Origin: Rhodobacterales bacterium
GTDB lineage: Bacteria > Pseudomonadota > Alphaproteobacteria > Caulobacterales > Hyphomonadaceae
Direction: 5' to 3'
Assembly: GCA_014763715.1 (NCBI GenBank)
Contig: JACXUV010000002.1
Span: 1 to 64,000 of the forward strand
Length of the DNA stretch: 64,000 bases
Of the stretch, positions 1-64,000 are shown one piece after another (the first letter of the stretch is position 1; every line of letters starts with the position of its first letter). The notes under the pieces are model-generated. The model did not search any database, was not told the DNA's origin, and was given only the letters and a program-made list of their open reading frames with translations. The position numbers and the translations under genes are program-made.

Positions 1-1856
1 CTCGCCAAGGTCTTCGACCGTACCGGTGAACCCGGTATCGCCGCCCGGCATGCCGGAATAGCCGGTCTCCGACACCACTTCGACATTCTCATGCGGCAGC
101 TCGTCCACGAACCGGGATGGCATCACGCTCTGCCAGCGGCCATAGATCTGCCGGTTGGCGACGAAGGAAATATAGGCCCGCTCGCGTGCGCGTGTGATGC
201 CGACATAGGCAAGGCGGCGTTCTTCTTCGAGGCCTTTCAGGCCGCTTTCATCCAGGCTGCGGCGGGAGGGAAACACTTCCTCTTCCCAGCCCGGCAGGAA
301 GACGACCGGCCATTCAAGGCCCTTGGCGGCGTGCAGTGTCAGGATCTGCACCTGGTCCTCATCCGCCCCGCCGGTTGAAGCATCCATGACCAGTTCCACA
401 TGCTCCAGGAAGCCCGCCAGCGAGTCGAACTCACCCATGGCGCGGACAAGTTCCTTGAGGTTGTCCAGGCGCGTCTGCGCCTGCGGGCTGCGATCCTTCT
501 GCAGCATGTCCGTATAGCCGGACTCCTCCAGGATCACCTCGGCAAGCTCCGTATGCGGCAGGCCATTGTTCAGACGATCCCGCCACATATTGATCTGGTC
601 GATGAACTGAGTAAGGCCGCGCTTAGCCGCACCTTTCACCTCATCGGTCTGCAACACCATGGGCGTCAGCACGAACAGGCTGCGCCCGTCTGCCCGCGCG
701 TAGGCCTGCAGCTTCGCCAGCGTCGTGTTGCCCACGCCGCGCTTCGGCTCGTTCACCACGCGCTCGAAAGCAAGATCATCATCCGGCGAGCGGATGAGGC
801 GCAGATACGCCATCGCGTCGCGGATCTCTGCCCGCTCGAAGAAACGCGGGCCGCCAATCACGCGGTACGGAATGCCCAGCAGGATGAACCGTTCTTCAAA
901 GGCGCGCATCTGCCAGGACGCGCGCACCAGAACGGCGCAATCCTCATGCTTGCCGCCACCCCGCACCCAGCTTTCAATATCGTCCGCGATCAGGCGGCTT
1001 TCCGCCTCGCCATCCCACAGGCCGCGCACCTTCACCTTGGCGGCGTCAATATTCTCGATCGCATTGTCGTCGCCGACATAGAGCGTCTTTCCGAGGCGGC
1101 CGCGACGTTCGTGTCCTGATACTCGTCCACCAGGATGTAGCGGAACTTGGACTGGAAGTCCTTCAGCAGGTCCGGGTTCTGCTGGAAGATCGTGATGTTG
1201 TGAATCAGCAGGTCACCGAAATCGCAGGCATTCAGCACTTTCAGCCGCGCCTGATAGATCTCGTAGCACTTGATGCCCTTGCCATCCGCAAACTGGAACG
1301 CCTCATCTGGCGGCACACGGTCCGGCGTCAGGGCACGGTTCTTCCAGCCATCGATCAGCCCTGCCAGAAAGCGCGGGGTCCAGCGCTTTGGATCGATATC
1401 CTCGGCCACGATGATCTGCTTGCACAGGCGAACCTGGTCATCCGTATCAAGAATGGTGAAGCTGGATTTCAGCCCGACAAGCTCGGCATGCTGGCGCAGG
1501 ATCTGCGCGCTGATGGAGTGGAACGTGCCCAGCCAGCGTAGCCCCTCCCCCGCATCGCCGATCAGGCGCAGGGCCCGCTCGCGCATCTCGCGCGCGGCCT
1601 TGTTGGTGAAGGTCACGGTCAGCGTCTGCGACGGCCAGGCGAGGCGCGAGCCGATGATATGGGCCAGTCGCGCCGTCAGCACGCGGGTCTTGCCCGTACC
1701 CGCCCCAGCCAGAACCAGCAGAGGGCCCTCCGTAGTCATCACGGCTTCTCGCTGTTCGGGGTTCAGGCCCTTCAGGTACGATGCATCCCCCTGCGGCACG
1801 GGCGGGCGCGGGGCAGCCATCTGGCTGATCGAGGGGCGATTCGGATTGGAACTCAT
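1..1856 (-). pseudogene. uvrD: UvrD/PcrA-type superfamily 1 DNA helicase, interrupted by internal deletion and frameshift; 3' end beyond the window
   Basis: This is an ATP-dependent 3'-5' helicase of nucleotide excision and mismatch repair. The N-terminal part shows the Walker A motif GAGTGKT, motif Ia TFTNKAAREM and motif II (VDEYQDT, near 1110-1130). Reading then leaves frame and stops at about 1032. In a second minus-strand frame the protein resumes at about 1101 with GRLGKTLYV and runs open to base 1, showing LTLHAAKGLEW and YVGITRARE. Compared with E. coli UvrD, about 72-75 residues are missing between the two halves, including GDDDQSIY..WRGA and the QNYRS motif. The junction is a GCGGCCGC octamer at 1096-1103. 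The start at 1856 was chosen because conserved similarity begins soon after; an in-frame start at 1931 is possible. As written, the gene cannot make a working helicase. It could be a real deletion or an assembly fault. Confidence 0.9.
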
Positions 1857-1990
1857 CAGGAACATATAGCAGGGATTGGCCATATGGGCAGGGTCGGAGA
1901 CAGACGTCCCTGCATAGCGCGCCAGGCACAAATAATTGCGTTCTCGTCCAAAACCCTCTTTACTACCGAAAATGGACGGAGGCTTTCCAC

Positions 1991-2320
1991 GTGAAACTTT
2001 TCAGCACTCCAGGCATAGCCGTACTCGCCCTTGCCCTCATGCCGCAGCTTGCATGGGCGGCAGCCCCCAAAGATACGGACAAACAAGCCGGGCATCCGGC
2101 GGAAAATACCTGCGTGGTCATCGATGACGGCTCTGCCCTTGCTTGCGCAGGCGGAGATCCTGAAGTTGCGGACAAAGCCAGAGCCTGGATGGAAGAGCGC
2201 GCCGCGAACCTACGAGCCAAACCCGCCCCCAGCGCAGAAGATGAAGCCCTTCTGCAGGATTACGAGGCCTACCTGTCCGGCCCGGACAAGATCGTCACGA
2301 TCAAACCCCTGCCCCATTGA
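1991..2320 (+). CDS. Small secreted protein of unknown function
   Basis: A 109-residue protein starts at GTG, preceded by a good ribosome-binding site (GGAGGC, about 1978-1983). The first 23 residues form a Sec signal peptide: a Lys near the start, a hydrophobic stretch, then AWA before the mature Ala. The mature part is short and polar with two cysteines (in NTCVV and ALACAG) that could form a disulfide in the periplasm, and an acidic/alanine-rich helix. I do not recognise a family. It is transcribed divergently from the broken uvrD and lies 32 bases ahead of the cupin gene, so the two may share a transcript. Confidence 0.6.
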   Translation: MKLFSTPGIAVLALALMPQLAWAAAPKDTDKQAGHPAENTCVVIDDGSALACAGGDPEVADKARAWMEERAANLRAKPAPSAEDEALLQDYEAYLSGPDKIVTIKPLPH

Positions 2321-2352
2321 TCTGCCGCCTCTCATGAAGGCATAGCAAAGCA

Positions 2353-2859
2353 ATGACAGAGAAACTGAACCCCATCGCACGGCTGGACGAGCTGCCGCTT
2401 GAGCCTTTCGAACAGGGCGAGCATTATCGCTCGCTCGATGCCGATATTTCGGACCGCTTGGGCCTCACGCAGATCGGCGCGGCGCTCTGCATCGTGCCAC
2501 CCGGCAAGTCCGCCTGCCCGTTCCATAACCACCATGCCGAAGACGAGATGTTCGTCATCCTTGAAGGCGAAGGCACCTATCGTTTCGGGCCGGACAGCCA
2601 TGCCGTGCAGGCAGGCGACGTGCTGGGCGCGCCGCGTGGCGGGGCCGCCTATGCGCACAAGCTGACCAATACAGGCAGGGTGCCCCTGAAATACGTGGCC
2701 ATCTCCAGCAAATCCGACACCGAGATCTGCGAATATCCTGACAGCGGCAAGTTTCTCGCCACCACCCGCCTGCCAGGCAAACGCGCACGCATGTTCCGCT
2801 ATGTCGGGCGCCAGGAAAGCGAAGTGGACTATTGGGACGGGGAAACCTCTGCCGACTAG
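2353..2859 (+). CDS. Cupin-domain protein
   Basis: A 168-residue single-domain cupin. The metal-binding cupin motif 1 is visible as FHNHHAEDEMFVILEGEG (about residues 57-74), with three His and the Glu typical of Fe/Mn/Zn-binding cupins. Motif 2 (PRGGAAYAH) follows about 25 residues later. Small cupins of this type are isomerases, dioxygenases or sugar-binding proteins; the sequence does not say which. There is no signal peptide, so it is cytoplasmic. The start has only a weak upstream AAGG. Confidence 0.8.
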   Translation: MTEKLNPIARLDELPLEPFEQGEHYRSLDADISDRLGLTQIGAALCIVPPGKSACPFHNHHAEDEMFVILEGEGTYRFGPDSHAVQAGDVLGAPRGGAAYAHKLTNTGRVPLKYVAISSKSDTEICEYPDSGKFLATTRLPGKRARMFRYVGRQESEVDYWDGETSAD

Positions 2860-2906
2860 CCCACAGCAGCCCCTGTCAGAATTAACGACGCCAGATTAAC
2901 AACAAA

Positions 2907-2963
2907 ATCAAAAAAGCCCCACCATCAGCGCGCGAGAGTGAGAAGCGCGCCTGTGGCGGGGCT
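2907..2963 (-). terminator. Rho-independent terminator, minus strand
   Basis: On the minus strand, a stem of nine pairs with one mismatch (2954-2963 with 2915-2924) encloses a second perfect six-pair stem (2945-2950 with 2928-2933) and is followed directly by six T. It would end transcripts entering from 3200 downwards: either the long 3' region of the old yellow enzyme gene or a separate small RNA. Confidence 0.75.
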
Positions 2964-2965
2964 AT

Positions 2966-3200
2966 GATCGGGACGCTGGTGTGACGGGCATCCCAAGGGA
3001 GGAGCCGGACACTCCCCTCAATCAGGTATCACCCCTCGCGACGTGGCCGGTCTGGCCAAGTTCGTTCAACGGCCATTGAACGCCCCACCCAGCCCTTGTC
3101 TGCCACGCACGGAGGAGGTGGCCAAATCGAAGGCCAGAGCATCCGGGCGCTGCGTATGGCGATCAAGCCATACTTTCCCTCCTAGGGCAACTATTTTTTC
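2966..3200 (-). other. Gene-free structured region, candidate non-coding RNA on the minus strand
   Basis: No convincing protein gene lies in this 235-base stretch. Read on the minus strand it holds perfect hairpins: GTATGGC/GCCATAC (about 3156-3175), CGTTCAA/TTGAACG (about 3067-3083) and TGGCC/GGCCA just after it. Two weaker GGAG/CTCC and GGGA/TCCC stems come before the terminator at 2907-2963. Size (about 290 nt with the terminator) and structure density suggest a small RNA or a long structured 3' UTR of the gene at 3206-4312. I compared it by eye with 6S, RNase P, SRP and common riboswitch cores and found no confident match; one hairpin resembles 6S only loosely. Confidence 0.4.
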
Positions 3201-3205
3201 TCCCT

Positions 3206-4312
3206 TTAGTAGAGGGTCGCCAACGCTGCTGCGTCGTAATCACGGATCTCGCTGACGCGGCCTTCCTTCACCTTGGTGGCCCAGTGCGGATCCTGCAGCA
3301 AGGCACGGCCCACGGCGACGAGGTCAAACTCGCCACGCGACAGGCGCTCCTCCAGGTCTTCCAGCGAGCGTTGGCCGGAGCCCTGCCCCTGGAACGCACC
3401 AATGAAGTCGCCCGACAGGCCCACGGATCCGACAGTGATGACCGGCAGGCCCGTCAGTTTCTTGGCCCAGCCAGCACCGTTCAGGCCATTCTCACCGTCG
3501 ACTTCCGGGAATTCCGGTTCCCAATAGCGGCGCTGCGAAACGTGCAGGCAATCCACGCCTGCATCGACGAAGACTTTCAGGAACTCTTCCAGCGCCTGCG
3601 GCGTGGTCGCGAGGCGCGCGGTGTATTCCTGCTGTTTCCATTGCGAATAGCGCAGGATGATTGCCATATCCGGGCCGACCTTCTTGCGAACTTCGCGGAT
3701 GATGTCGGCCGCGAAGGTCGCCCGCTCCGGCAGGCTGCCGCCGTAACGGTCAGACCGCTTGTTCATCGCCTCCCAGAAGAATTCGTCGATCAGGTAGCCA
3801 TGCGCGCCGTGTAGCTCGACACAGTCAAACCCGACCTTCTTGGCATCCGCAGCGGCCTCGGCAAAAGCCATGACCATATCGTCCACTTCCGCAGTCGTCG
3901 GCTCCGGCAGCACTTCTTTGCCGGTGTGGGTCATGCCCGAGGGGCTATCGGTCGGAGCGTCCGGCTCCGGCCCGGTACCGACCTTACGGGTCATGCCCTG
4001 GTGCCAGATCTGCGGGGCAATCTTGCCGTGATTGGCGTGCACCTTGTTCACGACATTCTGCCACCCGGCCAATGCATCTGCCTTGTAGATGTTCGGCACA
4101 TTCGGATCGTTCGAGGCCCCGCCCCGGCGCACCGTGGTGCCCTCGGTCACGATCAGGCCGACATCTGACGCTGCCCGGCGTGCATAATAATCCGCGACAT
4201 CCTCCCCCGGGACACCACCCGGCGACCGCGAGCGCGTCATCGGCGCCATCACGATCCGGTTGGGCAGCTCCATGTTTTTCAGTTTGAACGGGGTGAACAG
4301 CGGACTTGTCAT
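3206..4312 (-). CDS. NADH:flavin oxidoreductase, old yellow enzyme family
   Basis: A 368-residue FMN-dependent TIM-barrel ene-reductase. Recognisable points are the N-terminal PNRIVMAPMTRSR, the HGAHGYLIDEFF motif with the catalytic and substrate-binding His, NKRSDRYGGSLPER, and the C-terminal VAVGRALLQDPHW phosphate-binding loop. Enzymes of this family reduce activated C=C bonds of enones, nitro compounds or nitrate esters with NAD(P)H; the natural substrate cannot be told from sequence. It is cytoplasmic. It lies downstream of the DUF3291 gene on the same strand, 115 bases away. Its 3' side runs into a structured region and a terminator at 2907. Confidence 0.92.
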   Translation of the reverse strand: MTSPLFTPFKLKNMELPNRIVMAPMTRSRSPGGVPGEDVADYYARRAASDVGLIVTEGTTVRRGGASNDPNVPNIYKADALAGWQNVVNKVHANHGKIAPQIWHQGMTRKVGTGPEPDAPTDSPSGMTHTGKEVLPEPTTAEVDDMVMAFAEAAADAKKVGFDCVELHGAHGYLIDEFFWEAMNKRSDRYGGSLPERATFAADIIREVRKKVGPDMAIILRYSQWKQQEYTARLATTPQALEEFLKVFVDAGVDCLHVSQRRYWEPEFPEVDGENGLNGAGWAKKLTGLPVITVGSVGLSGDFIGAFQGQGSGQRSLEDLEERLSRGEFDLVAVGRALLQDPHWATKVKEGRVSEIRDYDAAALATLY

Positions 4313-4427
4313 TGGGCTAAAGCCTCCTCAGCAGGACTGCGGGACAGTTGGAGGCAGAGAACGCCTGCGTCAAGAAGTGCAAATGGATGACAAGGTAAAG
4401 CGTAGCTTCAGCTGGCGTGAAGAGTCG

Positions 4428-4916
4428 TCAGGCGGCATCGCCCCGGCAACCACGGGAGCGCCAGAGCCGCGCCTCCCTAAGGTAGGACCAGCCAAAGGCT
4501 TCTTCGGAATCGCCGATCCGGCTCAACAGATCCAGCCGCTCCAGCGCCTCGTCCAGCGTCGGCTTGTGCCCCGGCTCGATCCACCACATGACGAAGTGCA
4601 TCCGGTCCAGCACTTCGAACCATTCCTGGCGGCGCTCATAGAACTGCCGATGCACCGTATTCCAGACGAAGTTTTCCAGCGTTTCGACCGATTTCCACAC
4701 CGTCAGGTTGGAAACGAATTGCGGATCGCCGCCGATCTTGGTTTCCGTATTCCCCGTGCCCGGCTCCCCGGAACCCTCCATCATCCAGACAAAGCCCGGC
4801 ATCCGCCTGCCCATGCCATTGATCAGGTCCAGCGCATTCATGAAGTCCGCCACACGCGGATCGTCCGTGGGCGCCAGCAGGCGGCCGATGTTCAGTTCTG
4901 CGAGATGACGTGTCAT
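4428..4916 (-). CDS. DUF3291 domain protein
   Basis: A 162-residue protein matching the DUF3291 pattern: an N-terminal LAELNIGRLLAP, a central VSNLTVWKSVETLENFVW, and the characteristic WWIEPGHKPTLDEALERLD followed by AFGW. The family is thought to adopt a dimeric alpha-beta barrel like small monooxygenases, but its function is unknown. There is no signal peptide. It starts at ATG with AGGAGAT upstream (about 4918-4924). It may be co-transcribed with the old yellow enzyme gene downstream. Confidence 0.82.
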   Translation of the reverse strand: MTRHLAELNIGRLLAPTDDPRVADFMNALDLINGMGRRMPGFVWMMEGSGEPGTGNTETKIGGDPQFVSNLTVWKSVETLENFVWNTVHRQFYERRQEWFEVLDRMHFVMWWIEPGHKPTLDEALERLDLLSRIGDSEEAFGWSYLREARLWRSRGCRGDAA

Positions 4917-5092
4917 GAGGATCTCCTCTACCTAGCCTCTCATATTGGCGTGCAGCCTAGTGTCCACCAGCAAAAATCCACGCCGGAATAGAATTTCCCC
5001 TACCTTGCCTGGATGTTAATCTGAGGTTCAGCCCCGGACGGCAGGAATAGGCCGGATAATTCAAGGGCAGATGCCTCAAGGATCGAACACAT

Positions 5093-6139
5093 ATGCGCCG
5101 CTTCTTCTCTGCCAGCCTGTTGCTTGCCCTGCCCTTGATGGCTGCCTGCACCACCCCCGGATATGACTACCGCGCCCGCATGGTGCCGACCTTCCCGGAA
5201 GCAGCCAATTATCGCGATGTCCGTGTCGGCCAGTTCCGCGGACCCGGCGGCGAAGTCGCCGAGGAGGAGTTCGCCCGCATGCTGGAAGATGTCGTTCTGG
5301 ATGGGGCCTACTGGTTCGGCGTTGCCGGGCCAGGCCAGCCACAGGGCATCTATGAAGGCCGGATCGAGATCGACAATTGGGAAGGCGAAACCCGGTTCGA
5401 GCGCAAGCGCCAGTGTGTGGAGTATGATGGCCTGTTCGATTGCGAACATCGTGCGATTGTCGAAACCGAGTGCACGGAGCAGACCGTGGAAGTCGCCGTC
5501 ACCACGCGGTTGATCGACACCGGCACGGGACGGATGGTCTTCACCCAGACACAAGGCGGTGGCGCCAACCAGGAATCCTGTGCAGATATCCGCGAATACG
5601 AGGATGACGGGCGCGAGCTTGGCACATGGCGTGACCCGGTCCATTCAAGCTACGATCCGCGCGATGCTCCCTACGGCATGATTGCGGATGCCGTTGTGGA
5701 AGCCGTGCGCCGCTTCCGCACCGACATCGCCCCCTATGACGCAACCATCCGTGCAGAGATCATGACCGAGGGCCTGATTCCGGAAGAACAGAACGACCCC
5801 CGTTTTGCTGCCGCCGTACAGGCGACCAAACGCGGTGAAATGCTGGGCGCCTGCGCGCAATGGGACGAGTTGGGACGGGAATGGCCGGATGCCCCGGCCG
5901 TGCTGCACAATCTGGGTGCCTGCGCCGAAGCACGCGGCGACATGGAAACCGCACAGTTGCGCTATGCCCGTGCTGCCGAAATTGCCAGCCGCATTCCTCT
6001 GCTGAAGGACAAGAAGGCCCGCCCGATCTTCGAGGCACTGGAACGTGTGTCAGGCCGCCGGATGGACGATACCTTCCTGGACAATATCACCCACGAGCCG
6101 GACTGGCCGACGCCAGGCCCGGACGCCCCCGGCAGCTGA
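5093..6139 (+). CDS. Lipoprotein with C-terminal TPR-like region
   Basis: A 348-residue protein begins with a lipoprotein signal: MRRFF, a hydrophobic stretch, then the lipobox LMAAC with Cys at about residue 19, so it should be membrane-anchored after Lgt/Lsp processing. The middle (about 60-190) looks like a beta-rich domain with four Cys around KRQCVEYDGLFDCEH and TECTEQ. The last third (about 225-320) is helical and repeat-like (ACAQWDELGREWPDAPAVLHNLG, then RGDMETAQLRYARAAEI), typical of tetratricopeptide repeats. Envelope-assembly lipoproteins have this layout, but I cannot name the family. Confidence 0.75.
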   Translation: MRRFFSASLLLALPLMAACTTPGYDYRARMVPTFPEAANYRDVRVGQFRGPGGEVAEEEFARMLEDVVLDGAYWFGVAGPGQPQGIYEGRIEIDNWEGETRFERKRQCVEYDGLFDCEHRAIVETECTEQTVEVAVTTRLIDTGTGRMVFTQTQGGGANQESCADIREYEDDGRELGTWRDPVHSSYDPRDAPYGMIADAVVEAVRRFRTDIAPYDATIRAEIMTEGLIPEEQNDPRFAAAVQATKRGEMLGACAQWDELGREWPDAPAVLHNLGACAEARGDMETAQLRYARAAEIASRIPLLKDKKARPIFEALERVSGRRMDDTFLDNITHEPDWPTPGPDAPGS

Positions 6140-6155
6140 ACCTTGTAGCTGAGGC

Positions 6156-6281
6156 TTACTGGCCGAGTAGCAGGTAGGACAGGGACCCCTGATATTCCGC
6201 GGCTTCCGCGATCAGGCCCCATGCGATACCGGCACCGAATGATGCGGCGCAGAAGACGAGTTTCTTAGCGATCCCAGCCAT
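6156..6281 (-). CDS. Small membrane-associated protein, 41 residues
   Basis: A short gene reads MAGIAKKLVFCAASFGAG at its start and ends YLLLGQ. A GGGAGGA ribosome-binding site lies about six bases before the ATG. Two lysines precede a hydrophobic stretch of about 18 residues, giving one predicted membrane helix. It is convergent with the lipoprotein gene (stop at 6139) and lies upstream of nothing obvious. No family is recognised. The good Shine-Dalgarno and the membrane-helix composition argue that it is real. Confidence 0.5.
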   Translation of the reverse strand: MAGIAKKLVFCAASFGAGIAWGLIAEAAEYQGSLSYLLLGQ

Positions 6282-6350
6282 TTGGGTCCTCCCGGATTGG
6301 AACAGCGTTTCCGTGGAACCTGCAATTCGCACGCCGGGTGAGCTACGCCC

Positions 6351-6557
6351 TCACGTCTCCGTGCCGGGGTCATCTTCCGCCTTGTTTTTCAAGCGATGGC
6401 CTTCGGTCAGGTTTGCCAGCTTGTCAGCGCGGGCCCTGTCCAGTTGTTTCTCGACCTTCGTACGGCCAAATTTGGCACGATTTTCCTTGGCCTTTTGTTC
6501 CTTCTCGGCCTTGGCCTTGGCTTTGCGGAACTTGTTGAAATTGATAGGCTCGCTCAT
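6351..6557 (-). CDS. DUF4169 family protein
   Basis: A 68-residue, highly charged, helical protein with the DUF4169 signature: INFNKFRKAKAKAEKEQ followed by NRAKFGRTKVEK and a C-terminal LTEGHRLK. The family is almost confined to Alphaproteobacteria and has no known function. The gene ends the minus-strand run that starts at 7456 (unknown protein, GNAT acetyltransferase, DUF4169), with 8 bases between it and the acetyltransferase gene, so the three are probably one operon. Confidence 0.85.
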   Translation of the reverse strand: MSEPINFNKFRKAKAKAEKEQKAKENRAKFGRTKVEKQLDRARADKLANLTEGHRLKNKAEDDPGTET

Positions 6558-6565
6558 CGGTGGCC

Positions 6566-7156
6566 CTACTCAAAAGCGGCGAGGCGTGCATCCAGCCCCG
6601 CTTTCACCGCAGGCCACTCGCTGGCGATAATCGAGAAAACGACAGTGGAGCGCAGGTAGCCATTCGGCAGGATGCGATTGTTGCGCAAAATCCCTTCCTG
6701 CGTGGCGCCCAGCTTTTTCACAGCCGCCTGGGACCGCATGTTGCGCTCGTCGATATTGAACTGGACGCGTAGCGCGCCCCGCTCAAACGCATGGCCCAGC
6801 AGCAACCGCTTGGCGGCAGGGTTCACTTCCGTGCCCTGAGCATCTGCGGTGTACATCGTCATGCCGATCTCGACATTCCGAGAAATCGTATCCGGGCCGA
6901 GATAGGTGGAAATGCCGGCAAACCGCCCATCCGGACGGGAGATGCGGAACGGGATCAGAAGCCCGTCAGCCGTGCGCGCATCAATATTGGCCAGCCATGC
7001 ACCAATCCAGTCCGAGGGCGGATTATAATAGGGCCAGGTTTCGATGCGCTGGCCAAGTCCCTCAGCCATGGCGCGCAGGTCCGCCCCGTCGCGGGCAACA
7101 TCGAACGGCACGAGCGTGACGTGCCGGTCCGACAATTCATCGACCCGCAGGTCCAT
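6566..7156 (-). CDS. GNAT-family N-acetyltransferase (RimJ/RimL type)
   Basis: A 196-residue acetyl-CoA-dependent acetyltransferase. The fold shows the N-terminal strand VTLVPFDVARD, the core GRFAGISTYLGPDTISRNVEIG and TMYTADAQGTEVNPAAKRLLLGHAFE. It then has the RimJ/L-type RVQFNIDERNMRSQAAVKKLG and EGILRN...NGYLRSTVVFSI. Relatives acetylate protein N termini or small molecules; many in this branch are annotated only as GNAT. The gene lies 3 bases from its upstream neighbour and 8 from the downstream DUF4169 gene, in one operon. Confidence 0.88.
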   Translation of the reverse strand: MDLRVDELSDRHVTLVPFDVARDGADLRAMAEGLGQRIETWPYYNPPSDWIGAWLANIDARTADGLLIPFRISRPDGRFAGISTYLGPDTISRNVEIGMTMYTADAQGTEVNPAAKRLLLGHAFERGALRVQFNIDERNMRSQAAVKKLGATQEGILRNNRILPNGYLRSTVVFSIIASEWPAVKAGLDARLAAFE

Positions 7157-7159
7157 GCC

Positions 7160-7456
7160 CTATTCCTTGTGTGCGTCGCGCCATTGTTCCATGGCGAGCG
7201 AGATGGCGAAGGTCTCGCGGTATTTCGGGCTGGAGGCCGGACGCGGCGGCTTGGCGGCCGTCAGCGCCATGATCTCGGCCAGCTTGTTGTGCGCCGCGCC
7301 GGACTGACCCGCGCCGATATAAGCGTGCAGTTCCACCAGTGCCGAAGACAGCGGGTCATGCGCGCGGATCACGAAATACGGCTCATCTGCCCCCAGCTTG
7401 TCGAGCACGTCGAACTGGGACGGGTTGGCCTTCGAGCCGACGGGAGGATTTGCCAT
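7160..7456 (-). CDS. Protein of unknown function
   Basis: A 98-residue cytoplasmic protein without a recognised domain. The central part (PYFVIRAHDPLSSALVELHA and AAHNKLAEIMALT) looks amphipathic-helical. The C terminus EQWRDAHKE is charged. It is the first gene of the 7456-6351 minus-strand run, 3 bases before the GNAT acetyltransferase, which supports its reality and a shared transcript. Confidence 0.6.
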   Translation of the reverse strand: MANPPVGSKANPSQFDVLDKLGADEPYFVIRAHDPLSSALVELHAYIGAGQSGAAHNKLAEIMALTAAKPPRPASSPKYRETFAISLAMEQWRDAHKE

Positions 7457-7554
7457 GATGATCAGGCCTTTCTTGGCGGGAGTGATTCTCTGACGCGAGA
7501 ATACAGCCTTACGGTGATCCGCGTGAGTCCCCGAACTGAGACACTTGTGGAGCG

Positions 7555-9195
7555 TCAGTGCCCGCCGCTGAAGACGCCAGTGCGGACGGAATAGTCCACC
7601 GCCAGTTCGTAGTCCGGATCATCGTCGGAATCGACCATCAGCTGGCCAGCTTTCGAGAGCAGCTTGTGGCAATCACGGGAAAGGTGGCGCAGACGCAGCG
7701 TCTTGCCGAGTGCCTCATACTTCGCCGCAAGATCCTCGATCGCCTGCAGCGCCGACTGGTCGACCACGCGCGAGCGCATGAAGTCCACGATCACCACATC
7801 CGGATCGCTTTCCGGGTGGAACAGTTCGGCGAACTTGTCGGTCGAGCCGAAAAAGAGCGGACCTTCGATCTCGTACACGTGTGCGCCCGGCGTGCGGACA
7901 CTGTCGCGCTCGATCACATGGATGCGGCGGGCATTGTTCCAAGCATAGGCCAGCGCCGAGACAATGACGCCCACGATCACCGCCGTGGCGAGATCGTAAG
8001 CGACCGTCACCCCGGTCACCAGCACGATCACCACGGCATCGGTCAGCGGGATACGGGTCATGATGCGCAAACTGTTCCAGGCGAATGTGCCGATCACGAC
8101 CATGAACATGACGCCCACGAGCGCCGCGAGCGGGATCTGTTCGATCAGGCTGGAACCGACCAGGATAAAGGCCAGCAGGAACAGGGCCGCAGAAATGCCG
8201 GAGAGGCGCGTGCGCCCGCCCGATTTCACATTGATCATCGACTGACCAATCATGGCGCAGCCGCCCATGCCGCCAAAGAAGCCGGTGATCAGGTTCGCCG
8301 TGCCCTGCGCGACGCATTCCTGGCTCGCCCCGCCCCGCTTGCCGGTCATCTCGCCGACGAGGTTCAGCGTCAGCAGGCTCTCGATCAGGCCGATGGCTGC
8401 GAGGATGAAAGCGTAAGGCAGGATAATCTTCAGCGTTTCCAGGGTCAGCGGCACGGCCGGAATATGGAATTGCGGCAGGCCGCCCTCGATAGAGGCCATG
8501 TCGCCCACGCGCGGCACGTCGAGCCCGAAACCGATGACCACCGCCGCCACGATACCGATCCCTGCCAGCGGCGCCGGAATGGCTTTCGTCAGTTTCGGCA
8601 GGCCCCAGATGATCGCCATGGTCAGCGCCACCAGCGCCAGCATCAGGACGAGCGGCATGCCGCTCAGCCATTCGCCGCTCGCCATGCCATGTCCGGCGGC
8701 TTCTTCCGCACTGCCTGGCACCTGGAACTGCGTGAGCTGCGCCAGGAAGATCACGATGGCGAGGCCGTTGACGAAGCCCAGCATCACCGGATGGGGCACG
8801 AGGCGGATGAACTTGCCCATCCGGAAGATGCCCGCCAGCAGTTGGAGAATGCCCATCACGACAACGGTCGCGAACAGGTATTCCACGCCATGCGTGCTGA
8901 CGAGGGAGACCATGACCACCGCGAGCGCGCCTGTCGCGCCTGAGATCATGCCCGGCCGTCCACCGATCAGCGCCGTGACCAGCCCCACGATAAAGGCCGC
9001 ATAGAGGCCAACCAGCGGGTGCACATGCGCAACAAAGGCAAAGGCCACCGCCTCCGGCACCAGGGCCAGCGCCACGGTCAGCCCGGCCAGAAGGTCGGTC
9101 TTGATCTGGGCGGGCGTATAGGCCTTGAAATCGGGCTGCGAGAGGCCCTGCGCGCCGAGCCGGTCGGCGAACGCTGCAAATGTCGATTTAACCAC
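7555..9195 (-). CDS. SulP family anion transporter with STAS domain
   Basis: A 546-residue inner-membrane transporter. About 10-14 hydrophobic segments fill residues 30-420, including the SulP signatures LVPEAVAFAFVAHVHPLVGLYAAF and GRPGMISGATGA in the first helices, and ITGFFGGMGGCAMIGQSMINVKSGG in the middle. The C-terminal STAS domain (about 430-530) reads VYEIEGPLFFGSTDKFAELF and VIVDFMRSRVVDQSALQAIEDL. SulP proteins move sulfate, bicarbonate or dicarboxylates; the substrate is not decided here. The start is GTG at 9195 with no clear ribosome-binding site, so it is uncertain. Confidence 0.92.
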   Translation of the reverse strand: MVKSTFAAFADRLGAQGLSQPDFKAYTPAQIKTDLLAGLTVALALVPEAVAFAFVAHVHPLVGLYAAFIVGLVTALIGGRPGMISGATGALAVVMVSLVSTHGVEYLFATVVVMGILQLLAGIFRMGKFIRLVPHPVMLGFVNGLAIVIFLAQLTQFQVPGSAEEAAGHGMASGEWLSGMPLVLMLALVALTMAIIWGLPKLTKAIPAPLAGIGIVAAVVIGFGLDVPRVGDMASIEGGLPQFHIPAVPLTLETLKIILPYAFILAAIGLIESLLTLNLVGEMTGKRGGASQECVAQGTANLITGFFGGMGGCAMIGQSMINVKSGGRTRLSGISAALFLLAFILVGSSLIEQIPLAALVGVMFMVVIGTFAWNSLRIMTRIPLTDAVVIVLVTGVTVAYDLATAVIVGVIVSALAYAWNNARRIHVIERDSVRTPGAHVYEIEGPLFFGSTDKFAELFHPESDPDVVIVDFMRSRVVDQSALQAIEDLAAKYEALGKTLRLRHLSRDCHKLLSKAGQLMVDSDDDPDYELAVDYSVRTGVFSGGH

Positions 9196-9310
9196 GGGAA
9201 TATCGTCAGTTCTGTTTGAGGGAGCTGGCTTCAGGCGCCCCTATGGCCGCGTTCATGGTGCAGGGCAACACAAACGCGGCCAAATTGGCTGACTTTATGC
9301 CCCTGCCGGA

Positions 9311-10120
9311 TCAGCTGGCAGAGACGATCCCGCCGTCGCACGGGATGGTGTGGCCATTGATATAGGCCGATGCCTGGGACGACAGGAACATGGCGAGGCC
9401 GGCAATGTCTTCCGGCTTGCCGACGCGGCCCGACGGGCTGCGCGAACCGATGGCATCCCAGTCCACGCCCTCGGTTTCGCCTTTATAGCCGACACCGGTG
9501 GACAGCATGTAGGTCGGGAACGGGCCCGGCGCGATGCCGTTGACGAGGATATTCTCCTTGGCCAGCTGCGAGCCCATGAAGCGCGTCAGGTGGATCACGG
9601 CGGCCTTCGACGTGCCATAGCAATACCCGCTCATCGGCGATGTGTGCATGCCGTCGATGGAGGCGATGTTGATCACCCGGGCCGGGCTGTCAGCGCTGGC
9701 CGACTTGCGCAGCAGCGGCATCAGCTTCTGCGTCAGGAAGAAGACGCCCTTGACGTTGACGTCCATCACCTTGTCCCAGCCATGCTCCGGAAATTCATCC
9801 AGCGACGCACCCCAGGCGACACCGGCATTGTTGATCAGCACGTCGACTTTCTCTTCGCGCTTCGCGATTTCACCGGCGAGGTGCTCAATGCCCACCATCT
9901 GGCCAACATCCGACGGGATCGCATAGATCTCGCCGCCATACTCGCCCTTCAGGCGCTCGACCGTCTCTTCGCAGGCCTTTTCCTTGCGCGAGGAAATGAT
10001 CACCTTCGCGCCATTGGCCAGGAACCCTGCCGCCAGCATTTCGCCAATCCCGCGCGAACCGCCCGTAATGACGACCGTCTTGCCTTTGACCGAATAGAGA
10101 TTGCTGAAATCAATGCTCAT
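9311..10120 (-). CDS. Short-chain dehydrogenase/reductase (SDR)
   Basis: A 269-residue classical SDR. The NAD(P)-binding TGGSRGIG is at about residue 19, NNAG at about 96, and the catalytic Ser (in NIASIDG) and YxxxK (YCYGTSK) at about 152-171. The C-terminal PSGRVGKPEDIAGLAMFLSS and YINGHTIPCDGG are typical of glucose-dehydrogenase-like or 3-oxoacyl-ACP-reductase-like SDRs. Arg after TGGS suggests NADPH preference, but the substrate is unknown. AGGAGGAGA sits just before the ATG. It lies downstream of fumC on the same strand, behind the fumC terminator. Confidence 0.9.
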   Translation of the reverse strand: MSIDFSNLYSVKGKTVVITGGSRGIGEMLAAGFLANGAKVIISSRKEKACEETVERLKGEYGGEIYAIPSDVGQMVGIEHLAGEIAKREEKVDVLINNAGVAWGASLDEFPEHGWDKVMDVNVKGVFFLTQKLMPLLRKSASADSPARVINIASIDGMHTSPMSGYCYGTSKAAVIHLTRFMGSQLAKENILVNGIAPGPFPTYMLSTGVGYKGETEGVDWDAIGSRSPSGRVGKPEDIAGLAMFLSSQASAYINGHTIPCDGGIVSAS

Positions 10121-10134
10121 GGGACTCTCCTCCT

Positions 10135-10169
10135 AAAAACAACCGGCCCCTCGTGCAGGAGGGGCCGGT
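10135..10169 (-). terminator. Rho-independent terminator of fumC
   Basis: A perfect 11-pair GC-rich stem (10142-10152 with 10159-10169) with a six-base loop, followed on the minus strand by TTGTTTTT. It starts about 43 bases after the fumC stop and lies just before the ribosome-binding site of the SDR gene. Confidence 0.85.
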
Positions 10170-10211
10170 CATGGGCAAGAAAAAATTGTGTCCGGCGAAC
10201 CGGTTGCAGCC

Positions 10212-11606
10212 TTAGCGCGGATCCGGCCCGATCATTTTCTCCGGGCGCACGATGGCGTCGAAGTCTTCGGCCGGGATACCGTCCTTGATGGCTTCCTCGC
10301 GCAGCGTGGTGCCGTTCTTGTGAGCGGTCTTGGCGATCTTTGCGGCGCGGTCGTAGCCGAACTTCTCTTTCAGCGGTGTCACCAGCATCAGCGAGTTTTC
10401 AAGGCCGCGCTTGATATTGTCGAGGCGCGGCTCGATGCCGACGACGCAATTGTCGGTGAAGCTGATGGCGGCATCCGCCAGCAGGCGCACGGACTGCAGG
10501 AAGTTGTAGGACATCATCGGGTTGAACACGTTCAGCTCGAAATGACCCTGGCTGCCGGCAAAGCCGATGGCGGCATTGTTGCCGTGGATGTGGGCGCAGA
10601 CCTGGGTCATGGCTTCACACTGGGTCGGGTTCACCTTGCCCGGCATGATGGAGCTGCCCGGTTCGTTCTCCGGCAGGGCCAGCTCGCCGAGGCCAGACCG
10701 CGGGCCGGAGCCGAGGAAGCGGATATCGTTGGCGATCTTGAAGCAGGACATGGCGACGGTGTTGATCGCACCATGCGTCATCACGAGGGCATCATGTGCC
10801 GCCAGCGCCTCGAACTTGTTCGGGGCCGAGGTGAACGGCAGGCCAGTGATGTCGGCGATTTTCGAAGCGACGAGATCCGCAAAGCCTTCCGGCGAAGCGA
10901 GGCCCGTGCCGACGGCCGTGCCGCCCTGCGCCAGTTCCATCAGCATCGGCAGCGTCATCTCGATACGCTTGATGCCGTTCTCGATCTGCTTGGCATAGCC
11001 GGAGAATTCCTGGCCGAGCGTCACCGGCGTAGCATCCTGCGTGTGCGTGCGGCCAATCTTGATGATGTCAGCCCAGGCCTTCGCCTTGGCATCCAGCGCC
11101 GCGTGAAGGTGCTTCAGCGCCGGGATCAGGCGGTGCACCGTCTCTTCAGCGGCGGCAATGTGCATGGCTGTCGGGAAGCAGTCGTTCGACGACTGGGACA
11201 TGTTCACATGGTCGTTCGGGTGGACCGGCTTTTTCGAGCCCTTTTCGCCGCCCATGATCTCGATCGCACGGTTCGAGATCACCTCGTTCGTGTTCATGTT
11301 GGACTGGGTGCCGGATCCCGTCTGCCACACGACCAGCGGAAAGTGCGCGTTCAGCTTGCCGTCGATGACTTCGCCAGCGACCTCGACGATCACCTTGCCG
11401 AGTTCCGGGTCCAGCTTGCCGAGTTCCATATTGGACAGGGCCGCCGCCTTCTTGACGATACCGAGGGCGCGGATCACCGGTTCAGGCTGTTTTTCCCAGC
11501 CGATCTTGAAGTTTCCGAGGCTGCGCTGGGCCTGGGCGCCCCAATAGGCATCATCGGAGACCTCGATCGGTCCCATCGTATCGGTTTCGGTGCGGGTATT
11601 GGCCAT
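10212..11606 (-). CDS. fumC: Fumarate hydratase class II
   Basis: Iron-independent fumarase of the TCA cycle, converting fumarate to malate as a cytoplasmic homotetramer. At 464 residues it matches the family length. Visible marks are [17 protein letters not shown] at the N terminus, [55 protein letters not shown] with the active-site His, and the superfamily signature [11 protein letters not shown]. The ATG at 11606 is chosen over an upstream in-frame start because AAGGAG lies 10 bases before it and homologues start here. A strong terminator follows. Confidence 0.97.
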
Positions 11607-11769
11607 GGGGCTCAGCTCCTTGATCTGCTGGCAGCGGACTAGCCCCAAGCTGGGCCGCAATCAACTGTCCCCGCCGCCGCAGCAGGTATTTCGGGCGGAC
11701 AAGCAGGGTCGCCCCCGGCGGCGGCTTCGGTTATGGAGGGTTTCGGGGCAAACTGGCGGGGAGGCCGGA

Positions 11770-12087
11770 ATGGAAGCCTATCTCGACAAGATCCTGCAGC
11801 CGGAAGTGCTGGCGACCCTGTTTGCCGTCTTCGTGTTCGCCCGCGCCACGACCGGTGGAAAGAAGAAGGAAAACAGCCTCTCCCCTGCCCCGCCTACGCA
11901 GGCCGAGATCGACGCCGCGATCAAAAGGGTCACCCTCTCAAAGTGGCTTGAGATCGACGCCGAACTGGCTGGCCGCAAGAAGATCAAGGCGATCAAGCTG
12001 CTGCGCGAGGCTTCGGGGCTTGGCCTGAAGGATGCCAAGAATGCCATCGAAGCCCGCATCCGCCAGCGCGGGATGGGCCTGCATTGA
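11770..12087 (+). CDS. Membrane-anchored protein with ribosomal L7/L12 C-terminal-like domain
   Basis: A 105-residue protein. The N terminus (about residues 9-25, EVLATLFAVFVFARA) is hydrophobic enough for a membrane helix. A linker rich in K, P and T follows, then about 60 residues resembling the L7/L12 C-terminal domain: KKIKAIKLLREASGLGLKDAKNAIEA. This is not the ribosomal stalk protein, which lacks a membrane helix and has an N-terminal dimerisation domain. GGGGAGGCCGG precedes the ATG. The stop overlaps the TTG start of the RusA-like gene. Confidence 0.65.
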   Translation: MEAYLDKILQPEVLATLFAVFVFARATTGGKKKENSLSPAPPTQAEIDAAIKRVTLSKWLEIDAELAGRKKIKAIKLLREASGLGLKDAKNAIEARIRQRGMGLH

Positions 12088-12443
12088 ACGACGGCTGGGT
12101 CCGCTCCGGAAAGGTTCAGGCGCGCATCACGGAAGATGGTGCGCTCGAAGTACGCTGCACGGGGCTCACCACGCAGACGAAATACTACAAGACCCTGCTG
12201 AAGGAGTTCTTCCGCAAGGACTTTCCGCCCCTTCGCCCCGGCTATGGCGAATATTCCGTACACATCATGATGGAATATACCGGTGACCCGCCCTGGATGG
12301 ACCTCGACAATCTGGCAAAGGCCCTGCTCGATAGCCTCACAGGCAATGTCTTCGACGACGACCACTAGGTCGCCCGCCTGCTGGTCGAACGCCGGCAGGC
12401 GGAACGCGAAGGCATCTGGCTCCTCGCCGAGGCGATGGAATAG
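12084..12443 (+). pseudogene. RusA-family Holliday-junction resolvase, interrupted by a TAG stop
   Basis: RusA enzymes cut Holliday junctions. The reading frame starts at TTG overlapping the previous stop, and shows the family core PWMDLDNLAKALLDSL and GNVFDDDH, including the two metal-binding Asp, the Lys and the DDD motif. A TAG at 12366-12368 sits where relatives have Gln (DDxQV). The same frame then continues VARLLVERRQAEREG and a further 12 residues to TAG at 12441. One C-to-T change (CAG to TAG) explains it. The truncated 94-residue product keeps the catalytic Asp but loses the last helix. Confidence 0.8.
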
Positions 12444-12455
12444 CCCCGGTCGCGC

Positions 12456-12977
12456 TTAGTTGAGCGTGTAGCCTTCCTGCTGAAGCAGGGCGCGCGCCGT
12501 CATGGCGGAAAGCACGATATTGACGCCTGGCAACAACATATCCTTCGTGACGTCATGCGCCGCAGCGGTCTGCCCGCACAGATCGAACGTCGCGCCTGCC
12601 GCCTGCAGTTCGGCAATCAGCTGCGCATTCGGGTTGGCGCTGCTGCGTGCCTCATCAGTCAGTAGGTCCTTCCAGGCCCCGCCATGCAGGACGAGAACGA
12701 TCTTCATGTTCTCAGGCGCAACACCGGCATCGGCATTCATGTTCAGGAACCGCGCCGCGCTGTCGATGCCGCGATTGATGCCATCATCTGGCCCGCCGTC
12801 AGCAACATCGAAGATCACCTTGAATTCCGTGTCGGCCGGAAGGGTCACGCCTTCGACCGGAACGAACTTGCCGAAATCGGGAACGACTGTGCCAGCCTGA
12901 AAATCATCCATCCCCGCAAGGGCAGGCATGGCGAAAACAAGCAAGGCAGCAGCGCAGGCAGCGGTACGACGGATCAT
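12456..12977 (-). CDS. Periplasmic DsrE-like protein
   Basis: A 173-residue protein with a Sec signal peptide (two Arg, hydrophobic run, PALAG, cleavage after about residue 21) and a DsrE/DsrF-like domain. The conserved cysteine lies in ATFDLCGQTAAAHD and is followed by LLPGVNIVLSAMTARALLQQEGY, a typical C terminus of exported DsrE-like proteins. DsrE domains carry persulfides in sulfur relay or act as small oligomers. The partners are not visible here, although HemN is divergent on the other strand. Confidence 0.85.
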   Translation of the reverse strand: MIRRTAACAAALLVFAMPALAGMDDFQAGTVVPDFGKFVPVEGVTLPADTEFKVIFDVADGGPDDGINRGIDSAARFLNMNADAGVAPENMKIVLVLHGGAWKDLLTDEARSSANPNAQLIAELQAAGATFDLCGQTAAAHDVTKDMLLPGVNIVLSAMTARALLQQEGYTLN

Positions 12978-13096
12978 GGAAGTCTCTCCTCTTGATTGTG
13001 GGAACCTACGCCTGCCGGGCTGCGACGTCGAGGCACGCTGTGCGTAAGGGATTCTGCGTACTCCGGGCGTTCGGCTCGGCTGCTAAGACCCGATCC

Positions 13097-14446
13097 ATGA
13101 AACAGGCATGGACGACCTTCGCGGCGCGCCCCGTACCGCGCTATACGAGCTACCCGACTGCGGCAGACTTTGCGCCCGATGTGGCAGAGGCACAGGCCCG
13201 TGAATGGGCTGCCTCCGTGGCGGTGGACGAGCCCATCTCGGTCTATATCCATGTGCCCTTCTGCGAGAAGCTCTGCTTTTATTGCGGTTGCGCTACCAGT
13301 GTGCCGAACGGTTACGGCAGGATCGCTGCCTATCTGGAAACCCTGCACGAAGAGATCGACCTCTGGTCAGACGCGCTCGGCACACATGCCGGCATGTCCC
13401 AGCTTCACTTTGGCGGCGGCACACCCAATGCACTTGCGCCCGAGGATTTCGGACAACTCGTCGAACATGCCCGCATCGCATTCGGCCGCCGGGCAGACCT
13501 TCAGGTCGCCGTCGAGATCGACCCGCGCACTCTGACGCCGGACTTCATCGACGCGATGGCCGCCGCCGGAGTTACTCGCGTCAGTTTCGGTGTGCAGACC
13601 CTGTCCTCGAAAGTCCAGGAAGCCGTAGGTCGTATCCAGCCGCGGGAATTGCTGGTGGACGGGATCGAGCGCCTGCGCGCCACCGGCATCACCGCCATCA
13701 ACATGGACCTGATGTACGGCCTACCGTACCAGACGGTGGAAGACGTGGTCGAGGCGGCGCATTTTGCTGCAGACATGGGTACCGCCCGGGTCTCTCTGTT
13801 CGGTTATGCGCATGTGCCATGGTTCGCAAAACACCAGTCCGCCATCGACGAGGCTGCCCTGCCCGGTCTTGAGTCCCGCTTCCAGCAGGCCGAGGCTGGC
13901 GCCGCGACCCTTGTGAATGCCGGTTTCCATGCCATCGGACTGGACCATTTCGCGGCCCCCGGCGACTCGCTGACCCGCGCGGCACGCAATGGCACGCTCC
14001 ATCGGAACTTTCAGGGCTATACGGACGATCCTTGCGACACGCTGGTTGGCATCGGTGCGACCTCGATCTCGCAGTTCCGGCAAGGCTATGTCCAGAACCT
14101 CAAGGCGCGCCCCCTCTGGCGGGCGGCGGTCGAAGGCAAGCACCTGCCGTCCGAACGCGGCATCGCGCTGACGGATGACGACCGCTTGCGCGCCCGCGCG
14201 ATTGAAAAGCTCATGTGTCAGCTCTGGGTGGATGCGGACGCGACGTGCAAGGAGATGGGCGCAGCTCCCGGCGCGCTGGACGATGCGCTGGAAACCGCCC
14301 GTTTCCTTCAGTCGGCCGGCCTCTGCCGGATCGACGGCAACATCGTCAGCGTGCCGAAGGAGGCTCGCCTTCTCCTGCGCACAGTCGCACAATGTTTCGA
14401 TGGCCGCTACAAGCCGGCCGAAGCGCGCCACGCCAAAGCAGTGTAG
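13097..14446 (+). CDS. hemN: Oxygen-independent coproporphyrinogen III dehydrogenase
   Basis: A radical-SAM enzyme of heme biosynthesis that decarboxylates coproporphyrinogen III to protoporphyrinogen IX without oxygen. The 449-residue protein shows RPVPRYTSYPTA at the N terminus, the 4Fe-4S motif HVPFCEKLCFYCGC (CxxxCxxC), GGGTPNAL for SAM binding, SFGVQTLSSKVQEAVGRIQP, and the HemN-type GLDHFA and CDTLVGIGATSIS. ATG at 13097 fits the family N terminus; an in-frame extension to 12992 exists but lacks conservation. Many alphaproteobacteria control hemN with FNR-type regulators. I saw no complete FNR site in the upstream 120 bases. Confidence 0.95.
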   Translation: MKQAWTTFAARPVPRYTSYPTAADFAPDVAEAQAREWAASVAVDEPISVYIHVPFCEKLCFYCGCATSVPNGYGRIAAYLETLHEEIDLWSDALGTHAGMSQLHFGGGTPNALAPEDFGQLVEHARIAFGRRADLQVAVEIDPRTLTPDFIDAMAAAGVTRVSFGVQTLSSKVQEAVGRIQPRELLVDGIERLRATGITAINMDLMYGLPYQTVEDVVEAAHFAADMGTARVSLFGYAHVPWFAKHQSAIDEAALPGLESRFQQAEAGAATLVNAGFHAIGLDHFAAPGDSLTRAARNGTLHRNFQGYTDDPCDTLVGIGATSISQFRQGYVQNLKARPLWRAAVEGKHLPSERGIALTDDDRLRARAIEKLMCQLWVDADATCKEMGAAPGALDDALETARFLQSAGLCRIDGNIVSVPKEARLLLRTVAQCFDGRYKPAEARHAKAV

Positions 14447-14585
14447 CGCGCTGGAAAGAGTTTCGCAGGTGCCTGAGTCCTACGCAGGCATTCATGCAAG
14501 GTCAGGTGCATGCAGGGCACCGGGGAATTGGTCAGGCATGGACCCCGTTACCCGGACGGGGCCTGCGATATCTGCTTTTCCTGCC

Positions 14586-15431
14586 CTAGCCCTTCAGGCC
14601 CTTTGCATGATGGGCGATATGATCGTCCATGAAGGTAGCGATGAAGTAATAGTCGTGGCCATAGCCTTCACGCATCCGGTAATCGAGCGCCTGGCCGTTC
14701 GCCGTACAGGCGTCGATGAAAATTTCCGGCTTCAGTTCTTTTTCGAGGAACGGGTCTGCCGTGCCGGTGTCGACCAGGATGCGGGTGCGGCTCTGGCGTT
14801 CCTTCACCAGTTCGGTCGAGTCGTACTGCTCCCACGCCACAGAGACCGGGCCGAGATAGGCTTCGAACGCCTTCTGCCCCCATGGCACACGGGCCGGGCT
14901 GGTGATCGGGCTGAAGGCCGAACAGGTCTTGTAGGTATCCGGGTTTTTCAGGTGGAGCATGATCGCCCCATGCCCGCCCATGGAGTGGCCGAAAATCCCC
15001 TGCCGCTCCATGTCGGCTTTCGGAAACTCCGCCGCGACCAGCTTTGGCAGCTCATCCGTGATGTACTGGTCCATCTTGAAGTGCTTCGCCCACGGCGCCT
15101 GAGTGGCGGTAAGGTAGAAGCCTGCCCCCTGCCCGAGGTCATAGCCGTCATCATCCGGCACGCCTTCACCGCGCGGGCTGGTATCCGGCGCGATCACCAT
15201 GATGCCATGTTCAGCCGCCGCGCGCTGCAGGCCGGACTTTTCCATCACATTCGCCCAGGTGCAGGTCAGGCCAGAGAGATACCAGACCACCGGCACCGGG
15301 CCGTCTGCGGCCTGTGGCGGCGTGTAGACGGCAAACCGCATCGTGCAGCCGAGCACGGCAGACTCATGATCGTACACGGAAAGGTTTCCGCCGAAGGATT
15401 TCCAGGAAGAGACAGAAGCAAGCTGGGTCAT
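14586..15431 (-). CDS. fghA: S-formylglutathione hydrolase
   Basis: An alpha/beta-hydrolase that releases formate and glutathione from S-formylglutathione, the second step of glutathione-dependent formaldehyde oxidation. Its length, 281 residues, is normal. The nucleophile is the Ser in GIFGHSMGGHGA; the acid and His lie in DTGTADPFLE and REGYGHDYYFI. The N-terminal SVYDHESAVLGCTMRFAVY and WYLSGLTCTWANVMEKSG are diagnostic of the esterase D/FghA family. The dehydrogenase making its substrate lies about 4.5 kb away at 19930-21036. The gene converges with hemN. Confidence 0.95.
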   Translation of the reverse strand: MTQLASVSSWKSFGGNLSVYDHESAVLGCTMRFAVYTPPQAADGPVPVVWYLSGLTCTWANVMEKSGLQRAAAEHGIMVIAPDTSPRGEGVPDDDGYDLGQGAGFYLTATQAPWAKHFKMDQYITDELPKLVAAEFPKADMERQGIFGHSMGGHGAIMLHLKNPDTYKTCSAFSPITSPARVPWGQKAFEAYLGPVSVAWEQYDSTELVKERQSRTRILVDTGTADPFLEKELKPEIFIDACTANGQALDYRMREGYGHDYYFIATFMDDHIAHHAKGLKG

Positions 15432-15604
15432 GGGAATTTACGGGATCCTGCGGCTGGGAGTGGAACACTGGCTGAGTGGGCAACACGATTGAGGCCCTCC
15501 CGTCAAGCGCCGCGGCCTGCGCGGCCTTTCCCCATGGAGGGGGCTTGAAGCACCCGCGCAGTTTGCGGCACAACCCCTGCCATAAAAGGGACAGGGAAAC
15601 GCAT

Positions 15605-16696
15605 ATGGCCACCTATACGCTCTACGGCGCCGAAGTCAGCTATTTCACCGGCAAGGCGCGCGCCTACCTCCGCTGGCGCGGTGTGGACTTCGAGGAAGTC
15701 CTCTCCAGCCGGGACGTCTTCGCCTCCGTCATCCTGCCCAAGGTGGGCTGGCCGGTGATCCCGGTCGCCGCCATGCCGGATGGCGAGATCGTGCAGGACA
15801 CGGCCGACATCATCGCCCATGTCGAGGCACGCGAGCAGCTGAAGCCCCCTGTCCAGCCGGAAGGCCCGCTGCAGCGCTTTGTCAACGAACTCCTGCACCT
15901 TTATGCCGATGAGTGGCTGGTGATCCCCGCCATGCACTATCGCTGGTCCTATTGCGAAGAGTGGGCCTATGCCGAGTTTGGCGCGCTGTCCGCGCCGGAG
16001 GCGAGCCCCGAGGAACAGTTCGAAATCGGCCGCAACATGGGCCAGATGTTCCGGGGGATGACGCCAATGCTGGGCGTGACACCGGAAACCATTCCCGGCA
16101 TCGAGGCTTCCTATGAAGCTTTCCTGGCGGATTTCACACGCCATCTGAAAGCCCACCCTTTCCTGCTGGGCGGACGGCCCTGCCTGGCGGACTTTGCCTT
16201 TATCGGACCGCTCTATGCCCACCTCCTGCGCGATCCCGTGCCGGGTGAACTGATGCGCCGCATCGCCCCGCGCGTGGCGGACTGGGTGGCCAGCACCCAC
16301 GCTGGTGCGAAAGACATCTCCCCCCTTCCGGCAGATGACAGCGTGCCCGAAACGCTGGTCCCCATCCTGCAGCGCCAGATGCGCGAACAGCTGCCCGCCC
16401 TGCAGGCCACGGCGGGCCTGTTCGAGGGCTGGCTGAAAACGGCCACGCCTGGCGCGGACCTGCCCCGCGGCTTCGGCATGATCCCGATCACGATCGAGGG
16501 CCGCACCGCAGAAGCCGCCGCCCGCGCATTCCAGCTCTACCGCCTGCAGGGCGCGCTGGATGCCTATGCCGCGCTGGAGGGTGAGACGAAGGCCCGCGCC
16601 GACAAATTGCTTTCGGCCACAGGCGGCGAAGCCCTCTCAACACTCCAGCTGCCCGCCCGGCTCACCCGCGGGAATTACCGCCTCGCACTCGCCTGA
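15605..16696 (+). CDS. Glutathione S-transferase family protein
   Basis: A 363-residue protein with an N-terminal thioredoxin-like GST domain (TLYGAEVSYFTGKARAYLRWRG, then VIPVAAMPDGEIVQDTADII holding the cis-Pro and glutathione-binding D/T). A helical C-terminal GST domain follows (HLYADEWLVIPAMHYRW, LGGRPCLADFAFIGPLYAHL). It is longer than a normal GST (about 220) because of an extra C-terminal region of about 120 residues. The start at 15605 follows a purine-rich AGGGAC about 12 bases upstream. It is transcribed divergently from fghA. The electrophile it acts on is unknown. Confidence 0.85.
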   Translation: MATYTLYGAEVSYFTGKARAYLRWRGVDFEEVLSSRDVFASVILPKVGWPVIPVAAMPDGEIVQDTADIIAHVEAREQLKPPVQPEGPLQRFVNELLHLYADEWLVIPAMHYRWSYCEEWAYAEFGALSAPEASPEEQFEIGRNMGQMFRGMTPMLGVTPETIPGIEASYEAFLADFTRHLKAHPFLLGGRPCLADFAFIGPLYAHLLRDPVPGELMRRIAPRVADWVASTHAGAKDISPLPADDSVPETLVPILQRQMREQLPALQATAGLFEGWLKTATPGADLPRGFGMIPITIEGRTAEAAARAFQLYRLQGALDAYAALEGETKARADKLLSATGGEALSTLQLPARLTRGNYRLALA

Positions 16697-16787
16697 CAGC
16701 GCCGCTTCATCTGTCGCAGGCGCCGCACCTATGGCCGCCCCTCCCGCAATGGTAGACATCGGACACTGACAGCTGTGAGGCATATCC

Positions 16788-17171
16788 ATGGGACTATTCG
16801 ACTGGTTTCTCGGCGGAGGCGGCAACAAAATCGCCATTTCCCAGATCGACCCGGCCACGGCGAATGACCGCGTGCGCAAGAAGGACCTGATCCTGGTCGA
16901 TGTGCGCACCGAGAGCGAGTGGCAGCAAGGTGGCGTTCCCAAGGGCGCCCACACGATCACGCTGGGCGACCCGCGCCTGGTCGACACGGTCTATGGCCTG
17001 ATGAAGGAAGACGCATCAAAGCCAGTAGCCGTAATCTGCCGGTCCGGCATGCGGTCTGGCCGGGCAGCGAAGCTGCTTGCGGCAGCCGGATTTACCGATG
17101 TCAGCAATGTGCGCGGCGGCATGATGGCATGGACGTCCGCGAACCTGCCGGTGAAACAATACCGCAGGTAA
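16788..17171 (+). CDS. Rhodanese-like domain protein
   Basis: A 127-residue single-domain rhodanese. The sulfur-carrying Cys lies in the active loop VICRSGMRSGRAA. The other family marks are LVDVRTESEWQQGGVPKGAH and FTDVSNVRGGMMAW. The N terminus MGLFDWFLGGGG is hydrophobic but short, perhaps a membrane-associating helix. Such proteins move sulfane sulfur or detoxify cyanide. It abuts, stop to stop, the minus-strand gene at 17172. Confidence 0.9.
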   Translation: MGLFDWFLGGGGNKIAISQIDPATANDRVRKKDLILVDVRTESEWQQGGVPKGAHTITLGDPRLVDTVYGLMKEDASKPVAVICRSGMRSGRAAKLLAAAGFTDVSNVRGGMMAWTSANLPVKQYRR

Positions 17172-17471
17172 TCAGCCGGGCCGGGGCCGCGGGAACGACA
17201 CCGCAAAGCCATTCTCGATAAAGCCCTCATCGGGCTGGTTATGCGGCGAGCCAGCCTCTTCGTAATAGTCGAGTGCAGGATAGCGCGCGCGGATTTCAGC
17301 TTTCAGCTCTGCCGTCAGCCCACCTTCCATGTGCGCCACCAGCGCTTTCGACCATTCGGCAAGCGACGTGACCCGGTTGCCCGCTTCGATGGCTCTGCAA
17401 ATCACCCACCGGATCGTTTCCGATCCGACGGGCGACAAGTCCACCGGGGCCTCCGGGTCATGCCATTCCAT
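17172..17471 (-). CDS. Protein of unknown function
   Basis: A 99-residue soluble protein, acidic at the N terminus (EWHDPEAPVDLSP) and helical in the middle (ETIRWVICRAIEAGNRV and TAELKAEIRARYPAL). I do not recognise the family. It is 9 bases downstream of the RidA-like lipoprotein gene on the same strand, which makes a common transcript likely. Confidence 0.55.
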   Translation of the reverse strand: MEWHDPEAPVDLSPVGSETIRWVICRAIEAGNRVTSLAEWSKALVAHMEGGLTAELKAEIRARYPALDYYEEAGSPHNQPDEGFIENGFAVSFPRPRPG

Positions 17472-17480
17472 TACGGCCCC

Positions 17481-17972
17481 TTACGGCTTGACGGCCAGGC
17501 ACTCGATCTCAAGCGCGGCGCCGAGGGCAAGGCCGTTCGCACCGAAGGTGGAACGAGCCGGTTTCGGCTCCGGCAGCGCTGCAGTGTAAGCCGCGTTCAT
17601 CTCGCCGAAATCGCTCATGTCGCCCAGAAAGACCGAACATTTCACGATGTCGCCAAGGTCCGCATCGAACTCGCCCAGCGTGCGTTCGATGTTCTCGAAG
17701 ATCTGCGTCGTCTCCGGGCCGACACCACCAGGCGCCAGCTCATTGGTCGCCGGGTCGATGCCCAGCTCGCCGGACAGATAGATCGTGTTGCCAACCTTCA
17801 CCGCCTTGGAGAATGGCAGGCTCATGCCCGCCTTGGCGACGCCGACATAATGCTCGATCTCTGTCGAGGGCGCGACGGTCACATCCTTCACATCGGCCAC
17901 CACACAGCCGCTGAGAACCGTTGCCGCGACTGCCACGGCGGCAAACCCGCCCATTCTGAACATGCGTTTCAT
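17481..17972 (-). CDS. Lipoprotein with RidA/YjgF domain
   Basis: A 163-residue protein. The N terminus MKRMFRMGGF, a hydrophobic run and the lipobox LSGC (Cys about residue 22) mark a lipoprotein. The mature part is a RidA domain: LPFSKAVKVGNTIYLSGELG, then QIFENIERTLGEFDADLGDIVKCSVFL and a C-terminal ALEIECLAV. RidA hydrolyses reactive enamines/imines in the cytoplasm. Here the Arg that binds substrate carboxylate in RidA (before VEIEA) is replaced by Ala, so classical deaminase activity is unlikely. ATG at 17972 is chosen for its GGAAAG; a longer in-frame start at 18002 would spoil the signal. Confidence 0.82.
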   Translation of the reverse strand: MKRMFRMGGFAAVAVAATVLSGCVVADVKDVTVAPSTEIEHYVGVAKAGMSLPFSKAVKVGNTIYLSGELGIDPATNELAPGGVGPETTQIFENIERTLGEFDADLGDIVKCSVFLGDMSDFGEMNAAYTAALPEPKPARSTFGANGLALGAALEIECLAVKP

Positions 17973-17989
17973 ACAAGTCTTTCCTATTG

Positions 17990-18304
17990 TCAGTGAATCC
18001 ATTTCGGACGGTCTTCCCCGTCCACTTCTTCCTCGCCCTCTAAATAGGACGTAAACTGAACATCGTAACCGTAAGGTTCGTCTTCCTCCGGCTCTTCCGG
18101 GCTGGTGACGAAGACCTGCAGTTCGCCATCCGGGCGGAAGCCGAGGCTCTGCCCGATCTCGACGATCATGTCGGCGGCCTCTTCGGCATCCTTGGCCCAG
18201 GCCTTCATGGCCATGATATAGCGGCCGCGTTCGGTCTCGAACTCAAGGTTCGGCTCGAAGACCTCTCCATCGGCGAGCAATGTGAAGTGGGTAAAACCTG
18301 TCAT
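17990..18304 (-). CDS. Small acidic protein of unknown function
   Basis: A 104-residue acidic protein starting TGFTHFTLLADGEVFEPN, with a glutamate-rich C-terminal third (SPEEPEEDEPYGYDV and EGEEEVDGED) and the tail WIH. No known family is evident. ATG at 18304 is used rather than an upstream in-frame start because conserved-looking sequence begins here. It lies between two other unknown genes on the same strand. Confidence 0.55.
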   Translation of the reverse strand: MTGFTHFTLLADGEVFEPNLEFETERGRYIMAMKAWAKDAEEAADMIVEIGQSLGFRPDGELQVFVTSPEEPEEDEPYGYDVQFTSYLEGEEEVDGEDRPKWIH

Positions 18305-18372
18305 GGGCCTGGCGCCCTTTCCGGCATCAGCTTGCGTGCAGACTACACGCAGTTGCGCCCGCGCGAAACCGT

Positions 18373-18720
18373 TCACCAGTCCGGCGGATCGATGTCCATG
18401 ATGTCAGCCCGGCGGAAGGTCACCTCTGCCCCCCATTTCAGCTGCGGCATGTCATCCGGGTCCTGCTTCACACAGCCGGTCAACCGCTCGCCGTCAATGC
18501 CGGTCACCTCAACGCGCAGAATTTCCCAATAATAGATACGTCCGCGCGGCCAGCCCTTGAAGGCGAGGCTCACGAAGTCGCCCGGCTTCAGCGCGGCGAG
18601 CCCTGCTTCGGAGGGCGGGTCCCAAGTGTCGGAGGGCTCGGGCTCGCTCAGCGGGTCAACGATCCACCAGCGGCCGAAGCGGCGCCGGAATGCATCGTAG
18701 AGGTCTTCCCTACATCCCAT
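18373..18720 (-). CDS. Uncharacterised protein, possibly DUF2314-like
   Basis: A 115-residue protein. The part from about residue 45 (LKPGDFVSLAFKGWPRGRIYYWEI) to about 108 (GERLTGCVKQDPDDMPQLKWG then VTFRRADIMDID) resembles the YegJ/DUF2314 pattern of a small beta barrel that ends with an x-F-x-x-x-I-x-D motif. This similarity was recognised by eye and needs a profile search. The N terminus is basic and aromatic-rich (DAFRRRFGRWWIVD). There is no signal peptide. Confidence 0.55.
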   Translation of the reverse strand: MGCREDLYDAFRRRFGRWWIVDPLSEPEPSDTWDPPSEAGLAALKPGDFVSLAFKGWPRGRIYYWEILRVEVTGIDGERLTGCVKQDPDDMPQLKWGAEVTFRRADIMDIDPPDW

Positions 18721-18741
18721 TCCGGCGCCTTTCAGGTCAGT

Positions 18742-19119
18742 TTAGCCGCGGCACATGGCGCAGATCTTGTTGCCGTCAGGGTCGCGCAGGTAAGCGAGGT
18801 AGAGGCGCATGCCGCCACCTTCACGCCAGCCGGGCGGGTCCTCAATCGGCTGGCCACCAGCCGCGACGCCCGCTGCGTGCCAGGCGTCGGCCTGTTCCGG
18901 GTTTTCAGCCGCAAAACCAATCGTACCGCCATTTGCGTGCGTCGCCGGCTCGCCGTCAATCGGCGGGGTCACCAGGAAAGTGCCGCCATTGTGCAGATAG
19001 ATCAGACGGCCTTTCGGGTCCGTGATCGCCTCGCGGCCGCCAATGGCCGTAAACAGGGCATCGTAGAATGCCTTGGATTTCGCAAGGTCGTTGGTGCCGA
19101 CCATGACGTGACTGAACAT
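18742..19119 (-). CDS. VOC (glyoxalase/bleomycin-resistance) family protein
   Basis: A 125-residue single-domain member of the vicinal oxygen chelate superfamily. It opens with the metal-binding His strand MFSHVMVGTNDLAKSKAFYDAL. The other characteristic parts are NGGTIGFAAENPEQADAWHAAG and a C-terminal RLYLAYLRDPDGNKICAMC, where the D-P-D-G-N turn is typical. Members are lyases, dioxygenases or binding proteins; the substrate is unknown. Confidence 0.88.
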   Translation of the reverse strand: MFSHVMVGTNDLAKSKAFYDALFTAIGGREAITDPKGRLIYLHNGGTFLVTPPIDGEPATHANGGTIGFAAENPEQADAWHAAGVAAGGQPIEDPPGWREGGGMRLYLAYLRDPDGNKICAMCRG

Positions 19120-19218
19120 GTGTGTTTCCTCCTGATGGATGGGGAATTAGTGCCCCAGCCATCACGCCAATGCCAGAGGGTTTCCAGCCTCCCGCTGCGT
19201 CAGGTCCCTGTTTTGTGA

Positions 19219-19749
19219 TCAGCTGGAAGCAGCGCCCGCCAGCAAAGGCAGGAGATGGCTCATATAGTCCGCCTTGCCGATGGCCAGCCCTTCGGCCCGC
19301 AGGATGTCGTAGGCGGTCACAAGGTGGAAATAGAGGTTCGGCGTCAGCCACTCGTCGATATAGTCCTGCCCGGAAATCTTGAGCGTCGGGAAACCCGGGA
19401 TTTCCAGCGTGGTCTGCCCGGTCACGAAATCATCCGACGTGCCGGCCTGCGCCTCGACCCGCGCGATGGTCTCAGCGACCAGGGCCTTCAGGTCGGCAAA
19501 GCTTGCCTTGTCGGCCTCGAACTCCTTCACGGGCGTGCCGTTCAGCTTGCCCAGCAGGAGCTCTGCCTGACGGCAGGTAAACCAGACCTGATAGGGAAAG
19601 GCGTGCATGTCCGGCGCCAGACGCGCCGTCAGAAGCGCCCCCTTCTCCGGATCATCCGGAAACAACTCCGCCTCAGCCTTCCCGAGAATGCCCTGGAGCG
19701 TTACCAGACGTGTACGGTAAATGTTGAGAGTGCGCTTGATGATGCTCAT
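19219..19749 (-). CDS. DUF1993 family protein
   Basis: A 176-residue helical protein matching DUF1993. It has LLTARLAPDMHAFPYQVWF, then CRQAELLLGKLNG, a GFPTLKISGQDYIDEWLTPNLYFHLVTAYDILR segment with the family's conserved P-N-F-x-H-x-x-x-A-Y-x-I-L-R pattern, and a variable C terminus. DUF1993 belongs to the DinB/YfiT-like four-helix proteins and may bind metal through His. The function is unknown. Confidence 0.85.
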   Translation of the reverse strand: MSIIKRTLNIYRTRLVTLQGILGKAEAELFPDDPEKGALLTARLAPDMHAFPYQVWFTCRQAELLLGKLNGTPVKEFEADKASFADLKALVAETIARVEAQAGTSDDFVTGQTTLEIPGFPTLKISGQDYIDEWLTPNLYFHLVTAYDILRAEGLAIGKADYMSHLLPLLAGAASS

Positions 19750-19876
19750 GTGTTTCTTCCCTTCAGTCCGGTCTCAGCGGTGCCTCACATCAAATGTGGT
19801 CCACACTCGAGAACCGCAAGCGCCGCATTCCCATAAAATTATGCCGCGCCCCGTGCAAAGAAAAAACGAGCCCATA

Positions 19877-19902
19877 GGGATACCTGCCTTCGCAGGTATC
19901 CC
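19877..19902. repeat. Palindromic intergenic element, perfect 11-pair hairpin
   Basis: Arms 19877-19887 and 19892-19902 pair perfectly around a CTTC loop. It lies in the gap downstream of the convergent frmA side (frmA stop at 19930). On the minus strand a T-rich stretch (GTTTTTTC) follows about 12 bases beyond, so it may also serve as the frmA terminator. The form is like short REP-type palindromes common between alphaproteobacterial genes. Confidence 0.6.
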
Positions 19903-19929
19903 GGAAGAGCATACCTCGGCACTCCGGCC

Positions 19930-21036
19930 TTAGTAGACCACGACGCTACGGATACTCTCACCTGCGTGCATCAGGTCGAAGGCATCGTTGATTTTTTCCA
20001 GCGGCATGACATGGGTAATCATCGGGTCGATCTGGATCTTGCCGTTCATGTACCAGTCGACAATCTTCGGCACATCGGTGCGGCCCTTGGCGCCGCCAAA
20101 AGCCGTGCCGCGCCAGTTGCGGCCCGTCACCAGCTGGAACGGACGTGTGCTGATTTCCTTACCGGCTTCCGCAACGCCGATGATGACAGACGTGCCCCAG
20201 CCGCGATGGCAGCATTCCAGCGCCTGGCGCATCACATCCGTGTTGCCCGTGCAGTCGAAGGAATAATCCGCGCCGCCATCGGTCAGCTCCACAAGGTGGG
20301 CGACCACGTCTTTCGTCTCACGCGGGTTCACGAAATGGGTCATGCCGAATTTCTCGCCCCACTCCTTCTTGGAATTGTTGATGTCGACGCCGACGATCTT
20401 GTCCGCGCCCGCCATCTTCGCGCCCTGGATCACGTTGAGGCCGATCCCGCCCAGGCCGAACACGACGACATTGTCGCCCACCTGAACCTTCGCCGTGTTC
20501 ACAACGGCGCCGACGCCGGTCGTCACGCCGCAGCCGACATAGCAGGCCTTGTCGAACGGTGCGTCCTCGCGGATTTTCGCAACGGCGATCTCCGGCAGCA
20601 CGGTGAAGTTCGAGAAGGTCGAGCAGCCCATGTAATGATAGATCGTCTGGCCCTTGTAGGAGAAGCGGCTGGTGCCGTCCGGCATCAGGCCCTTGCCCTG
20701 CGTGGCGCGGATCGCAGTGCAGAGGTTGGTCTTGCCCGAGAGACAGCTTTTGCACTGGCGGCATTCCGGCGTGTAGAGCGGGATGACATGGTCGCCCGGC
20801 TTCACACTGGTCACGCCCGCGCCGACTTCCCGCACAATGCCCGCGCCTTCATGGCCCAGCACGCTCGGGAAGATGCCTTCGCTGTCCAGCCCGTCCAGCG
20901 TGTAGGCGTCCGTGTGGCAGATGCCCGTCGCCATGATCTCGACCAGAACTTCGCCGGCCTTCGGGCCTTCCAGGTCAAGCTCGACGATTTCGAGCGGTTT
21001 CTTGGCTTCGAAGGCAACAGCGGCGCGGGTTTTCAT
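19930..21036 (-). CDS. frmA: S-(hydroxymethyl)glutathione dehydrogenase / class III alcohol dehydrogenase
   Basis: A zinc- and NAD-dependent enzyme that oxidises the formaldehyde-glutathione adduct to S-formylglutathione. Its 368 residues fit the family. Catalytic zinc ligands appear in [12 protein letters not shown] and GHEGAGIV. The structural zinc site is [33 protein letters not shown] binds NAD, and [10 protein letters not shown] plus [12 protein letters not shown] are class III signatures. The next pathway enzyme is encoded at 14586-15431. A LysR-type regulator is divergent, 93 bases away. Confidence 0.96.
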
Positions 21037-21102
21037 CGGGGAACTCCATAATGTCTGGGTGCCATACTACTCTTGCGCTTACGGCGTTAAAGTAGGTAAT
21101 CC

Positions 21103-21117
21103 GCAATTCATTGTTGC
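21103..21117. promoter_or_regulatory. Inverted repeat between frmA and the LysR gene, possible operator
   Basis: GCAA-N7-TTGC lies 12 bases before the LysR-type gene start, within the 93-base divergent spacer. LysR proteins typically bind an interrupted dyad in such spacers and often control the divergent gene. The dyad is short and the T-N11-A form is not exact, so this is only a candidate. Confidence 0.25.
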
Positions 21118-21129
21118 AGGACAGGGATA

Positions 21130-22038
21130 ATGCGAAGCGATTGGGACGGGATTGAAGAGTTTGTCGCTGTGGCGACCTCCATGGGATTCAAACCGGCGGC
21201 ACAGGCGCTTGATGTTTCCACCTCCCATGTCAGCCGCGCCGTCACCCGGCTGGAGAATGCCATCGGCGCTCCGCTCTTCTACCGGACGACCCGGAAAGTC
21301 TCGCTCACGGATACTGGCCGGACGGTGCTCGCCCAATGCCGGCAGCTCATCCAGTCACGCGACGAATTGTTCGCCAATGTCAGCGGCGAAACAGCCCCTC
21401 AGGGGGAAATCAAGATCACCTGCTCCACCCTGCTGGGCGAACGATATATCTCCCCCATCGTCCGGGGCTTCTGCCAGGAGTTTCCCAGGGTCGAGGTGAC
21501 GATGGATCTTTCCAACCGGCTGGTGGACCTGATTTCCGAGGGCTTCGACCTTGCCATCCGCACGGGCCAGCTTGAGGATTCCCGGCTGGTCGGCACCCGC
21601 GTTGCCACACGCCAGTTCGTGGTCTGCGCCTCTCCCGCTTATCTCACAGCACACGGCCATCCCGGGAAGCTGGAGGAGCTGAAAGCCCACAATTGCCTGA
21701 TCGGCTCTTCCGCCAACTGGGCGTTCACGCAGAATGGGCGGCACGAAACACTCCGTCCACGAGGCAATTGGCGCTGCAACTCAGCCGCCTCCGTGCTGGA
21801 CGGCCTCCTCGCCGGAATCGGGATCGGCCAACTGCCGCTTTTCTACGTTCTGCCCTATCTGCAAAATGGCACGCTCATCGAATTGTTCGAGGACCATCGC
21901 CCGGAACCGGAGCCGATCTGGGCCGTTTATCCGCAAGCGAGGCACCTGCAGCCCAAAGTCAGTCTCCTCATCGAGCGTATCCGCGCCCAGCTGCAACCGG
22001 CCTTTACCGCGCCCCTCCCGCACCATTTGCAGATCTGA
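21130..22038 (+). CDS. LysR-family transcriptional regulator
   Basis: A 302-residue regulator. The N-terminal winged HTH is clear (GIEEFVAVATSMGFKPAAQALDVSTSHVSRAVTRLENAIG then LFYRTTRKVSLTDTG). The rest is the co-inducer domain with typical GEIKITCSTLLGERYI and SEGFDLAIRTGQLEDS. Its branch, with a truncated C-terminal RHLQPKVSLLIERI, is like DsdC/AphB-type single regulators. It is transcribed divergently from frmA, and so may control formaldehyde oxidation; this is inferred from position only. Confidence 0.92.
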   Translation: MRSDWDGIEEFVAVATSMGFKPAAQALDVSTSHVSRAVTRLENAIGAPLFYRTTRKVSLTDTGRTVLAQCRQLIQSRDELFANVSGETAPQGEIKITCSTLLGERYISPIVRGFCQEFPRVEVTMDLSNRLVDLISEGFDLAIRTGQLEDSRLVGTRVATRQFVVCASPAYLTAHGHPGKLEELKAHNCLIGSSANWAFTQNGRHETLRPRGNWRCNSAASVLDGLLAGIGIGQLPLFYVLPYLQNGTLIELFEDHRPEPEPIWAVYPQARHLQPKVSLLIERIRAQLQPAFTAPLPHHLQI

Positions 22039-22096
22039 CGATCTGCCACGAACGCACAGGGCTCGCGTCTTGTGATTTTACGCCTATAAGAGCGCC

Positions 22097-22933
22097 ATGA
22101 CTGAGCCGATGCCCGATTCCTTCTCCGTTGCCATTGCTGGCGTTGCCGGCCGCATGGGCCGCCAGCTGGCCGCTGTGTCCCACCGCCACGGGCTGACCGT
22201 TGCGGGCGGTACGGAAGTCGCCGGCTCGCCGCATCTCGACACCGACATCGGCGATCTGGCAGGCATCCCGAACCTCGGCGTCAAGCCCTCCTCCGACCCG
22301 GTCGTTGCCGCGGCCAAGGCCGATGTCTGGTTCGACTTCACCCGCCCCGCTGCCACGCTCGCGGCGCTGGAAGCGTTGAAACACACGCCTGTACGTGTTG
22401 CGATCATTGGCACAACAGGCTTCTCCCCGGCAGAGGAAAAAGCGCTGCAAACCGCCGCGCGCGATCTCGTTATCGTCAAGTCCGGCAGCTTCGCCCTCGG
22501 CATCAAGCTGCTGGAAACGCTGGTCCGCCGCGCCGCTGCCAGCCTCGGCCCCGACTGGGACATCGAAGTACTGGAGACCCACCACAACAAGAAGGTGGAC
22601 GCGCCATCCGGCACCGCGCTGATGCTGGGCGAAGCCGCCGCCGAAGGCCGTGGCTGCACGCTCAATACGCTGCGCACCGGGCCTTATGATGGCCCGGATG
22701 CAGCCCGCGAGCCGGGCAAGATCGGCTTTTCCGTCCGCCGCATGGGCGGCGTGATCGGCGAACATTCGGTCAGCTTCGGCTCCGATACGGAGATCGTCAC
22801 ACTCAGCCACACCTCGCTGGACCGGGCGATGTTTGCTGAAGGCGCACTCAAGGCCGCGATCTGGGCCCTTGCCCGGAAGCCGGGCCTTTACAGCATGGAT
22901 GACGTGCTGGGGCTTTCAGGCAACGGCGCCTGA
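22097..22933 (+). CDS. dapB: 4-hydroxy-tetrahydrodipicolinate reductase
   Basis: An enzyme of the lysine/diaminopimelate pathway that reduces HTPA to tetrahydrodipicolinate with NAD(P)H. At 278 residues it fits. Seen are the nucleotide-binding VAIAGVAGRMGRQL, FTRPAAT and GTTGFS, and the catalytic ETHHNKKVDAPSGTAL with the His pair and Lys. The C-terminal AAIWALARKPGLYSMDDVLGL is typical. Alphaproteobacteria often have dapB at varied sites. Here it precedes PTS genes by 92 bases. Confidence 0.96.
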   Translation: MTEPMPDSFSVAIAGVAGRMGRQLAAVSHRHGLTVAGGTEVAGSPHLDTDIGDLAGIPNLGVKPSSDPVVAAAKADVWFDFTRPAATLAALEALKHTPVRVAIIGTTGFSPAEEKALQTAARDLVIVKSGSFALGIKLLETLVRRAAASLGPDWDIEVLETHHNKKVDAPSGTALMLGEAAAEGRGCTLNTLRTGPYDGPDAAREPGKIGFSVRRMGGVIGEHSVSFGSDTEIVTLSHTSLDRAMFAEGALKAAIWALARKPGLYSMDDVLGLSGNGA

Positions 22934-23025
22934 CAAAGCCGCACACCGCACAGCTGAATCCGGGTTGACGGCCATCCTCCCCATGGCAGCATGACAAGTT
23001 CGTCATCTTACCTGAAAGGGGCCGC

Positions 23026-23430
23026 ATGATCGGCATCGTCGTCGTTAGCCACGGCAAGCTCTCGAAGGAACTGGTCTCCGCGACGGAACACGTCGTCGGG
23101 GAACAGGCACGATTCAAGTCGATTTCCATCGAGGCCGAAGACGATATCGAAGCCCGCCGCGAACAGATCCGCGACACAGCCAAGGCCTGCGATGTCGGCC
23201 TTGGCGTCATCATCCTGACAGACATGTTTGGCGGCACACCGTCGAACCTCGCCATGTCGATCATGAATTCGGGGAATATCGAGGTAATCTCTGGCGTGAA
23301 CCTGCCCATGCTGATCAAGCTGGCCGAAGTCCGCGACGAACTCCCGCTCGGCGAAGCTGCCCGCACCGCTGCAGAGGCAGGGCGGCGTTACATCAACATC
23401 GCCTCCGAACTCCTCGCAAAATCCAACTGA
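23026..23430 (+). CDS. PTS EIIA component, mannose type (PtsM-like)
   Basis: A 134-residue phosphotransferase protein of the EIIA-Man fold. The phosphorylated His is in the first strand, IGIVVVSHGKLSKEL (residue 9). The domain also shows ILTDMFGGTPSNLAMSIM and VISGVNLPMLIKL. Alphaproteobacteria commonly have this stand-alone EIIA plus HPr without a sugar permease, forming a regulatory PTS. The HPr gene follows 6 bases downstream, giving an operon. No permease or HPr kinase gene is next to it. Confidence 0.92.
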   Translation: MIGIVVVSHGKLSKELVSATEHVVGEQARFKSISIEAEDDIEARREQIRDTAKACDVGLGVIILTDMFGGTPSNLAMSIMNSGNIEVISGVNLPMLIKLAEVRDELPLGEAARTAAEAGRRYINIASELLAKSN

Positions 23431-23436
23431 TCCAGA

Positions 23437-23748
23437 GTGCCTGTGCAGAACGCCGTGACCGAAGCCCGCCAAAGCGTAACCATCGTGAACCGCAAGGGCC
23501 TGCACGCGCGCGCTTCGGCAAAGCTGTCGAAACTGGCCAGCGAATATCAGTCGACCGTGGTGGTCAGCCATGAAGGCCAGGAAGCCGATGCCCGGTCGAT
23601 CATGGACCTGCTGATGCTGGTCGCCGCGCAGGGCTGCGAAGTCGAACTCGCCGCCAATGGCCCAGACGCGGCCGAGGCCGTCACCGCCATCGCCAGCCTC
23701 ATCGCCGACGGTTTCGGCGAACGCGGCGAAAGCGACGTTCTGTATTAG
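23437..23748 (+). CDS. HPr phosphocarrier protein
   Basis: A 103-residue HPr of the regulatory PTS. The active-site His lies in VNRKGLHARASAKL. The regulatory Ser site is conserved as ARSIMDLLML, suggesting control by an HPr kinase encoded elsewhere. Compared with E. coli HPr (85 residues) it has about 10 extra residues at the N terminus. The start is GTG at 23437, with GTG at 23443 as an alternative; the gene lies 6 bases after the EIIA gene. Confidence 0.92.
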   Translation: MPVQNAVTEARQSVTIVNRKGLHARASAKLSKLASEYQSTVVVSHEGQEADARSIMDLLMLVAAQGCEVELAANGPDAAEAVTAIASLIADGFGERGESDVLY

Positions 23749-23793
23749 ATTGTATGAGAATGCCGAGATTGATCTGCCTGTAGCGCAATCGAC

Positions 23794-24408
23794 CTATTCG
23801 CCATCGGCCTGTGGGCTGATCGAGGCGCTTGCATCCGCCGTCTGAGCGGGGTCGCTCTCGGCTTCCCGTACCGGAATGACATCGAGAAATTCGTCGATGA
23901 AGCCGCCGATCAGCATGGCCTGGCTGGTCACGCCAGCCTTGACGTAGATTCTGCTAAGTTGCGCGCGCACGGTTCCCATGGCGGATTCGCGCAAACGCGC
24001 GATTTCTGCCACGCCGTAACCTTTGACGGCGAAGAGCGCCACCTCACTCTCTGCTTCAGTCAGCCCCCACTCGGCAAAGCGCTGCTCGACGATTTCGGCC
24101 ATGGCGCCGCGGGCCAGGGCGACAGTCCGGTCCCTCTGCTTTGCCTCGGTGATTAGGCGCCGCAAGACCAGCACTCCCATCACCACGCCCGCACTCAGCG
24201 CGATCGCCACCAGCAACTCGAGTCCATGGTAGAAGGCGCCCGTCACCTGAACGCCAAGCGCGATGTCCAGCAATGCATCGCCAAGGAAGAATGCTGTCGC
24301 AGCCGCCTGAACGACGACGATCGAGGTTATCACGGCCAGCAGGTGTGTGCCGGAGCGGGAATCTCCCCTTCTTCGCCTAGACATGATCCTCGCCTTCCTC
24401 GCGTCCAT
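23794..24408 (-). CDS. Membrane-tethered LuxR-type transcriptional regulator
   Basis: A 204-residue protein. Two hydrophobic segments (THLLAVITSIVVVQAAATAF and LELLVAIALSAGVVMGVLVL, about residues 24-75) are followed by a coiled stretch (RRLITEAKQRDRTVALARG). A C-terminal GerE/LuxR helix-turn-helix follows (WGLTEAESEVALFAVKGYG then VAEIARLRESAMGTVRAQLSRIYVKAG). There is no receiver or autoinducer domain, so DNA binding is held at the membrane. ATG at 24408 or at 24384 (preceded by GCGAGG) are possible starts. It is divergent from the cytochrome c peroxidase gene. Confidence 0.82.
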   Translation of the reverse strand: MDARKARIMSRRRRGDSRSGTHLLAVITSIVVVQAAATAFFLGDALLDIALGVQVTGAFYHGLELLVAIALSAGVVMGVLVLRRLITEAKQRDRTVALARGAMAEIVEQRFAEWGLTEAESEVALFAVKGYGVAEIARLRESAMGTVRAQLSRIYVKAGVTSQAMLIGGFIDEFLDVIPVREAESDPAQTADASASISPQADGE

Positions 24409-24653
24409 CACAGTCCCCCGCAAGACAAGCGCCCCCCCTTGCGCCACATTTGGCAGGTCCGGGTCATGAGGCTTTCGGTGTTGACCATCCGCGCAGACAA
24501 GACATGGGCTTAAGTCATTACGCGTATGAGCCACCGTCTGAAGGCTTGTATCATGCGGTATTTCACGCCGTAAGCACCTGCTTATGACATGATCGTTGGG
24601 GCCATAGCACCTAAGGTGTAGCATTTCCGGCAATGCGGCACGGAGTCTGGACT

Positions 24654-25787
24654 ATGGCTAACCTCAACACGAAGAACCTTTTGCGCGCGGTTTCTCTATC
24701 CGCCATGATGGCGGTTGTGGCGTGCTCGCCAGGTGGCAAGACCGCAAGCCCGGATGGTGGCGCGCGCCCAAGCGAGGAAGCGCAGACGCCAGCGCCAACA
24801 ATGGCCGAAACCAGCGACGAGCTGATACTTCAGGCGCGGGACTTCATGGAGCCCATCCCGATGGACGCTCCGGCAATCGAAGGCGTCACATCGACCCCTG
24901 AACTGGTCAAACTCGGGCAAGCGCTGTTCTTCGATCCGAGACTTTCTGCCACCCATTCGATCAGCTGCGCATCGTGCCACTATCCTGGTCTCGGCGGTGC
25001 GGACAACTCGCCGTTCTCCGCCGGTTTCCATGGCGAACGTGGTGGCCGGAATGCCCCGACCGTTTACAATGCCGTTTTCAACTTCGTGCAGTTCTGGGAC
25101 GGCCGGGCAAAGGATCTGGTCGAGCAGGCTGGCGGCCCTCTGGTCAATCCCGTGGAGATGGCATCGCCACAGGCGCACGTGACAGAGCAGATTCTCGCCT
25201 TGCCGGGATATTCCCCAATGTTTGCAAAGGCATTTCCCGGGGAGACGGATCCCGTCAGTCTCGAAAATGCGCAAAAGGCCATCGCCGGCTTTGAAGCGAC
25301 CCTGATCACGCCGAACGCACCGTTCGACCAGTTCCTGCGCGGCGATACCAACGCCCTGACAGCGGACCAGAAGGCAGGCCTCACCCTATTCATCGATACA
25401 GGTTGCCTTACCTGTCACTCCGGCGTGAATCTGGGGGGAACAATGTATCAGAAGTTCGGAGTCTTCTCTGATCCGGGCCCTGTCTATCTCCCGCCAGAGG
25501 ACAAGGGACGCGGCGGGGTGACCGGGAACGCAGCGGAAGATTATTTCTTCAAGGTGCCGACCCTGCGCAACATCGTCGAGACAGCGCCCTATTTTCACTC
25601 CGGTTCCGAGCCCGACCTGAAACGCGCCGTCGCGGTGATGGCCGAAGTCCAGCTGGGTCAGACATTGACGCCGGAAGAAGTGGACCAGATCACGGCCTTC
25701 CTCGGCTCGCTGACCGGCGACCAGCCGGAACTGGTTATCCCCCAGCTGCCAATCAGCGACGCCAAATCACCGCCACCGGAAAAATAG
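24654..25787 (+). CDS. Di-heme cytochrome c peroxidase/MauG-type lipoprotein
   Basis: A 377-residue protein. A lipoprotein signal ends with Cys at residue 24 (VVACSP), so it is membrane-anchored facing the periplasm. Two heme c motifs are present: CASCH at 105-109 and CLTCH at 251-255. Flanks such as ALFFDPRLSATHSISCAS, GGRNAPTVYNAVFN and TPELVKLGQ are typical of bacterial cytochrome c peroxidases and MauG relatives, as is the C-terminal PTLRNIVETAPYFHSGS. It probably reduces hydrogen peroxide using a soluble cytochrome. It is divergent from a membrane LuxR-type regulator. Confidence 0.92.
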   Translation: MANLNTKNLLRAVSLSAMMAVVACSPGGKTASPDGGARPSEEAQTPAPTMAETSDELILQARDFMEPIPMDAPAIEGVTSTPELVKLGQALFFDPRLSATHSISCASCHYPGLGGADNSPFSAGFHGERGGRNAPTVYNAVFNFVQFWDGRAKDLVEQAGGPLVNPVEMASPQAHVTEQILALPGYSPMFAKAFPGETDPVSLENAQKAIAGFEATLITPNAPFDQFLRGDTNALTADQKAGLTLFIDTGCLTCHSGVNLGGTMYQKFGVFSDPGPVYLPPEDKGRGGVTGNAAEDYFFKVPTLRNIVETAPYFHSGSEPDLKRAVAVMAEVQLGQTLTPEEVDQITAFLGSLTGDQPELVIPQLPISDAKSPPPEK

Positions 25788-25965
25788 ACACTGTCCAGCC
25801 GGTTTCGGTGGACGACGAGGAAAGCAACCGCCAGAACGGTCTCATCCACGTCTGGAGCGATCACGCGCACTTCAGACAATTGATGGGAGCTGCACTCAGG
25901 AAAGCCGCCTGCACGCCCCTCCACAGGGTTTGCCGGTGGTTAATGTCCGCCACGGCCATTGCCCC

Positions 25966-25994
25966 TTTCATCGCCCGGCCCCTGCCCCTATATT
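25966..25994 (+). promoter_or_regulatory. Putative promoter of ssrA
   Basis: A TATATT (25989-25994) lies 17 bases after TTTCAT (25966-25971), a poor -35. It would start transcription near 26001, where the acceptor piece of tmRNA begins. The 200 bases before it (25788-25965) hold no recognised gene. Confidence 0.45.
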
Positions 25995-26000
25995 GAGGGT

Positions 26001-26320
26001 GTCTTCGGACTATGGCGATAAACGCGCGTGTAATAAGCGGCTCGGACCCGGGGGCGGTACCCGGCGGCTCCACCAAAAGCAGGTTCTCACGGGCCTGCTC
26101 CTGACGGGGCCGAAATAGGATCGACGGACGTGTAAAGACGAGGCCTTCGCCGGATTGGGCCCCCTCAGAAGCCCAAATCAACATAGTTGCAAACGACAAC
26201 TTTGCTGAAGGTGAACTGATGGCTGCGTAAGCAGTCGGATGATTACCGAACTTAACTCCTAGGGTTTCAGACCCCTAGGCGGGGCCCGGAGGCGCCTGGC
26301 AACAGAAGCCTCCACTTTCC
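26001..26320 (+). ncRNA. ssrA: Two-piece (circularly permuted) tmRNA, alphaproteobacterial type
   Basis: tmRNA rescues stalled ribosomes and tags the unfinished protein for proteolysis. The acceptor piece (about 26001-26075) ends in CGGCTCCACCA and has the T-arm CCGGGGGCGGTACCCGG. A processed spacer follows, then the coding piece from 26106, beginning GGGGCCGAAATAGGATCGAC. The 5' GGGGCCG pairs with CGGCTCC of the acceptor piece (7 pairs, one G-U), completing the acceptor stem. GTCTT near 26001 can pair with AAGAC near 26135. The tag frame GCA..TAA lies at 26189-26230. Later hairpins CCTAGGG/CCCTAGG and GGAGGC/GCCTCC close the coding piece. Ends are approximate to about 10 bases. Confidence 0.93.
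26189..26230 (+). other. tmRNA tag-peptide reading frame
   Basis: Resume codon GCA followed by codons giving ANDNFAEGELMAA and TAA. It matches the alphaproteobacterial pattern (ANDNFAE...AA). The C-terminal AA should be read by ClpXP. The SspB adaptor gene is at 30857-31339. Confidence 0.92.
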
Positions 26321-26368
26321 CCTTTCTTGCGGTGATGCGGCCTTGCCAGCAGCGCAGGCGAGCTCTGG

Positions 26369-26797
26369 CTAGTTGTCCAGCTTGTCCAGCTCTTCGCCAA
26401 GTGTGTCCATCAGCTCCGGATGTTCGGACTGAATGCGGACAATGGATGCAGCTACGCGCCCCTGCACTTCGGCCAGTTCGGCAAAGCGGTTGCCGAAGAT
26501 CTGCATGCCCTTGATGCCGGAGATTTCGCCGTCCAGCTCGTCCTGCATCTTGTTCAGGCCCTCGATTGCAACGCTCAGCTTCTTCGCAGCGGCCTTGGCG
26601 CTCGCCTCGTCATTGACGGTCTCCAGCGCGTCGGCAATGCGTGTCATCTCGTTGATATAGGCTTCACCGATGTCATTGGCCGAGGATTTGGCCGTGATGT
26701 CCGCGCCGGTCTTGCCTTCGATGCCGTCCTTGTTTCCGCAGCCTGCCAGCATCAGCGTTGCGGCGAGGCCCGCGGCGGTCATGAATCCCAGTTTCAT
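26369..26797 (-). CDS. Small lipoprotein of unknown function
   Basis: A 142-residue protein. The signal MKLGFMTAAGLAATLMLAGC ends in a lipobox with Cys at residue 20. The mature part is mostly helical (EAYINEMTRIADALETVNDEASAKAAAKK and VAASIVRIQSEHPELMD), acidic and Ala-rich, reminiscent of small envelope helical-bundle lipoproteins. No family is recognised. ATG at 26797 is used because GGGGAC precedes it; an in-frame start at 26833 would spoil the signal. Confidence 0.72.
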   Translation of the reverse strand: MKLGFMTAAGLAATLMLAGCGNKDGIEGKTGADITAKSSANDIGEAYINEMTRIADALETVNDEASAKAAAKKLSVAIEGLNKMQDELDGEISGIKGMQIFGNRFAELAEVQGRVAASIVRIQSEHPELMDTLGEELDKLDN

Positions 26798-26883
26798 TTT
26801 TGTCCCCTGTTTCAAGATTCCGGAGCGGAGCATAAGCCGCCGATCACGACAAGAATGTGGCGCGCGGAAAGCTGTCCGGACAC

Positions 26884-27615
26884 TCAGTCAAGGTCAAGCT
26901 CGGCCGTCACGTTCAGATGGTCGGAACAGATTTCCTCGCCCGGCAAATACTGGTTGAGCGCCAGTCCGCGCCCGGCAAGGATATGGTCATAGGCTTTCTG
27001 CGGGCGCCAGGAAGGATAGGTCGGCGGGGCCTGATGGCCGAACTCCGCCCGCATGTGCTGAAGGAAATCCTCCACGGCACTGGCATGCAGGCCGCAATTG
27101 AAATCGCCCATCACCACCCAGCGCCCATGATGTGGCAGGTGGCTTGCCAGGAAGTCCAGCTGCAGCGCCTGATCCCGCCTGCCCAGGCTGAGATGGACAC
27201 AGGCCACATCGAAGTGCGTCTCCGCCTCCACCGTGGCGATCAGGCAGCCGCGCCCCGGCACCCGGCCCGGTAGTTTCAGGTCGCGGACATTCGACAAGGG
27301 ATACCGGCTGAGGATCGCATTGCCATGGCGTGAGATACCCCGGATCACCCGGTTCTCCTGGATAACCAGATGCGCATGGCCGGACTGTTCGGCAATCGCA
27401 TTTGCCTGACAGCGGAACCCCGCACGGCGCCCGCCCAGGTCCACTTCCTGCAGGCAGACCAGATCAGCCGGACGGATCGTCTCGGCAATGGTTTCCAGCG
27501 TGCTGGTCTTTGCGGCGGTATGCAGAACCTGCCGGTGCACCCGCATCACATAGTCAGTGTAGCGGGCCGTTCCGATGGCAGCCTGTATGTTCCAGGTCAG
27601 CAGTTTGAGAGGCAC
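26884..27615 (-). CDS. Endonuclease/exonuclease/phosphatase (EEP) family protein
   Basis: A 243-residue metal-dependent phosphoesterase fold. The motifs follow in order: LLTWNIQ (Asn of motif 1), DLVCLQEVD (metal Glu), an HGNAILSRYPL motif, VHLSLGRRDQALQ, MGDFN (Asp/Asn) and SDHL (catalytic Asp-His). Homologues act on nucleic acids, phosphoinositides or sphingomyelin; small ones next to phospholipid genes are often annotated as EEP only. It is divergent from the cardiolipin synthase gene (69 bases), a pairing seen often in proteobacteria. Confidence 0.88.
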   Translation of the reverse strand: MPLKLLTWNIQAAIGTARYTDYVMRVHRQVLHTAAKTSTLETIAETIRPADLVCLQEVDLGGRRAGFRCQANAIAEQSGHAHLVIQENRVIRGISRHGNAILSRYPLSNVRDLKLPGRVPGRGCLIATVEAETHFDVACVHLSLGRRDQALQLDFLASHLPHHGRWVVMGDFNCGLHASAVEDFLQHMRAEFGHQAPPTYPSWRPQKAYDHILAGRGLALNQYLPGEEICSDHLNVTAELDLD

Positions 27616-27683
27616 GGGCTTCCTTTGGTGGTTCAGGCAGGTCAGGGTAAGGGCAAGACGTCACGACTTGTCAGGCTGGACAC

Positions 27684-29147
27684 ATGATTCCTCTTCTCAG
27701 TTCCATCCCTTTTATCGTGCACTTCTCCCTCTCGGTCCTGGCAGCAGTCCGCCTGCTTTACCGCAAACTGGAGGTGAACACGACCCTGGCCTGGCTGTTC
27801 CTGCTGTTCGGCCTGCCTGTTGTGGGTGTTGTGCTCTATGTCCTGTTCGGCGACCACCGGCTTGGCCAGCGGCGCATGAAGATGGGCGAACGGCTGCGCA
27901 GCTTCTTCATGCAGGTCTTCAATGTCCAGGAAGCCAGCCTGCCGCCGAATGTGGCGGGCACGCCCCGGTATGAGGCCCTGTCCCGGTCGATCCTGGCGGA
28001 TAGCGGCTTTCCCGTGCTGGCAGGCCTGTCCCCGCAATTCTTCACCGATGCAGGCGAGCTGTATGCCGTGATGCAGGCCGACATCGACGCCGCACAGGAA
28101 AGCATCTGCCTCGAATTCTACATTCTCGACCCGGCAGGACAGGTCGCCAACGTGCTGGCCGCCGTGGAGCGCGCGGCGCAGCGCGGGGTGGACTGCAAGA
28201 TCCTGGCGGATGATTTCGGCTCAAAACCCTTCTTCCGGTCGCACTGGCCAAAGCGGCTGAGGAAGGCTGGCGTCCAGATCGTCCGTTCCCTGCGGGTGAA
28301 CCTGTTCTCCTCCTTCTTCCGCCGGTCTGACCTGCGCAATCACCGGAAGATTCTCGTGTGCGACCAGCGCGTCGGCTATGTCGGCAGCTACAATCTGGCG
28401 GACCCGAAACTGTTCAAGGCCAATCGCGGCGTCGGCCAGTGGGTCGACATGATGATGCGCGTGGAAGGCCCTGTCGTGGACGCCCTCACCTCGGTCTGCC
28501 TGTCGGACTATTTACTGGACAATGTCGGCTACCAGATCAGCCGGGCGGACCTTAATGCCCTGCCGATCGCGCGATGTGCCGAGGCGGGCGAAGGCATACC
28601 GGTCAGCATGCAGGTGCTGCCCTCCGGACCCGAAATGCGCAATTCCACGATCTATGAAGTGCTCGTCTCGACGATCTTCAGCGCCCAGAAACGCCTGCGC
28701 ATCGTCTCCCCCTATTTCATTCCGGACCCCGCCGTGCAGCTCGCGCTCGTCTCGGCGGCCAAGCGCGGGGTGGAGGTCGAGATTATCGTGCCGGAACGGC
28801 TGGATTCGCGGCTCGCCCAGTTCGCCAGCCAGTCCTCCTACAGGGAGTTGCTGCGCGCCGGTGTGCGCCTCATCCGCTATCGCGGCGGCCTGCTGCACAC
28901 CAAGCTTGTCCTGGTCGATGATGAGCTTTCCCTCTTCGGAACGGTGAACATCGACATGCGCAGCTTCTTCCTGAACCTCGAACTGACCATGGTGATCTAT
29001 GATGCGGCCACCAGCGCCACGCTGTGGGAGCATTCGGGCAGTTACCTGCCGGACAGTGTTCCGCTGGATGCGGAGAGCTGGGCGAAGCGCCCCGAATGGC
29101 ACCAGTTCCTGGAGAACATCCTGCGCCTCGCCAGCCCAATCCTGTAA
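27684..29147 (+). CDS. cls: Cardiolipin synthase (phospholipase D superfamily)
   Basis: A membrane enzyme that condenses two phosphatidylglycerol molecules (or related donors) to cardiolipin. Its 487 residues begin with two hydrophobic helices (IPFIVHFSLSVLAAVRLL and LAWLFLLFGLPVVGVVLYVLFG). Two PLD motifs follow: NHRKILVCD (about residue 218) and HTKLVLVDD (about residue 406), each with HxKx4D. The C-terminal VNIDMRSFFLNLE is typical. No substrate-specific domain beyond Cls is seen. It is divergent from the EEP gene. Confidence 0.95.
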   Translation: MIPLLSSIPFIVHFSLSVLAAVRLLYRKLEVNTTLAWLFLLFGLPVVGVVLYVLFGDHRLGQRRMKMGERLRSFFMQVFNVQEASLPPNVAGTPRYEALSRSILADSGFPVLAGLSPQFFTDAGELYAVMQADIDAAQESICLEFYILDPAGQVANVLAAVERAAQRGVDCKILADDFGSKPFFRSHWPKRLRKAGVQIVRSLRVNLFSSFFRRSDLRNHRKILVCDQRVGYVGSYNLADPKLFKANRGVGQWVDMMMRVEGPVVDALTSVCLSDYLLDNVGYQISRADLNALPIARCAEAGEGIPVSMQVLPSGPEMRNSTIYEVLVSTIFSAQKRLRIVSPYFIPDPAVQLALVSAAKRGVEVEIIVPERLDSRLAQFASQSSYRELLRAGVRLIRYRGGLLHTKLVLVDDELSLFGTVNIDMRSFFLNLELTMVIYDAATSATLWEHSGSYLPDSVPLDAESWAKRPEWHQFLENILRLASPIL

Positions 29148-29153
29148 CGGTCA

Positions 29154-30395
29154 CTAGCTGTAGCGCGCTTCCACCTTCGGGCCGTCCTGGCCGCTGGTCA
29201 CCGCCTTCAGGCTGGCTTCCAGGTCGGCGAGATAGGCATCGGCCACGTCGGCATGCTTCGGGCTCAGCATCAGGTGCAGGCTGGGCGGCTCTTTCGTCAC
29301 CGAAGTGAACCAGCCGCGCCGGTAGATCTCGCCATAGACCGCGAAGGCATGGGCTTGCGGATGGTAAAAGGCGACGAGGCCCAGCATCGGATTGCCGACA
29401 ATCCCGAAGCCGAGCCGCTTCACGCCCTCCTCGATCTTCTCGCGCGTCGCGCATACCTGCCCTTGCAGGCGCTTGTAGCCTTCTACGCCCAGCGTGTTCA
29501 TTACGCCCCAGGCGGCAGAGATCGCGCCGCCCGGCCGGGTGCCCGCCAGCGTCGGCGTCTTCATCGGCGCGCCGCTCCACCCCGCCAGATCGAACGGCAT
29601 GAAAGAATAGAGTTCTTCAGAGCGGAACAGCACAGTCGAGGCGCCCTTGGCGCAATAGCCATACTTGTGCAGGTCCGCACTCATCGAATGGACCGCCGGC
29701 ACTTCAAAATCGAAGGCCGGCACCGGCACACCGTTCATCCGCGCGAACGGCGCAAAGTATCCGCCGACGCAGGCATCGACATGCAACCAGACGCCCTTCT
29801 TCGCAGCGACCTCGCCCAGCTCTGCAATCGGGTCGATGATGCCATGCGGGAAGTTCGGCGCCGAGCCGACCATCATCACGGTCGCCTCATCCACTGCCTC
29901 TCCCATCGCAGGCGGATCGGCCTGATAGCTGCCATCTGTCTTCAGCGGCACGCGGCGGATTTCGATATCCATCAAGTGGGCGGCCTTGTCGAAGGCGAGA
30001 TGCGCCGATTGCGGCAGCACGACATTCTGCCCCTCGCGCGGGCGGCCTTTTGCGCGCGCATAATCCCGCGCGGTCTTCATCGCCATGGTGATCGAATCGG
30101 TGCCGCCGGAGGTCATCGCGCCGGTTGACCCTTCCGGTCCGTGCAGCAGGCCGAGGCCCATGCCGATCACTTCCTTCTCCATCTGCGCAAGGCTGGGAAA
30201 GGCAAGCGGGCCGAGACCGTTTTCGGCCATGTACAGGGTGTAGGCTTCCTGCTGGACCTGTTCCACATCATGGCCCGCATTGAAGACGTAGACCGCCGTG
30301 CGCCCGTCGCGCCATTGGGCATCTCCGCCGCCGCGGCTGATCATTTCCTGGCGCACATCGGCCCAGTCACGGCCCTTTTCCGGCATCTGCATCAC
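29154..30395 (-). CDS. PLP-dependent lyase/decarboxylase resembling sphingosine-1-phosphate lyase
   Basis: A 413-residue group II decarboxylase-fold enzyme. Key parts are TSGGTDSITMAMKTARDYAR, VWLHVDACVGGYFAPFARM, and SADLHKYGYCAKGASTVLFRS with the PLP Lys in HKYGY. These are closer to sphingosine-1-phosphate lyase than to amino-acid decarboxylases such as glutamate decarboxylase. It has no membrane helix at the N terminus, unlike eukaryotic S1P lyase. Some alphaproteobacteria make sphingolipids, so a long-chain base degradation role is possible, but no sphingolipid biosynthesis genes are seen here. It converges with cls. Confidence 0.85.
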   Translation of the reverse strand: MMQMPEKGRDWADVRQEMISRGGGDAQWRDGRTAVYVFNAGHDVEQVQQEAYTLYMAENGLGPLAFPSLAQMEKEVIGMGLGLLHGPEGSTGAMTSGGTDSITMAMKTARDYARAKGRPREGQNVVLPQSAHLAFDKAAHLMDIEIRRVPLKTDGSYQADPPAMGEAVDEATVMMVGSAPNFPHGIIDPIAELGEVAAKKGVWLHVDACVGGYFAPFARMNGVPVPAFDFEVPAVHSMSADLHKYGYCAKGASTVLFRSEELYSFMPFDLAGWSGAPMKTPTLAGTRPGGAISAAWGVMNTLGVEGYKRLQGQVCATREKIEEGVKRLGFGIVGNPMLGLVAFYHPQAHAFAVYGEIYRRGWFTSVTKEPPSLHLMLSPKHADVADAYLADLEASLKAVTSGQDGPKVEARYS

Positions 30396-30484
30396 TTATT
30401 CTCCCTCGCCCATTGCTTATATTGGTATTCATACGAGGCGCATGCGTATCGCCCGTACAAAAGCTTAGCCAGAGAGGACGCATC

Positions 30485-30679
30485 ATGTCGAACACTGCTG
30501 ACGAAGGCAAAAAAGACGAGGACAACGGCCAGCCCCCTCCTGCAACCGGCAACATCCGCCCGGCAGGCCCTGAAAACATGGAACATCCACCGGAAGACTG
30601 GGACGAGGTTGACGAGGAAGGCGACGAATCGTTTCCGGCCAGCGACCCGCCTGCCAATTACGACAAGCCCCACGACTAG
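30485..30679 (+). CDS. Small acidic protein with ESFPASDPP motif
   Basis: A 64-residue protein with GAGAGGACG before the ATG. It is acidic and proline-rich, and ends with EGDESFPASDPPANYDKPHD-type sequence; the ESFPASDPP motif recurs in small alphaproteobacterial proteins of unknown function. It is divergent from the PLP enzyme gene (89 bases). It may be an intrinsically disordered regulator or adaptor; nothing further can be said. Confidence 0.7.
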   Translation: MSNTADEGKKDEDNGQPPPATGNIRPAGPENMEHPPEDWDEVDEEGDESFPASDPPANYDKPHD

Positions 30680-30856
30680 GCCGCAAGGCTACTGTCAGGG
30701 CTGCACATAAGGCCACTCCGCCGCCCCACATGCACACCTGCGCGAAGTGCAGCTTTTTGCTCGCGCATTGTGCGAAGGCCGTTGCCGGGGGGCGGGCATG
30801 GGAATATTGTGACGCCTACAACAAGCAAGAAATTTGATGGGGATCAGCACCGGGCC

Positions 30857-31339
30857 ATGACGGATTATATCGGTTACGAAGCGCTCACACAGGCAGCCAT
30901 GCGCGGCGTCGTCCGCGAGGCGCTGAAGCGCGCGAAAACGAATGGCGGCCTGCCCGGCGACCATCACTTCTACATCACCTTCCGCACCAAGGCCCCCGGC
31001 GTGCGGATGGCCGATTACCTGGTCGAACGCTTCCCCGTCGACATGACCATCGTGGTTCAGCACCAGTTCTGGGACCTCGAAGTCCATGACGGCCATTTTG
31101 AAATCATCCTGAAATTCTCCGGCGTGCCGCAGCACCTGTTCGTGCCCTATGCCGCGATCACGCGCTTCGTCGATCCGTCCGTGAATTTCGGCCTGACCTT
31201 CGAATCGCAGGACAAGGACGCGGCCGTCATCGCGCCCGCCACGGCCCTGGCTGAAACGAATGACGAAGCCGGCGAAGACGCCGCCCCGGCCAGCGATGCC
31301 GGAACGGTGGTGAACCTCGACGCCTTCCGCCGCAAATAG
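30857..31339 (+). CDS. sspB: SspB-type protease adaptor
   Basis: A 160-residue protein of the alphaproteobacterial SspB family that binds ssrA-tagged proteins and hands them to ClpXP. The substrate-binding fold covers about residues 1-115 (DYIGYEALTQAAMRGVVREAL, HFYITFRTKAPGV, QHQFWDLEVHDGHFEI, PYAAITRFVDPSVNFGL). The acidic linker ends in the ClpX-binding tail TVVNLDAFRRK. The matching tmRNA is encoded at 26001-26320. ATG at 30857 fits the family start. A thioesterase gene follows within 10 bases. Confidence 0.93.
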   Translation: MTDYIGYEALTQAAMRGVVREALKRAKTNGGLPGDHHFYITFRTKAPGVRMADYLVERFPVDMTIVVQHQFWDLEVHDGHFEIILKFSGVPQHLFVPYAAITRFVDPSVNFGLTFESQDKDAAVIAPATALAETNDEAGEDAAPASDAGTVVNLDAFRRK

Positions 31340-31348
31340 GCCGGACGA

Positions 31349-31807
31349 TTGTCAGAGACTGAAAAGCCCCGCATCAGCGACGCTGACATGCTGGCCCGCT
31401 TCCAGGGCTCGAAGAAGCGTCCCCCCTGTTCCGACACGCTGGGCATGAAGCTCATCGAAGTCGAACAGGATGCCATGCGCATACGGATGGAATTCGACGT
31501 CAGCCCCTCCTTCGCCAACCCGACCGGTGCGGTACAGGGGGGCTTCATCTCCGCCATGCTGGACGAAGCGATGAGCACTTGTGTCATCATCGCCTCCAAC
31601 GTCACCATGACGGCCCCGACGCTGGAAATGAAGACGAGCTATCTTTCCCGCCTGATGCCCGGCAAAGCCTATGTCGATGCCCGCATCCTGCGGCTCGGCA
31701 AATCCGCGGCCTTCATGGAAGCGGAATGTTTTGACCCGGACGGAAAGACGGTCGCCAAGGCCTCCGCAACCGCCATCCCGATGCCGTTCAAACGCCTCGA
31801 CAAATGA
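31349..31807 (+). CDS. PaaI-family hotdog thioesterase
   Basis: A 152-residue acyl-CoA thioesterase of the hotdog fold. Its signatures are NPTGAVQGGFISAMLDEAMS, with the catalytic D/E in the central helix, and APTLEMKTSYLSRLMPGKAYVDARI. PaaI relatives release CoA from phenylacetyl-like or other acyl-CoAs. The start is TTG at 31349, as no ATG fits better; the first in-frame ATG would remove about 13 residues. It directly follows sspB and overlaps the next thioesterase by 4 bases. Confidence 0.85.
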   Translation: MSETEKPRISDADMLARFQGSKKRPPCSDTLGMKLIEVEQDAMRIRMEFDVSPSFANPTGAVQGGFISAMLDEAMSTCVIIASNVTMTAPTLEMKTSYLSRLMPGKAYVDARILRLGKSAAFMEAECFDPDGKTVAKASATAIPMPFKRLDK

Positions 31808-32244
31808 GTTTCGACAAGCGCGCCTACTGGCAGGACATCCTGACCAATCCGGACACGCGCACGCCGTCGATGGATTTCACGTCGTTCGAGCTGCTGGGCT
31901 TCGATGAGGCCGAAGGCTGGACCGAGGGCGCCTTCTGCCTGCCGAGGGAAGCCACCAATCCCGGCGGCAATGCGCAGGGCGGCTTCGTCACCGCCATGCT
32001 GGACGAAGTGATGAGCATTGCCGGCTCCATTGTGCAGGATGGCCCCGCCATGGCGCCGACACTGCAGATGACGGTCAGCTTCATCCGCCCTGTACCCGTC
32101 GGCCAGCGCCTGATCGGGCGAGGCGAAGTGGTGCGGCGCGGCAAGGCGGGCATCTTCACGCAGGGCTTCCTGCGCGACGAAGACGGCAAGCTGCTCGCCC
32201 AGGCCACGGCCAGCTGCATTCCCCGCGTCCTTGAGTGGAAGTAG
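31804..32244 (+). CDS. PaaI-family hotdog thioesterase, second copy
   Basis: A 146-residue hotdog thioesterase similar to its upstream neighbour: NPGGNAQGGFVTAMLDEVMS and APTLQMTVSFIRPVPVGQRLIGRGEVVRRG. The start ATG overlaps the previous stop (ATGA), which points to translational coupling. Two adjacent paralogues followed by a P450 gene suggest a common acyl-CoA-related task, but the substrate is unknown. Confidence 0.87.
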   Translation: MSFDKRAYWQDILTNPDTRTPSMDFTSFELLGFDEAEGWTEGAFCLPREATNPGGNAQGGFVTAMLDEVMSIAGSIVQDGPAMAPTLQMTVSFIRPVPVGQRLIGRGEVVRRGKAGIFTQGFLRDEDGKLLAQATASCIPRVLEWK

Positions 32245-32321
32245 GCTGACGCCGCGACACCCGCGCCAACCCGTCTGGCCTGTGTTATCCTCCCGGAAAA
32301 AGAAAAATACCGGAGGAAACA

Positions 32322-33551
32322 ATGGCTGACGATCTGGGCTCAAGCCCCAAGGTGCCGCAATCCATCATCGAAGTGACGGCCTTCATGCCGGAGGCGCGGC
32401 GCGACCCGCACCCGCCCCTGAAGGCCCTGCGTGAGCAATGCCCTGTCATGCGCGACGAGATGGCGAAAACCTGGTTTCTGACCCGCTATGAAGACGTGCG
32501 CACCACCGTCAACGACCGCAGCTTCGTCCGCCATCCGCTGAATGCCGAGGAAGGTTCCATCTCGCGCCAGCTCATCGACGAGGAAAGCCCGCGCCGCATC
32601 TCGATCCTCTTCATGGACGATCCTGATCATGCCCGCGTGCGCCCGCCGCTCGCCAAGGCTTTCTATGCCCGCATCAACAAGATGAAGGACCAGATCGAAG
32701 CCATCGTCGACGACACGATCGACGCTGCCCCGGCCAGCGGCGTGTTCGACCTGATGGCCGAGATCGCCGTGCCGATCCCGGTGACCGTGATCGCGCGAAT
32801 TCTCGGTGTTGATGAAGAGCGCCTCGCCGAATTCCGGGAATGGTCCGAAGCGGTGATCCTCGGCCTGAACCCGGTGCGCACACCGGAAGAGACCGAACGC
32901 ATGATCGCGGGCGGCGCCGCGCTCGATGCCTATTTTACCGAATTGATGGAACGCCGCCGTAAAGTGCCTGAAGACGATCTCATCACGGACATGGTCCAGC
33001 TTCAGGCATCTGGCGAAGCTCCGCTGTCGGATGATGAAGTCCGCATCAATCTTCAGGCCCTTCTGGTTGGCGGGAACCTCACCACGACAGACCTGATCGG
33101 CAATGGCGTCTGGCTGTTCCTGACCCATCCGGACCAGCTCGCCGCGCTGAAGGCCGATCCCGGCCTCGCCAGCCAGGCGGTTGAGGAAGTGCTGCGCTAT
33201 GAGGCGCCCGTTTCCGCCACCTCGCGCATTGCCGAGGCCGACAAGCAGGTCGCCGGCTGCCCGGTCAAGGAACACCAGGTTGTCTTCTGCTCCCTCGCCT
33301 CCGCCAATCGCGACACGGAAACGTTCGAGGCCCCCGACGCATTCGACATCACGAAGAAACGCGCCAGCCATGTCGCCTTCGGGGGCGGGCCTCATATCTG
33401 CATCGGCGCCCCCCTTGCCCGCATGGAGGCAAGGCGCGTCTACCAGAAACTCTTCGAACGCTATCCGGACATGAAGCTGCCGGAACAGGACATCGCCTGG
33501 CGCGCCCTCCCCTTCTTCCGCGGCATCGAAAAACTGGATGTTGCGGTGTGA
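32322..33551 (+). CDS. Cytochrome P450
   Basis: A 409-residue soluble bacterial P450. The heme-binding signature FGGGPHICIGAPLARME puts the axial thiolate at Cys360. The ExxR motif lies in VEEVLRYEAPVSATSRIA. The I-helix reads LLVGGNLTTTDLIGN, with GGN-L-TTT instead of the usual A-G-x-D/E-T, so the acidic residue is Asn or absent while Thr is kept. No redox partner gene is next to it. It lies 77 bases after the thioesterases, preceded by CCGGAGGAAAC as ribosome-binding site. Substrate unknown. Confidence 0.93.
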   Translation: MADDLGSSPKVPQSIIEVTAFMPEARRDPHPPLKALREQCPVMRDEMAKTWFLTRYEDVRTTVNDRSFVRHPLNAEEGSISRQLIDEESPRRISILFMDDPDHARVRPPLAKAFYARINKMKDQIEAIVDDTIDAAPASGVFDLMAEIAVPIPVTVIARILGVDEERLAEFREWSEAVILGLNPVRTPEETERMIAGGAALDAYFTELMERRRKVPEDDLITDMVQLQASGEAPLSDDEVRINLQALLVGGNLTTTDLIGNGVWLFLTHPDQLAALKADPGLASQAVEEVLRYEAPVSATSRIAEADKQVAGCPVKEHQVVFCSLASANRDTETFEAPDAFDITKKRASHVAFGGGPHICIGAPLARMEARRVYQKLFERYPDMKLPEQDIAWRALPFFRGIEKLDVAV

Positions 33552-33641
33552 GGCACGCTCCGGGTCCCGGTGCGCCACAGACAAGCCGTTAACGAACGGC
33601 CTGCGCGCGCCCATGGTGCAGCGCGCAAAAACGTGTCATAG

Positions 33642-35621
33642 GCGCCTCAAACCCCTCTGACAGGTCGATCGTGCCTCGATGACGCCGCCCAGACCGGCTC
33701 CGGCAAGACCGTCGCCTTTGGTCTTGCCATGGCCGGCGACCTGCTGGGCGAGGAAGACCGCCTCAGCCGCGCCGAGACGCCGCTTGCCCTCATCGTTGCT
33801 CCGACCCGTGAACTGGCCATGCAGGTCGCCCGCGAGCTGACCTGGCTGTACGGCCCGGCCGGCGCGCGCCTTGCCACCTGTGTTGGCGGCATGGACATGC
33901 GCGACGAGCGCAAGGCCCTCGCCCGCGGCGCGCATATCGTCGTCGGCACGCCGGGCCGCCTGTCGGACCATATCAAGCGCGGTTCGCTCGACACCGCCGG
34001 CATCCGCGTCGTCGTGCTGGATGAAGCCGACGAGATGCTGGACATGGGCTTCCGCGAAGAGCTGGAACATATCCTGGAAGGCACGCCGGAAACGCGCCGC
34101 ACCCTGATGTTCTCCGCGACTGTGCCGAAAGGCATCGCCAACCTCGCCGCGCGCTACCAGAAGGACGCCGAGCGCGTGCGCACCGAATCCGAACAGCGTC
34201 AGCATGGCGACATCGAATACCGCGCCCTTCTGGTTGCGCCGGGCGATGAAGAAAATGCCATCGTCAATATCGTGCGCCATTCCGACAGTGAGAGCGCGCT
34301 GGTCTTCTGCACCACACGCGCCGCCGTGAACAAGCTGATGAGCCGCATGGGCAATCGCGGTTTCCCGGTTGTCGCCCTTTCCGGCGAGCTCAGCCAGAAG
34401 GAGCGCACCAATGCGCTTCAGGCCCTGCGCGATGGCCGCGCCCGCGTCTGTATCGCCACCGATGTGGCCGCCCGCGGCCTTGACCTCGACAATCTGGGCC
34501 TCGTCATCCATGCTGACCTGCCGCGCGATCCCGCGACGCTGCTGCACCGCTCCGGCCGGACGGGCCGGGCCGGCCGCAAGGGCGTCAGCGCGCTGATCGT
34601 GGCACCGAAGGCCCGCCGCCGGGTCGAGCGCCTGCTGGGCGATGCGAAGATCGAAGCAACCTGGGGCACGCCGCCGTCGGCCGATGAGATCAACGCCCTC
34701 GACGATGCCCGCCTGCTGGCAGACCCGTCCCTCACCCGTCCGATCCATGAGAGCGAACGCGCCATGATCGACGCCCTGCTTGAGCAGCACGGCGCCGAAC
34801 AGGTCGCCGCCGCCTTCCTGCGCAAGCAGCGTGAAGGCCGCTCCGCCCCGGAAGACCTGCGCGAAGTGGACCTCACCCCGCCGAAGCGCCGCGAACGCAC
34901 AGAACGCGGCGACCGGGGCGACTGGGCCGACCGCGAACCCCGCGAAAAGCGTGGCAAATCCGAACGCAAGGGCTTCGATGATGCCGTCTGGGTGCAGCTG
35001 AATGTCGGCCGCAAGAAGAACGCCGAGGCGCGCTGGATCCTGCCGGTCCTGTGCAAGGCCGGAGGCCTCTCCCGCGACGATATCGGCGCCATCCGCATCA
35101 ATCCCTCCGACACCCATGTCGAGCTGACCCGTGAAGCCGCTCAGCGCTTCTTCGACACGATTGGCGATGGCGGCACGATCGAGAAAGGCCTGCGCGCCTC
35201 TCCGCTGGACGGAGCACCGCCTCCGCCTGCCCGGTTCGACCGGGAAGACCGTTTCGACCGGAGCGACCGCGACGAGCGTCCGGCCCCGCGCCTGCGCAAG
35301 AAACCCTACGATCCGGATGCCCCGCGCAACCTGTCGGGCAAGAAGCCCTTCAAGAAGAAATTCACGCCCGACGAGGCCCCGGCCGAGCGCAAGGCCTCCC
35401 CACAGACGGACTATATCCAGGACGACCGGGAAAAGCCCGCCAGACCGGAGAAGAAGTTCTCGAAAGTGCATGCCAAGGACGGCTGGAAGCCCCCGATGCG
35501 CGGCAAGGGCAAGCCAGCCGGAAAACCTGGCGCAAAAGGCCCGGCTAAAGGCGGTAAACCTGCCTTCCAGAAGGGTGGAAAACCCCCGAAAAAGGCCCGG
35601 AAACCAGCCCCCAGGGGCTGA
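33642..35621 (+). pseudogene. DEAD-box RNA helicase lacking its N terminus
   Basis: The open frame runs from just after a TAG (33639-33641) to 35621 without a usable start before the helicase core. Motif I is intact in the frame (QTGSGKT at 33690). The rest follows in order: PTRELAMQV, GTPGRL, VLDEADEMLDMGF, FSAT, ATDVAARGLD and HRSGRTGRAGRKG. The C-terminal half has a DbpA-like RNA-binding domain and a basic Gly/Lys/Pro-rich tail. Missing are the N-terminal 40 or so residues with the Q motif. The first in-frame ATG (33729) lies beyond motif I. So the gene is truncated by deletion or by assembly error. A longer out-of-frame ATG exists at 33679. Confidence 0.85.
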
Positions 35622-35631
35622 TCCGGCGAGG

Positions 35632-35675
35632 GGCGCTCCGGAAGCCATTTCCGGGCGCCACAACCCCCTGTTTTT
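35632..35675 (+). terminator. Possible terminator after the helicase gene
   Basis: GGCGC-t-CCGGAA pairs with TTCCGG-GCGCC (35632-35659) around GCCA. A short CTGTTTTT follows 12 bases later (35669-35675), so the T tract is not directly adjacent. It stands between the helicase stop and gyrB. Confidence 0.5.
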
Positions 35676-35708
35676 ACAAAGATAATTCGCACCCGCAATA
35701 AGCTGTAA

Positions 35709-38216
<2,508 letters not shown>

Positions 38217-38222
38217 CGCCGC

Positions 38223-39167
38223 TTAGCCTGCGCGATACAGCCTGCGGAATGCCCGCAGGAAGGGGCGTTGTTCCACGCCGAACGCCTCGGCGTGAAGATC
38301 GTACACAGACAATAGCTCCTGCCGGAAGGCATTGAACGCGTCCTCGTCATAGCGAAGCGGCGGGTTCGGTATGTAGCGCAGGCTTTCGATGCTTTCTCGG
38401 GTCATCGGCACAGCCTCTTCCGGCGGACGCCGGGATGCCTGACGGAACAGGATACTGTTCGCAGGTCCGACCGCCAGACTGAAAAGACGCGTGATATAAA
38501 CGCGGTGTGGTGCTGTCTCTCCCATGGCGCTGAACTGGCGCAGCATCTCGATCGTGACATCCGGCGCAGAGCGGTTCGCGCGCGGCACCTCCACTGGGGG
38601 CGCAAGCCCCAGATCGCCAAACACGGCCTCCAGCCACCCGGCCTCCTCCAGCCGGTAACGGCGCACTTCTGCCGGACGCAGATGCTGGACCAGTCCTTCC
38701 AGCCCATGCGCATAGGCATTGCTGTGCGGGGTCCAGTCGATCTCTGCATAAAGCTGGGAAATGCCCTTGGCGTTTGAAATCGTCTGCCGGTACAGCGACG
38801 CCAGGAAGGGATCCAGCGCACGCGACACCTGGATCAGGGTGAGCTGAACGCCTTCTCCCTCCAACCAGCCTGCGGCCTGCCGCAGCACCTTCGGAGAATA
38901 GCGGCCAATCCCGATGGCAATGAACTCACTGCTGAGCAGGCATTGCGTGGCCCCCACCGCCCGCGCCGCCTGCACCACGGCATCGACGCCGATCCGCCCG
39001 TCGATCCACTCATTGTTGATCTTCGTGTTTGCCGCCTCGTGATTGTGACGGAAGGAAGGGGGATAGAATATTCCCTGTGCAGACAGGCTTTCCCGCATGC
39101 CGCCAAAGCACTGTTGCAGCGTGGTCGACCCGCACTTTGGAAGCCCCACATGAATGATCAGCTGCAT
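38223..39167 (-). CDS. Sulfotransferase-like protein
   Basis: A 314-residue protein. The N terminus IHVGLPKCGSTTLQQCFGG has the PAPS-binding P-loop variant of sulfotransferases (KxGSTxLQ). The rest shows IQVSRALDPFLASLYRQT and YRLEEAGWLEAVFGDLGL, consistent with carbohydrate or lipid sulfotransferases. Substrate unknown. ATG at 39167 with CGGAAA was chosen; an open frame continues upstream to 39791 but looks non-coding. It converges with gyrB (stops at 38216 and 38223). Confidence 0.75.
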   Translation of the reverse strand: MQLIIHVGLPKCGSTTLQQCFGGMRESLSAQGIFYPPSFRHNHEAANTKINNEWIDGRIGVDAVVQAARAVGATQCLLSSEFIAIGIGRYSPKVLRQAAGWLEGEGVQLTLIQVSRALDPFLASLYRQTISNAKGISQLYAEIDWTPHSNAYAHGLEGLVQHLRPAEVRRYRLEEAGWLEAVFGDLGLAPPVEVPRANRSAPDVTIEMLRQFSAMGETAPHRVYITRLFSLAVGPANSILFRQASRRPPEEAVPMTRESIESLRYIPNPPLRYDEDAFNAFRQELLSVYDLHAEAFGVEQRPFLRAFRRLYRAG

Positions 39168-39297
39168 TTTCCGTTCGCTCCGTCCGCCCCCGCCGTCACG
39201 GTCTGCCTCCTGCCAGATGCCCATATTCCCCTCCCCTGTAAACATTCCGGCATGGGGAGAGAGAAGGTCTTCTCCCCCGCCTTCCGGCAGATGCGAC

Positions 39298-39379
39298 GGG
39301 TGGGTTGAGCGGAGTGATACCCACCGTTCGGATCTGCGGCACGTTCTGCTTGGTGGGTTACGCCTTTGGCTAACCCACC
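39298..39379. repeat. Pair of intergenic hairpin repeats (GGTGGGTTA type)
   Basis: Two neighbouring inverted repeats share the core GTGGGTT/CCCACC. The first pairs 39299-39304 with 39320-39325; the second is GGTGGGTTA (39352-39360) pairing with TAACCCACC (39371-39379). Together they fill the spacer upstream of the sulfotransferase gene. They look like a mobile palindromic repeat family. Confidence 0.65.
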
Positions 39380-39553
39380 TTACGGGTTTCACCCTCCCGC
39401 AGCCAAACTCCCCACATGCGTCACCCCCGGCCGCGGAGCGGTCTGGGGGCCCAGCTCTGAATGAGGCGACCGGGTGCGCCATGTGCGGTTGCGGTCCATC
39501 GTGCGCCGCAGCGCATGATGTACTCTGCTGAGGCGTTCCGAGATGGATCCCCA

Positions 39554-39711
39554 GACGGCTGCGCCGTCGGGGATGACGCGTGCGGAAAAATTGGGCCCTG
39601 TTCCACGGCCGCCGCGTGTCATCCCGGAATTTGCGGAGCAAATATCCGGGACGGGATGTGGTGTCGCCGCTGCAGCACTGGGGCCCGGATAAGCGCTTCG
39701 CGCTTTCCGGG
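39554..39711. repeat. Three palindromic elements ending in GGGATGAC
   Basis: Three hairpins lie in 158 bases: GACGGC/GCCGTC (39554-39568) followed by GGGGATGAC; CCCGGAATTTGC/GCAAATATCCGGG (39623-39650); and CCCGGATAAGCG/CGCTTTCCGGG (39684-39711) followed by GGGATGACAC. The middle one is flanked on the other side by GTGTCATCC, the reverse complement of the same tail. They are a REP-like repeat family. The remaining bases between 39168 and 39771 hold no gene I can support. Confidence 0.7.
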
Positions 39712-39771
39712 ATGACACATACGGGCGGGCCTCTATCCTCCCCTGAAGCGTTCGCCCTCATCCTTTGCGGC

Positions 39772-40140
39772 ATGCATCCGCAGCTCCGCATCTATTTCGA
39801 CTTTGTCTGGCCGATCTTCTGGCCATGGCTGGTCTGGAACCTGCTCCGTGTCGCCCGGTGGCACACGGAGACGGGGCGTGATGCGCTGATGGCGGTCGAC
39901 CGGTTCGGGAACATCCGTTTCGTCCGGATGTCAGACCCGCCGCCGCCCGATGATCTCTACACTTATGAAGCGCCGCGTGTGCCGCGATGGGAACGTCCTG
40001 CTGTCTGCAGTGACGTTCTCGACGCCGTGCGTGTGATGTCCGCGCTAGTCCGTTATGATCCGCTGAAGTCCGGTCTAGTCATCCATAGTCATGACATAGT
40101 CCGGATTGATCATGCGCTAAACGTGCGTGGTCCGCCCTAG
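39772..40140 (+). CDS. Hypothetical protein with N-terminal hydrophobic segment
   Basis: An open frame of 122 residues starting HPQLRIYFDFVWPIFWPWLV, which gives one aromatic-rich membrane-like helix. It is followed by a soluble part (RFGNIRFVRMSDPPPPDD and APRVPRWERP). No family is recognised and the ribosome-binding site is weak. It directly follows repeat elements, so its reality is uncertain, but the aromatic helix and lack of a competing frame support it. Confidence 0.4.
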   Translation: MHPQLRIYFDFVWPIFWPWLVWNLLRVARWHTETGRDALMAVDRFGNIRFVRMSDPPPPDDLYTYEAPRVPRWERPAVCSDVLDAVRVMSALVRYDPLKSGLVIHSHDIVRIDHALNVRGPP

Positions 40141-40337
40141 GCACGGCTCAATCCGAACTCAGCTTCCTGCACCGGACGGCACCCGCCGCGCCGGGCAAAT
40201 GTGCTGGCACAAGCAGCCATGCGGCTCACTTATGCTGCCCCGGCATAAGTCTTCTCTCCGGCCCTGCCCTTTCGTGCAGCGCGCCAGGCGTCATATTCGG
40301 CTCAACGCAAACACCACGGTACCCAAAGGAGCCTGTC

Positions 40338-41033
40338 ATGATTGAACTTCGTCCGTTCGACCGTCTCGGCCGTTTCCGCAATGAATGGCTGGACGCCAAT
40401 TACCATTTCTCGTTCTCGGGCTATCACGACCCGCGCCGCATGGGGGAAGGCGCCCTGCGCGTGTGGAACGATGACACGATCCAGCCGCACACCGGCTTCC
40501 CGCCGCATGGCCACCAGTCCATGGAAATCATCACCTATGTCCGCAAGGGCGCTATCACCCACAAGGACTCGATGGGCAATACCGGCCGCACCGAAGCCGG
40601 TGACGTGCAGGTGATGAGCGCCGGGGCCGGCGTGCAGCATTCCGAATGGAATGCCGACGACGAGACCTGCCAGCTGTTCCAGATCTGGATCCTGCCGCGC
40701 GAACAGGGCGGCCAGCCGGGCTGGGGCACGCGCCAGTTCCCGAAAGGCGACCGCTCCGGCAAGTGGACCGTTTTCGCCGCGAAGGATGGCGAAGGCGATG
40801 CCCTGCCGATCAAGCAGGACGCCAAGGTCATGGGCGCCACACTGCGCGCTGGCGATACGCTGGACTATGAAGTCGCCCCCGGCCGCCATGGCTATCTCGT
40901 ACTGGCCACCGGCTCGGTCAGCCTGAACGGCCAGGTCCTGAAAGCCCGCGACGGGGCCGCCATCACCGGCGCGGAGGCCCTGACGCTGAAAGGCATCGAA
41001 GACGCCGAAATCGTGTTTGTGGACACGATTTAA
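40338..41033 (+). CDS. Pirin-family protein
   Basis: A 231-residue bicupin of the Pirin/YhhW family. Metal-binding His appear in TGFPPHGHQSMEIITYV and in the GVQHSEWN segment. The first cupin is complete and the C-terminal half (DYEVAPGRHGYLVLATGSVSLNG) is the degenerate second cupin. Bacterial pirins can act as quercetinases or redox-linked regulators. AAGGAGCCTG precedes the ATG. It is not in an obvious operon. Confidence 0.93.
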   Translation: MIELRPFDRLGRFRNEWLDANYHFSFSGYHDPRRMGEGALRVWNDDTIQPHTGFPPHGHQSMEIITYVRKGAITHKDSMGNTGRTEAGDVQVMSAGAGVQHSEWNADDETCQLFQIWILPREQGGQPGWGTRQFPKGDRSGKWTVFAAKDGEGDALPIKQDAKVMGATLRAGDTLDYEVAPGRHGYLVLATGSVSLNGQVLKARDGAAITGAEALTLKGIEDAEIVFVDTI

Positions 41034-41114
41034 CGACACTTCACATCAGCGTGACTTCGGGATGCAGGGAGGTGATGGTAAGTTGATCGGAGACCTGAAT
41101 GGAGGTTCTGACCC

Positions 41115-41612
41115 ATGAAACTTGTTCCCATCACCGCCCTCGCCCTCCTGCTGGCCCCGGCCGCCATGGCAGCGGAAATCAACGTCTCCATCTCGGAGGA
41201 TTTCCAGACCAAGCTGCAGGATGATTATGGCACCCGCGAAGGTGAGTACCTGTCCAAGGAAGTGAAGGAAGACCTGACGCGCGAACTGGAAAAGGCCGGC
41301 GTGGATGTCGCCCGGATTGATGTGACCATTCTCGATGCGAAGCCATCCAAGCCGACCTTCAAGCAGCTCGGCGACAAGCCCGGCCTCGACTTTGGCGCCT
41401 CGCGCAGCCTTGGTGGCATGAAACTGTCCGCCGTGGCCTATGACGCCGGGGATGAGAAAACCAAGGAATATGAGTATTCCTGGTATGAGCATGATCTGCG
41501 CCAGACCGGCTTCACCACCTGGTACGATGCCAACCGCGCATCGAACCGGTTCGCCCGGAACTTCGTGGAAGATCTGAAGGAAGGTGAGCTGGCGAACCAG
41601 GACCCGTCCTGA
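41115..41612 (+). CDS. Secreted protein of unknown function
   Basis: A 165-residue protein with a clear Sec signal peptide (KLVPITALALLLAPAAMAA, cleavage after about residue 19). The mature part is charged and periplasmic: VSISEDFQTKLQDDYG, LTRELEKAGVDVARIDVTILDAKPSKPTF and a W-rich C terminus (YSWYEHDLRQTGFTTWYDA). No family is recognised. Its stop abuts the minus-strand queD stop (41612/41613). Confidence 0.72.
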   Translation: MKLVPITALALLLAPAAMAAEINVSISEDFQTKLQDDYGTREGEYLSKEVKEDLTRELEKAGVDVARIDVTILDAKPSKPTFKQLGDKPGLDFGASRSLGGMKLSAVAYDAGDEKTKEYEYSWYEHDLRQTGFTTWYDANRASNRFARNFVEDLKEGELANQDPS

Positions 41613-42032
41613 TTAAAGGACGAGTTCGCACCGCTCGTTGAGGCTGGGGCGCGCGATCGCAACGCGCTTCAGCCCCGGCAGCGCCTCTGCCAGGTCGGCA
41701 GCGACCCAGAGGCAGATCCGCTCCAGCGTCGGCACTTCAAGGCCGTCGATCTCGTTGAGCAGTTTGTGGTCCAGCTTTTCGGCCGTCGCGTTCAGGCAGG
41801 CCGTCAGATGGGCGAAGTCCTCAACCCATTGCTCGCCGGCTTTCACGACACCGGCCACGGTCGCTTCCAGGCGGAAGGAATGGCCGTGCATGTTCCGGTA
41901 AGGATGCCCTTCCGGCTTGCCGCCCATATAGTGCGCCGCCTCGAAATGCACCGCCTTGGAGATCTCGAACACGCGGCCCTCAGGGCTCAGGGCAGCCCGG
42001 TCAGTTTGTGCGTTTGCAAGCTCAGTCGCCAT
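41613..42032 (-). CDS. queD: QueD-like 6-carboxytetrahydropterin synthase family protein
   Basis: A 139-residue PTPS/QueD-fold protein in the queuosine (preQ0) pathway context. Zinc ligands appear as HFEAAHYM and MHGHSF. The E. coli QueD catalytic Cys in the segment EGHKCGRLHGHS is Tyr here (EGHPYRNMHGHS). The C-terminal Glu region is in RPSLNERCEL. Thus it is a variant whose normal chemistry is doubtful, though it sits right after queE. The ATG at 42032 overlaps the end of queE by 46 bases. Confidence 0.82.
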   Translation of the reverse strand: MATELANAQTDRAALSPEGRVFEISKAVHFEAAHYMGGKPEGHPYRNMHGHSFRLEATVAGVVKAGEQWVEDFAHLTACLNATAEKLDHKLLNEIDGLEVPTLERICLWVAADLAEALPGLKRVAIARPSLNERCELVL

Positions 42033-42634
42033 TGCGGATTCTTCAGACAGTAAGCAGCGGCAGCCTGCACATTGCTGGCCGCCTCGGAATTGTCCTTCGG
42101 TTGCAGGAAAAAGTGCTGAAAGTCCAGTTCCGTGAACCGTTCGGGCTGCGCTTCGGCCTCATCCTGCGGGTAGACCAGCTTGAGTTCATTGCCCTTTTTC
42201 AGCACCAGCGCCGCATTGGCCTTGGGGCTGACGCAGATCCAGTCCAGCCCCTCAGGGGGTTCGACCGTACCATTGGTCTCCACCGCGATCTCGAAGCCAG
42301 CGGCATGAAGCGCCGCGATCAGCGGCGGGTCGAGCTGAAGCAGCGGCTCCCCGCCGGTGCAGACGACATAGGGCCGGCCCGCCGTTTCGGCGTGGGCGCT
42401 CCAGATTCCGGAGACCAGCGCGGCGACCTCTTCGGGTGTCCTGTACTTGCCGCCATTCTCGCCATCGGTGCCGACAAAATCGGTGTCGCAGAACTGGCAG
42501 ACCGCCTTGGGCCGGTCGCGTTCGAGGCCGCTCCACAGATTGCAGCCGGCAAAGCGCAGGAAGACGGCGGCGCGCCCGGTCTGCGCGCCCTCCCCTTGCA
42601 GGGTGTAGAAGGCTTCCTTGACCGAATAGGTCAT
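41987..42634 (-). CDS. queE: 7-carboxy-7-deazaguanine synthase
   Basis: A radical-SAM enzyme that turns 6-carboxytetrahydropterin into 7-carboxy-7-deazaguanine in queuosine synthesis. The 215-residue protein has [22 protein letters not shown]. Its iron-sulfur cysteines are spaced C-x14-C-x2-C (CNLW..VCQFC), the spacing of the QueE subgroup with an extended cluster loop. TGGEPLLQ and ETNGT are the SAM-binding motifs. ATG at 42634 overlaps the queC stop (ATGA), indicating coupling. Confidence 0.95.
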
Positions 42635-43362
42635 CGCGACGCCTGCCAGCGCTCCCACCCGGCCGAACGCAGCTCGCAGGCCGGACAGGTGCCGCAGCCA
42701 TAGCCCCAGTCATGCCGGTGGCTGCGATCGCCGAGATAACAAGTGTGGGTGTCTTCCACGACCAGGTCGACCAGCGCCTGTCCGCCCAGCTCATACGCCA
42801 GCGCCCAGGTGCCCGCCTTGTCGATGTACATGAGCGGCGTCTCGATCGACATCGGCTTGTCGAGGCCAAGCCGCAGAGTCTCTGCCTGCGTCTGGATCGT
42901 GTCGTTCCGGCAATCCGGGTAGCCGGAATAGTCCGTCTCGCACATGCCGCCGACCAGAACGCCCGTGCCGCGGCGCACGGCGAGCGCGCCTGCCAGCGTC
43001 AGGAACAGGAGGTTGCGGCCGGGCACGAAGGTGGACGGCAGGCCTGCCTCGGTCGTCTCAATGGCCACATCATGGGTCATCGCCGTTTCGCCAAGGCTCT
43101 TCAGAACGGTGGCGTCGACCTGATGGTCCTCCCCCAGCCGAGCGGCCCAGCTCTCCTTCAGGCTCGCCATGCCGATCCGGACCTTTTCACGGCAGGTCAG
43201 CTCCACCGCATGGCGCTGGCCATAGTCGAAGCCGATCGTCTCGACCGTCTCAAACCGCTCCAGCGCCCAGGCGAGGCAGGTCGCGGAATCCTGTCCGCCC
43301 GAAAACAGGACCAGGGCCCGGCTTTCAGCCGGGTTTGCGGAGGAGGAAATCTTCGTGCTCAT
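42631..43362 (-). CDS. queC: 7-cyano-7-deazaguanine synthase
   Basis: An ATP-dependent enzyme that turns 7-carboxy-7-deazaguanine into preQ0. At 243 residues it matches. The PP-loop is [19 protein letters not shown]. Zinc ligands lie in the C-terminal [22 protein letters not shown] region. [13 protein letters not shown] and [16 protein letters not shown] are family signatures. It is the first gene of a queC-queE-queD operon read leftwards. I looked for a preQ1 riboswitch in the upstream 150 bases and saw none. Confidence 0.96.
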
Positions 43363-43786
43363 GGCGCGCCTCTACCAGTCCCGGCCACCCCGGCCAAGCC
43401 GCGAAAACCGTGCGATCTCCGCCGCTGTTTCACAAGGGGAAGCCCGCCGGAAAGGGGGCGCCAGGCAAGTATTTCCGCCGATTCCGGCGCAAGTCTCTCT
43501 CCCTACAGGTGAATCGTCTTCGTTGCCTGCGATTTCAGGTGTGGCCCTGAAGACACGATTTGAGCCGATCAGAAGGCAGAAATTTGCAATTGGCCGCTTG
43601 GGAGGCCCGGACATCGCTCATTTTTTGCCTTTACGTAGCGTCCACCAGGCCAAACGTTCCAATTGAAAATATTGACTTTCCCTCGCGGCTGCCATTCGAT
43701 GGATTCTGAAGCATGTCCGAAAAGAGACAGCTCAGACAATTGCTCGACGCCTGCAATTCCGCTGGCCCGAGGGGAGGAAAAATTAA
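43363..43786 (+). promoter_or_regulatory. Non-coding spacer with likely promoter for the TonB receptor gene
   Basis: No gene is seen in these 424 bases between divergent queC and the receptor gene. A TTGACT at about 43673-43678 has a weak -10-like TTCGAT 17 bases later. A strong ribosome-binding site GAGGGGAGGAAAAA precedes the ATG (about 43769-43782). No Fur-box-like repeat was recognised. Confidence 0.35.
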
Positions 43787-46756
43787 ATGATCAAAAACAG
43801 AGACTCGAAATGTATCTGGCTTGCTGGCGCGTCAGTGCTTGCAATGGGCCTGCTGGCACCTGCCGCAGTGGCTCAGGAAGACGAGGGCACCAGAACACTT
43901 TCGACCGTGACGGTGACGACCCAGAAGGTCGAGGAATCCATCCAGGATGTTCCAATCGCCGTTTCCGCCTTTGACGAGAGTGCGCTTGAGCGCCTGCAGC
44001 TGACCGGTGGTCCGGACCTCGTCAAATCCATCCCGAACGTGTCCTTCACCAAGGGCAACTTCACAGGCTTCAACTTCAAGATCCGCGGCATCGGTGCTGA
44101 CGTGGTCGCCCAGTCGGGCGATGCGGGGGTCGGCATCCACCAGAACGATGTGCCGCTGACGGCAAACCGTCTCTTCGAAGCTGAATTCTATGATGTTGAA
44201 CGGGTCGAGGTGCTGCGGGGCCCCCAAGGGACCCTGTACGGACGGAACGCCACGGGCGGCGTGTTCAACCTGATCACCGCCAAGCCGGTGCTGGGCGAAT
44301 TCCAGGCTGATGCCGAACTCACCTATGGCAACCACAACACCTTCAAAGCCAAGGGCATGGTCAACCTGCCGCTCGGCGAAAAAGCAGCCCTGCGTCTGGC
44401 CGGCTCGGTCCTGCAGCGTGATGGTTATGTGAATAACTCTGTGACCGGCAACGATGTCGATGATCGTGACCTGTCGAGCTACCGTGCCACGTTCGCCATC
44501 GAGCCATTCGACAATCTGCGCGGCTGGGTCTCGTTTGAGCACTTCGAAGAAGATGACAGCCGCCTGCGCTCCGGCAAGCAGCTGTGTAAGAAAGATCCGG
44601 GCTTCTCGAGCTACGCCGGCATTGCCGTCTCGCCGCTTGACCAGCTCGCCACGTCGCTTGGCTGTCAGGATGCACCGCTCAGCCAGTCGAAGGATCGTGT
44701 GAATTCACAAGGCACCCTCGGTGGCGGCCTGGCCATCATCGCAGGCCTTCTGAACGGCGACGCCTTCACCGATCCGGTCAATCCGGACCTGCGCACCATC
44801 GAGTCAGCCTTCGACCCGATGTATGAAGCCGACCAGGACCTGATCACCTGGAAAGGCGAGTGGAACATCACCGACAGCCTGCTCCTCACCTATCTGGGCA
44901 GCCACTCGGAAACCTCCTCTTCCTCGATTGAGGACTACAACAAGGTTGCGCCGACCATCGCGTTCAATGAAACGGCCGGTCCGTTCTTCCTGGCCCCCGG
45001 TTATGAAGCGGTTTACGATCTTCTGTTCCCGGGTGGCGTGGTGAGCGATCCGCAGCTTGGCGTGTCCAACCTGTTCCGGACCTTCGATGAATCCGGCGGG
45101 GCGAGCGAGCAGGATACGCATGAAATCCGTCTGCAGTCGGATTTCGACGGTCCGTTCAACTTCAACCTCGGTGCCATCAAGGTCGACTTCGACGCGATTG
45201 ATCCTTACGACAACCGCGCCGGCTATTATGTGATGTCGAACTCGTTGACGGCCCTGGTCCAGCTCAACAACGCACTTGGCGGATCTATCTTCGGCGGCAA
45301 CATCCCGCTGGATTCCGGCAGTGCCGGAAACCTCGGCCTGTTCAATGGTTCGATGAATGGTGATGGCGGCGAGCAATTCCGGTCGCTCTCCCCTTACCGC
45401 CTGAACTCCACCGCCGTCTTCGGTGAAGGTTATTTCGAAGCATCCGACTCCCTGAAGTTCACCCTTGGCCTTCGCTATACGGACGACAAGAAAGAACAGG
45501 ATGTCGTTCCGTCGTTCCTGTTCGTTCCGCGTGCCCCGGGCTTCGACCCTCTGCAACCGCAACCGATTGTCGGCGCTTCGCCGGATAATGGCGGCGACGG
45601 CACGTTGAACACGCAAGACAAGGAAGTGACGGGCCGTTTTGGTGTCGACTGGAAACCTGATTTCAGCTTCACTGAAGACACTCTGATCTACGCCTTCTAC
45701 TCGAAAGGCTACAAGGGCGGCGGCATCAACCCACCGCAACCGGCGGACAACGCAAATGCATTCCCGCAGACCTTCGACCCGGAATTCGTGAACTCCTACG
45801 AGATCGGTACGAAGAACACCATTCTGGGGGGCACAGCCCAACTGAACGTCACAGGCTTCATGTATGACTATGAAGGCTACCAGATCACGCAGATCATCAA
45901 CCGCTCGTCGGTGAACATCAACGTGGATGCTGAAATCCAGGGCCTCGAAATCGAAGCCCTCTGGACACCAGCAGAGAACTGGTTGCTGACGGCCAACCTC
46001 GGCATTCTGGATGCGAATGTCGTGGATACTTATGGCATCGACGTGCTCGACCGCGCCAATGGCCGGTCCGACCTTGTCGTGCTGAAGAATGCCTCGTCCT
46101 ATTCCAACTGTGTCGTTTCGGCTCAGGGTTACGCGACCCTGCTCGGCGCCATTCAGGCGAACCCTGCCCTGGCAGGCTCCACTCGTGGCCTGTGCAATGG
46201 GGCCTTCGCAGCTGGCATCTATGACCTGGTCTACTCCACTGACGGTGGCAGCGGCGATGCAGCGACCGACCGGGCCGTCGCAGAAGGCTTCCTCGGCCTG
46301 ACCGGCCAGACGGTGACCTATGTCGACTCGAATGGCCAAACGCAGACGGCCAGCCTGCTGGAACCGTTCGAAGGCGACGCGAAAAACGTCGATGGCAATT
46401 CCCTGCCGGGTGCGCCGGACACGACGCTGAACCTCGCAGCGGAATACACTTTCCCGTCCCTCGGGAACTCCAACTGGAGCATGACAATTCGCGGTGACTA
46501 CTACTGGCAGGCCGACAGCTTCAGCCGGATCTGGAACACCCAGCGCGACCAGCTGGACTCCTGGTCCAACGTGAACCTGTCGATCCTCTTTGACAATGAA
46601 GAGACCGGCTGGGGCGTGGAAATCTTCGCCAAGAACCTGACGGACGAAGAAGTCATCACCGGTAACTACCTGACCGATGACTCCTCCGGCCTCTACACCA
46701 ACGTCTTCCTGACCGAGCCGGCGCTCTATGGCGTCACGCTCAAGAAGTCCTGGTAA
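43787..46756 (+). CDS. TonB-dependent receptor
   Basis: A 989-residue outer-membrane receptor. The signal peptide ends near APAAVAQ. The plug domain starts TVTVTTQKVEESIQDVPIAV and shows VEVLRGPQGTLYGRNATGGVFNLITAKP, a diagnostic plug sequence. The rest is a 22-strand barrel with conserved YTDDKKEQD, FAKNLTDEEV and a C terminus ending in KKSW. The long loops and the lack of a siderophore-type signature leave the substrate unknown; such receptors are common in oligotrophic aquatic alphaproteobacteria. A terminator follows. A sugar dehydrogenase gene is next, 125 bases later. Confidence 0.95.
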   Translation: MIKNRDSKCIWLAGASVLAMGLLAPAAVAQEDEGTRTLSTVTVTTQKVEESIQDVPIAVSAFDESALERLQLTGGPDLVKSIPNVSFTKGNFTGFNFKIRGIGADVVAQSGDAGVGIHQNDVPLTANRLFEAEFYDVERVEVLRGPQGTLYGRNATGGVFNLITAKPVLGEFQADAELTYGNHNTFKAKGMVNLPLGEKAALRLAGSVLQRDGYVNNSVTGNDVDDRDLSSYRATFAIEPFDNLRGWVSFEHFEEDDSRLRSGKQLCKKDPGFSSYAGIAVSPLDQLATSLGCQDAPLSQSKDRVNSQGTLGGGLAIIAGLLNGDAFTDPVNPDLRTIESAFDPMYEADQDLITWKGEWNITDSLLLTYLGSHSETSSSSIEDYNKVAPTIAFNETAGPFFLAPGYEAVYDLLFPGGVVSDPQLGVSNLFRTFDESGGASEQDTHEIRLQSDFDGPFNFNLGAIKVDFDAIDPYDNRAGYYVMSNSLTALVQLNNALGGSIFGGNIPLDSGSAGNLGLFNGSMNGDGGEQFRSLSPYRLNSTAVFGEGYFEASDSLKFTLGLRYTDDKKEQDVVPSFLFVPRAPGFDPLQPQPIVGASPDNGGDGTLNTQDKEVTGRFGVDWKPDFSFTEDTLIYAFYSKGYKGGGINPPQPADNANAFPQTFDPEFVNSYEIGTKNTILGGTAQLNVTGFMYDYEGYQITQIINRSSVNINVDAEIQGLEIEALWTPAENWLLTANLGILDANVVDTYGIDVLDRANGRSDLVVLKNASSYSNCVVSAQGYATLLGAIQANPALAGSTRGLCNGAFAAGIYDLVYSTDGGSGDAATDRAVAEGFLGLTGQTVTYVDSNGQTQTASLLEPFEGDAKNVDGNSLPGAPDTTLNLAAEYTFPSLGNSNWSMTIRGDYYWQADSFSRIWNTQRDQLDSWSNVNLSILFDNEETGWGVEIFAKNLTDEEVITGNYLTDDSSGLYTNVFLTEPALYGVTLKKSW

Positions 46757-46782
46757 GGCGCTTCAGGTAACACAACAGATTG

Positions 46783-46810
46783 GGGCGGCCCGGCATGGGC
46801 CGCCCTTTTT
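46783..46810 (+). terminator. Rho-independent terminator of the receptor gene
   Basis: A perfect nine-pair GC stem (46783-46791 with 46797-46805), loop GGCAT, then five T (46806-46810). Confidence 0.93.
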
Positions 46811-46880
46811 GTTTGGTCTCCCGCCCGGCCTGCCCTATGTTGCGCCCCATATTCACACCCACCAGATCCGGAGACGCCCC

Positions 46881-48017
46881 ATGCGCCTGATCCTTGCCGG
46901 CATTGTATCCGCCTTCGCCCTTGCCGCTTGCAGCGCTGAATCCACCGCGCCTGCAGCCTCGCCTGAAGCCTCGAGCGATTTCGAAGTCACTCTGACGCCG
47001 GTAGTCGACGCCGAATTCCCCTGGGGGCTCGCCTTCCTGCCGAATGGCGACCTTCTGTTCAGCGAGAAGGAAAACGGCCTGAAATACGTCACCGGCGGCC
47101 AGGGCACTGCCACGCCCGTCGCCGGCATGCCCCCCGCCATGACCGAGGGACAGGGCGGCTATTTCGGTCTCGTGCTGGATCCGGACTTTGAGAACAACCG
47201 CCTGATCTATGCCGCCTACGCGCAAGGCACACCGACAGACAATGGCACGACCGTCGTCCGGGCCCGTCTCAGCGACGACCACACCACTCTGGAAGACGTG
47301 ACGGAAATCTTCCGTGCCGACTCCCGCGATACGGCCTATCACTTTGGCGGGCGCCTGCAGTTTGCGAATGATGGTACGCTGTTCATATCGCTCGGCGAGG
47401 GCTTCAAATACATGAAGGATGCCCAGGACCCGCACATCACACATGGCTCGCTCATCCGGATCAATTCCGATGGAACAATCCCGGCGGATAATCCGTTTGC
47501 CGATGGTGTGGACGGGAAACCGGCAGTCTATTCCTATGGCCACCGCAACATTCAGGGCCTTTATTACGACAAGCCCAGCGGCACTCTGTATGAAACAGAG
47601 CATGGCCCGAAGGGCGGCGATGAGTTCAATATCATCAAGCCAGGCGCGAACTATGGCTGGCCGGTCATCACCTATGGTGTGAACTATGATGGGACCATCA
47701 TCACCGAGGAAACCGAGAAGGAAGGCATGGAACAGCCCCTCACCTATTGGGTGCCTTCGATCGCACCGTCTGGCCTGACCCGGCTGACCAGCGATGTCTA
47801 TCCCGGATGGAAGGGAGACTTCTTCGTCGGTGGCATGAATGGCCCTGCCGGCATGGTGCTTGTCCGCATCCGGATGGCAGACGGCGCTGTGGCCGAACGT
47901 GAGAACCTGTTCAAGGATGAGTATCCGATCCGCGACGTGGCCCAGTCACCTGACGGACACCTCTATATCGCAACCAAGGATATGGACGGCATCTTCCGCG
48001 TCGACGTCGCGGAATAG
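46881..48017 (+). CDS. PQQ-dependent sugar dehydrogenase-like lipoprotein
   Basis: A 378-residue beta-propeller of the glucose/sorbosone dehydrogenase family (YliI-like). The N terminus MRLILAGIVSAFALAACSAE has the lipobox LAAC with Cys at residue 17, so it is a lipoprotein. Key parts are FPWGLAFLPNGDLLFSEK, HFGGRLQFANDGTLFISLGE, YGHRNIQGLYYD and a Trp in EHGPKGGDEFNIIKPGANYGWP, all typical of this family. It oxidises aldose sugars or similar in the periplasm with PQQ. It starts at ATG 46881, 71 bases after the receptor terminator. Confidence 0.93.
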   Translation: MRLILAGIVSAFALAACSAESTAPAASPEASSDFEVTLTPVVDAEFPWGLAFLPNGDLLFSEKENGLKYVTGGQGTATPVAGMPPAMTEGQGGYFGLVLDPDFENNRLIYAAYAQGTPTDNGTTVVRARLSDDHTTLEDVTEIFRADSRDTAYHFGGRLQFANDGTLFISLGEGFKYMKDAQDPHITHGSLIRINSDGTIPADNPFADGVDGKPAVYSYGHRNIQGLYYDKPSGTLYETEHGPKGGDEFNIIKPGANYGWPVITYGVNYDGTIITEETEKEGMEQPLTYWVPSIAPSGLTRLTSDVYPGWKGDFFVGGMNGPAGMVLVRIRMADGAVAERENLFKDEYPIRDVAQSPDGHLYIATKDMDGIFRVDVAE

Positions 48018-48023
48018 CGCCCC

Positions 48024-48632
48024 CTATTCGCTCGTCCGCCGGGCCCGCAGCGCGGCGGCGAGCGTGCCATCATCCAGGTGATCCAGCTCTCCGCCCACCG
48101 GCACGCCGTGGGCGAGGTAAGTGATTTGCACGCCCTTCCCGGCCAGCTGATCCGCCACATAGTGGGCCGTGTTCTGGCCCTCGAACGTCGCGTTGAGCGC
48201 AAGGATGACCTCGCGAACACCGCCAGCGTCCACGCGAGAAATCAGCGAGGGGATGTTGAGGTCATCGGGCGTCACGCCATCCACGGCCGACATGACCCCG
48301 CCCAGCACATGATACCGCCCGCGATAGGAGCCGCCGCGCTCAAGGGCCCATAAGTCCGGCACATCTTCCACAACGCAGATCAGGCCCTCATCTCGCCCGC
48401 CTGCCTGACAGACGGCACAAGGCTGAAGCGTGTCATAGTTGCCGCACACCTCACACTTCTCGATCCGGTGACCTGCATCGGACATAGCCTCGGCCAGCGG
48501 CAGGAGAAGCGTGTCGCGGCGCTTCAGCAGGAACAGCGCCGCCCGGCGCGCCGAACGCGGCCCAAAGCCCGGCAAACGGGACATCAGCTCGATCAGACGA
48601 AGAATCTCGGGGCCGGCAGAACGCTGTGACAT
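48024..48632 (-). CDS. recR: Recombination mediator RecR
   Basis: The 202-residue DNA-repair protein that with RecF/RecO loads RecA at gaps. Visible are [20 protein letters not shown] (helix-hairpin-helix), the zinc-binding [16 protein letters not shown], the Toprim start [15 protein letters not shown], and THIS-type [23 protein letters not shown] at 48632 gives the family length. recR is often found with a dnaX/ybaB pair; here it lies instead between the sugar dehydrogenase and ctrA. Confidence 0.96.
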
Positions 48633-48693
48633 GCCCCCAATGTCAGGCATTTGCGCCTGGGTGCAAGTCCGGAGCACACGGAATCCACTCCCC

Positions 48694-48728
48694 AAACGAA
48701 AACGCCCCGGCGTGAAAGCCGGGGCGTT
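48694..48728 (-). terminator. Rho-independent terminator of ctrA
   Basis: A perfect 11-pair stem (48701-48711 with 48718-48728) with a six-base loop, followed on the minus strand by TTCGTTT. It lies 23 bases after the ctrA stop. Confidence 0.88.
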
Positions 48729-48750
48729 TGTTCTGTCGACAGGGAGAGGC

Positions 48751-49464
48751 TTATGCGGCCTCTTCGACCTCGTTCGATTTCGAGCTCGGGCGCGGATCGC
48801 GCAGCACATAGCCGCGGCCCCAGACCGTTTCGATGTAGTGGTTGCCGCCGGTGGCCTGCTGCAGTTTCTTGCGCAGCTTACAGATGAAGACGTCGATGAT
48901 CTTCAGTTCCGGCTCGTCCATGCCGCCATAGAGGTGATTCAGGAACATTTCCTTGGTCAGCGTCGTGCCCTTCCGGAGGGAAAGCAGCTCGAACATCTGG
49001 TATTCCTTGCCGGTGAGGTGGACGCGTTCGCCTTCCACTTCCACCGTCTTGGCATCGAGGTTCACCAGGATCTCACCGGTGCGGATCACGCTCTCGGCAT
49101 GGCCTTTGGAGCGGCGCACAATGGCGGTGATGCGGGCGATCAGCTCGTCCTTGTTGAACGGCTTGGTGAGGTAGTCATCGGCGCCGTAGCCCAGCGTGCG
49201 GACTTTCGCTTCAATGTCCGGGTTACCGGAGAGGATCATGACCGGCGTATTCACGCGGCCCATGCGCAGCTGCTTGAGAACTTCGTAGCCGGAGATGTCG
49301 GGCAGCGACAGATCGAGGATGATCATGTCGTACTCGTAGACCTTGCCCAGGTCGACGCCCTCTTCCCCCAGATCCGTCGTGTAGATGTTGAAGCCAGCAG
49401 ACTTCAGCATCAGCTCGATGGAACGCGCGACGGCGCTATCGTCTTCAATAAGCAGGACGCGCAT
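48751..49464 (-). CDS. ctrA: Cell-cycle response regulator CtrA
   Basis: A 237-residue OmpR-type regulator and the master control of Caulobacterales cell division, DNA replication and motility. The phospho-acceptor is Asp51 ([10 protein letters not shown]); Lys in LTKPF is conserved. The C-terminal winged helix is near identical to Caulobacter CtrA ([19 protein letters not shown] and [19 protein letters not shown]). The last residues are AA, as needed for ClpXP degradation in Caulobacter. A terminator follows and a candidate CtrA box lies upstream. Confidence 0.97.
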
Positions 49465-49539
49465 GTGTCGTCTCCCGAATCAGCCTAACGACAAGCTAGT
49501 CGTTTTTATTAACTCTGAGAATCCTTAGAGACTGTTTCT

Positions 49540-49553
49540 TTAACCAAAGTTAA
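49540..49553 (-). promoter_or_regulatory. Candidate CtrA-type box upstream of ctrA
   Basis: TTAA-N6-TTAA (49540-49553), also a perfect TTAAC-CAAA-GTTAA dyad, in the ctrA leader about 75 bases upstream of the ATG. The CtrA consensus has N7, so this is one base short; autoregulation is plausible because Caulobacter ctrA regulates itself. A footprint would settle it. Confidence 0.4.
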
Positions 49554-49600
49554 CAGCGTCCTTAGATTCCCCTCGAACATCCCCCAAATCTTCACACAGA

Positions 49601-50443
49601 TTAATTGCCAAGCTCTGCCGCTGGAGCATTGCCGATCAGCATCTGGCTGATCGCAATGGCATCCTGGATAGGCTGGGCCTGAGGATCTGTGGAAATCAGT
49701 GTTTTCTGGCAGCGGATCGCATCGCGGACCTTCGGGTCGCGGATCACCACGCCGGCAAGATGCGGACGGAAGCCGAGGAATGTCTGGCAGGCCCGGGCAA
49801 TCGCCTCATAGGTCCGCTGCCCTGCGGCGCGGCTGTCAGCCTGGTTGATGCACACCACCGGCTCGACATTCGGCGCATAGCCGCGCAGCACCTTGATGAA
49901 GGCATAGGCGTCGGTCATCGAGGTCGGCTCGTCGGTGATCACCATCAGCGCCTTGTCGGCAGCACGGGCAAGACGCATGCAGTTCGCTTCGATACCGGCG
50001 CCAAGGTCGAGGACGACCTGATCGTATTGCAGGGCCAGCGCCGAGAGACCGGCAGCCAAACGGGCAACTTCTTCCGGCGGCAGTTCGGCCAGCGCGCCAG
50101 AACCTGAGCGGCCCGGCAGTACGTCGAAACCGCCTCCGGCAGCCCCGCCATCGACCGGCGTCACCGCGTCATCGAGCTCGACCCAGCCAGCGATCACAGC
50201 AGCGAGGTCCGTCTCGGGCGCGATGCCGAGCTGAACGTCCACGTTGGCGAGGCCAAGGTCCCCGTCCACCAGCAGTGTGCGTTTACCAGCCTGAGCGAAA
50301 GCTGAAGCCAGCGTGATGGCCATGAACGTTTTGCCGACGCCGCCCTTCCCGCTTGCAACCGCGATGATCGAGGCAGGCTCAACCCGGCGCGGCGTGGGCC
50401 GCGGTGCCGGACGTTCCTGCGATTTGCGCATCATGAAGCTCAT
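49601..50443 (-). CDS. flhG: MinD/ParA-family flagellar number regulator
   Basis: A 280-residue P-loop ATPase. The deviant Walker A is ASGKGGVGKTFMAITLA; DGDLGLANVDVQLG and LDLGAGIEANCMRLARAADKAL are the switch motifs. FlhG/FleN controls the number and placement of flagella with FlhF, whose gene overlaps the operon (4 bases apart, upstream). The N-terminal basic/proline stretch (RPAPRPTPRR) is unusual for FlhG but not unique. The position next to flhF supports the naming. Confidence 0.88.
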   Translation of the reverse strand: MSFMMRKSQERPAPRPTPRRVEPASIIAVASGKGGVGKTFMAITLASAFAQAGKRTLLVDGDLGLANVDVQLGIAPETDLAAVIAGWVELDDAVTPVDGGAAGGGFDVLPGRSGSGALAELPPEEVARLAAGLSALALQYDQVVLDLGAGIEANCMRLARAADKALMVITDEPTSMTDAYAFIKVLRGYAPNVEPVVCINQADSRAAGQRTYEAIARACQTFLGFRPHLAGVVIRDPKVRDAIRCQKTLISTDPQAQPIQDAIAISQMLIGNAPAAELGN

Positions 50444-50447
50444 TGGA

Positions 50448-51455
50448 TTACGCAGCTCCTTTCAGGGCGATCACGTCGCCTGGGGCGTCTTCCATCAACA
50501 GGGCGGCGAGGCGTATGGGCGCCGCCGGCACCAGGCCGCCACCGATGAACGGCGTAACGGCAAGATGTGAGAAGGCGATACCGGCCGAAGACAGTGCGGA
50601 GATGGCCCCGCCCCTCCTTCGAACGACATCGAGTTTTGTCAGAATGGCCCGCTTGATGCCTGCCCGGGCAAAGCTGCGGGCGGCTTCAAGCTGGTCGTCC
50701 GGGTGGCCTTCGGCCGAAACGACCAGCACTGGTTCAGCCCGGATGACCGAAATCAGGTCCTGCAGGCTGGCCATGTCATCTTCATCGAACGGATTGATCG
50801 CGGGAATGTCGATCACGCAACGGCGGTTCTGGGCTTTCAGCGTCTTCAGCGTCGCGAACAGCTCGTCCGGGGAGTGGCAGGAGCGGATCTGCCCTTTCTC
50901 CAGTTCAAGGTACGCCGCCAGCTGGTCACCACCTGCGGTGCCGTCGAGATCTGCCGCCACGGGCAGCACCTCGGCACGGACCATGGCAGCCCGGCGGGTC
51001 AACTTTGCAGCGGTCGCCGTGCGCCCATGTCCGGGCGGGCCGACCAGCAGGATATCGCGGTCCAGACGGGCCGGCAGAGGATCGCAGGTCACGATGCGGG
51101 CGAGCCCTTCGGCAATCGCCTCTTCCGGATCCTTCAGATTTTGAATGCGGCCAGCGCCTTCGGCGGCCACCCGGTCTGCAAAACGCTGCGGCGAGCCATG
51201 CCAGAGGAGCGCATCGCGCACGCGGCTGAACAACGGGTTTTCGGTGCCGCGGCCATGGCCGCCGCGCGCTTCGCGCAGGAACAGCGGCTCGTTCGGCACC
51301 ATGCCGACGCCACCCATCTTGTCCACCGCCGCACGGACTTCAACGCCACCATCAATCTCGCGCTCGGACAGGATCACCGCATCGGCGCCCATCTCGGCAA
51401 AAATCATCGCCTTGGCAGCCTCGAACGTCTCGGCGGCGAACATTTTCATACGCAT
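50448..51455 (-). CDS. flhF: FlhF-like SRP-GTPase with decayed nucleotide motifs
   Basis: A 335-residue protein with FlhF layout: an N-terminal MRMKMFAAETFEAAKAMIF typical of FlhF, a linker, and an SRP-type GTPase domain from about residue 110. The P-loop is GPPGHGRT (139-146), with Arg at 145 where Lys is universal. The G3 motif DTAGR is DIPA (216-219). The TKLD motif at 273-276 is intact. FlhF places the first flagellum at the pole with FlhG. These changes suggest weak or absent GTP hydrolysis, or a nucleotide-free scaffold. flhG follows 4 bases downstream. Confidence 0.85.
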   Translation of the reverse strand: MRMKMFAAETFEAAKAMIFAEMGADAVILSEREIDGGVEVRAAVDKMGGVGMVPNEPLFLREARGGHGRGTENPLFSRVRDALLWHGSPQRFADRVAAEGAGRIQNLKDPEEAIAEGLARIVTCDPLPARLDRDILLVGPPGHGRTATAAKLTRRAAMVRAEVLPVAADLDGTAGGDQLAAYLELEKGQIRSCHSPDELFATLKTLKAQNRRCVIDIPAINPFDEDDMASLQDLISVIRAEPVLVVSAEGHPDDQLEAARSFARAGIKRAILTKLDVVRRRGGAISALSSAGIAFSHLAVTPFIGGGLVPAAPIRLAALLMEDAPGDVIALKGAA

Positions 51456-51615
51456 ACGGTAGCGTCCTTACTCTCGAACAGACCCATCCAGCCGCGGTCC
51501 CAACGCGAACGGGTCAGACTCTCCCGCTCTCATTAGTGTCGTCTAAAGGTTAACAAATTCCTCTTCGGCGTTAGGGATTGCCGAATTCGAAGGGCCCAAA
51601 CAGCCCATTCCTGCA

Positions 51616-51633
51616 GTGCGATCTGCCTCGCAC
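51616..51633 (-). terminator. Possible stem-loop downstream of fliN
   Basis: A perfect six-pair stem GTGCGA/TCGCAC with a six-base loop in the 212-base spacer between fliN and flhF. There is no T tract. The spacer shows no gene; it also has a TTAAC half site on either strand. Confidence 0.3.
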
Positions 51634-51667
51634 CACAACCCTTTGTTAACCATGGGTTTTCCCGCAG

Positions 51668-51934
51668 TTACGCGGCTTCGCGCGAGTCCACGATCTCGGA
51701 AAGAGTCACGCCGAGTTGCCCATCGGCAACAACCAGGCGCCCCCGCGCCATCAGCCGGTCAGACACATAGATCTCTACTGGCTCATCCGTACGCCGCTCC
51801 AGCGCGACGATGTCATTGGCCGACATGGCGACCAGTTCTTCCATGGACATGCGCAGCTCGCCGAGCACCACATCGACGCGCACAGGCACGTCCATCAGGG
51901 ATTTCTGCAGGGCAGGATTGGCAGGCTTGTTCAT
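51668..51934 (-). CDS. fliN: Flagellar motor switch protein FliN
   Basis: An 88-residue C-ring protein with the SpoA (CheC-like) fold: DVPVRVDVVLGELRMSMEEL, VALERRTDEPVEIYVSDRLMARGRL and VGVTLSEIV. It forms the base of the flagellar switch with FliM and FliG and helps export. It follows flbE/fliH, with 4 bases of overlap between the genes (51931-51934). Confidence 0.93.
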   Translation of the reverse strand: MNKPANPALQKSLMDVPVRVDVVLGELRMSMEELVAMSANDIVALERRTDEPVEIYVSDRLMARGRLVVADGQLGVTLSEIVDSREAA

Positions 51935-52350
51935 GATCCATCCTTCTCTGTCGGGCTGGTGTTCTGACCGAATTCTGGAGTTTGTGCAAACAGGTCTCCC
52001 TGTCCATCCACGATCCGCTGAGCTGTGGCCGTGACCAGACGCAGCGCTGTCTCCCGGAACCCGTCCGAATAGGCGCTCGCCTCCAGATGACCGGCCAGTG
52101 ATACCAGATTCGCCAGGGCTTCCGTCAGGTTTTCGGTCACCTGCTGCAGGCGGGCGTTCTGTTCGACATGCCTAAGAGACATGGCAGCGGCATGGGCCTC
52201 AGCCCGCGCTTCTGTCAGCAGCATGGCCAGGTCCGGCGCCGAAAGCACGATCTTTTCCTCTACCGGCAGGGCCGGAGGCTCTGGTTCCGGCGGCGCGGTA
52301 AAATCGCTACGGAAATCGAAGGGCTGCAGGAATTTGACGGCGCGCTGCAT
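51931..52350 (-). CDS. flbE: FlbE/FliH-like flagellar protein
   Basis: A 139-residue, largely helical protein: PEPEPPALPVEEKIVLSAPD, then long helices (ARAEAHAAAMSLRHVEQNARLQQVTENLTEALANL and SDGFRETALRLVTATAQRIVDGQ). In Caulobacter the gene between fliG and fliN is flbE, a FliH-like regulator of the export ATPase. Position and helix content fit, while similarity by eye is low. The start overlaps the fliG stop (TGATG). Confidence 0.75.
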   Translation of the reverse strand: MQRAVKFLQPFDFRSDFTAPPEPEPPALPVEEKIVLSAPDLAMLLTEARAEAHAAAMSLRHVEQNARLQQVTENLTEALANLVSLAGHLEASAYSDGFRETALRLVTATAQRIVDGQGDLFAQTPEFGQNTSPTEKDGS

Positions 52351-53282
52351 CAGTCTACCAGCTCGTCGTCTTCGACCTGCCCATCGGCGCGGATATCGCC
52401 GCGCTGCATCAGCGTGCGGGCCAGCGCGACCAGTTCCTGCCGCGCCGCTTCGATCTCGCTGCGGCGAACGGGGCCAAGCGAGGCGATTTCCTCACGCAAC
52501 AGGTCGCCTGCGCGCTGGGTCATGTTGGCAAAGAAGACCGCTGCCGTATCCGGCCGGGCGCCTTTCAGCGCCACGACCAGAGCCGCGCGATCGACAGCAG
52601 ACAGGAGCGTCTGCAGACCCGCCGCATCGAGGCCAGTCAGGTCATCGAAAGTGAACATGAGCGCGCGCACTTTCTCACCTGCCCCGGGCTCGGCATGGTC
52701 CAGCGCGGCGAGGAAGGTCTTTTCGGAGCGGCTATCGAGCCGGTCGAAGATACGGGCGACACGTTCATGGCCACTGCCCTGCCCGCTGCCAGCTTTCGCA
52801 GCCAGCATGGCCCCCAGCCGGGTCTCGAATGCGGCCAGCGCGGCCGGGTGAACGGGCCCAAGGTTGAGGAGGCGCTGCATCGCGTCGATCGCCAGTCTCG
52901 GTGGCAGGGCCCGCAACAGACGAGCAGATGTTTCCCCCGGCAGGCGCGACAGAACCAAGGCCACAGTCTGCGCATGCTCACCCGCAAACAGGCCAGCGAG
53001 CGTCTCCGTGCCGACATCGGAGAGGCGGCGCCAGACCGAAGTGCCGGCCTCCACAGGGCTGCGCAGGCGCCGGTGAGCGTCCATGAACCGGGACACGGCC
53101 TCGGACTCGCCGTCTGCCGAAGGGCCGAGGGCATCCATCGCAGCCGTCAGGGCCTGCACTTCGGATTTGGAAAGTTCCGCCCAGATCGGGGCCGCATCCG
53201 GGCCAAGTGCCCGCATCAGCCGCGCAGAGCGCATAAGGCCATCGGCAGGCGTGTCATGCCGGGCAATCGTCAGCGCGCTCAT
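52350..53282 (-). CDS. fliG: Flagellar motor switch protein FliG
   Basis: A 310-residue rotor protein carrying torque to the switch. The armadillo-like domains are recognisable: VSRFMDAHRRLRSPVEAG, HAQTVALVLSRLPGETSARLLRALP, LAALDHAEPGAGEKVRALMFTFDDL and the charged C-terminal helix DTAAVFFANMTQRAGDLLREE. The 310 residues are about 20-30 fewer than E. coli/Caulobacter, mainly at the N terminus, which in other bacteria binds FliF. The start overlaps the fliF stop by 4 bases. Confidence 0.93.
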   Translation of the reverse strand: MSALTIARHDTPADGLMRSARLMRALGPDAAPIWAELSKSEVQALTAAMDALGPSADGESEAVSRFMDAHRRLRSPVEAGTSVWRRLSDVGTETLAGLFAGEHAQTVALVLSRLPGETSARLLRALPPRLAIDAMQRLLNLGPVHPAALAAFETRLGAMLAAKAGSGQGSGHERVARIFDRLDSRSEKTFLAALDHAEPGAGEKVRALMFTFDDLTGLDAAGLQTLLSAVDRAALVVALKGARPDTAAVFFANMTQRAGDLLREEIASLGPVRRSEIEAARQELVALARTLMQRGDIRADGQVEDDELVD

Positions 53283-53944
53283 GCATTGCCTCCATTTCCA
53301 CTCATCCAGGCGCGGACAACATCTGCCGCACGGCCGGGATCACGGCGGGCCAGATCCGCTGCTTCGTCGCCCTGCACAGGCAACGGCCTGACAGACGGCT
53401 CAACAGATTGGGGCGCCATACGCGCAGGCAGGGTTTCCTGCACCAGCTCGACCGGGGCTGTGGATTCATGACGATCCGACTTGAAACCGATCCAGCCAGC
53501 GAGCCCGGCCAGCAGGGCCAGCAGCGAAAGTTCAGCCCAGTCGCGCGGCAGCGGCGCGCCACTGATACCCGGCGCGAAGGCCGCACGCTGAAGCTCCACC
53601 CGCTCGCCCTTGCCCGTGTCGAGCCCGGCGGCCAGCGAAACCATGTTCGACAGCGCGGCATCGTCCACGACGGTCTTGTCATCCAGCAGCAGCAGAACCT
53701 GACGGACACCGCCCGGCTGGCGCGCGATCGACACGCGCACATGCCCCTGCCCGGCCACCGCTTCGGCGACAGAGAGAAGAGACGCTTCGGATTGGGAGAG
53801 CGGCCCCGGCGAGGCCGGTGTGCGCGTCATCACTTCGCTGCCACGCCAGACGAGCAGGCCCAGGGCCACGACGCACGCCGCCAGCGCGAGCGCCCGTGTG
53901 GAAGGCGTCGCGCTGCGCGTGATACCGGGTCTGCCGTACGCCAT
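53279..53944 (-). CDS. fliF: Shortened FliF-like M-ring protein
   Basis: A 221-residue protein at the place of fliF. There is one membrane helix at about residues 18-34 and a second at 138-154 (ELSLLALLAGLAGWIGF). Between them, about 57-125, it resembles the last extracellular ring domain of FliF (GHVRVSIARQ, LLLLDDKTVVDDAALSNM, LAAGLDTGKGERVEL). The C-terminal RRDPGRAADVVRAWM corresponds to the FliG-binding tail. Normal FliF is 530-560 residues, with two more ring-building domains at the N terminus that are absent here. It is coupled to fliG by overlap. It may be a genuine minimal FliF or the product of an in-frame deletion. Confidence 0.78.
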   Translation of the reverse strand: MAYGRPGITRSATPSTRALALAACVVALGLLVWRGSEVMTRTPASPGPLSQSEASLLSVAEAVAGQGHVRVSIARQPGGVRQVLLLLDDKTVVDDAALSNMVSLAAGLDTGKGERVELQRAAFAPGISGAPLPRDWAELSLLALLAGLAGWIGFKSDRHESTAPVELVQETLPARMAPQSVEPSVRPLPVQGDEAADLARRDPGRAADVVRAWMSGNGGNA

Positions 53945-54004
53945 ACTGGACTCCCGTCACCCGGAGGATTCCGGATGATTTCGCCAGAGTTAACGGGGCG
54001 CCCG

Positions 54005-54019
54005 TAAATTTGGGTTTAA
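54005..54019 (-). promoter_or_regulatory. Candidate CtrA box upstream of fliF
   Basis: On the minus strand TTAA-N7-TTTA (one mismatch to TTAA-N7-TTAA), 61 bases upstream of the fliF ATG, in the gap to sciP. In Caulobacter fliF is transcribed under CtrA, so the position is sensible. Confidence 0.45.
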
Positions 54020-54026
54020 CAGCAGC

Positions 54027-54299
54027 CTAGCGGCGATACTGTTGCAGGCGGGTCGTACGAAGACCCTTGGCGCCGTGGCGCAGGTAAAGGCGTTCCCAGG
54101 CCTCGAATTCCTCGTCCGTCAGATTGTAACGGTCGCAGGCGGCCTTGCGGCTCAGCAGGCCACCGGAAACGGCGGCAACTACTTCCGCCTTGCGGCGGGT
54201 GACCCAACGGGAAATATTCGGCGACGGGAGATCCGCCATTGTGAGCTTCTGGCCGTCCGGGCCTTTCACGCTCGTCGGTTTTGCGTTCTGCTGTTCCAT
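54027..54299 (-). CDS. sciP: CtrA-inhibiting protein SciP (DUF1153)
   Basis: A small helix-turn-helix protein that binds CtrA and blocks transcription of its target genes in swarmer cells. The DUF1153 core is plain: PSPNISRWVTRRKAEVVAAV, GGLLSRKAACDRYNLTDEEF, EAWERLYLRHGAKGLRTTRLQ and a final QQYRR. Using ATG at 54299 gives 90 residues; a TTG at 54317 would add six. Its neighbours are fliF on the same strand and ctrA about 5 kb on, an arrangement that recalls Caulobacter, where sciP lies next to flagellar genes. Confidence 0.9.
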   Translation of the reverse strand: MEQQNAKPTSVKGPDGQKLTMADLPSPNISRWVTRRKAEVVAAVSGGLLSRKAACDRYNLTDEEFEAWERLYLRHGAKGLRTTRLQQYRR

Positions 54300-54384
54300 A
54301 TCCACACCATCTTCCAATAGAGGGCGAGCACTCCTTCTGGAGAGCCCGGAATATGGACACTACGCACTTCCTCTTAAGCCCACG

Positions 54385-54398
54385 CGTAACGCGTTACG
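54385..54398. promoter_or_regulatory. 14-base perfect palindrome upstream of sciP
   Basis: CGTAACGCGTTACG in the 200-base spacer between sciP and the phosphotransferase gene. A hairpin-like CCTCC-ATTA-GGAGG follows at about 54411-54424. It looks like a dimeric operator site, but no regulator is known. Confidence 0.4.
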
Positions 54399-54505
54399 AG
54401 AGTTTGACACCCTCCATTAGGAGGATGTTTGGAAACCTGTTCCGGCCCGGCACACTGGGTGAGACTCTGCAGCAAACATTACACGAATGAGAAAAAATTA
54501 CGGCG

Positions 54506-55591
54506 TCAGGGCAACAGAATAAGCGCATTGTTGTCCCGCGCCTGCGCCGCGTGACGGCGCAGCATGGTCAGGAACATCTGGTCGCCGCGCTCCGTCTGCT
54601 TGACCAGCATCGCCGCCCCGAACGCCACCGACATGCCGTAGAAACATGTGTAGCGGTAATCGTCATAAAGCGCGTCGAAACTGTAATCGGACACGCCCTC
54701 CTCCTGCAGCCGGGCATGATAGTAGCGCAGCAGGGCCTGCTCATGCTTGGGCCGGTCTTCCCGTGTCAGGCCAGCCCCGATGAAATAGGCCACATCGCTG
54801 GCCGGGGCGCCCTTGCCCGCCGTCTGCCAGTCCACCACAGCCAGAGGCTTCGGCGAGCCCGGCTTGCCGAACAGCATATTGTCCAGGCGGTAGTCATTAT
54901 GCGTAAGGGCAAACGGCCCTTCCCGCGACTCCTGCTGCATGCGCGGCAGGGCATCGGCATAGGCGTCGCCCACTTCGATGACATCCGGCGTGAGATGCGC
55001 GCCATAGCGATCCTTGAAGCCGGTCCACAGCATGGCGACCTGTTCCGGGCTCATCGCCGGGGGCGGCGCCACGCTGGTGCCCTGCAGCCAAGGATAGGTA
55101 TCGAGGGTCTCGTCGTTCCAGTAGGCCGCATGCAGGATCGCCGCGGCATCCAGCGCCCGTTCGGCTTCCGCCACATCGCACCCGGTCAGCTGGTCACCCT
55201 GCTCCGCCGGTGCCATGTCTTCCATGATCAGGGCGAAGCGGTTCGTTTCCGGATCGTAGTCGGTATAGAGCGCCGCTGGCGTGATACGCCCCGCCACTTT
55301 CGGGAAGGTCCGGTAGAAGCTCACCTCACGCTCGTAATGGCCGAGCATCTTGGCGGTCATCAGGCTGGCATCGCTGCCAGACGGGAACTTGCCGACCAGC
55401 GTGGCAGGCGCGCCGTCTCCCTTGCGGGCATAATCGAAGACAAAACGGACATTCTCGCCGATCTGCCCTGTGCCGATAGACTTTGCCGAGAGGCCGGAGA
55501 CCTCCGCATCAATGCCTATTTCTTCGAAAAGCTGGTTGAACCAGTCCGGCGTCAGTTCAAGGGGATTGGTGTCGAGGCCGGGTCGGCTCAT
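54506..55591 (-). CDS. Phosphotransferase (aminoglycoside-kinase-like / EcdHKE-like)
   Basis: A 361-residue kinase-fold protein. ATP-binding residues are in TLVGKFPSG and RFALIMEDMAP; the catalytic loop is LTHNDYRLDNMLF, with metal-binding VVDWQTAGKG. This pattern is shared by choline/aminoglycoside kinases and DUF1679-type proteins; the acceptor is unknown. ATG at 55591 is preceded by GCGGAGGAA, and the start overlaps the end of the TetR-like gene by 35 bases, so the two are co-translated. Confidence 0.85.
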   Translation of the reverse strand: MSRPGLDTNPLELTPDWFNQLFEEIGIDAEVSGLSAKSIGTGQIGENVRFVFDYARKGDGAPATLVGKFPSGSDASLMTAKMLGHYEREVSFYRTFPKVAGRITPAALYTDYDPETNRFALIMEDMAPAEQGDQLTGCDVAEAERALDAAAILHAAYWNDETLDTYPWLQGTSVAPPPAMSPEQVAMLWTGFKDRYGAHLTPDVIEVGDAYADALPRMQQESREGPFALTHNDYRLDNMLFGKPGSPKPLAVVDWQTAGKGAPASDVAYFIGAGLTREDRPKHEQALLRYYHARLQEEGVSDYSFDALYDDYRYTCFYGMSVAFGAAMLVKQTERGDQMFLTMLRRHAAQARDNNALILLP

Positions 55592-56210
55592 GGGTTTCCT
55601 CCGCATCGTCGGGCTCTTGCGGCCCGCTCTTTGATTTTTTGGGTATGTATTTCTGCAGGCGCAGCATCCTCGCCTCAGCCGCGCGCAGGGCCTTGTCCAG
55701 CGCAGCCATGGTGAGGGCGAAGTCGCCATTCTTGTCCTTGCGCCAAGCCCGTTCGGTCTGCGCGATGACGATTGCGATGGCCGCCACCTTCAGGCCGAGC
55801 GGGGCGCCGCTGTCATCGTCCAGGCCGGTAGAGGCGAGCGCCCAATGCGCGCTGGCCGCCCGGTGCGCTGGCAGGCGCAGCAACAGGCGCGGCGTACGCT
55901 CACGGTCCCGCATCAGGGCGACGGCGCCGTCGCGATAGTCCTCCATCGCCTCGAAGCGCAGCATGATCACATCGAACAGACGCTCACGCGGGGAGTCTCC
56001 GCCCGGCGGACCTTCGGCAGACATGGCGCGGTCGAAATACGCATCGAAGGCATTGGCGAGGTCATCGCGCGTGACGCCGTAGAATTCGCTCAGCGGCAGG
56101 CCGGCTTCTTCGGCGATGGCAGAGAGCGTGATGTCGCCCCAGGGCGTGTCTTCCGCAAGGTGCAAGGCGGCGAGAAGGCCCAGTTCGACGATGTCGCCTG
56201 TCTCCTCCAT
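55557..56210 (-). CDS. TetR-like transcriptional regulator
   Basis: A 217-residue protein. The N-terminal ALHLAEDTPWGDITLSAIAEEAGLPLSEFYGVTRDDLANAF is a plausible TetR-type helix-turn-helix; the remainder is an all-helical ligand/dimer domain. The C terminus after about residue 180 is basic and acidic in patches (YIPKKSKSGPQEPDDAEE). It may instead be COQ9-related, since COQ9 proteins share this HTH; I judge TetR more likely. It lies between proC and the kinase gene. Confidence 0.7.
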   Translation of the reverse strand: MEETGDIVELGLLAALHLAEDTPWGDITLSAIAEEAGLPLSEFYGVTRDDLANAFDAYFDRAMSAEGPPGGDSPRERLFDVIMLRFEAMEDYRDGAVALMRDRERTPRLLLRLPAHRAASAHWALASTGLDDDSGAPLGLKVAAIAIVIAQTERAWRKDKNGDFALTMAALDKALRAAEARMLRLQKYIPKKSKSGPQEPDDAEETHEPTRPRHQSP

Positions 56211-56225
56211 GGTGCTGCCTGCCTC

Positions 56226-57032
56226 CTAATCCGTATCGCGAGACAGCTCCCGGTCGCGGTTCGCAGCGGCGCGGATAGCCTTTCGCATCAGTATGGGCAT
56301 CCCACCCTCATCCATGAGGATGTCAAGAGCGGCCTGGGTGGTGCCGCCGGGTGAGGTGACCGCTTTTCTGAGGGCGCTGGGCGCCTCGTTCGACTGCACC
56401 ATCAGGGCAGCCGCACCTTCGATGGTAAGCGCGGCGAGCTGTGCGGCAAGATCCGCCGGCAGGCCTTCAGCCACGGCAGCATCGGCCATGGCTTCGGCCA
56501 GAAGGAAGATATAGGCCGGGCCGCTGCCGGAGAGACCGGTGACGACCGACATGTGTTTTTCGTCGACCGGACCGATGACTTCGCCCAGCGGTTTCAGCAG
56601 TTTTTCCGCGACTTCAAGCTGCTTCGCCATGATTATATCGGACTTCGCCATGACTGAGACGCCCTTACCGATGGCTCCGGGCGTATTTGGCATGACCCGG
56701 ATGACACGGTCCGTGCCGAGGCGTTCAGCCAGCTGCTTGATGCGCGTTCCGGCCATGATCGAGATGACCAGCGTCTCCGGCCCGATCCAGGGCTTCAGGC
56801 TTTCGGCCATCTTCGGGAAGACCTGCGGCTTCACCGCGACGATCAGCACGTCGACCGGTTCCGGGGCCGGGTTCAGCACCACCTTGCCAGCCTCGGCCCA
56901 GGCGGTGACCGTTCCGGAGGGCTGCGGATCCTGGACGCGGATATCCGGCTTGCCCCTGCCCGACAGCCAGCCGCTGGCGAGCGCCGCGCCCATGCGGCCT
57001 GCCCCGATCAGGGCAATCGACGGCCCGGCCAC
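56226..57032 (-). CDS. proC: Pyrroline-5-carboxylate reductase
   Basis: The last step of proline synthesis, reducing pyrroline-5-carboxylate with NAD(P)H. The 268-residue protein has an N-terminal Rossmann motif IALIGAGRMGAALASGWL. Further motifs are VIRVMPNTPGAIGKGVSVM and SGSGPAYIFLLAEAMADAAV. The C-terminal SPGGTTQAALDIL is the family signature. It is 4 bases downstream of the YbjN-like gene. Confidence 0.96.
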   Translation of the reverse strand: MAGPSIALIGAGRMGAALASGWLSGRGKPDIRVQDPQPSGTVTAWAEAGKVVLNPAPEPVDVLIVAVKPQVFPKMAESLKPWIGPETLVISIMAGTRIKQLAERLGTDRVIRVMPNTPGAIGKGVSVMAKSDIIMAKQLEVAEKLLKPLGEVIGPVDEKHMSVVTGLSGSGPAYIFLLAEAMADAAVAEGLPADLAAQLAALTIEGAAALMVQSNEAPSALRKAVTSPGGTTQAALDILMDEGGMPILMRKAIRAAANRDRELSRDTD

Positions 57033-57036
57033 CGGC

Positions 57037-57540
57037 TCAGGCTTCGCCGTGGGTTTCGAACATCACCGCGTCGATCGCATCGCGCGGGGATTTTCCAGCC
57101 CAAATCAGGAAGTTGAAGGCAGGCACGAAACGCTCCACGGCGCTGACGGCGGCAGCCATGGCGCTGCGCACTTCGCCCAGCGTCGGCTCGTCCCGGTCCA
57201 TCATCGGGAAAGTGTAGCGGAAAATGATCACGCCTTCATCGCCCCAGTAATCGAAGTGACCGAGCCAGAGGCGTTCGTTCGCCATCATGATCAGCTCAGC
57301 GATCTGGGCGCGCTTCGCCGCCTGCGGCTTCACATCCAGCGTCATCGAAAAATGGATCGCGGCCGGATCCGGGCGGTAGGCGAACAGGGCGCCAAGGTCG
57401 CCCCAGCGCGTCTCGGCGACGGCCTGAAGTGTGTTCTCCTCGTCGCGTTCGGCCTGCCAGCCGCCCTCTTCGAGTGCCTGTTCGACCCGCTCCAGCGGAT
57501 CGACCATGTCAAATTCGTTGCGGGTCAGACCTAGGCTCAT
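57037..57540 (-). CDS. YbjN-domain protein
   Basis: A 167-residue protein of the YbjN/type III secretion chaperone-like fold. It contains VEQALEEGGWQAERDEENTLQA, FSMTLDVKPQAAKRAQIAELIMMANERLWLGHFDYW and VIIFRYTFPMMDRDEPTLGEVRSAM. Enterobacterial YbjN affects motility and stress tolerance; the biochemical role is unknown. It heads the 57540-54506 minus-strand run that contains proC. Confidence 0.88.
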   Translation of the reverse strand: MSLGLTRNEFDMVDPLERVEQALEEGGWQAERDEENTLQAVAETRWGDLGALFAYRPDPAAIHFSMTLDVKPQAAKRAQIAELIMMANERLWLGHFDYWGDEGVIIFRYTFPMMDRDEPTLGEVRSAMAAAVSAVERFVPAFNFLIWAGKSPRDAIDAVMFETHGEA

Positions 57541-57669
57541 TGACGCTCCCCTCGCAGACTTGGTTATCGAGGCAGGATTCGCCCCTCTGCGCTATCCCCA
57601 CGCATGGCCCATGCATAAGGCCCTCAGCGGTGAGGTCCATCTGCTTCGACAGTTAACGGAGCCCGGAAG

Positions 57670-57927
57670 TCAGTCCGCATCCGGTTTGGCGGCAGCTTCA
57701 AGCTCTGCCACACGCTTTTCAAGCGCTTCGACCTTTTCAAGCGCGGAAACGGCGAGCGCCTTCAGCGCCTCCACTTCATCCCGTCCGGCGAGGTCCATAT
57801 CGGCGATCAGCGCACGCACGCGGGCCTGCGCCGCCGTTTTGGCCTCTTCGCCTGCAGAACGGGCAGCCCCGAGGGCCCCTGTCATCAGCCCGGCAATGTC
57901 ATCGAGCAGTGGATTTGTCGTCGCCAT
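57670..57927 (-). CDS. UbiK/BMFP family accessory protein
   Basis: An 85-residue helical protein. The BMFP pattern is NPLLDDIAGLMTGALGAARSAGEEAKTAAQ then LDLAGRDEVEALKALA and a C-terminal coiled coil ALEKVEALEKRVAELEAA. UbiK assists ubiquinone biosynthesis in E. coli and binds membranes. It is divergent from lgt with 89 bases between. Confidence 0.87.
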   Translation of the reverse strand: MATTNPLLDDIAGLMTGALGAARSAGEEAKTAAQARVRALIADMDLAGRDEVEALKALAVSALEKVEALEKRVAELEAAAKPDAD

Positions 57928-58016
57928 GAGGCTACTCCTTCGCGCGCGGGTGGCTGGCCTTGTCTGCCGCTTTCCGTAACAGATAGGACCGGGGCAAGAC
58001 AGGGAAAAGAGGCCGC

Positions 58017-58973
58017 ATGTTCGACACGATGACGCTGCTGGGGGCGCACCTGGCCGCTGGTGCCCTCTCTTTCCCCGAGATGAGCCCGGCCCTGTTCAGC
58101 ATAGATTTCGGTTTTCTGGGCCTCGGCAAGTTCCATCTGCGCTGGTACGCGCTGGGTTACATGGCCGGGATCGGCCTCGCCTGGTGGTATGCCAGCGCCA
58201 TGCTGAAACGTCCGGCCCTGTTCGGCGGCACCAGCCCGCTGACCAAGGACCAGCTGGACGACATCATGTTCTGGATCATCCTGGGCATCATCCTGGGCGG
58301 GCGGTTCGGCTATATCCTCTTCTATATGGTGCCCTACCAGTTTGACGCCCTGGCAGCGGACCCGATGGCCATCCTGCGCATCTGGGATGGCGGCATGTCC
58401 TTCCACGGAGGGATCTCCGGCGTTGCCATCGCGCTCTTCTATTTCGCCTGGAAGCGCAAGGTGAGCCTGTTCTCCATCGGTGACATTGCCGGCGTCGTCG
58501 CCCCGATCGGCATCGGCCTCGTGCGGATTGCGAACTTCATCAATGCCGAACTCTATGGCCGCCACACGGACTCGTCCTGGGGCATGGTCTTCCCGGAAGG
58601 CATCGTGCCGGGCTCCACACCGCCAGCCTATAACTGGGACACCGGGCAATGGGTCTATAACGGCTTCGAGACCGCCCGTTATCCGAGCCAGCTTTATGAA
58701 TCGGCGCTGGAAGGCTGGCTGCCGCTCCTCGTGCTGTCCATCCTGATCTGGCGCTTCGGTGCGTTGAAACGGCCAGGCCTCGTCGCCGGCCTGTTCCTGC
58801 TGATGTACGCCTTCGGCCGCACGGTGGTCGAAAACTTCCGCATGCCGGACAGCTTCGTCCACGGCATGCCGGAATGGCTGACCATGGGCCAGCTGCTCTC
58901 CATCCCGATGTGGCTGGGCGGGGCATGGCTTGTGTGGAATGCGCTGACATCGAAACCGAAAGCCGGCGCGTGA
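58017..58973 (+). CDS. lgt: Prolipoprotein diacylglyceryl transferase
   Basis: An inner-membrane enzyme that adds diacylglycerol to the lipobox Cys of lipoproteins, several of which are in this window. The 318 residues contain about seven membrane helices. Signatures are GGRFGYILFYMV, GMSFHGGISG with the essential His, and RIANFINAELYGR, then QLYESALEG. GTG of the next gene overlaps its TGA. Confidence 0.96.
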   Translation: MFDTMTLLGAHLAAGALSFPEMSPALFSIDFGFLGLGKFHLRWYALGYMAGIGLAWWYASAMLKRPALFGGTSPLTKDQLDDIMFWIILGIILGGRFGYILFYMVPYQFDALAADPMAILRIWDGGMSFHGGISGVAIALFYFAWKRKVSLFSIGDIAGVVAPIGIGLVRIANFINAELYGRHTDSSWGMVFPEGIVPGSTPPAYNWDTGQWVYNGFETARYPSQLYESALEGWLPLLVLSILIWRFGALKRPGLVAGLFLLMYAFGRTVVENFRMPDSFVHGMPEWLTMGQLLSIPMWLGGAWLVWNALTSKPKAGA

Positions 58974-60016
58974 CCCTCAAGGAGCGCCTTGTCCGCCTGA
59001 TCGGAATGGACGGCCCCATCCCGGTGTCGACCTATATGCAGCTGTGCCTGCACGACACCCGGCAGGGTTATTACGCCACCCGCCCCGGCATCGGGAAAGA
59101 CTTCATCACCGCGCCGGAGATCAGCCAGATCTTCGGGGAGCTGATCGGCCTGTGGCTGGTGCATGAATGGAAGGCGATGGGCGCGCCGGAAGAAATCCGC
59201 ATCGTGGAGATCGGCCCCGGCCGCGGCGTGCTGATGCAGGATGCGCTGCGCCTCGCCGTGATGGCGGGCGGGCCGGACTTCGCGCAGGCCATGCGCCTGA
59301 CCCTCGTGGAACCGGCCCCGGCCATGCGCAAGGTTCAGGGCGAAGCACTTGCCGCGGCCCAGCCGGACTTTGCCGCCACGCTCGCTGACGTGCCCGCCGG
59401 GCCGATGCTGCTGGTCGCGAACGAATATCTCGACTGCCTGCCTGCCCGCCAGTTCCGCAGGGATGGCACCACCTGGCGCGAATGCGTGATCGGCCTTGAT
59501 GCAGAGGGCGCGCTGGCCTTCGGCCTCGCCGCCGACGAACAGGCCGCCCCCGAAGGCGCCGCGGAGACGAGCGCCGTGATCGAGGTCCAGACCGGGCTGG
59601 ACCTGCTGATCGCAGACCTCGTCACACGCGCAGAGCCTTTCCGCGCCCTGTTCGTGGACTATGGCCCGGCCGATGCCGCGCCGGGCGACAGCCTTCGTTC
59701 GTACAAGGATGGAGAACAGGTCAGCCCCCTCGCCCTGCCCGGCGAGTCCGACTTGACCGTGGATGTCGATTTCGGGCGCCTCGCACGCCTGTCCCGCAAG
59801 GCCGGGCTGGATGTGGCAGGCCCCTCCCCGCAGGGCATGTTCCTGCTGGGCCTTGGCGCGCAGGCGCGGCTCAATCAGCTGGTCAAGGCGAACCCGGACG
59901 AGGCCGACGCCATCTTCAATGCCGCCCAGCGCCTGATCGACCCGAAGGACATGGGCGAACGCTTCAAGGCGATCTGCCTCTCCTCTGCGGGCCTGCCGGA
60001 TCCTGCAGGCTTCTGA
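58970..60016 (+). CDS. MidA/NDUFAF7-type SAM-dependent methyltransferase
   Basis: A 348-residue protein of the DUF185 family. The SAM site is IRIVEIGPGRGVLMQDALR. The family signature includes YMQLCLHDTRQGYYATRPGIGKDFITAPEISQIFGELIG at the N terminus and LLVANEYLDCLPARQF. The mitochondrial relative NDUFAF7 methylates a complex I subunit; bacterial members are less studied. The start is GTG at 58970, overlapping the lgt stop, so the two are coupled. It abuts the S9 peptidase gene (stops face each other). Confidence 0.92.
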   Translation: MTLKERLVRLIGMDGPIPVSTYMQLCLHDTRQGYYATRPGIGKDFITAPEISQIFGELIGLWLVHEWKAMGAPEEIRIVEIGPGRGVLMQDALRLAVMAGGPDFAQAMRLTLVEPAPAMRKVQGEALAAAQPDFAATLADVPAGPMLLVANEYLDCLPARQFRRDGTTWRECVIGLDAEGALAFGLAADEQAAPEGAAETSAVIEVQTGLDLLIADLVTRAEPFRALFVDYGPADAAPGDSLRSYKDGEQVSPLALPGESDLTVDVDFGRLARLSRKAGLDVAGPSPQGMFLLGLGAQARLNQLVKANPDEADAIFNAAQRLIDPKDMGERFKAICLSSAGLPDPAGF

Positions 60017-61978
60017 CTAGTCCTTCAACCCGATATGGCGGTCGACAAAGTCGCCCATGGCCTGCAGCGTCATGATCCGCGTGTCGCCATCGGACAGCCA
60101 GTGATCCTCGGCTTTCAGCTCCACCAGCTTGACGTCCTTCCCGGCCCGCTTCAGCGCTGCCTCCATTGACCGGCTCTGCCCGATGGGCACGATCGTGTCG
60201 TCGCGGCCATGGATCAGCAGGACAGGCGCAGAGAAGGCCGCAGCGGACCCAATGGGAGAGATACGGTCCAGCTTGTCCTTGTCCTCTTCCTCGCCGTGCA
60301 TGATACTTTTCCAGTAGTCGAGCAGCCAGTGCCGCCCGCCATATTCGCTCCGCACATAGCGCAGCATTGCCGGCAGGTCCGTCACCGGCGCGATGGCGAC
60401 GACGCATTTGTAGAGGTCCGGCGTGAAGGCGCCCCCAGCCAGTGCCGCATAGCCGCCATAGCTTGCGCCGACGATGCAGACCCGGTCCGGATCCACCATG
60501 CCGGAGGACACCAGCGCATTGACGCCATCGGTGATGTCATCCTGCATCTTGCCGCCCCACTCCCCGTCGCCCGCATTGCGGAAAGCGCCGCCAAAGCCGG
60601 TCGACCCGCGGAAGTTCGGCTGCAGCACCAGATAGCCGCGATTAGCATAGTATTGCGCCATCCAGTCGAAACCGAGGCTGTCAGACCTCGCCGGACCGCC
60701 ATGGGGCATCACCACCAGCGGCAGGTTTTTCCGCGCCTCCTCCGTGCTGCCCGCAGGCCAGGTGAGAATGGCCGGAATGGTCAGGCCATCCGTCGCCGGA
60801 TAGGTAATGGCCGAAACGTCGCCGATCGCTTCGGGCGGAATGTCCGGATAGGAGGTGGCGAGCGTCATGAAGGAGCCGTCCGTGCGGTCCTGTAACAGAA
60901 AGGTGCCGGCAGATCCCATTCCGAACACGGAATACACAATCTGCTGCCAGTCCTCGCTCCAGGCGACTGGCTCGACTTCCGCGCCCGGCAAGCCATCGAT
61001 CACCTGCTGAACGGCCGCGTCGACCTCCGGATCATAGAAACTGTAGGAAGGCAGGTTCCCGGAATAGCCCACCCCCAGCACGAAACGGTTACTGTCCATG
61101 AAGATGCGGTCGATATCCGCATCCGGGCGGCTGAATACCGGCGCTGAAACACTGCCGTCAAAGCCCATTTCAAAGACGGCAGAATACCCCTCATCCGTAT
61201 CGTCGGAATACGTCACCAGAATCAGCGCCGACTTGTCCGGCTTCACACCGATCAGGGAAAAGGGCGGCCGGTCTGAATGCGTTTCGTAGACACGCTGCGG
61301 CTCGTCATCCTTATAGGTCCAGATCCGGTACAAATCGCGTTCGTTGGAATAGTCCTCCCGCGCGATCACAGTGCCGTCCTTGTCCACGAACCAGTCGCGC
61401 GTGCTGGCCAGCCCCTTCTTGTGGATGCGGCCAAGCCCTGAATCGAGATCCACGGCAAAGAGGTGGAACCGTGCTTCATCGCCAGCACGGCCGTAATAGG
61501 CCGGCATGAAGACCCCGGACTTCTTTTCGTAACGCCCGACGACATCCCCAAGGCCTGTCTGGGCGGGATAGATACCGTCTGTCCTGCGCAGCAGCACCTT
61601 GTTCTTGCCGCTCTTTATATTGACCGAGAAGGCGCCCGAATCTTCCCACTTGCCGCGAAAGCCATATGCGCGCGCCGTGTCGGAGGCGACGACGATCACA
61701 TGGTCGTTGTCGGCGAAGAAGAGGTCCCGAACGGAAAGCTTGTCGATGTTCAGCAGCGCAGAGGCCCTGTCGGTCTCGCGCGTGTACAGCACGGCAAGAT
61801 CACGGCCGTCGCGGCGAGTGACGAAGGCGGCATGCTCGCCATCGGGCGAGAGGGCAAAGAGGCGATACCCCGGCAGCTCACCATAGGCCTCCAGTGGCGG
61901 GTGGGGCACGTCAGCCCGCGCGGGGAGCAATGCCGCACCTGTCACGAACAAGACCAGGAATGCGATCACACCGCGCAT
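60017..61978 (-). CDS. S9 family (prolyl oligopeptidase-type) peptidase, exported
   Basis: A 653-residue exported serine peptidase. The Sec signal peptide is MRGVIAFLVLFVTGAALLPARA, ending at residue 22. The N-terminal half is a beta-propeller-like part (LFALSPDGEHAAFVTRRDGR and repeats) and the C-terminal hydrolase shows the nucleophile in VGASYGGYAAL, the Asp/His region in LLIHGRDDTIVPIGQS and LKAEDHWLS. Start at ATG 61978 with GGGGGAGGG 10 bases before. It probably cleaves small peptides in the periplasm. Confidence 0.94.
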   Translation of the reverse strand: MRGVIAFLVLFVTGAALLPARADVPHPPLEAYGELPGYRLFALSPDGEHAAFVTRRDGRDLAVLYTRETDRASALLNIDKLSVRDLFFADNDHVIVVASDTARAYGFRGKWEDSGAFSVNIKSGKNKVLLRRTDGIYPAQTGLGDVVGRYEKKSGVFMPAYYGRAGDEARFHLFAVDLDSGLGRIHKKGLASTRDWFVDKDGTVIAREDYSNERDLYRIWTYKDDEPQRVYETHSDRPPFSLIGVKPDKSALILVTYSDDTDEGYSAVFEMGFDGSVSAPVFSRPDADIDRIFMDSNRFVLGVGYSGNLPSYSFYDPEVDAAVQQVIDGLPGAEVEPVAWSEDWQQIVYSVFGMGSAGTFLLQDRTDGSFMTLATSYPDIPPEAIGDVSAITYPATDGLTIPAILTWPAGSTEEARKNLPLVVMPHGGPARSDSLGFDWMAQYYANRGYLVLQPNFRGSTGFGGAFRNAGDGEWGGKMQDDITDGVNALVSSGMVDPDRVCIVGASYGGYAALAGGAFTPDLYKCVVAIAPVTDLPAMLRYVRSEYGGRHWLLDYWKSIMHGEEEDKDKLDRISPIGSAAAFSAPVLLIHGRDDTIVPIGQSRSMEAALKRAGKDVKLVELKAEDHWLSDGDTRIMTLQAMGDFVDRHIGLKD

Positions 61979-62068
61979 GCAGATACCCTCCCCCTGCTGT
62001 AGCAAAAACGCTAACGGTAACCTCTGGAGGGGACAAGCTTCCACCTCTGCGTTCTGCAGCGAAGGTCT

Positions 62069-62491
62069 TTACGTCCCCAACAGATGCGCCACGACGCGGC
62101 GGGTGTGGGGGGCGTCGCGGTGTTCGAACAGGTAGATGCCCTGCCAGGTGCCGAGCGCCATGCGTCCGCCACTGACCGGAATGGAGAGCGATGTCTGCGT
62201 GAGGGCCGCCTTGATGTGGGCGGGCATGTCGTCCGGCCCTTCGGTGCGGTGTTCCAGATAGTGCATGGACGGGTCGTTAGCTGGCGGCACAAGGCGGCGG
62301 AAGAAGGCCTGCAGGTCTGCCTGCACGTCGGGGTCGGCATTCTCCTGCACCACAAGGGAACAGGATGTGTGCTGGCAGAACAGGGTCAGCAGGCCATCGC
62401 GTATGCCTGTGCCAGACAGGAAACGCTGCACCATGGAGGTAAACTCATAGAGGCCCTGCCCGGATGTCCTGAGCGTGATGGTCTCCTGCAT
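62069..62491 (-). CDS. YjbQ/UPF0047 family protein (secondary thiamine-phosphate synthase)
   Basis: A 140-residue protein. The family core is FCQHTSCSLVVQENADPDVQADL with the His and Cys typical of YjbQ, then HRTEGPDDMPAHIKAALTQTSLSIPV and LGTWQGIYLFEHRDAPHTR. E. coli YjbQ has weak thiamine-phosphate synthase activity, and the family may have another role. It is convergent with nothing close and divergent from the metallopeptidase gene. Confidence 0.93.
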   Translation of the reverse strand: MQETITLRTSGQGLYEFTSMVQRFLSGTGIRDGLLTLFCQHTSCSLVVQENADPDVQADLQAFFRRLVPPANDPSMHYLEHRTEGPDDMPAHIKAALTQTSLSIPVSGGRMALGTWQGIYLFEHRDAPHTRRVVAHLLGT

Positions 62492-62612
62492 GTGATTGCC
62501 CTCTTCTCAAATGGTCCCGGACTGGTCGAACAGGCTGGCCCGTCCTTGCATGGATGCTAGGATGGCGGCAATGGCCGGGCGTGGGGCCCGGCACAGTATC
62601 AGGAGATGGCGG

Positions 62613-63461
62613 ATGCGCTGGCAAGGTGGACGCAAGGGCGGCAATATCGAAGACCGCCGAGGCATGGGCGCAGGCACGATGGCCGGCGGCGGCATCGGTG
62701 TCATCATCATCGCCCTGATCGGCTATTTTGTCCTCGGCATGGAGCCGGACGAAATCGCCCAGATCGTGAGCGAACAGCCGGCCGGAACCTCCACCACGCA
62801 GGAAGGCATCCACGGCACACCGGCAGACGAGGCCGGCCAGTTCGTCGATGTGATCGGCACCAATATCAACGATGTGTGGAGCCAGACGCTGCGCGGCTAC
62901 ACCCCGCCGAATGTCGTGCTGTATGAGCAGGGCACCGGCACTGGCTGTGGCTATGGCCAGGCCGCGATGGGCCCCTTCTATTGCCCGGCGGACCAGACGG
63001 TCTATCTCGACCTCGGTTTCTGGCAGGACATGCAGACGCAGCTCGGCGCCTCCGGGGCGGACTTCGCCAAGGCCTATGTCATCGCGCACGAGTTCGGCCA
63101 CCATGTGCAGAAGCTGACCGGGACCAGCGACAAGGTGCGCCAGGCCCAGCAGGCGGCCCGCAGCCAGGAAGAAGCCAACAGCTGGTCCATAGCGCTGGAA
63201 CTCCAGGCCGACTGCTATGCCGGCGTGTGGGCGTCCCATGCTGCTGAGGTTTCCGGCGGGGCCGTCGCGCTCGAAGCTGGCGACCTTGAGGAAGGCCTGA
63301 AGACGGCGAACGCCATCGGCGACGACATGATCCAGAAGCGCATGACCGGCAAGGTCAGCCCGGAAGCCTTCACCCATGGCACGGCCGAGCAGCGCGTGAA
63401 ATGGCTTCAGCGCGGCTTCAATACCGGCGATCCGAAGGCCTGCGACACGTTCAGCCAGTAA
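62613..63461 (+). CDS. YpfJ/KPN_02809-type neutral zinc metallopeptidase
   Basis: A 282-residue protein. It opens with MRWQGGRKGGNIEDRRG, typical of the family, followed by one membrane helix (GVIIIALIGYFVLGM). The zinc motif is VIAHEFGHHVQKLTG (HExxH), with the third ligand probably in LELQADCYAG. The end has CDTF, also typical. It is probably an inner-membrane-anchored peptidase facing the periplasm; substrate unknown. ATG at 62613 is used because AGGAGATGG precedes it and the family begins there. Confidence 0.9.
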   Translation: MRWQGGRKGGNIEDRRGMGAGTMAGGGIGVIIIALIGYFVLGMEPDEIAQIVSEQPAGTSTTQEGIHGTPADEAGQFVDVIGTNINDVWSQTLRGYTPPNVVLYEQGTGTGCGYGQAAMGPFYCPADQTVYLDLGFWQDMQTQLGASGADFAKAYVIAHEFGHHVQKLTGTSDKVRQAQQAARSQEEANSWSIALELQADCYAGVWASHAAEVSGGAVALEAGDLEEGLKTANAIGDDMIQKRMTGKVSPEAFTHGTAEQRVKWLQRGFNTGDPKACDTFSQ

Positions 63462-63497
63462 ACCGGACGCCGGGGAAACATTAGCCCGGGCCGGGCC

Positions 63498-63580
63498 AAC
63501 CCTCAGATTTCCTGCATTGCCTTTCTCCCGGCCGCTGACCTATGACGGCCGGGAGAAGAACAAATGCATATTGGAGGGTT
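63498..63580 (+). promoter_or_regulatory. Nested hairpin leader that hides the metY ribosome-binding site
   Basis: Three co-axial helices: AACCCTC (63498-63504) with GAGGGTT (63574-63580); TGCATT (63513-63518) with AATGCA (63563-63568); TCTCCCGGCCG (63524-63534) with CGGCCGGGAGA (63546-63556), loop CTGACCTATGA. The outer helix covers the GGAGGG ribosome-binding site at 63573-63578, 7 bases before the start. Such a layout suggests translational control, possibly by a sulfur metabolite. The conserved cores of SAM-II/SAM-V were not recognised. Confidence 0.5.
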
Positions 63581-63584
63581 CGCC

Positions 63585-64000
63585 ATGACCGACACACCGC
63601 AGGGCTTTGACACGCTGGCCATTCACGCAGGGGCGGAAGCGGACCCGGCAACCGGCGCACGCCAGGTGCCGATCTATCAGACGACGGCCTATGTGTTCCG
63701 CGACGCAGACCATGCCGCCGCCCTCTTCGGCCTGCAGGAAGTCGGCTACATCTATTCCCGCCTGACCAACCCGACCATCGGCGCCCTGCAAAACCGGATC
63801 GCGGCACTGGAAGGCGGCGCGGGTGCGGTCTGCTGTTCGTCCGGCCACGCGGCGCAGATCATGGCCCTCTTCCCGCTGATGGCGCCGGGCCGCAACATCG
63901 TTGCCTCGACGCGCCTTTATGGCGGCACGATCACCCAGTTCAGCCAGACGTTCAAACGCTTCGGCTGGTCCTGCACCTTTGTCGACTTCGACGATCTGGA
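63585..64000 (+). CDS. metY: O-acetylhomoserine sulfhydrylase-type enzyme, cut by the window end
   Basis: The first 138 residues of a PLP-dependent Cys/Met metabolism enzyme (O-acetylhomoserine aminocarboxypropyltransferase/cysteine synthase family). Recognisable are GFDTLAIHAGAEADPATGAR, VPIYQTTAYVFRDADHAAALF, IYSRLTNPTIGALQNRIAALEGG and CCSSGHAAQIMAL. The active-site Lys lies beyond the window. ATG at 63585 is preceded by GGAGGG; an in-frame ATG at 63564 is less likely. It makes homocysteine from O-acetylhomoserine and sulfide. Confidence 0.92.
   Translation, partial: MTDTPQGFDTLAIHAGAEADPATGARQVPIYQTTAYVFRDADHAAALFGLQEVGYIYSRLTNPTIGALQNRIAALEGGAGAVCCSSGHAAQIMALFPLMAPGRNIVASTRLYGGTITQFSQTFKRFGWSCTFVDFDDL

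Follow-up and report, generated by a model that had tools for sequence, protein, structure and literature searches.

A gene of the Hyphomonadaceae that stands in the fliF position and is coupled to fliG encodes a protein of 221 residues, which raises the question of what a FliF of this size could build. An earlier note on this DNA had proposed that the short protein forms the base of the cell's flagellum, or that another protein supplies the domains it lacks. The gene lies in a window of 64,000 nucleotides (the whole stretch of DNA that was analysed), and its features are collected in Table 1. The short protein is called mini-FliF here, and the parts that accompany it carry the suffix 2.

Table 1. 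Features of the mini-FliF locus and of two genes found elsewhere in the genome; positions are those of the window unless a locus prefix (L) is given.
Feature	Position	Strand	Remarks
CtrA response regulator	48751..49464	-	NF045991, 411 bits
FlhG/MinD-like ATPase	49601..50443	-	Pfam/NCBIfam; 13 of 20 loci
FlhF-like SRP GTPase	50448..51455	-	Pfam/NCBIfam; in the fetched stretch of 13 of 20 loci
FliN2	51668..51934	-	88 aa; SpoA/FliMN_C
FliH2	51931..52350	-	139 aa; start and end motifs of the family FliH; no convincing Pfam match
FliG2	52350..53282	-	310 aa; N domain shortened, FliG_C with torque residues
mini-FliF	53279..53944	-	221 aa; TM1 - RBM3 - TM2 - putative FliG-binding tail
Putative FliG-binding tail, mini-FliF residues 192-214	53303..53371	-	C-terminal; alignment; Salmonella FliF and hhalign matches
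Transmembrane helix 2, mini-FliF residues 133-159	53468..53548	-	AF2 model
RBM3-like ring-building domain, mini-FliF residues 51-121	53582..53794	-	without beta-collar insertion; AF2, Salmonella FliF alignment, Foldseek
Transmembrane helix 1, mini-FliF residues 16-40	53825..53899	-	AF2 model; alignment A1
SciP, CtrA inhibitor	54027..54317	-	NF051866, 131 bits; locus marker in short- and full-FliF genomes
FliM2	L091:15089-16165
C100 MotB	L009:15468-16280

The mini-FliF frame is intact, with an ATG start, 221 codons and a stop that overlaps the FliG2 start (ATGA). Since SciP ends 82 bases before this start, the roughly 300 missing residues are not hidden upstream. Searches of mini-FliF against Pfam and NCBIfam returned no family at E<=1; in Pfam at this threshold neither RBM1/RBM2 (PF01514, YscJ_FliF) nor the FliF C-terminal family PF08345 (RBM3 with its collar) was detected, and the full-length FliF encoded on contig C100 of the same genome scores 119 bits against the latter. 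Homology to FliF over RBM3, TM2 and the tail was found by profile comparison. An alignment of 31 short relatives, which align along their length (alignment A1), gave a profile that matched Salmonella FliF with E 3.8e-6, mainly over residues 406-559; residues 241-269 form a second, weak piece of 7.7 bits on the other side of the collar. Comparison by hhalign with the full FliF proteins that occupy the same position in other genera of the family gave 93.8 and 95.5%. In class-wide and order-wide searches, where at most seven first-look candidates were scored per genome and a short form in another family may have escaped, the A1 profile matched in 122 of 385 genomes of the class (best E 3.4e-14), nearly always towards the C-terminus of long FliF frames except in two genomes of the own genus, and a few weak ones, with E above 1e-6, came from frames that were short or cut; among the matches listed for the order-wide sample of 398 genomes, the 66 with E 1.6e-35 or better all fell in this family, and the next (5e-11 and weaker) were mostly partial and in long FliF frames.

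The AF2 model built from 31 sequences had a mean pLDDT of 79, with ten-residue blocks over residues 51-120 at 92-97, and predicted an alpha-beta-beta-alpha-beta fold for residues 51-121, a helix on either side of this domain that would span the membrane, and two tail helices (192-201 and 203-214). The tail carries a putative FliG-binding motif in a gene coupled to fliG, and its residues P203 and W213 are invariant in 31/31 rows. A Foldseek search with the model found FliF RBM3/collar with probability 1.00 but E 0.012; against the PDB, FliF MS-ring chains ranked first, third and fifth (probability 0.99-1.00) with ribosomal chains between them, and no match had E < 0.001. Together, the profiles and the model indicate that mini-FliF is a FliF without RBM1, RBM2 and the beta-collar, reduced to TM1, RBM3, TM2 and a predicted FliG-binding tail, and to our knowledge it is the smallest FliF known. 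The earlier note had listed as retained a pair of membrane helices, the final ring domain and the tail that binds FliG, which the model and the alignments bear out, and as absent the N-terminal ring-building domains, with which the missing PF01514 match and the 82 bases to SciP agree.

In the own genome, PF01514 finds a single FliF, of 503 residues, on contig C100, and mini-FliF as the cell's only FliF is thereby ruled out. C100 also holds the sole FlhA of the genome, FliP, a FliG of 369 aa, FliN, a FliM-like protein, MotA and MotB. Because C100 has its own FliF, rotor, stator and export genes, mini-FliF is not the base of the C100 flagellum. The search for a separate full-length fliF that the earlier note had recommended was thus successful, and its proposal of a short FliF under the cell's flagellum has to be given up together with that of a protein supplying the missing domains, none being needed. 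As a separate observation, the C100-type FliG (L009:9368-10477, L104) lacks two of the positions K264, R281, D288, D289 and R297 (numbered on the Salmonella chain) that we take to be torque residues, with Q/T at K264 and N/A at R297 in 2/2 rows; judged by these residues, the swimming flagellum would itself appear unusual.

The genetic context of mini-FliF is highly regular. SciP, mini-FliF, FliG2, FliH2 and FliN2 stand together in all 20 fetched loci (FliG2 being in two frames in G089), and in 13 of them FlhF, FlhG and CtrA then follow within the fetched stretch. Genera of the family with the other type of flagellum have SciP-fliF(full)-fliG-(fliH)-fliN in 7/7 loci and flhF-flhG further on in 6/7, with FlhA placed in the same cluster. 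Mini-FliF is therefore the positional counterpart of the full FliF of these genera, and the hhalign profile comparison agrees. According to the earlier note, a long FliF at this locus in relatives would speak against a genuine short form; such a protein does occur in the other genera (all seven loci), but 41 of 42 genomes of the own genus have the short form, which points to an old reduction and not to an error. The short FliF is thus confirmed as a real, intact and conserved anomaly.

The neighbouring proteins differ from their standard families to varying degrees. FliG2 matches FliG_C, FliG_M and FliG_N above the Pfam cut-offs and scores 144.6 bits against the TIGR00207 equivalog (cut-off 226.7). 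Its best FliG_N stretch spans positions 4-58 of 104, and three helices make up the N domain in the model, in line with the remark of the earlier note that FliG is short at the end that binds FliF. FliN2 scores 79.4 bits against TIGR02480 (cut-off 84.05) and 75.7 against FliMN_C (cut-off 23.8). FliH2 keeps the PF-F--DF start and the DLF end of the family FliH and is missing about 70-85 internal residues as read from three usable FliH rows (the L100, L101 and L102 ORFs), so that it looks reduced in the same way as mini-FliF. In the full-FliF genera FliH ends in QLDLF (L100:5989-6621, L101:10400-11017, L102:9760-10395), an end that presumably resembles a sliding-clamp binding motif, though probably by coincidence; FliH2 ends in GQGDLF or GQGNLF in most rows. 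Elsewhere in the window, the plus strand of 43787-48017 encodes a 989-aa protein and then a 429-aa protein, which we take to be TonB-receptor-like and sugar-dehydrogenase-like, respectively.

Beyond the locus, the own genome encodes a second copy of three more motor parts: a FliM-like protein on C122, MotA on C38 and MotB on C103. The parts of this second set thus lie on four contigs (C106, C122, C38 and C103) and are not kept by linkage alone. FliM2 scores 40.7 bits against FliMN_C (cut-off 23.8) and 12.5 against its middle domain PF02154 (cut-off 27), and adjoins dksA in its own locus and in 4/4 loci of genomes without a flagellum; dksA and fliM are about 5 kb apart in L316, the single full-FliF locus inspected. 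Near dksA and FliM2 another frame (L091:12768-14057, minus strand) encodes 429 aa with a hydrophobic segment at the N-terminus and no family match; its product is 35-46% conserved in the four loci fetched from flagellum-less genomes. MotA2 scores 303.8 bits against the TIGR03818 MotA1 equivalog, exactly the cut-off of 303.8, and has no neighbours in common with the MotA loci of full-FliF genera. MotB2 is the positional ortholog of the MotB of those genera, with the flanking genes on both sides in common in 4/4 loci. It scores 170.7 bits against the MotB equivalog NF006548 (cut-off 277) and has a MotB_plug, the channel Asp (16/16 aligned rows, 12 of them from mini-FliF genomes), a shortened linker and an OmpA (peptidoglycan-binding) domain close to MotB structures. 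In 29 FliG2 rows from 28 genomes, the torque sites are conserved at K264 (28 rows), R281 (29), D289 (an acid in 29) and R297 (R/K in 28), whereas only 17 rows have an acid at D288. A protein of about 197 aa with no Pfam or NCBIfam match (L171:10103-10693, plus strand, with matching places in L165-L170, L172 and L176-L178) is a near neighbour of MotA2 at each of the ten other loci compared and is not seen at the five MotA loci that belong to the other flagellum type; it is a possible partner.

Mini-FliF occurs in 72 of 105 genomes of the family. These carriers are budding marine bacteria, with Hyphomonas (H. jannaschiana among them) and Henriciella as the two main genera. No internal stop is present in any mini-FliF match listed. 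In G043 (Hyphomonas oceanitis) a frameshift or assembly error divides the gene near the tail into two overlapping frames (G043:C1:96398-97026, L035), and in G078 the contig ends within it. The 105 genomes were divided by their FlhA, or by genus where FlhA was fragmentary. Twenty-seven genomes in five genera have the higher-scoring FlhA type, with a PF01514 FliF in 26 and mini-FliF in none; three of these full-FliF genomes (G079, G081 and G098) match FliF a second time and FlhA more than once, perhaps through another flagellar or type III system. With the C100-type flagellum, mini-FliF is present in 64 of 65 genomes, the one miss being 74% complete. FlhA is absent from 13 genomes, and eight of these (G061, G073, G002, G003, G021, G026, G029 and G088; completeness 80-100%, at least three being MAGs) have mini-FliF without PF01514 and FlhA. 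As a sideline, contigs titled Candidatus Sulfopaludibacter and Acidobacteria (L192, L196) carry Hyphomonas-type FliG2, and these records look mislabelled.

The eight genomes retain the other parts of the second set as well; their loss of the flagellum is judged from missing FliF and FlhA and from how many MotA, MotB and FliMN_C proteins they have, and FliG was searched in the own genome only. MotA is present exactly once in 8/8 with second-type scores (five confirmed by sequence), and MotB once in 7/8 with second-type scores (six confirmed by sequence; none in G088); flagellated relatives have two MotA in 64/65 and two MotB in 64/65 (one has three). Each of the eight has FliM2 and exactly two FliMN_C proteins, where 60 of 65 flagellated relatives have exactly four. 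The second set has no FlhA of its own, as FlhA is absent from the eight genomes that have the system. The other five genomes without FlhA show various remnants. G031 has a shorter, diverged FliF copy between SciP and FliG2 (L179:4008-4400, minus strand, a 131-codon frame); G032 has MotA, MotB and FliM2, with mini-FliF and FliN2 not found; G023 (fragmented, 590 contigs) has two MotA, two MotB and FliM2 and no FliF; G013 has FliN2, FlhF, FlhG, CtrA and a diverged FliM2, lacks MotA and MotB, and in a fetched stretch of 18 kb has neither mini-FliF nor FliG2; and G001 has almost nothing of the second set.

We consider it somewhat more likely than not that mini-FliF is the S-ring core of a second, filament-less motor of flagellar type, in which the ancestral Caulobacter-type rotor and stator were kept without export and filament. 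The lineage of Hyphomonas, Henriciella and relatives would have dropped the export gate, rod, hook and filament of its ancestral Caulobacter-type flagellum and handed swimming over to a different one, that of the C100 cluster, while the old rotor (mini-FliF, FliG2, FliM2, FliN2), the stator (MotA2, MotB2) and often the placement proteins FlhF/FlhG were kept. FliF would then have shrunk to the part that makes the ring and holds FliG. In such a motor the RBM3 domains would oligomerise into an S-ring between the two membrane helices; RBM3 alone makes rings in Salmonella, according to PMC8786727. The mini-FliF tail would recruit FliG2, FliG2 would carry FliM2 and FliN2, and peptidoglycan-anchored MotA2/MotB2 would push on FliG2 using the ion gradient. 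With no shaft, rod or filament the product would not be swimming, and the motor may do another job; its output could be a signal from stator engagement or load, placed at a pole and timed by CtrA. That the set amounts to a complete ion-driven rotary motor of minimal S-ring, C-ring and MotAB stator, cut from the flagellum, without export gate, rod and filament, and serving cells that swim by another flagellum, or do not swim, as a dedicated mechanical or energy sensor or force generator, is in our judgement evenly balanced between true and false. Such a motor would separate the motor function from export and filament, mini-FliF would suggest which part of FliF suffices to hold a C-ring, and these bacteria would offer motor-based signalling for study without swimming.

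The main rival to a motor is a static structure: mini-FliF, FliG2 and FliN2 would not rotate but would serve at the pole as a scaffold or landmark for the organisation of FlhF/FlhG, of CtrA-pathway proteins or of cell-cycle checkpoints, and the stator would be kept for another reason. The linkage to SciP in every fetched locus, and to FlhF, FlhG and CtrA in 13 of the 20, would suit such a role, and a FliH-like protein kept without FlhA suggests a structural use. The torque residues of FliG2, however, persist in the flagellum-less genomes together with the ring, MotA2 and a MotB2 with its channel Asp and peptidoglycan-binding domain, and this counts against a scaffold since a scaffold needs none of these parts; we regard it as unlikely, though the most serious of the alternatives.

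It is less likely again that the mini-FliF set serves the C100 flagellum as an accessory, either as a second ring or as a reserve of C-ring parts mixing with the full FliF. The nearly perfect co-occurrence with the C100-type flagellum and the absence of mini-FliF from all 27 genomes with the other type are what one would expect of an accessory, and the A1 profile weakly matches the tail of the C100 FliF (1.2e-4). C100, however, encodes its own FliG, FliN, FliM-like protein, MotA and MotB, and a FliG tree of 87 rows placed two C100-type rows far from the 29 mini-type rows (28 genomes, G061 twice), which form one group (100/100), seven full-FliF rows forming another. From this tree only the single clade and its separation from the C100 type were used; the mini-type group joins Sphingomonads at 92/89, possibly through long-branch attraction. 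A role as accessory of the C100 flagellum only is rejected by the eight genomes that keep the set without FliF or FlhA.

A decaying, functionless relic is very improbable in our view. Such decay might be read from the shortened FliF, FliH, FliG_N and MotB linker, from the loss of parts in some genomes and from the long stem of the FliG2 clade (3 changes per column). This stem, taken with the D288 site, indicates that constraint has shifted; it fits a changed role, but relaxed constraint also. Against a relic, mini-FliF is one continuous frame in nearly all 72 genomes, the parts stay together in the eight flagellum-less genomes although they are spread over C106, C122, C38 and C103, and the set is under purifying selection. 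By the Nei-Gojobori method, with dS up to 1.8 and values accordingly approximate, dN/dS of mini-FliF was 0.07-0.22 in 14 pairs and 0.14-0.24 in three pairs with one flagellum-less member, and between two flagellum-less members of a genus in which FlhA is missing from all three genomes it was 0.19 for mini-FliF, 0.13 for FliH2, 0.05 for FliN2 and 0.14 for MotB2. The whole range of 0.05-0.24, including that between two flagellum-less genomes, opposes a neutral relic. A sequencing error, frameshift, truncation or misassembly of a normal fliF, for which no sign was found in the own genome, has a negligible chance and is ruled out by the 82-base gap to SciP and the recurrence of the short form in 72/105 family genomes, 41/42 in the genus.

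Returning to a filament-less second motor as the preferred reading, its most likely job would be force-coupled signalling, which we favour because the parts needed by the Caulobacter adhesion pathway are of the kind kept here. According to PMC7885107, that mechanical pathway needs MotB, an assembled inner-membrane rotor and the stator-associated diguanylate cyclase DgcB, and mutants stalled after rotor assembly activate it. The analogy is weakened by the same paper, whose authors favour load on the filament and argue against a tetherless sensor; the Caulobacter surface-sensing motor carries a filament, unlike the motor proposed here. Flagellated swarmer cells are on record for Hyphomonas neptunium (PMC7200025), complete flagellar gene loss for Caulobacteraceae (PMC12700997), and a bacterium without flagella that nevertheless carries numerous flagellar genes has been reported (PMC9927559). 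Among the open-licence titles and abstract openings that were listed, no description of a short FliF or a retained motor in Hyphomonadaceae was found.

Partial flagellar sets of non-motile bacteria also comprise rotor proteins without a filament; PMC12199754 gives these for 11% of non-motile species and asks what the use of half a motor might be, and words beginning with "hyphomona" are absent from its main text. The set described here differs in being a coherent rotor and stator with a rebuilt FliF, conserved across several genera. A hat-shaped inner-membrane complex of MS-ring size, related to the flagellar export system, is reported from species including Hyphomonas neptunium (PMC9380563); that complex, however, occurs in many unrelated bacteria and is tied to export proteins, and FlhA is absent from the eight flagellum-less genomes here. 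Basal-body RBM proteins of type III secretion systems have the same RBM fold as mini-FliF, a PrgH-PrgK model being among the Foldseek matches. SpoIIIAG has an RBM fold too, and we know of no FliG-binding tail or motor in either. With FliF itself, mini-FliF has in common the order TM-RBM3-TM-tail, the coupling to FliG, the tail motif and the profile homology; it differs in lacking RBM1, RBM2 and the beta-collar, in its length (221 versus about 500-600 residues), in giving no Pfam or NCBIfam FliF match and in a locus without an export gene. A further counterpart is the full-FliF operon beside SciP in other genera of the family, which we take to resemble the Caulobacter-type fliF-fliG-fliH-fliN: its gene order and neighbours are like those of the mini-FliF locus, and it differs in having a full FliF, FlhA in the cluster, longer FliG frames and, in the three loci read, a longer FliH.
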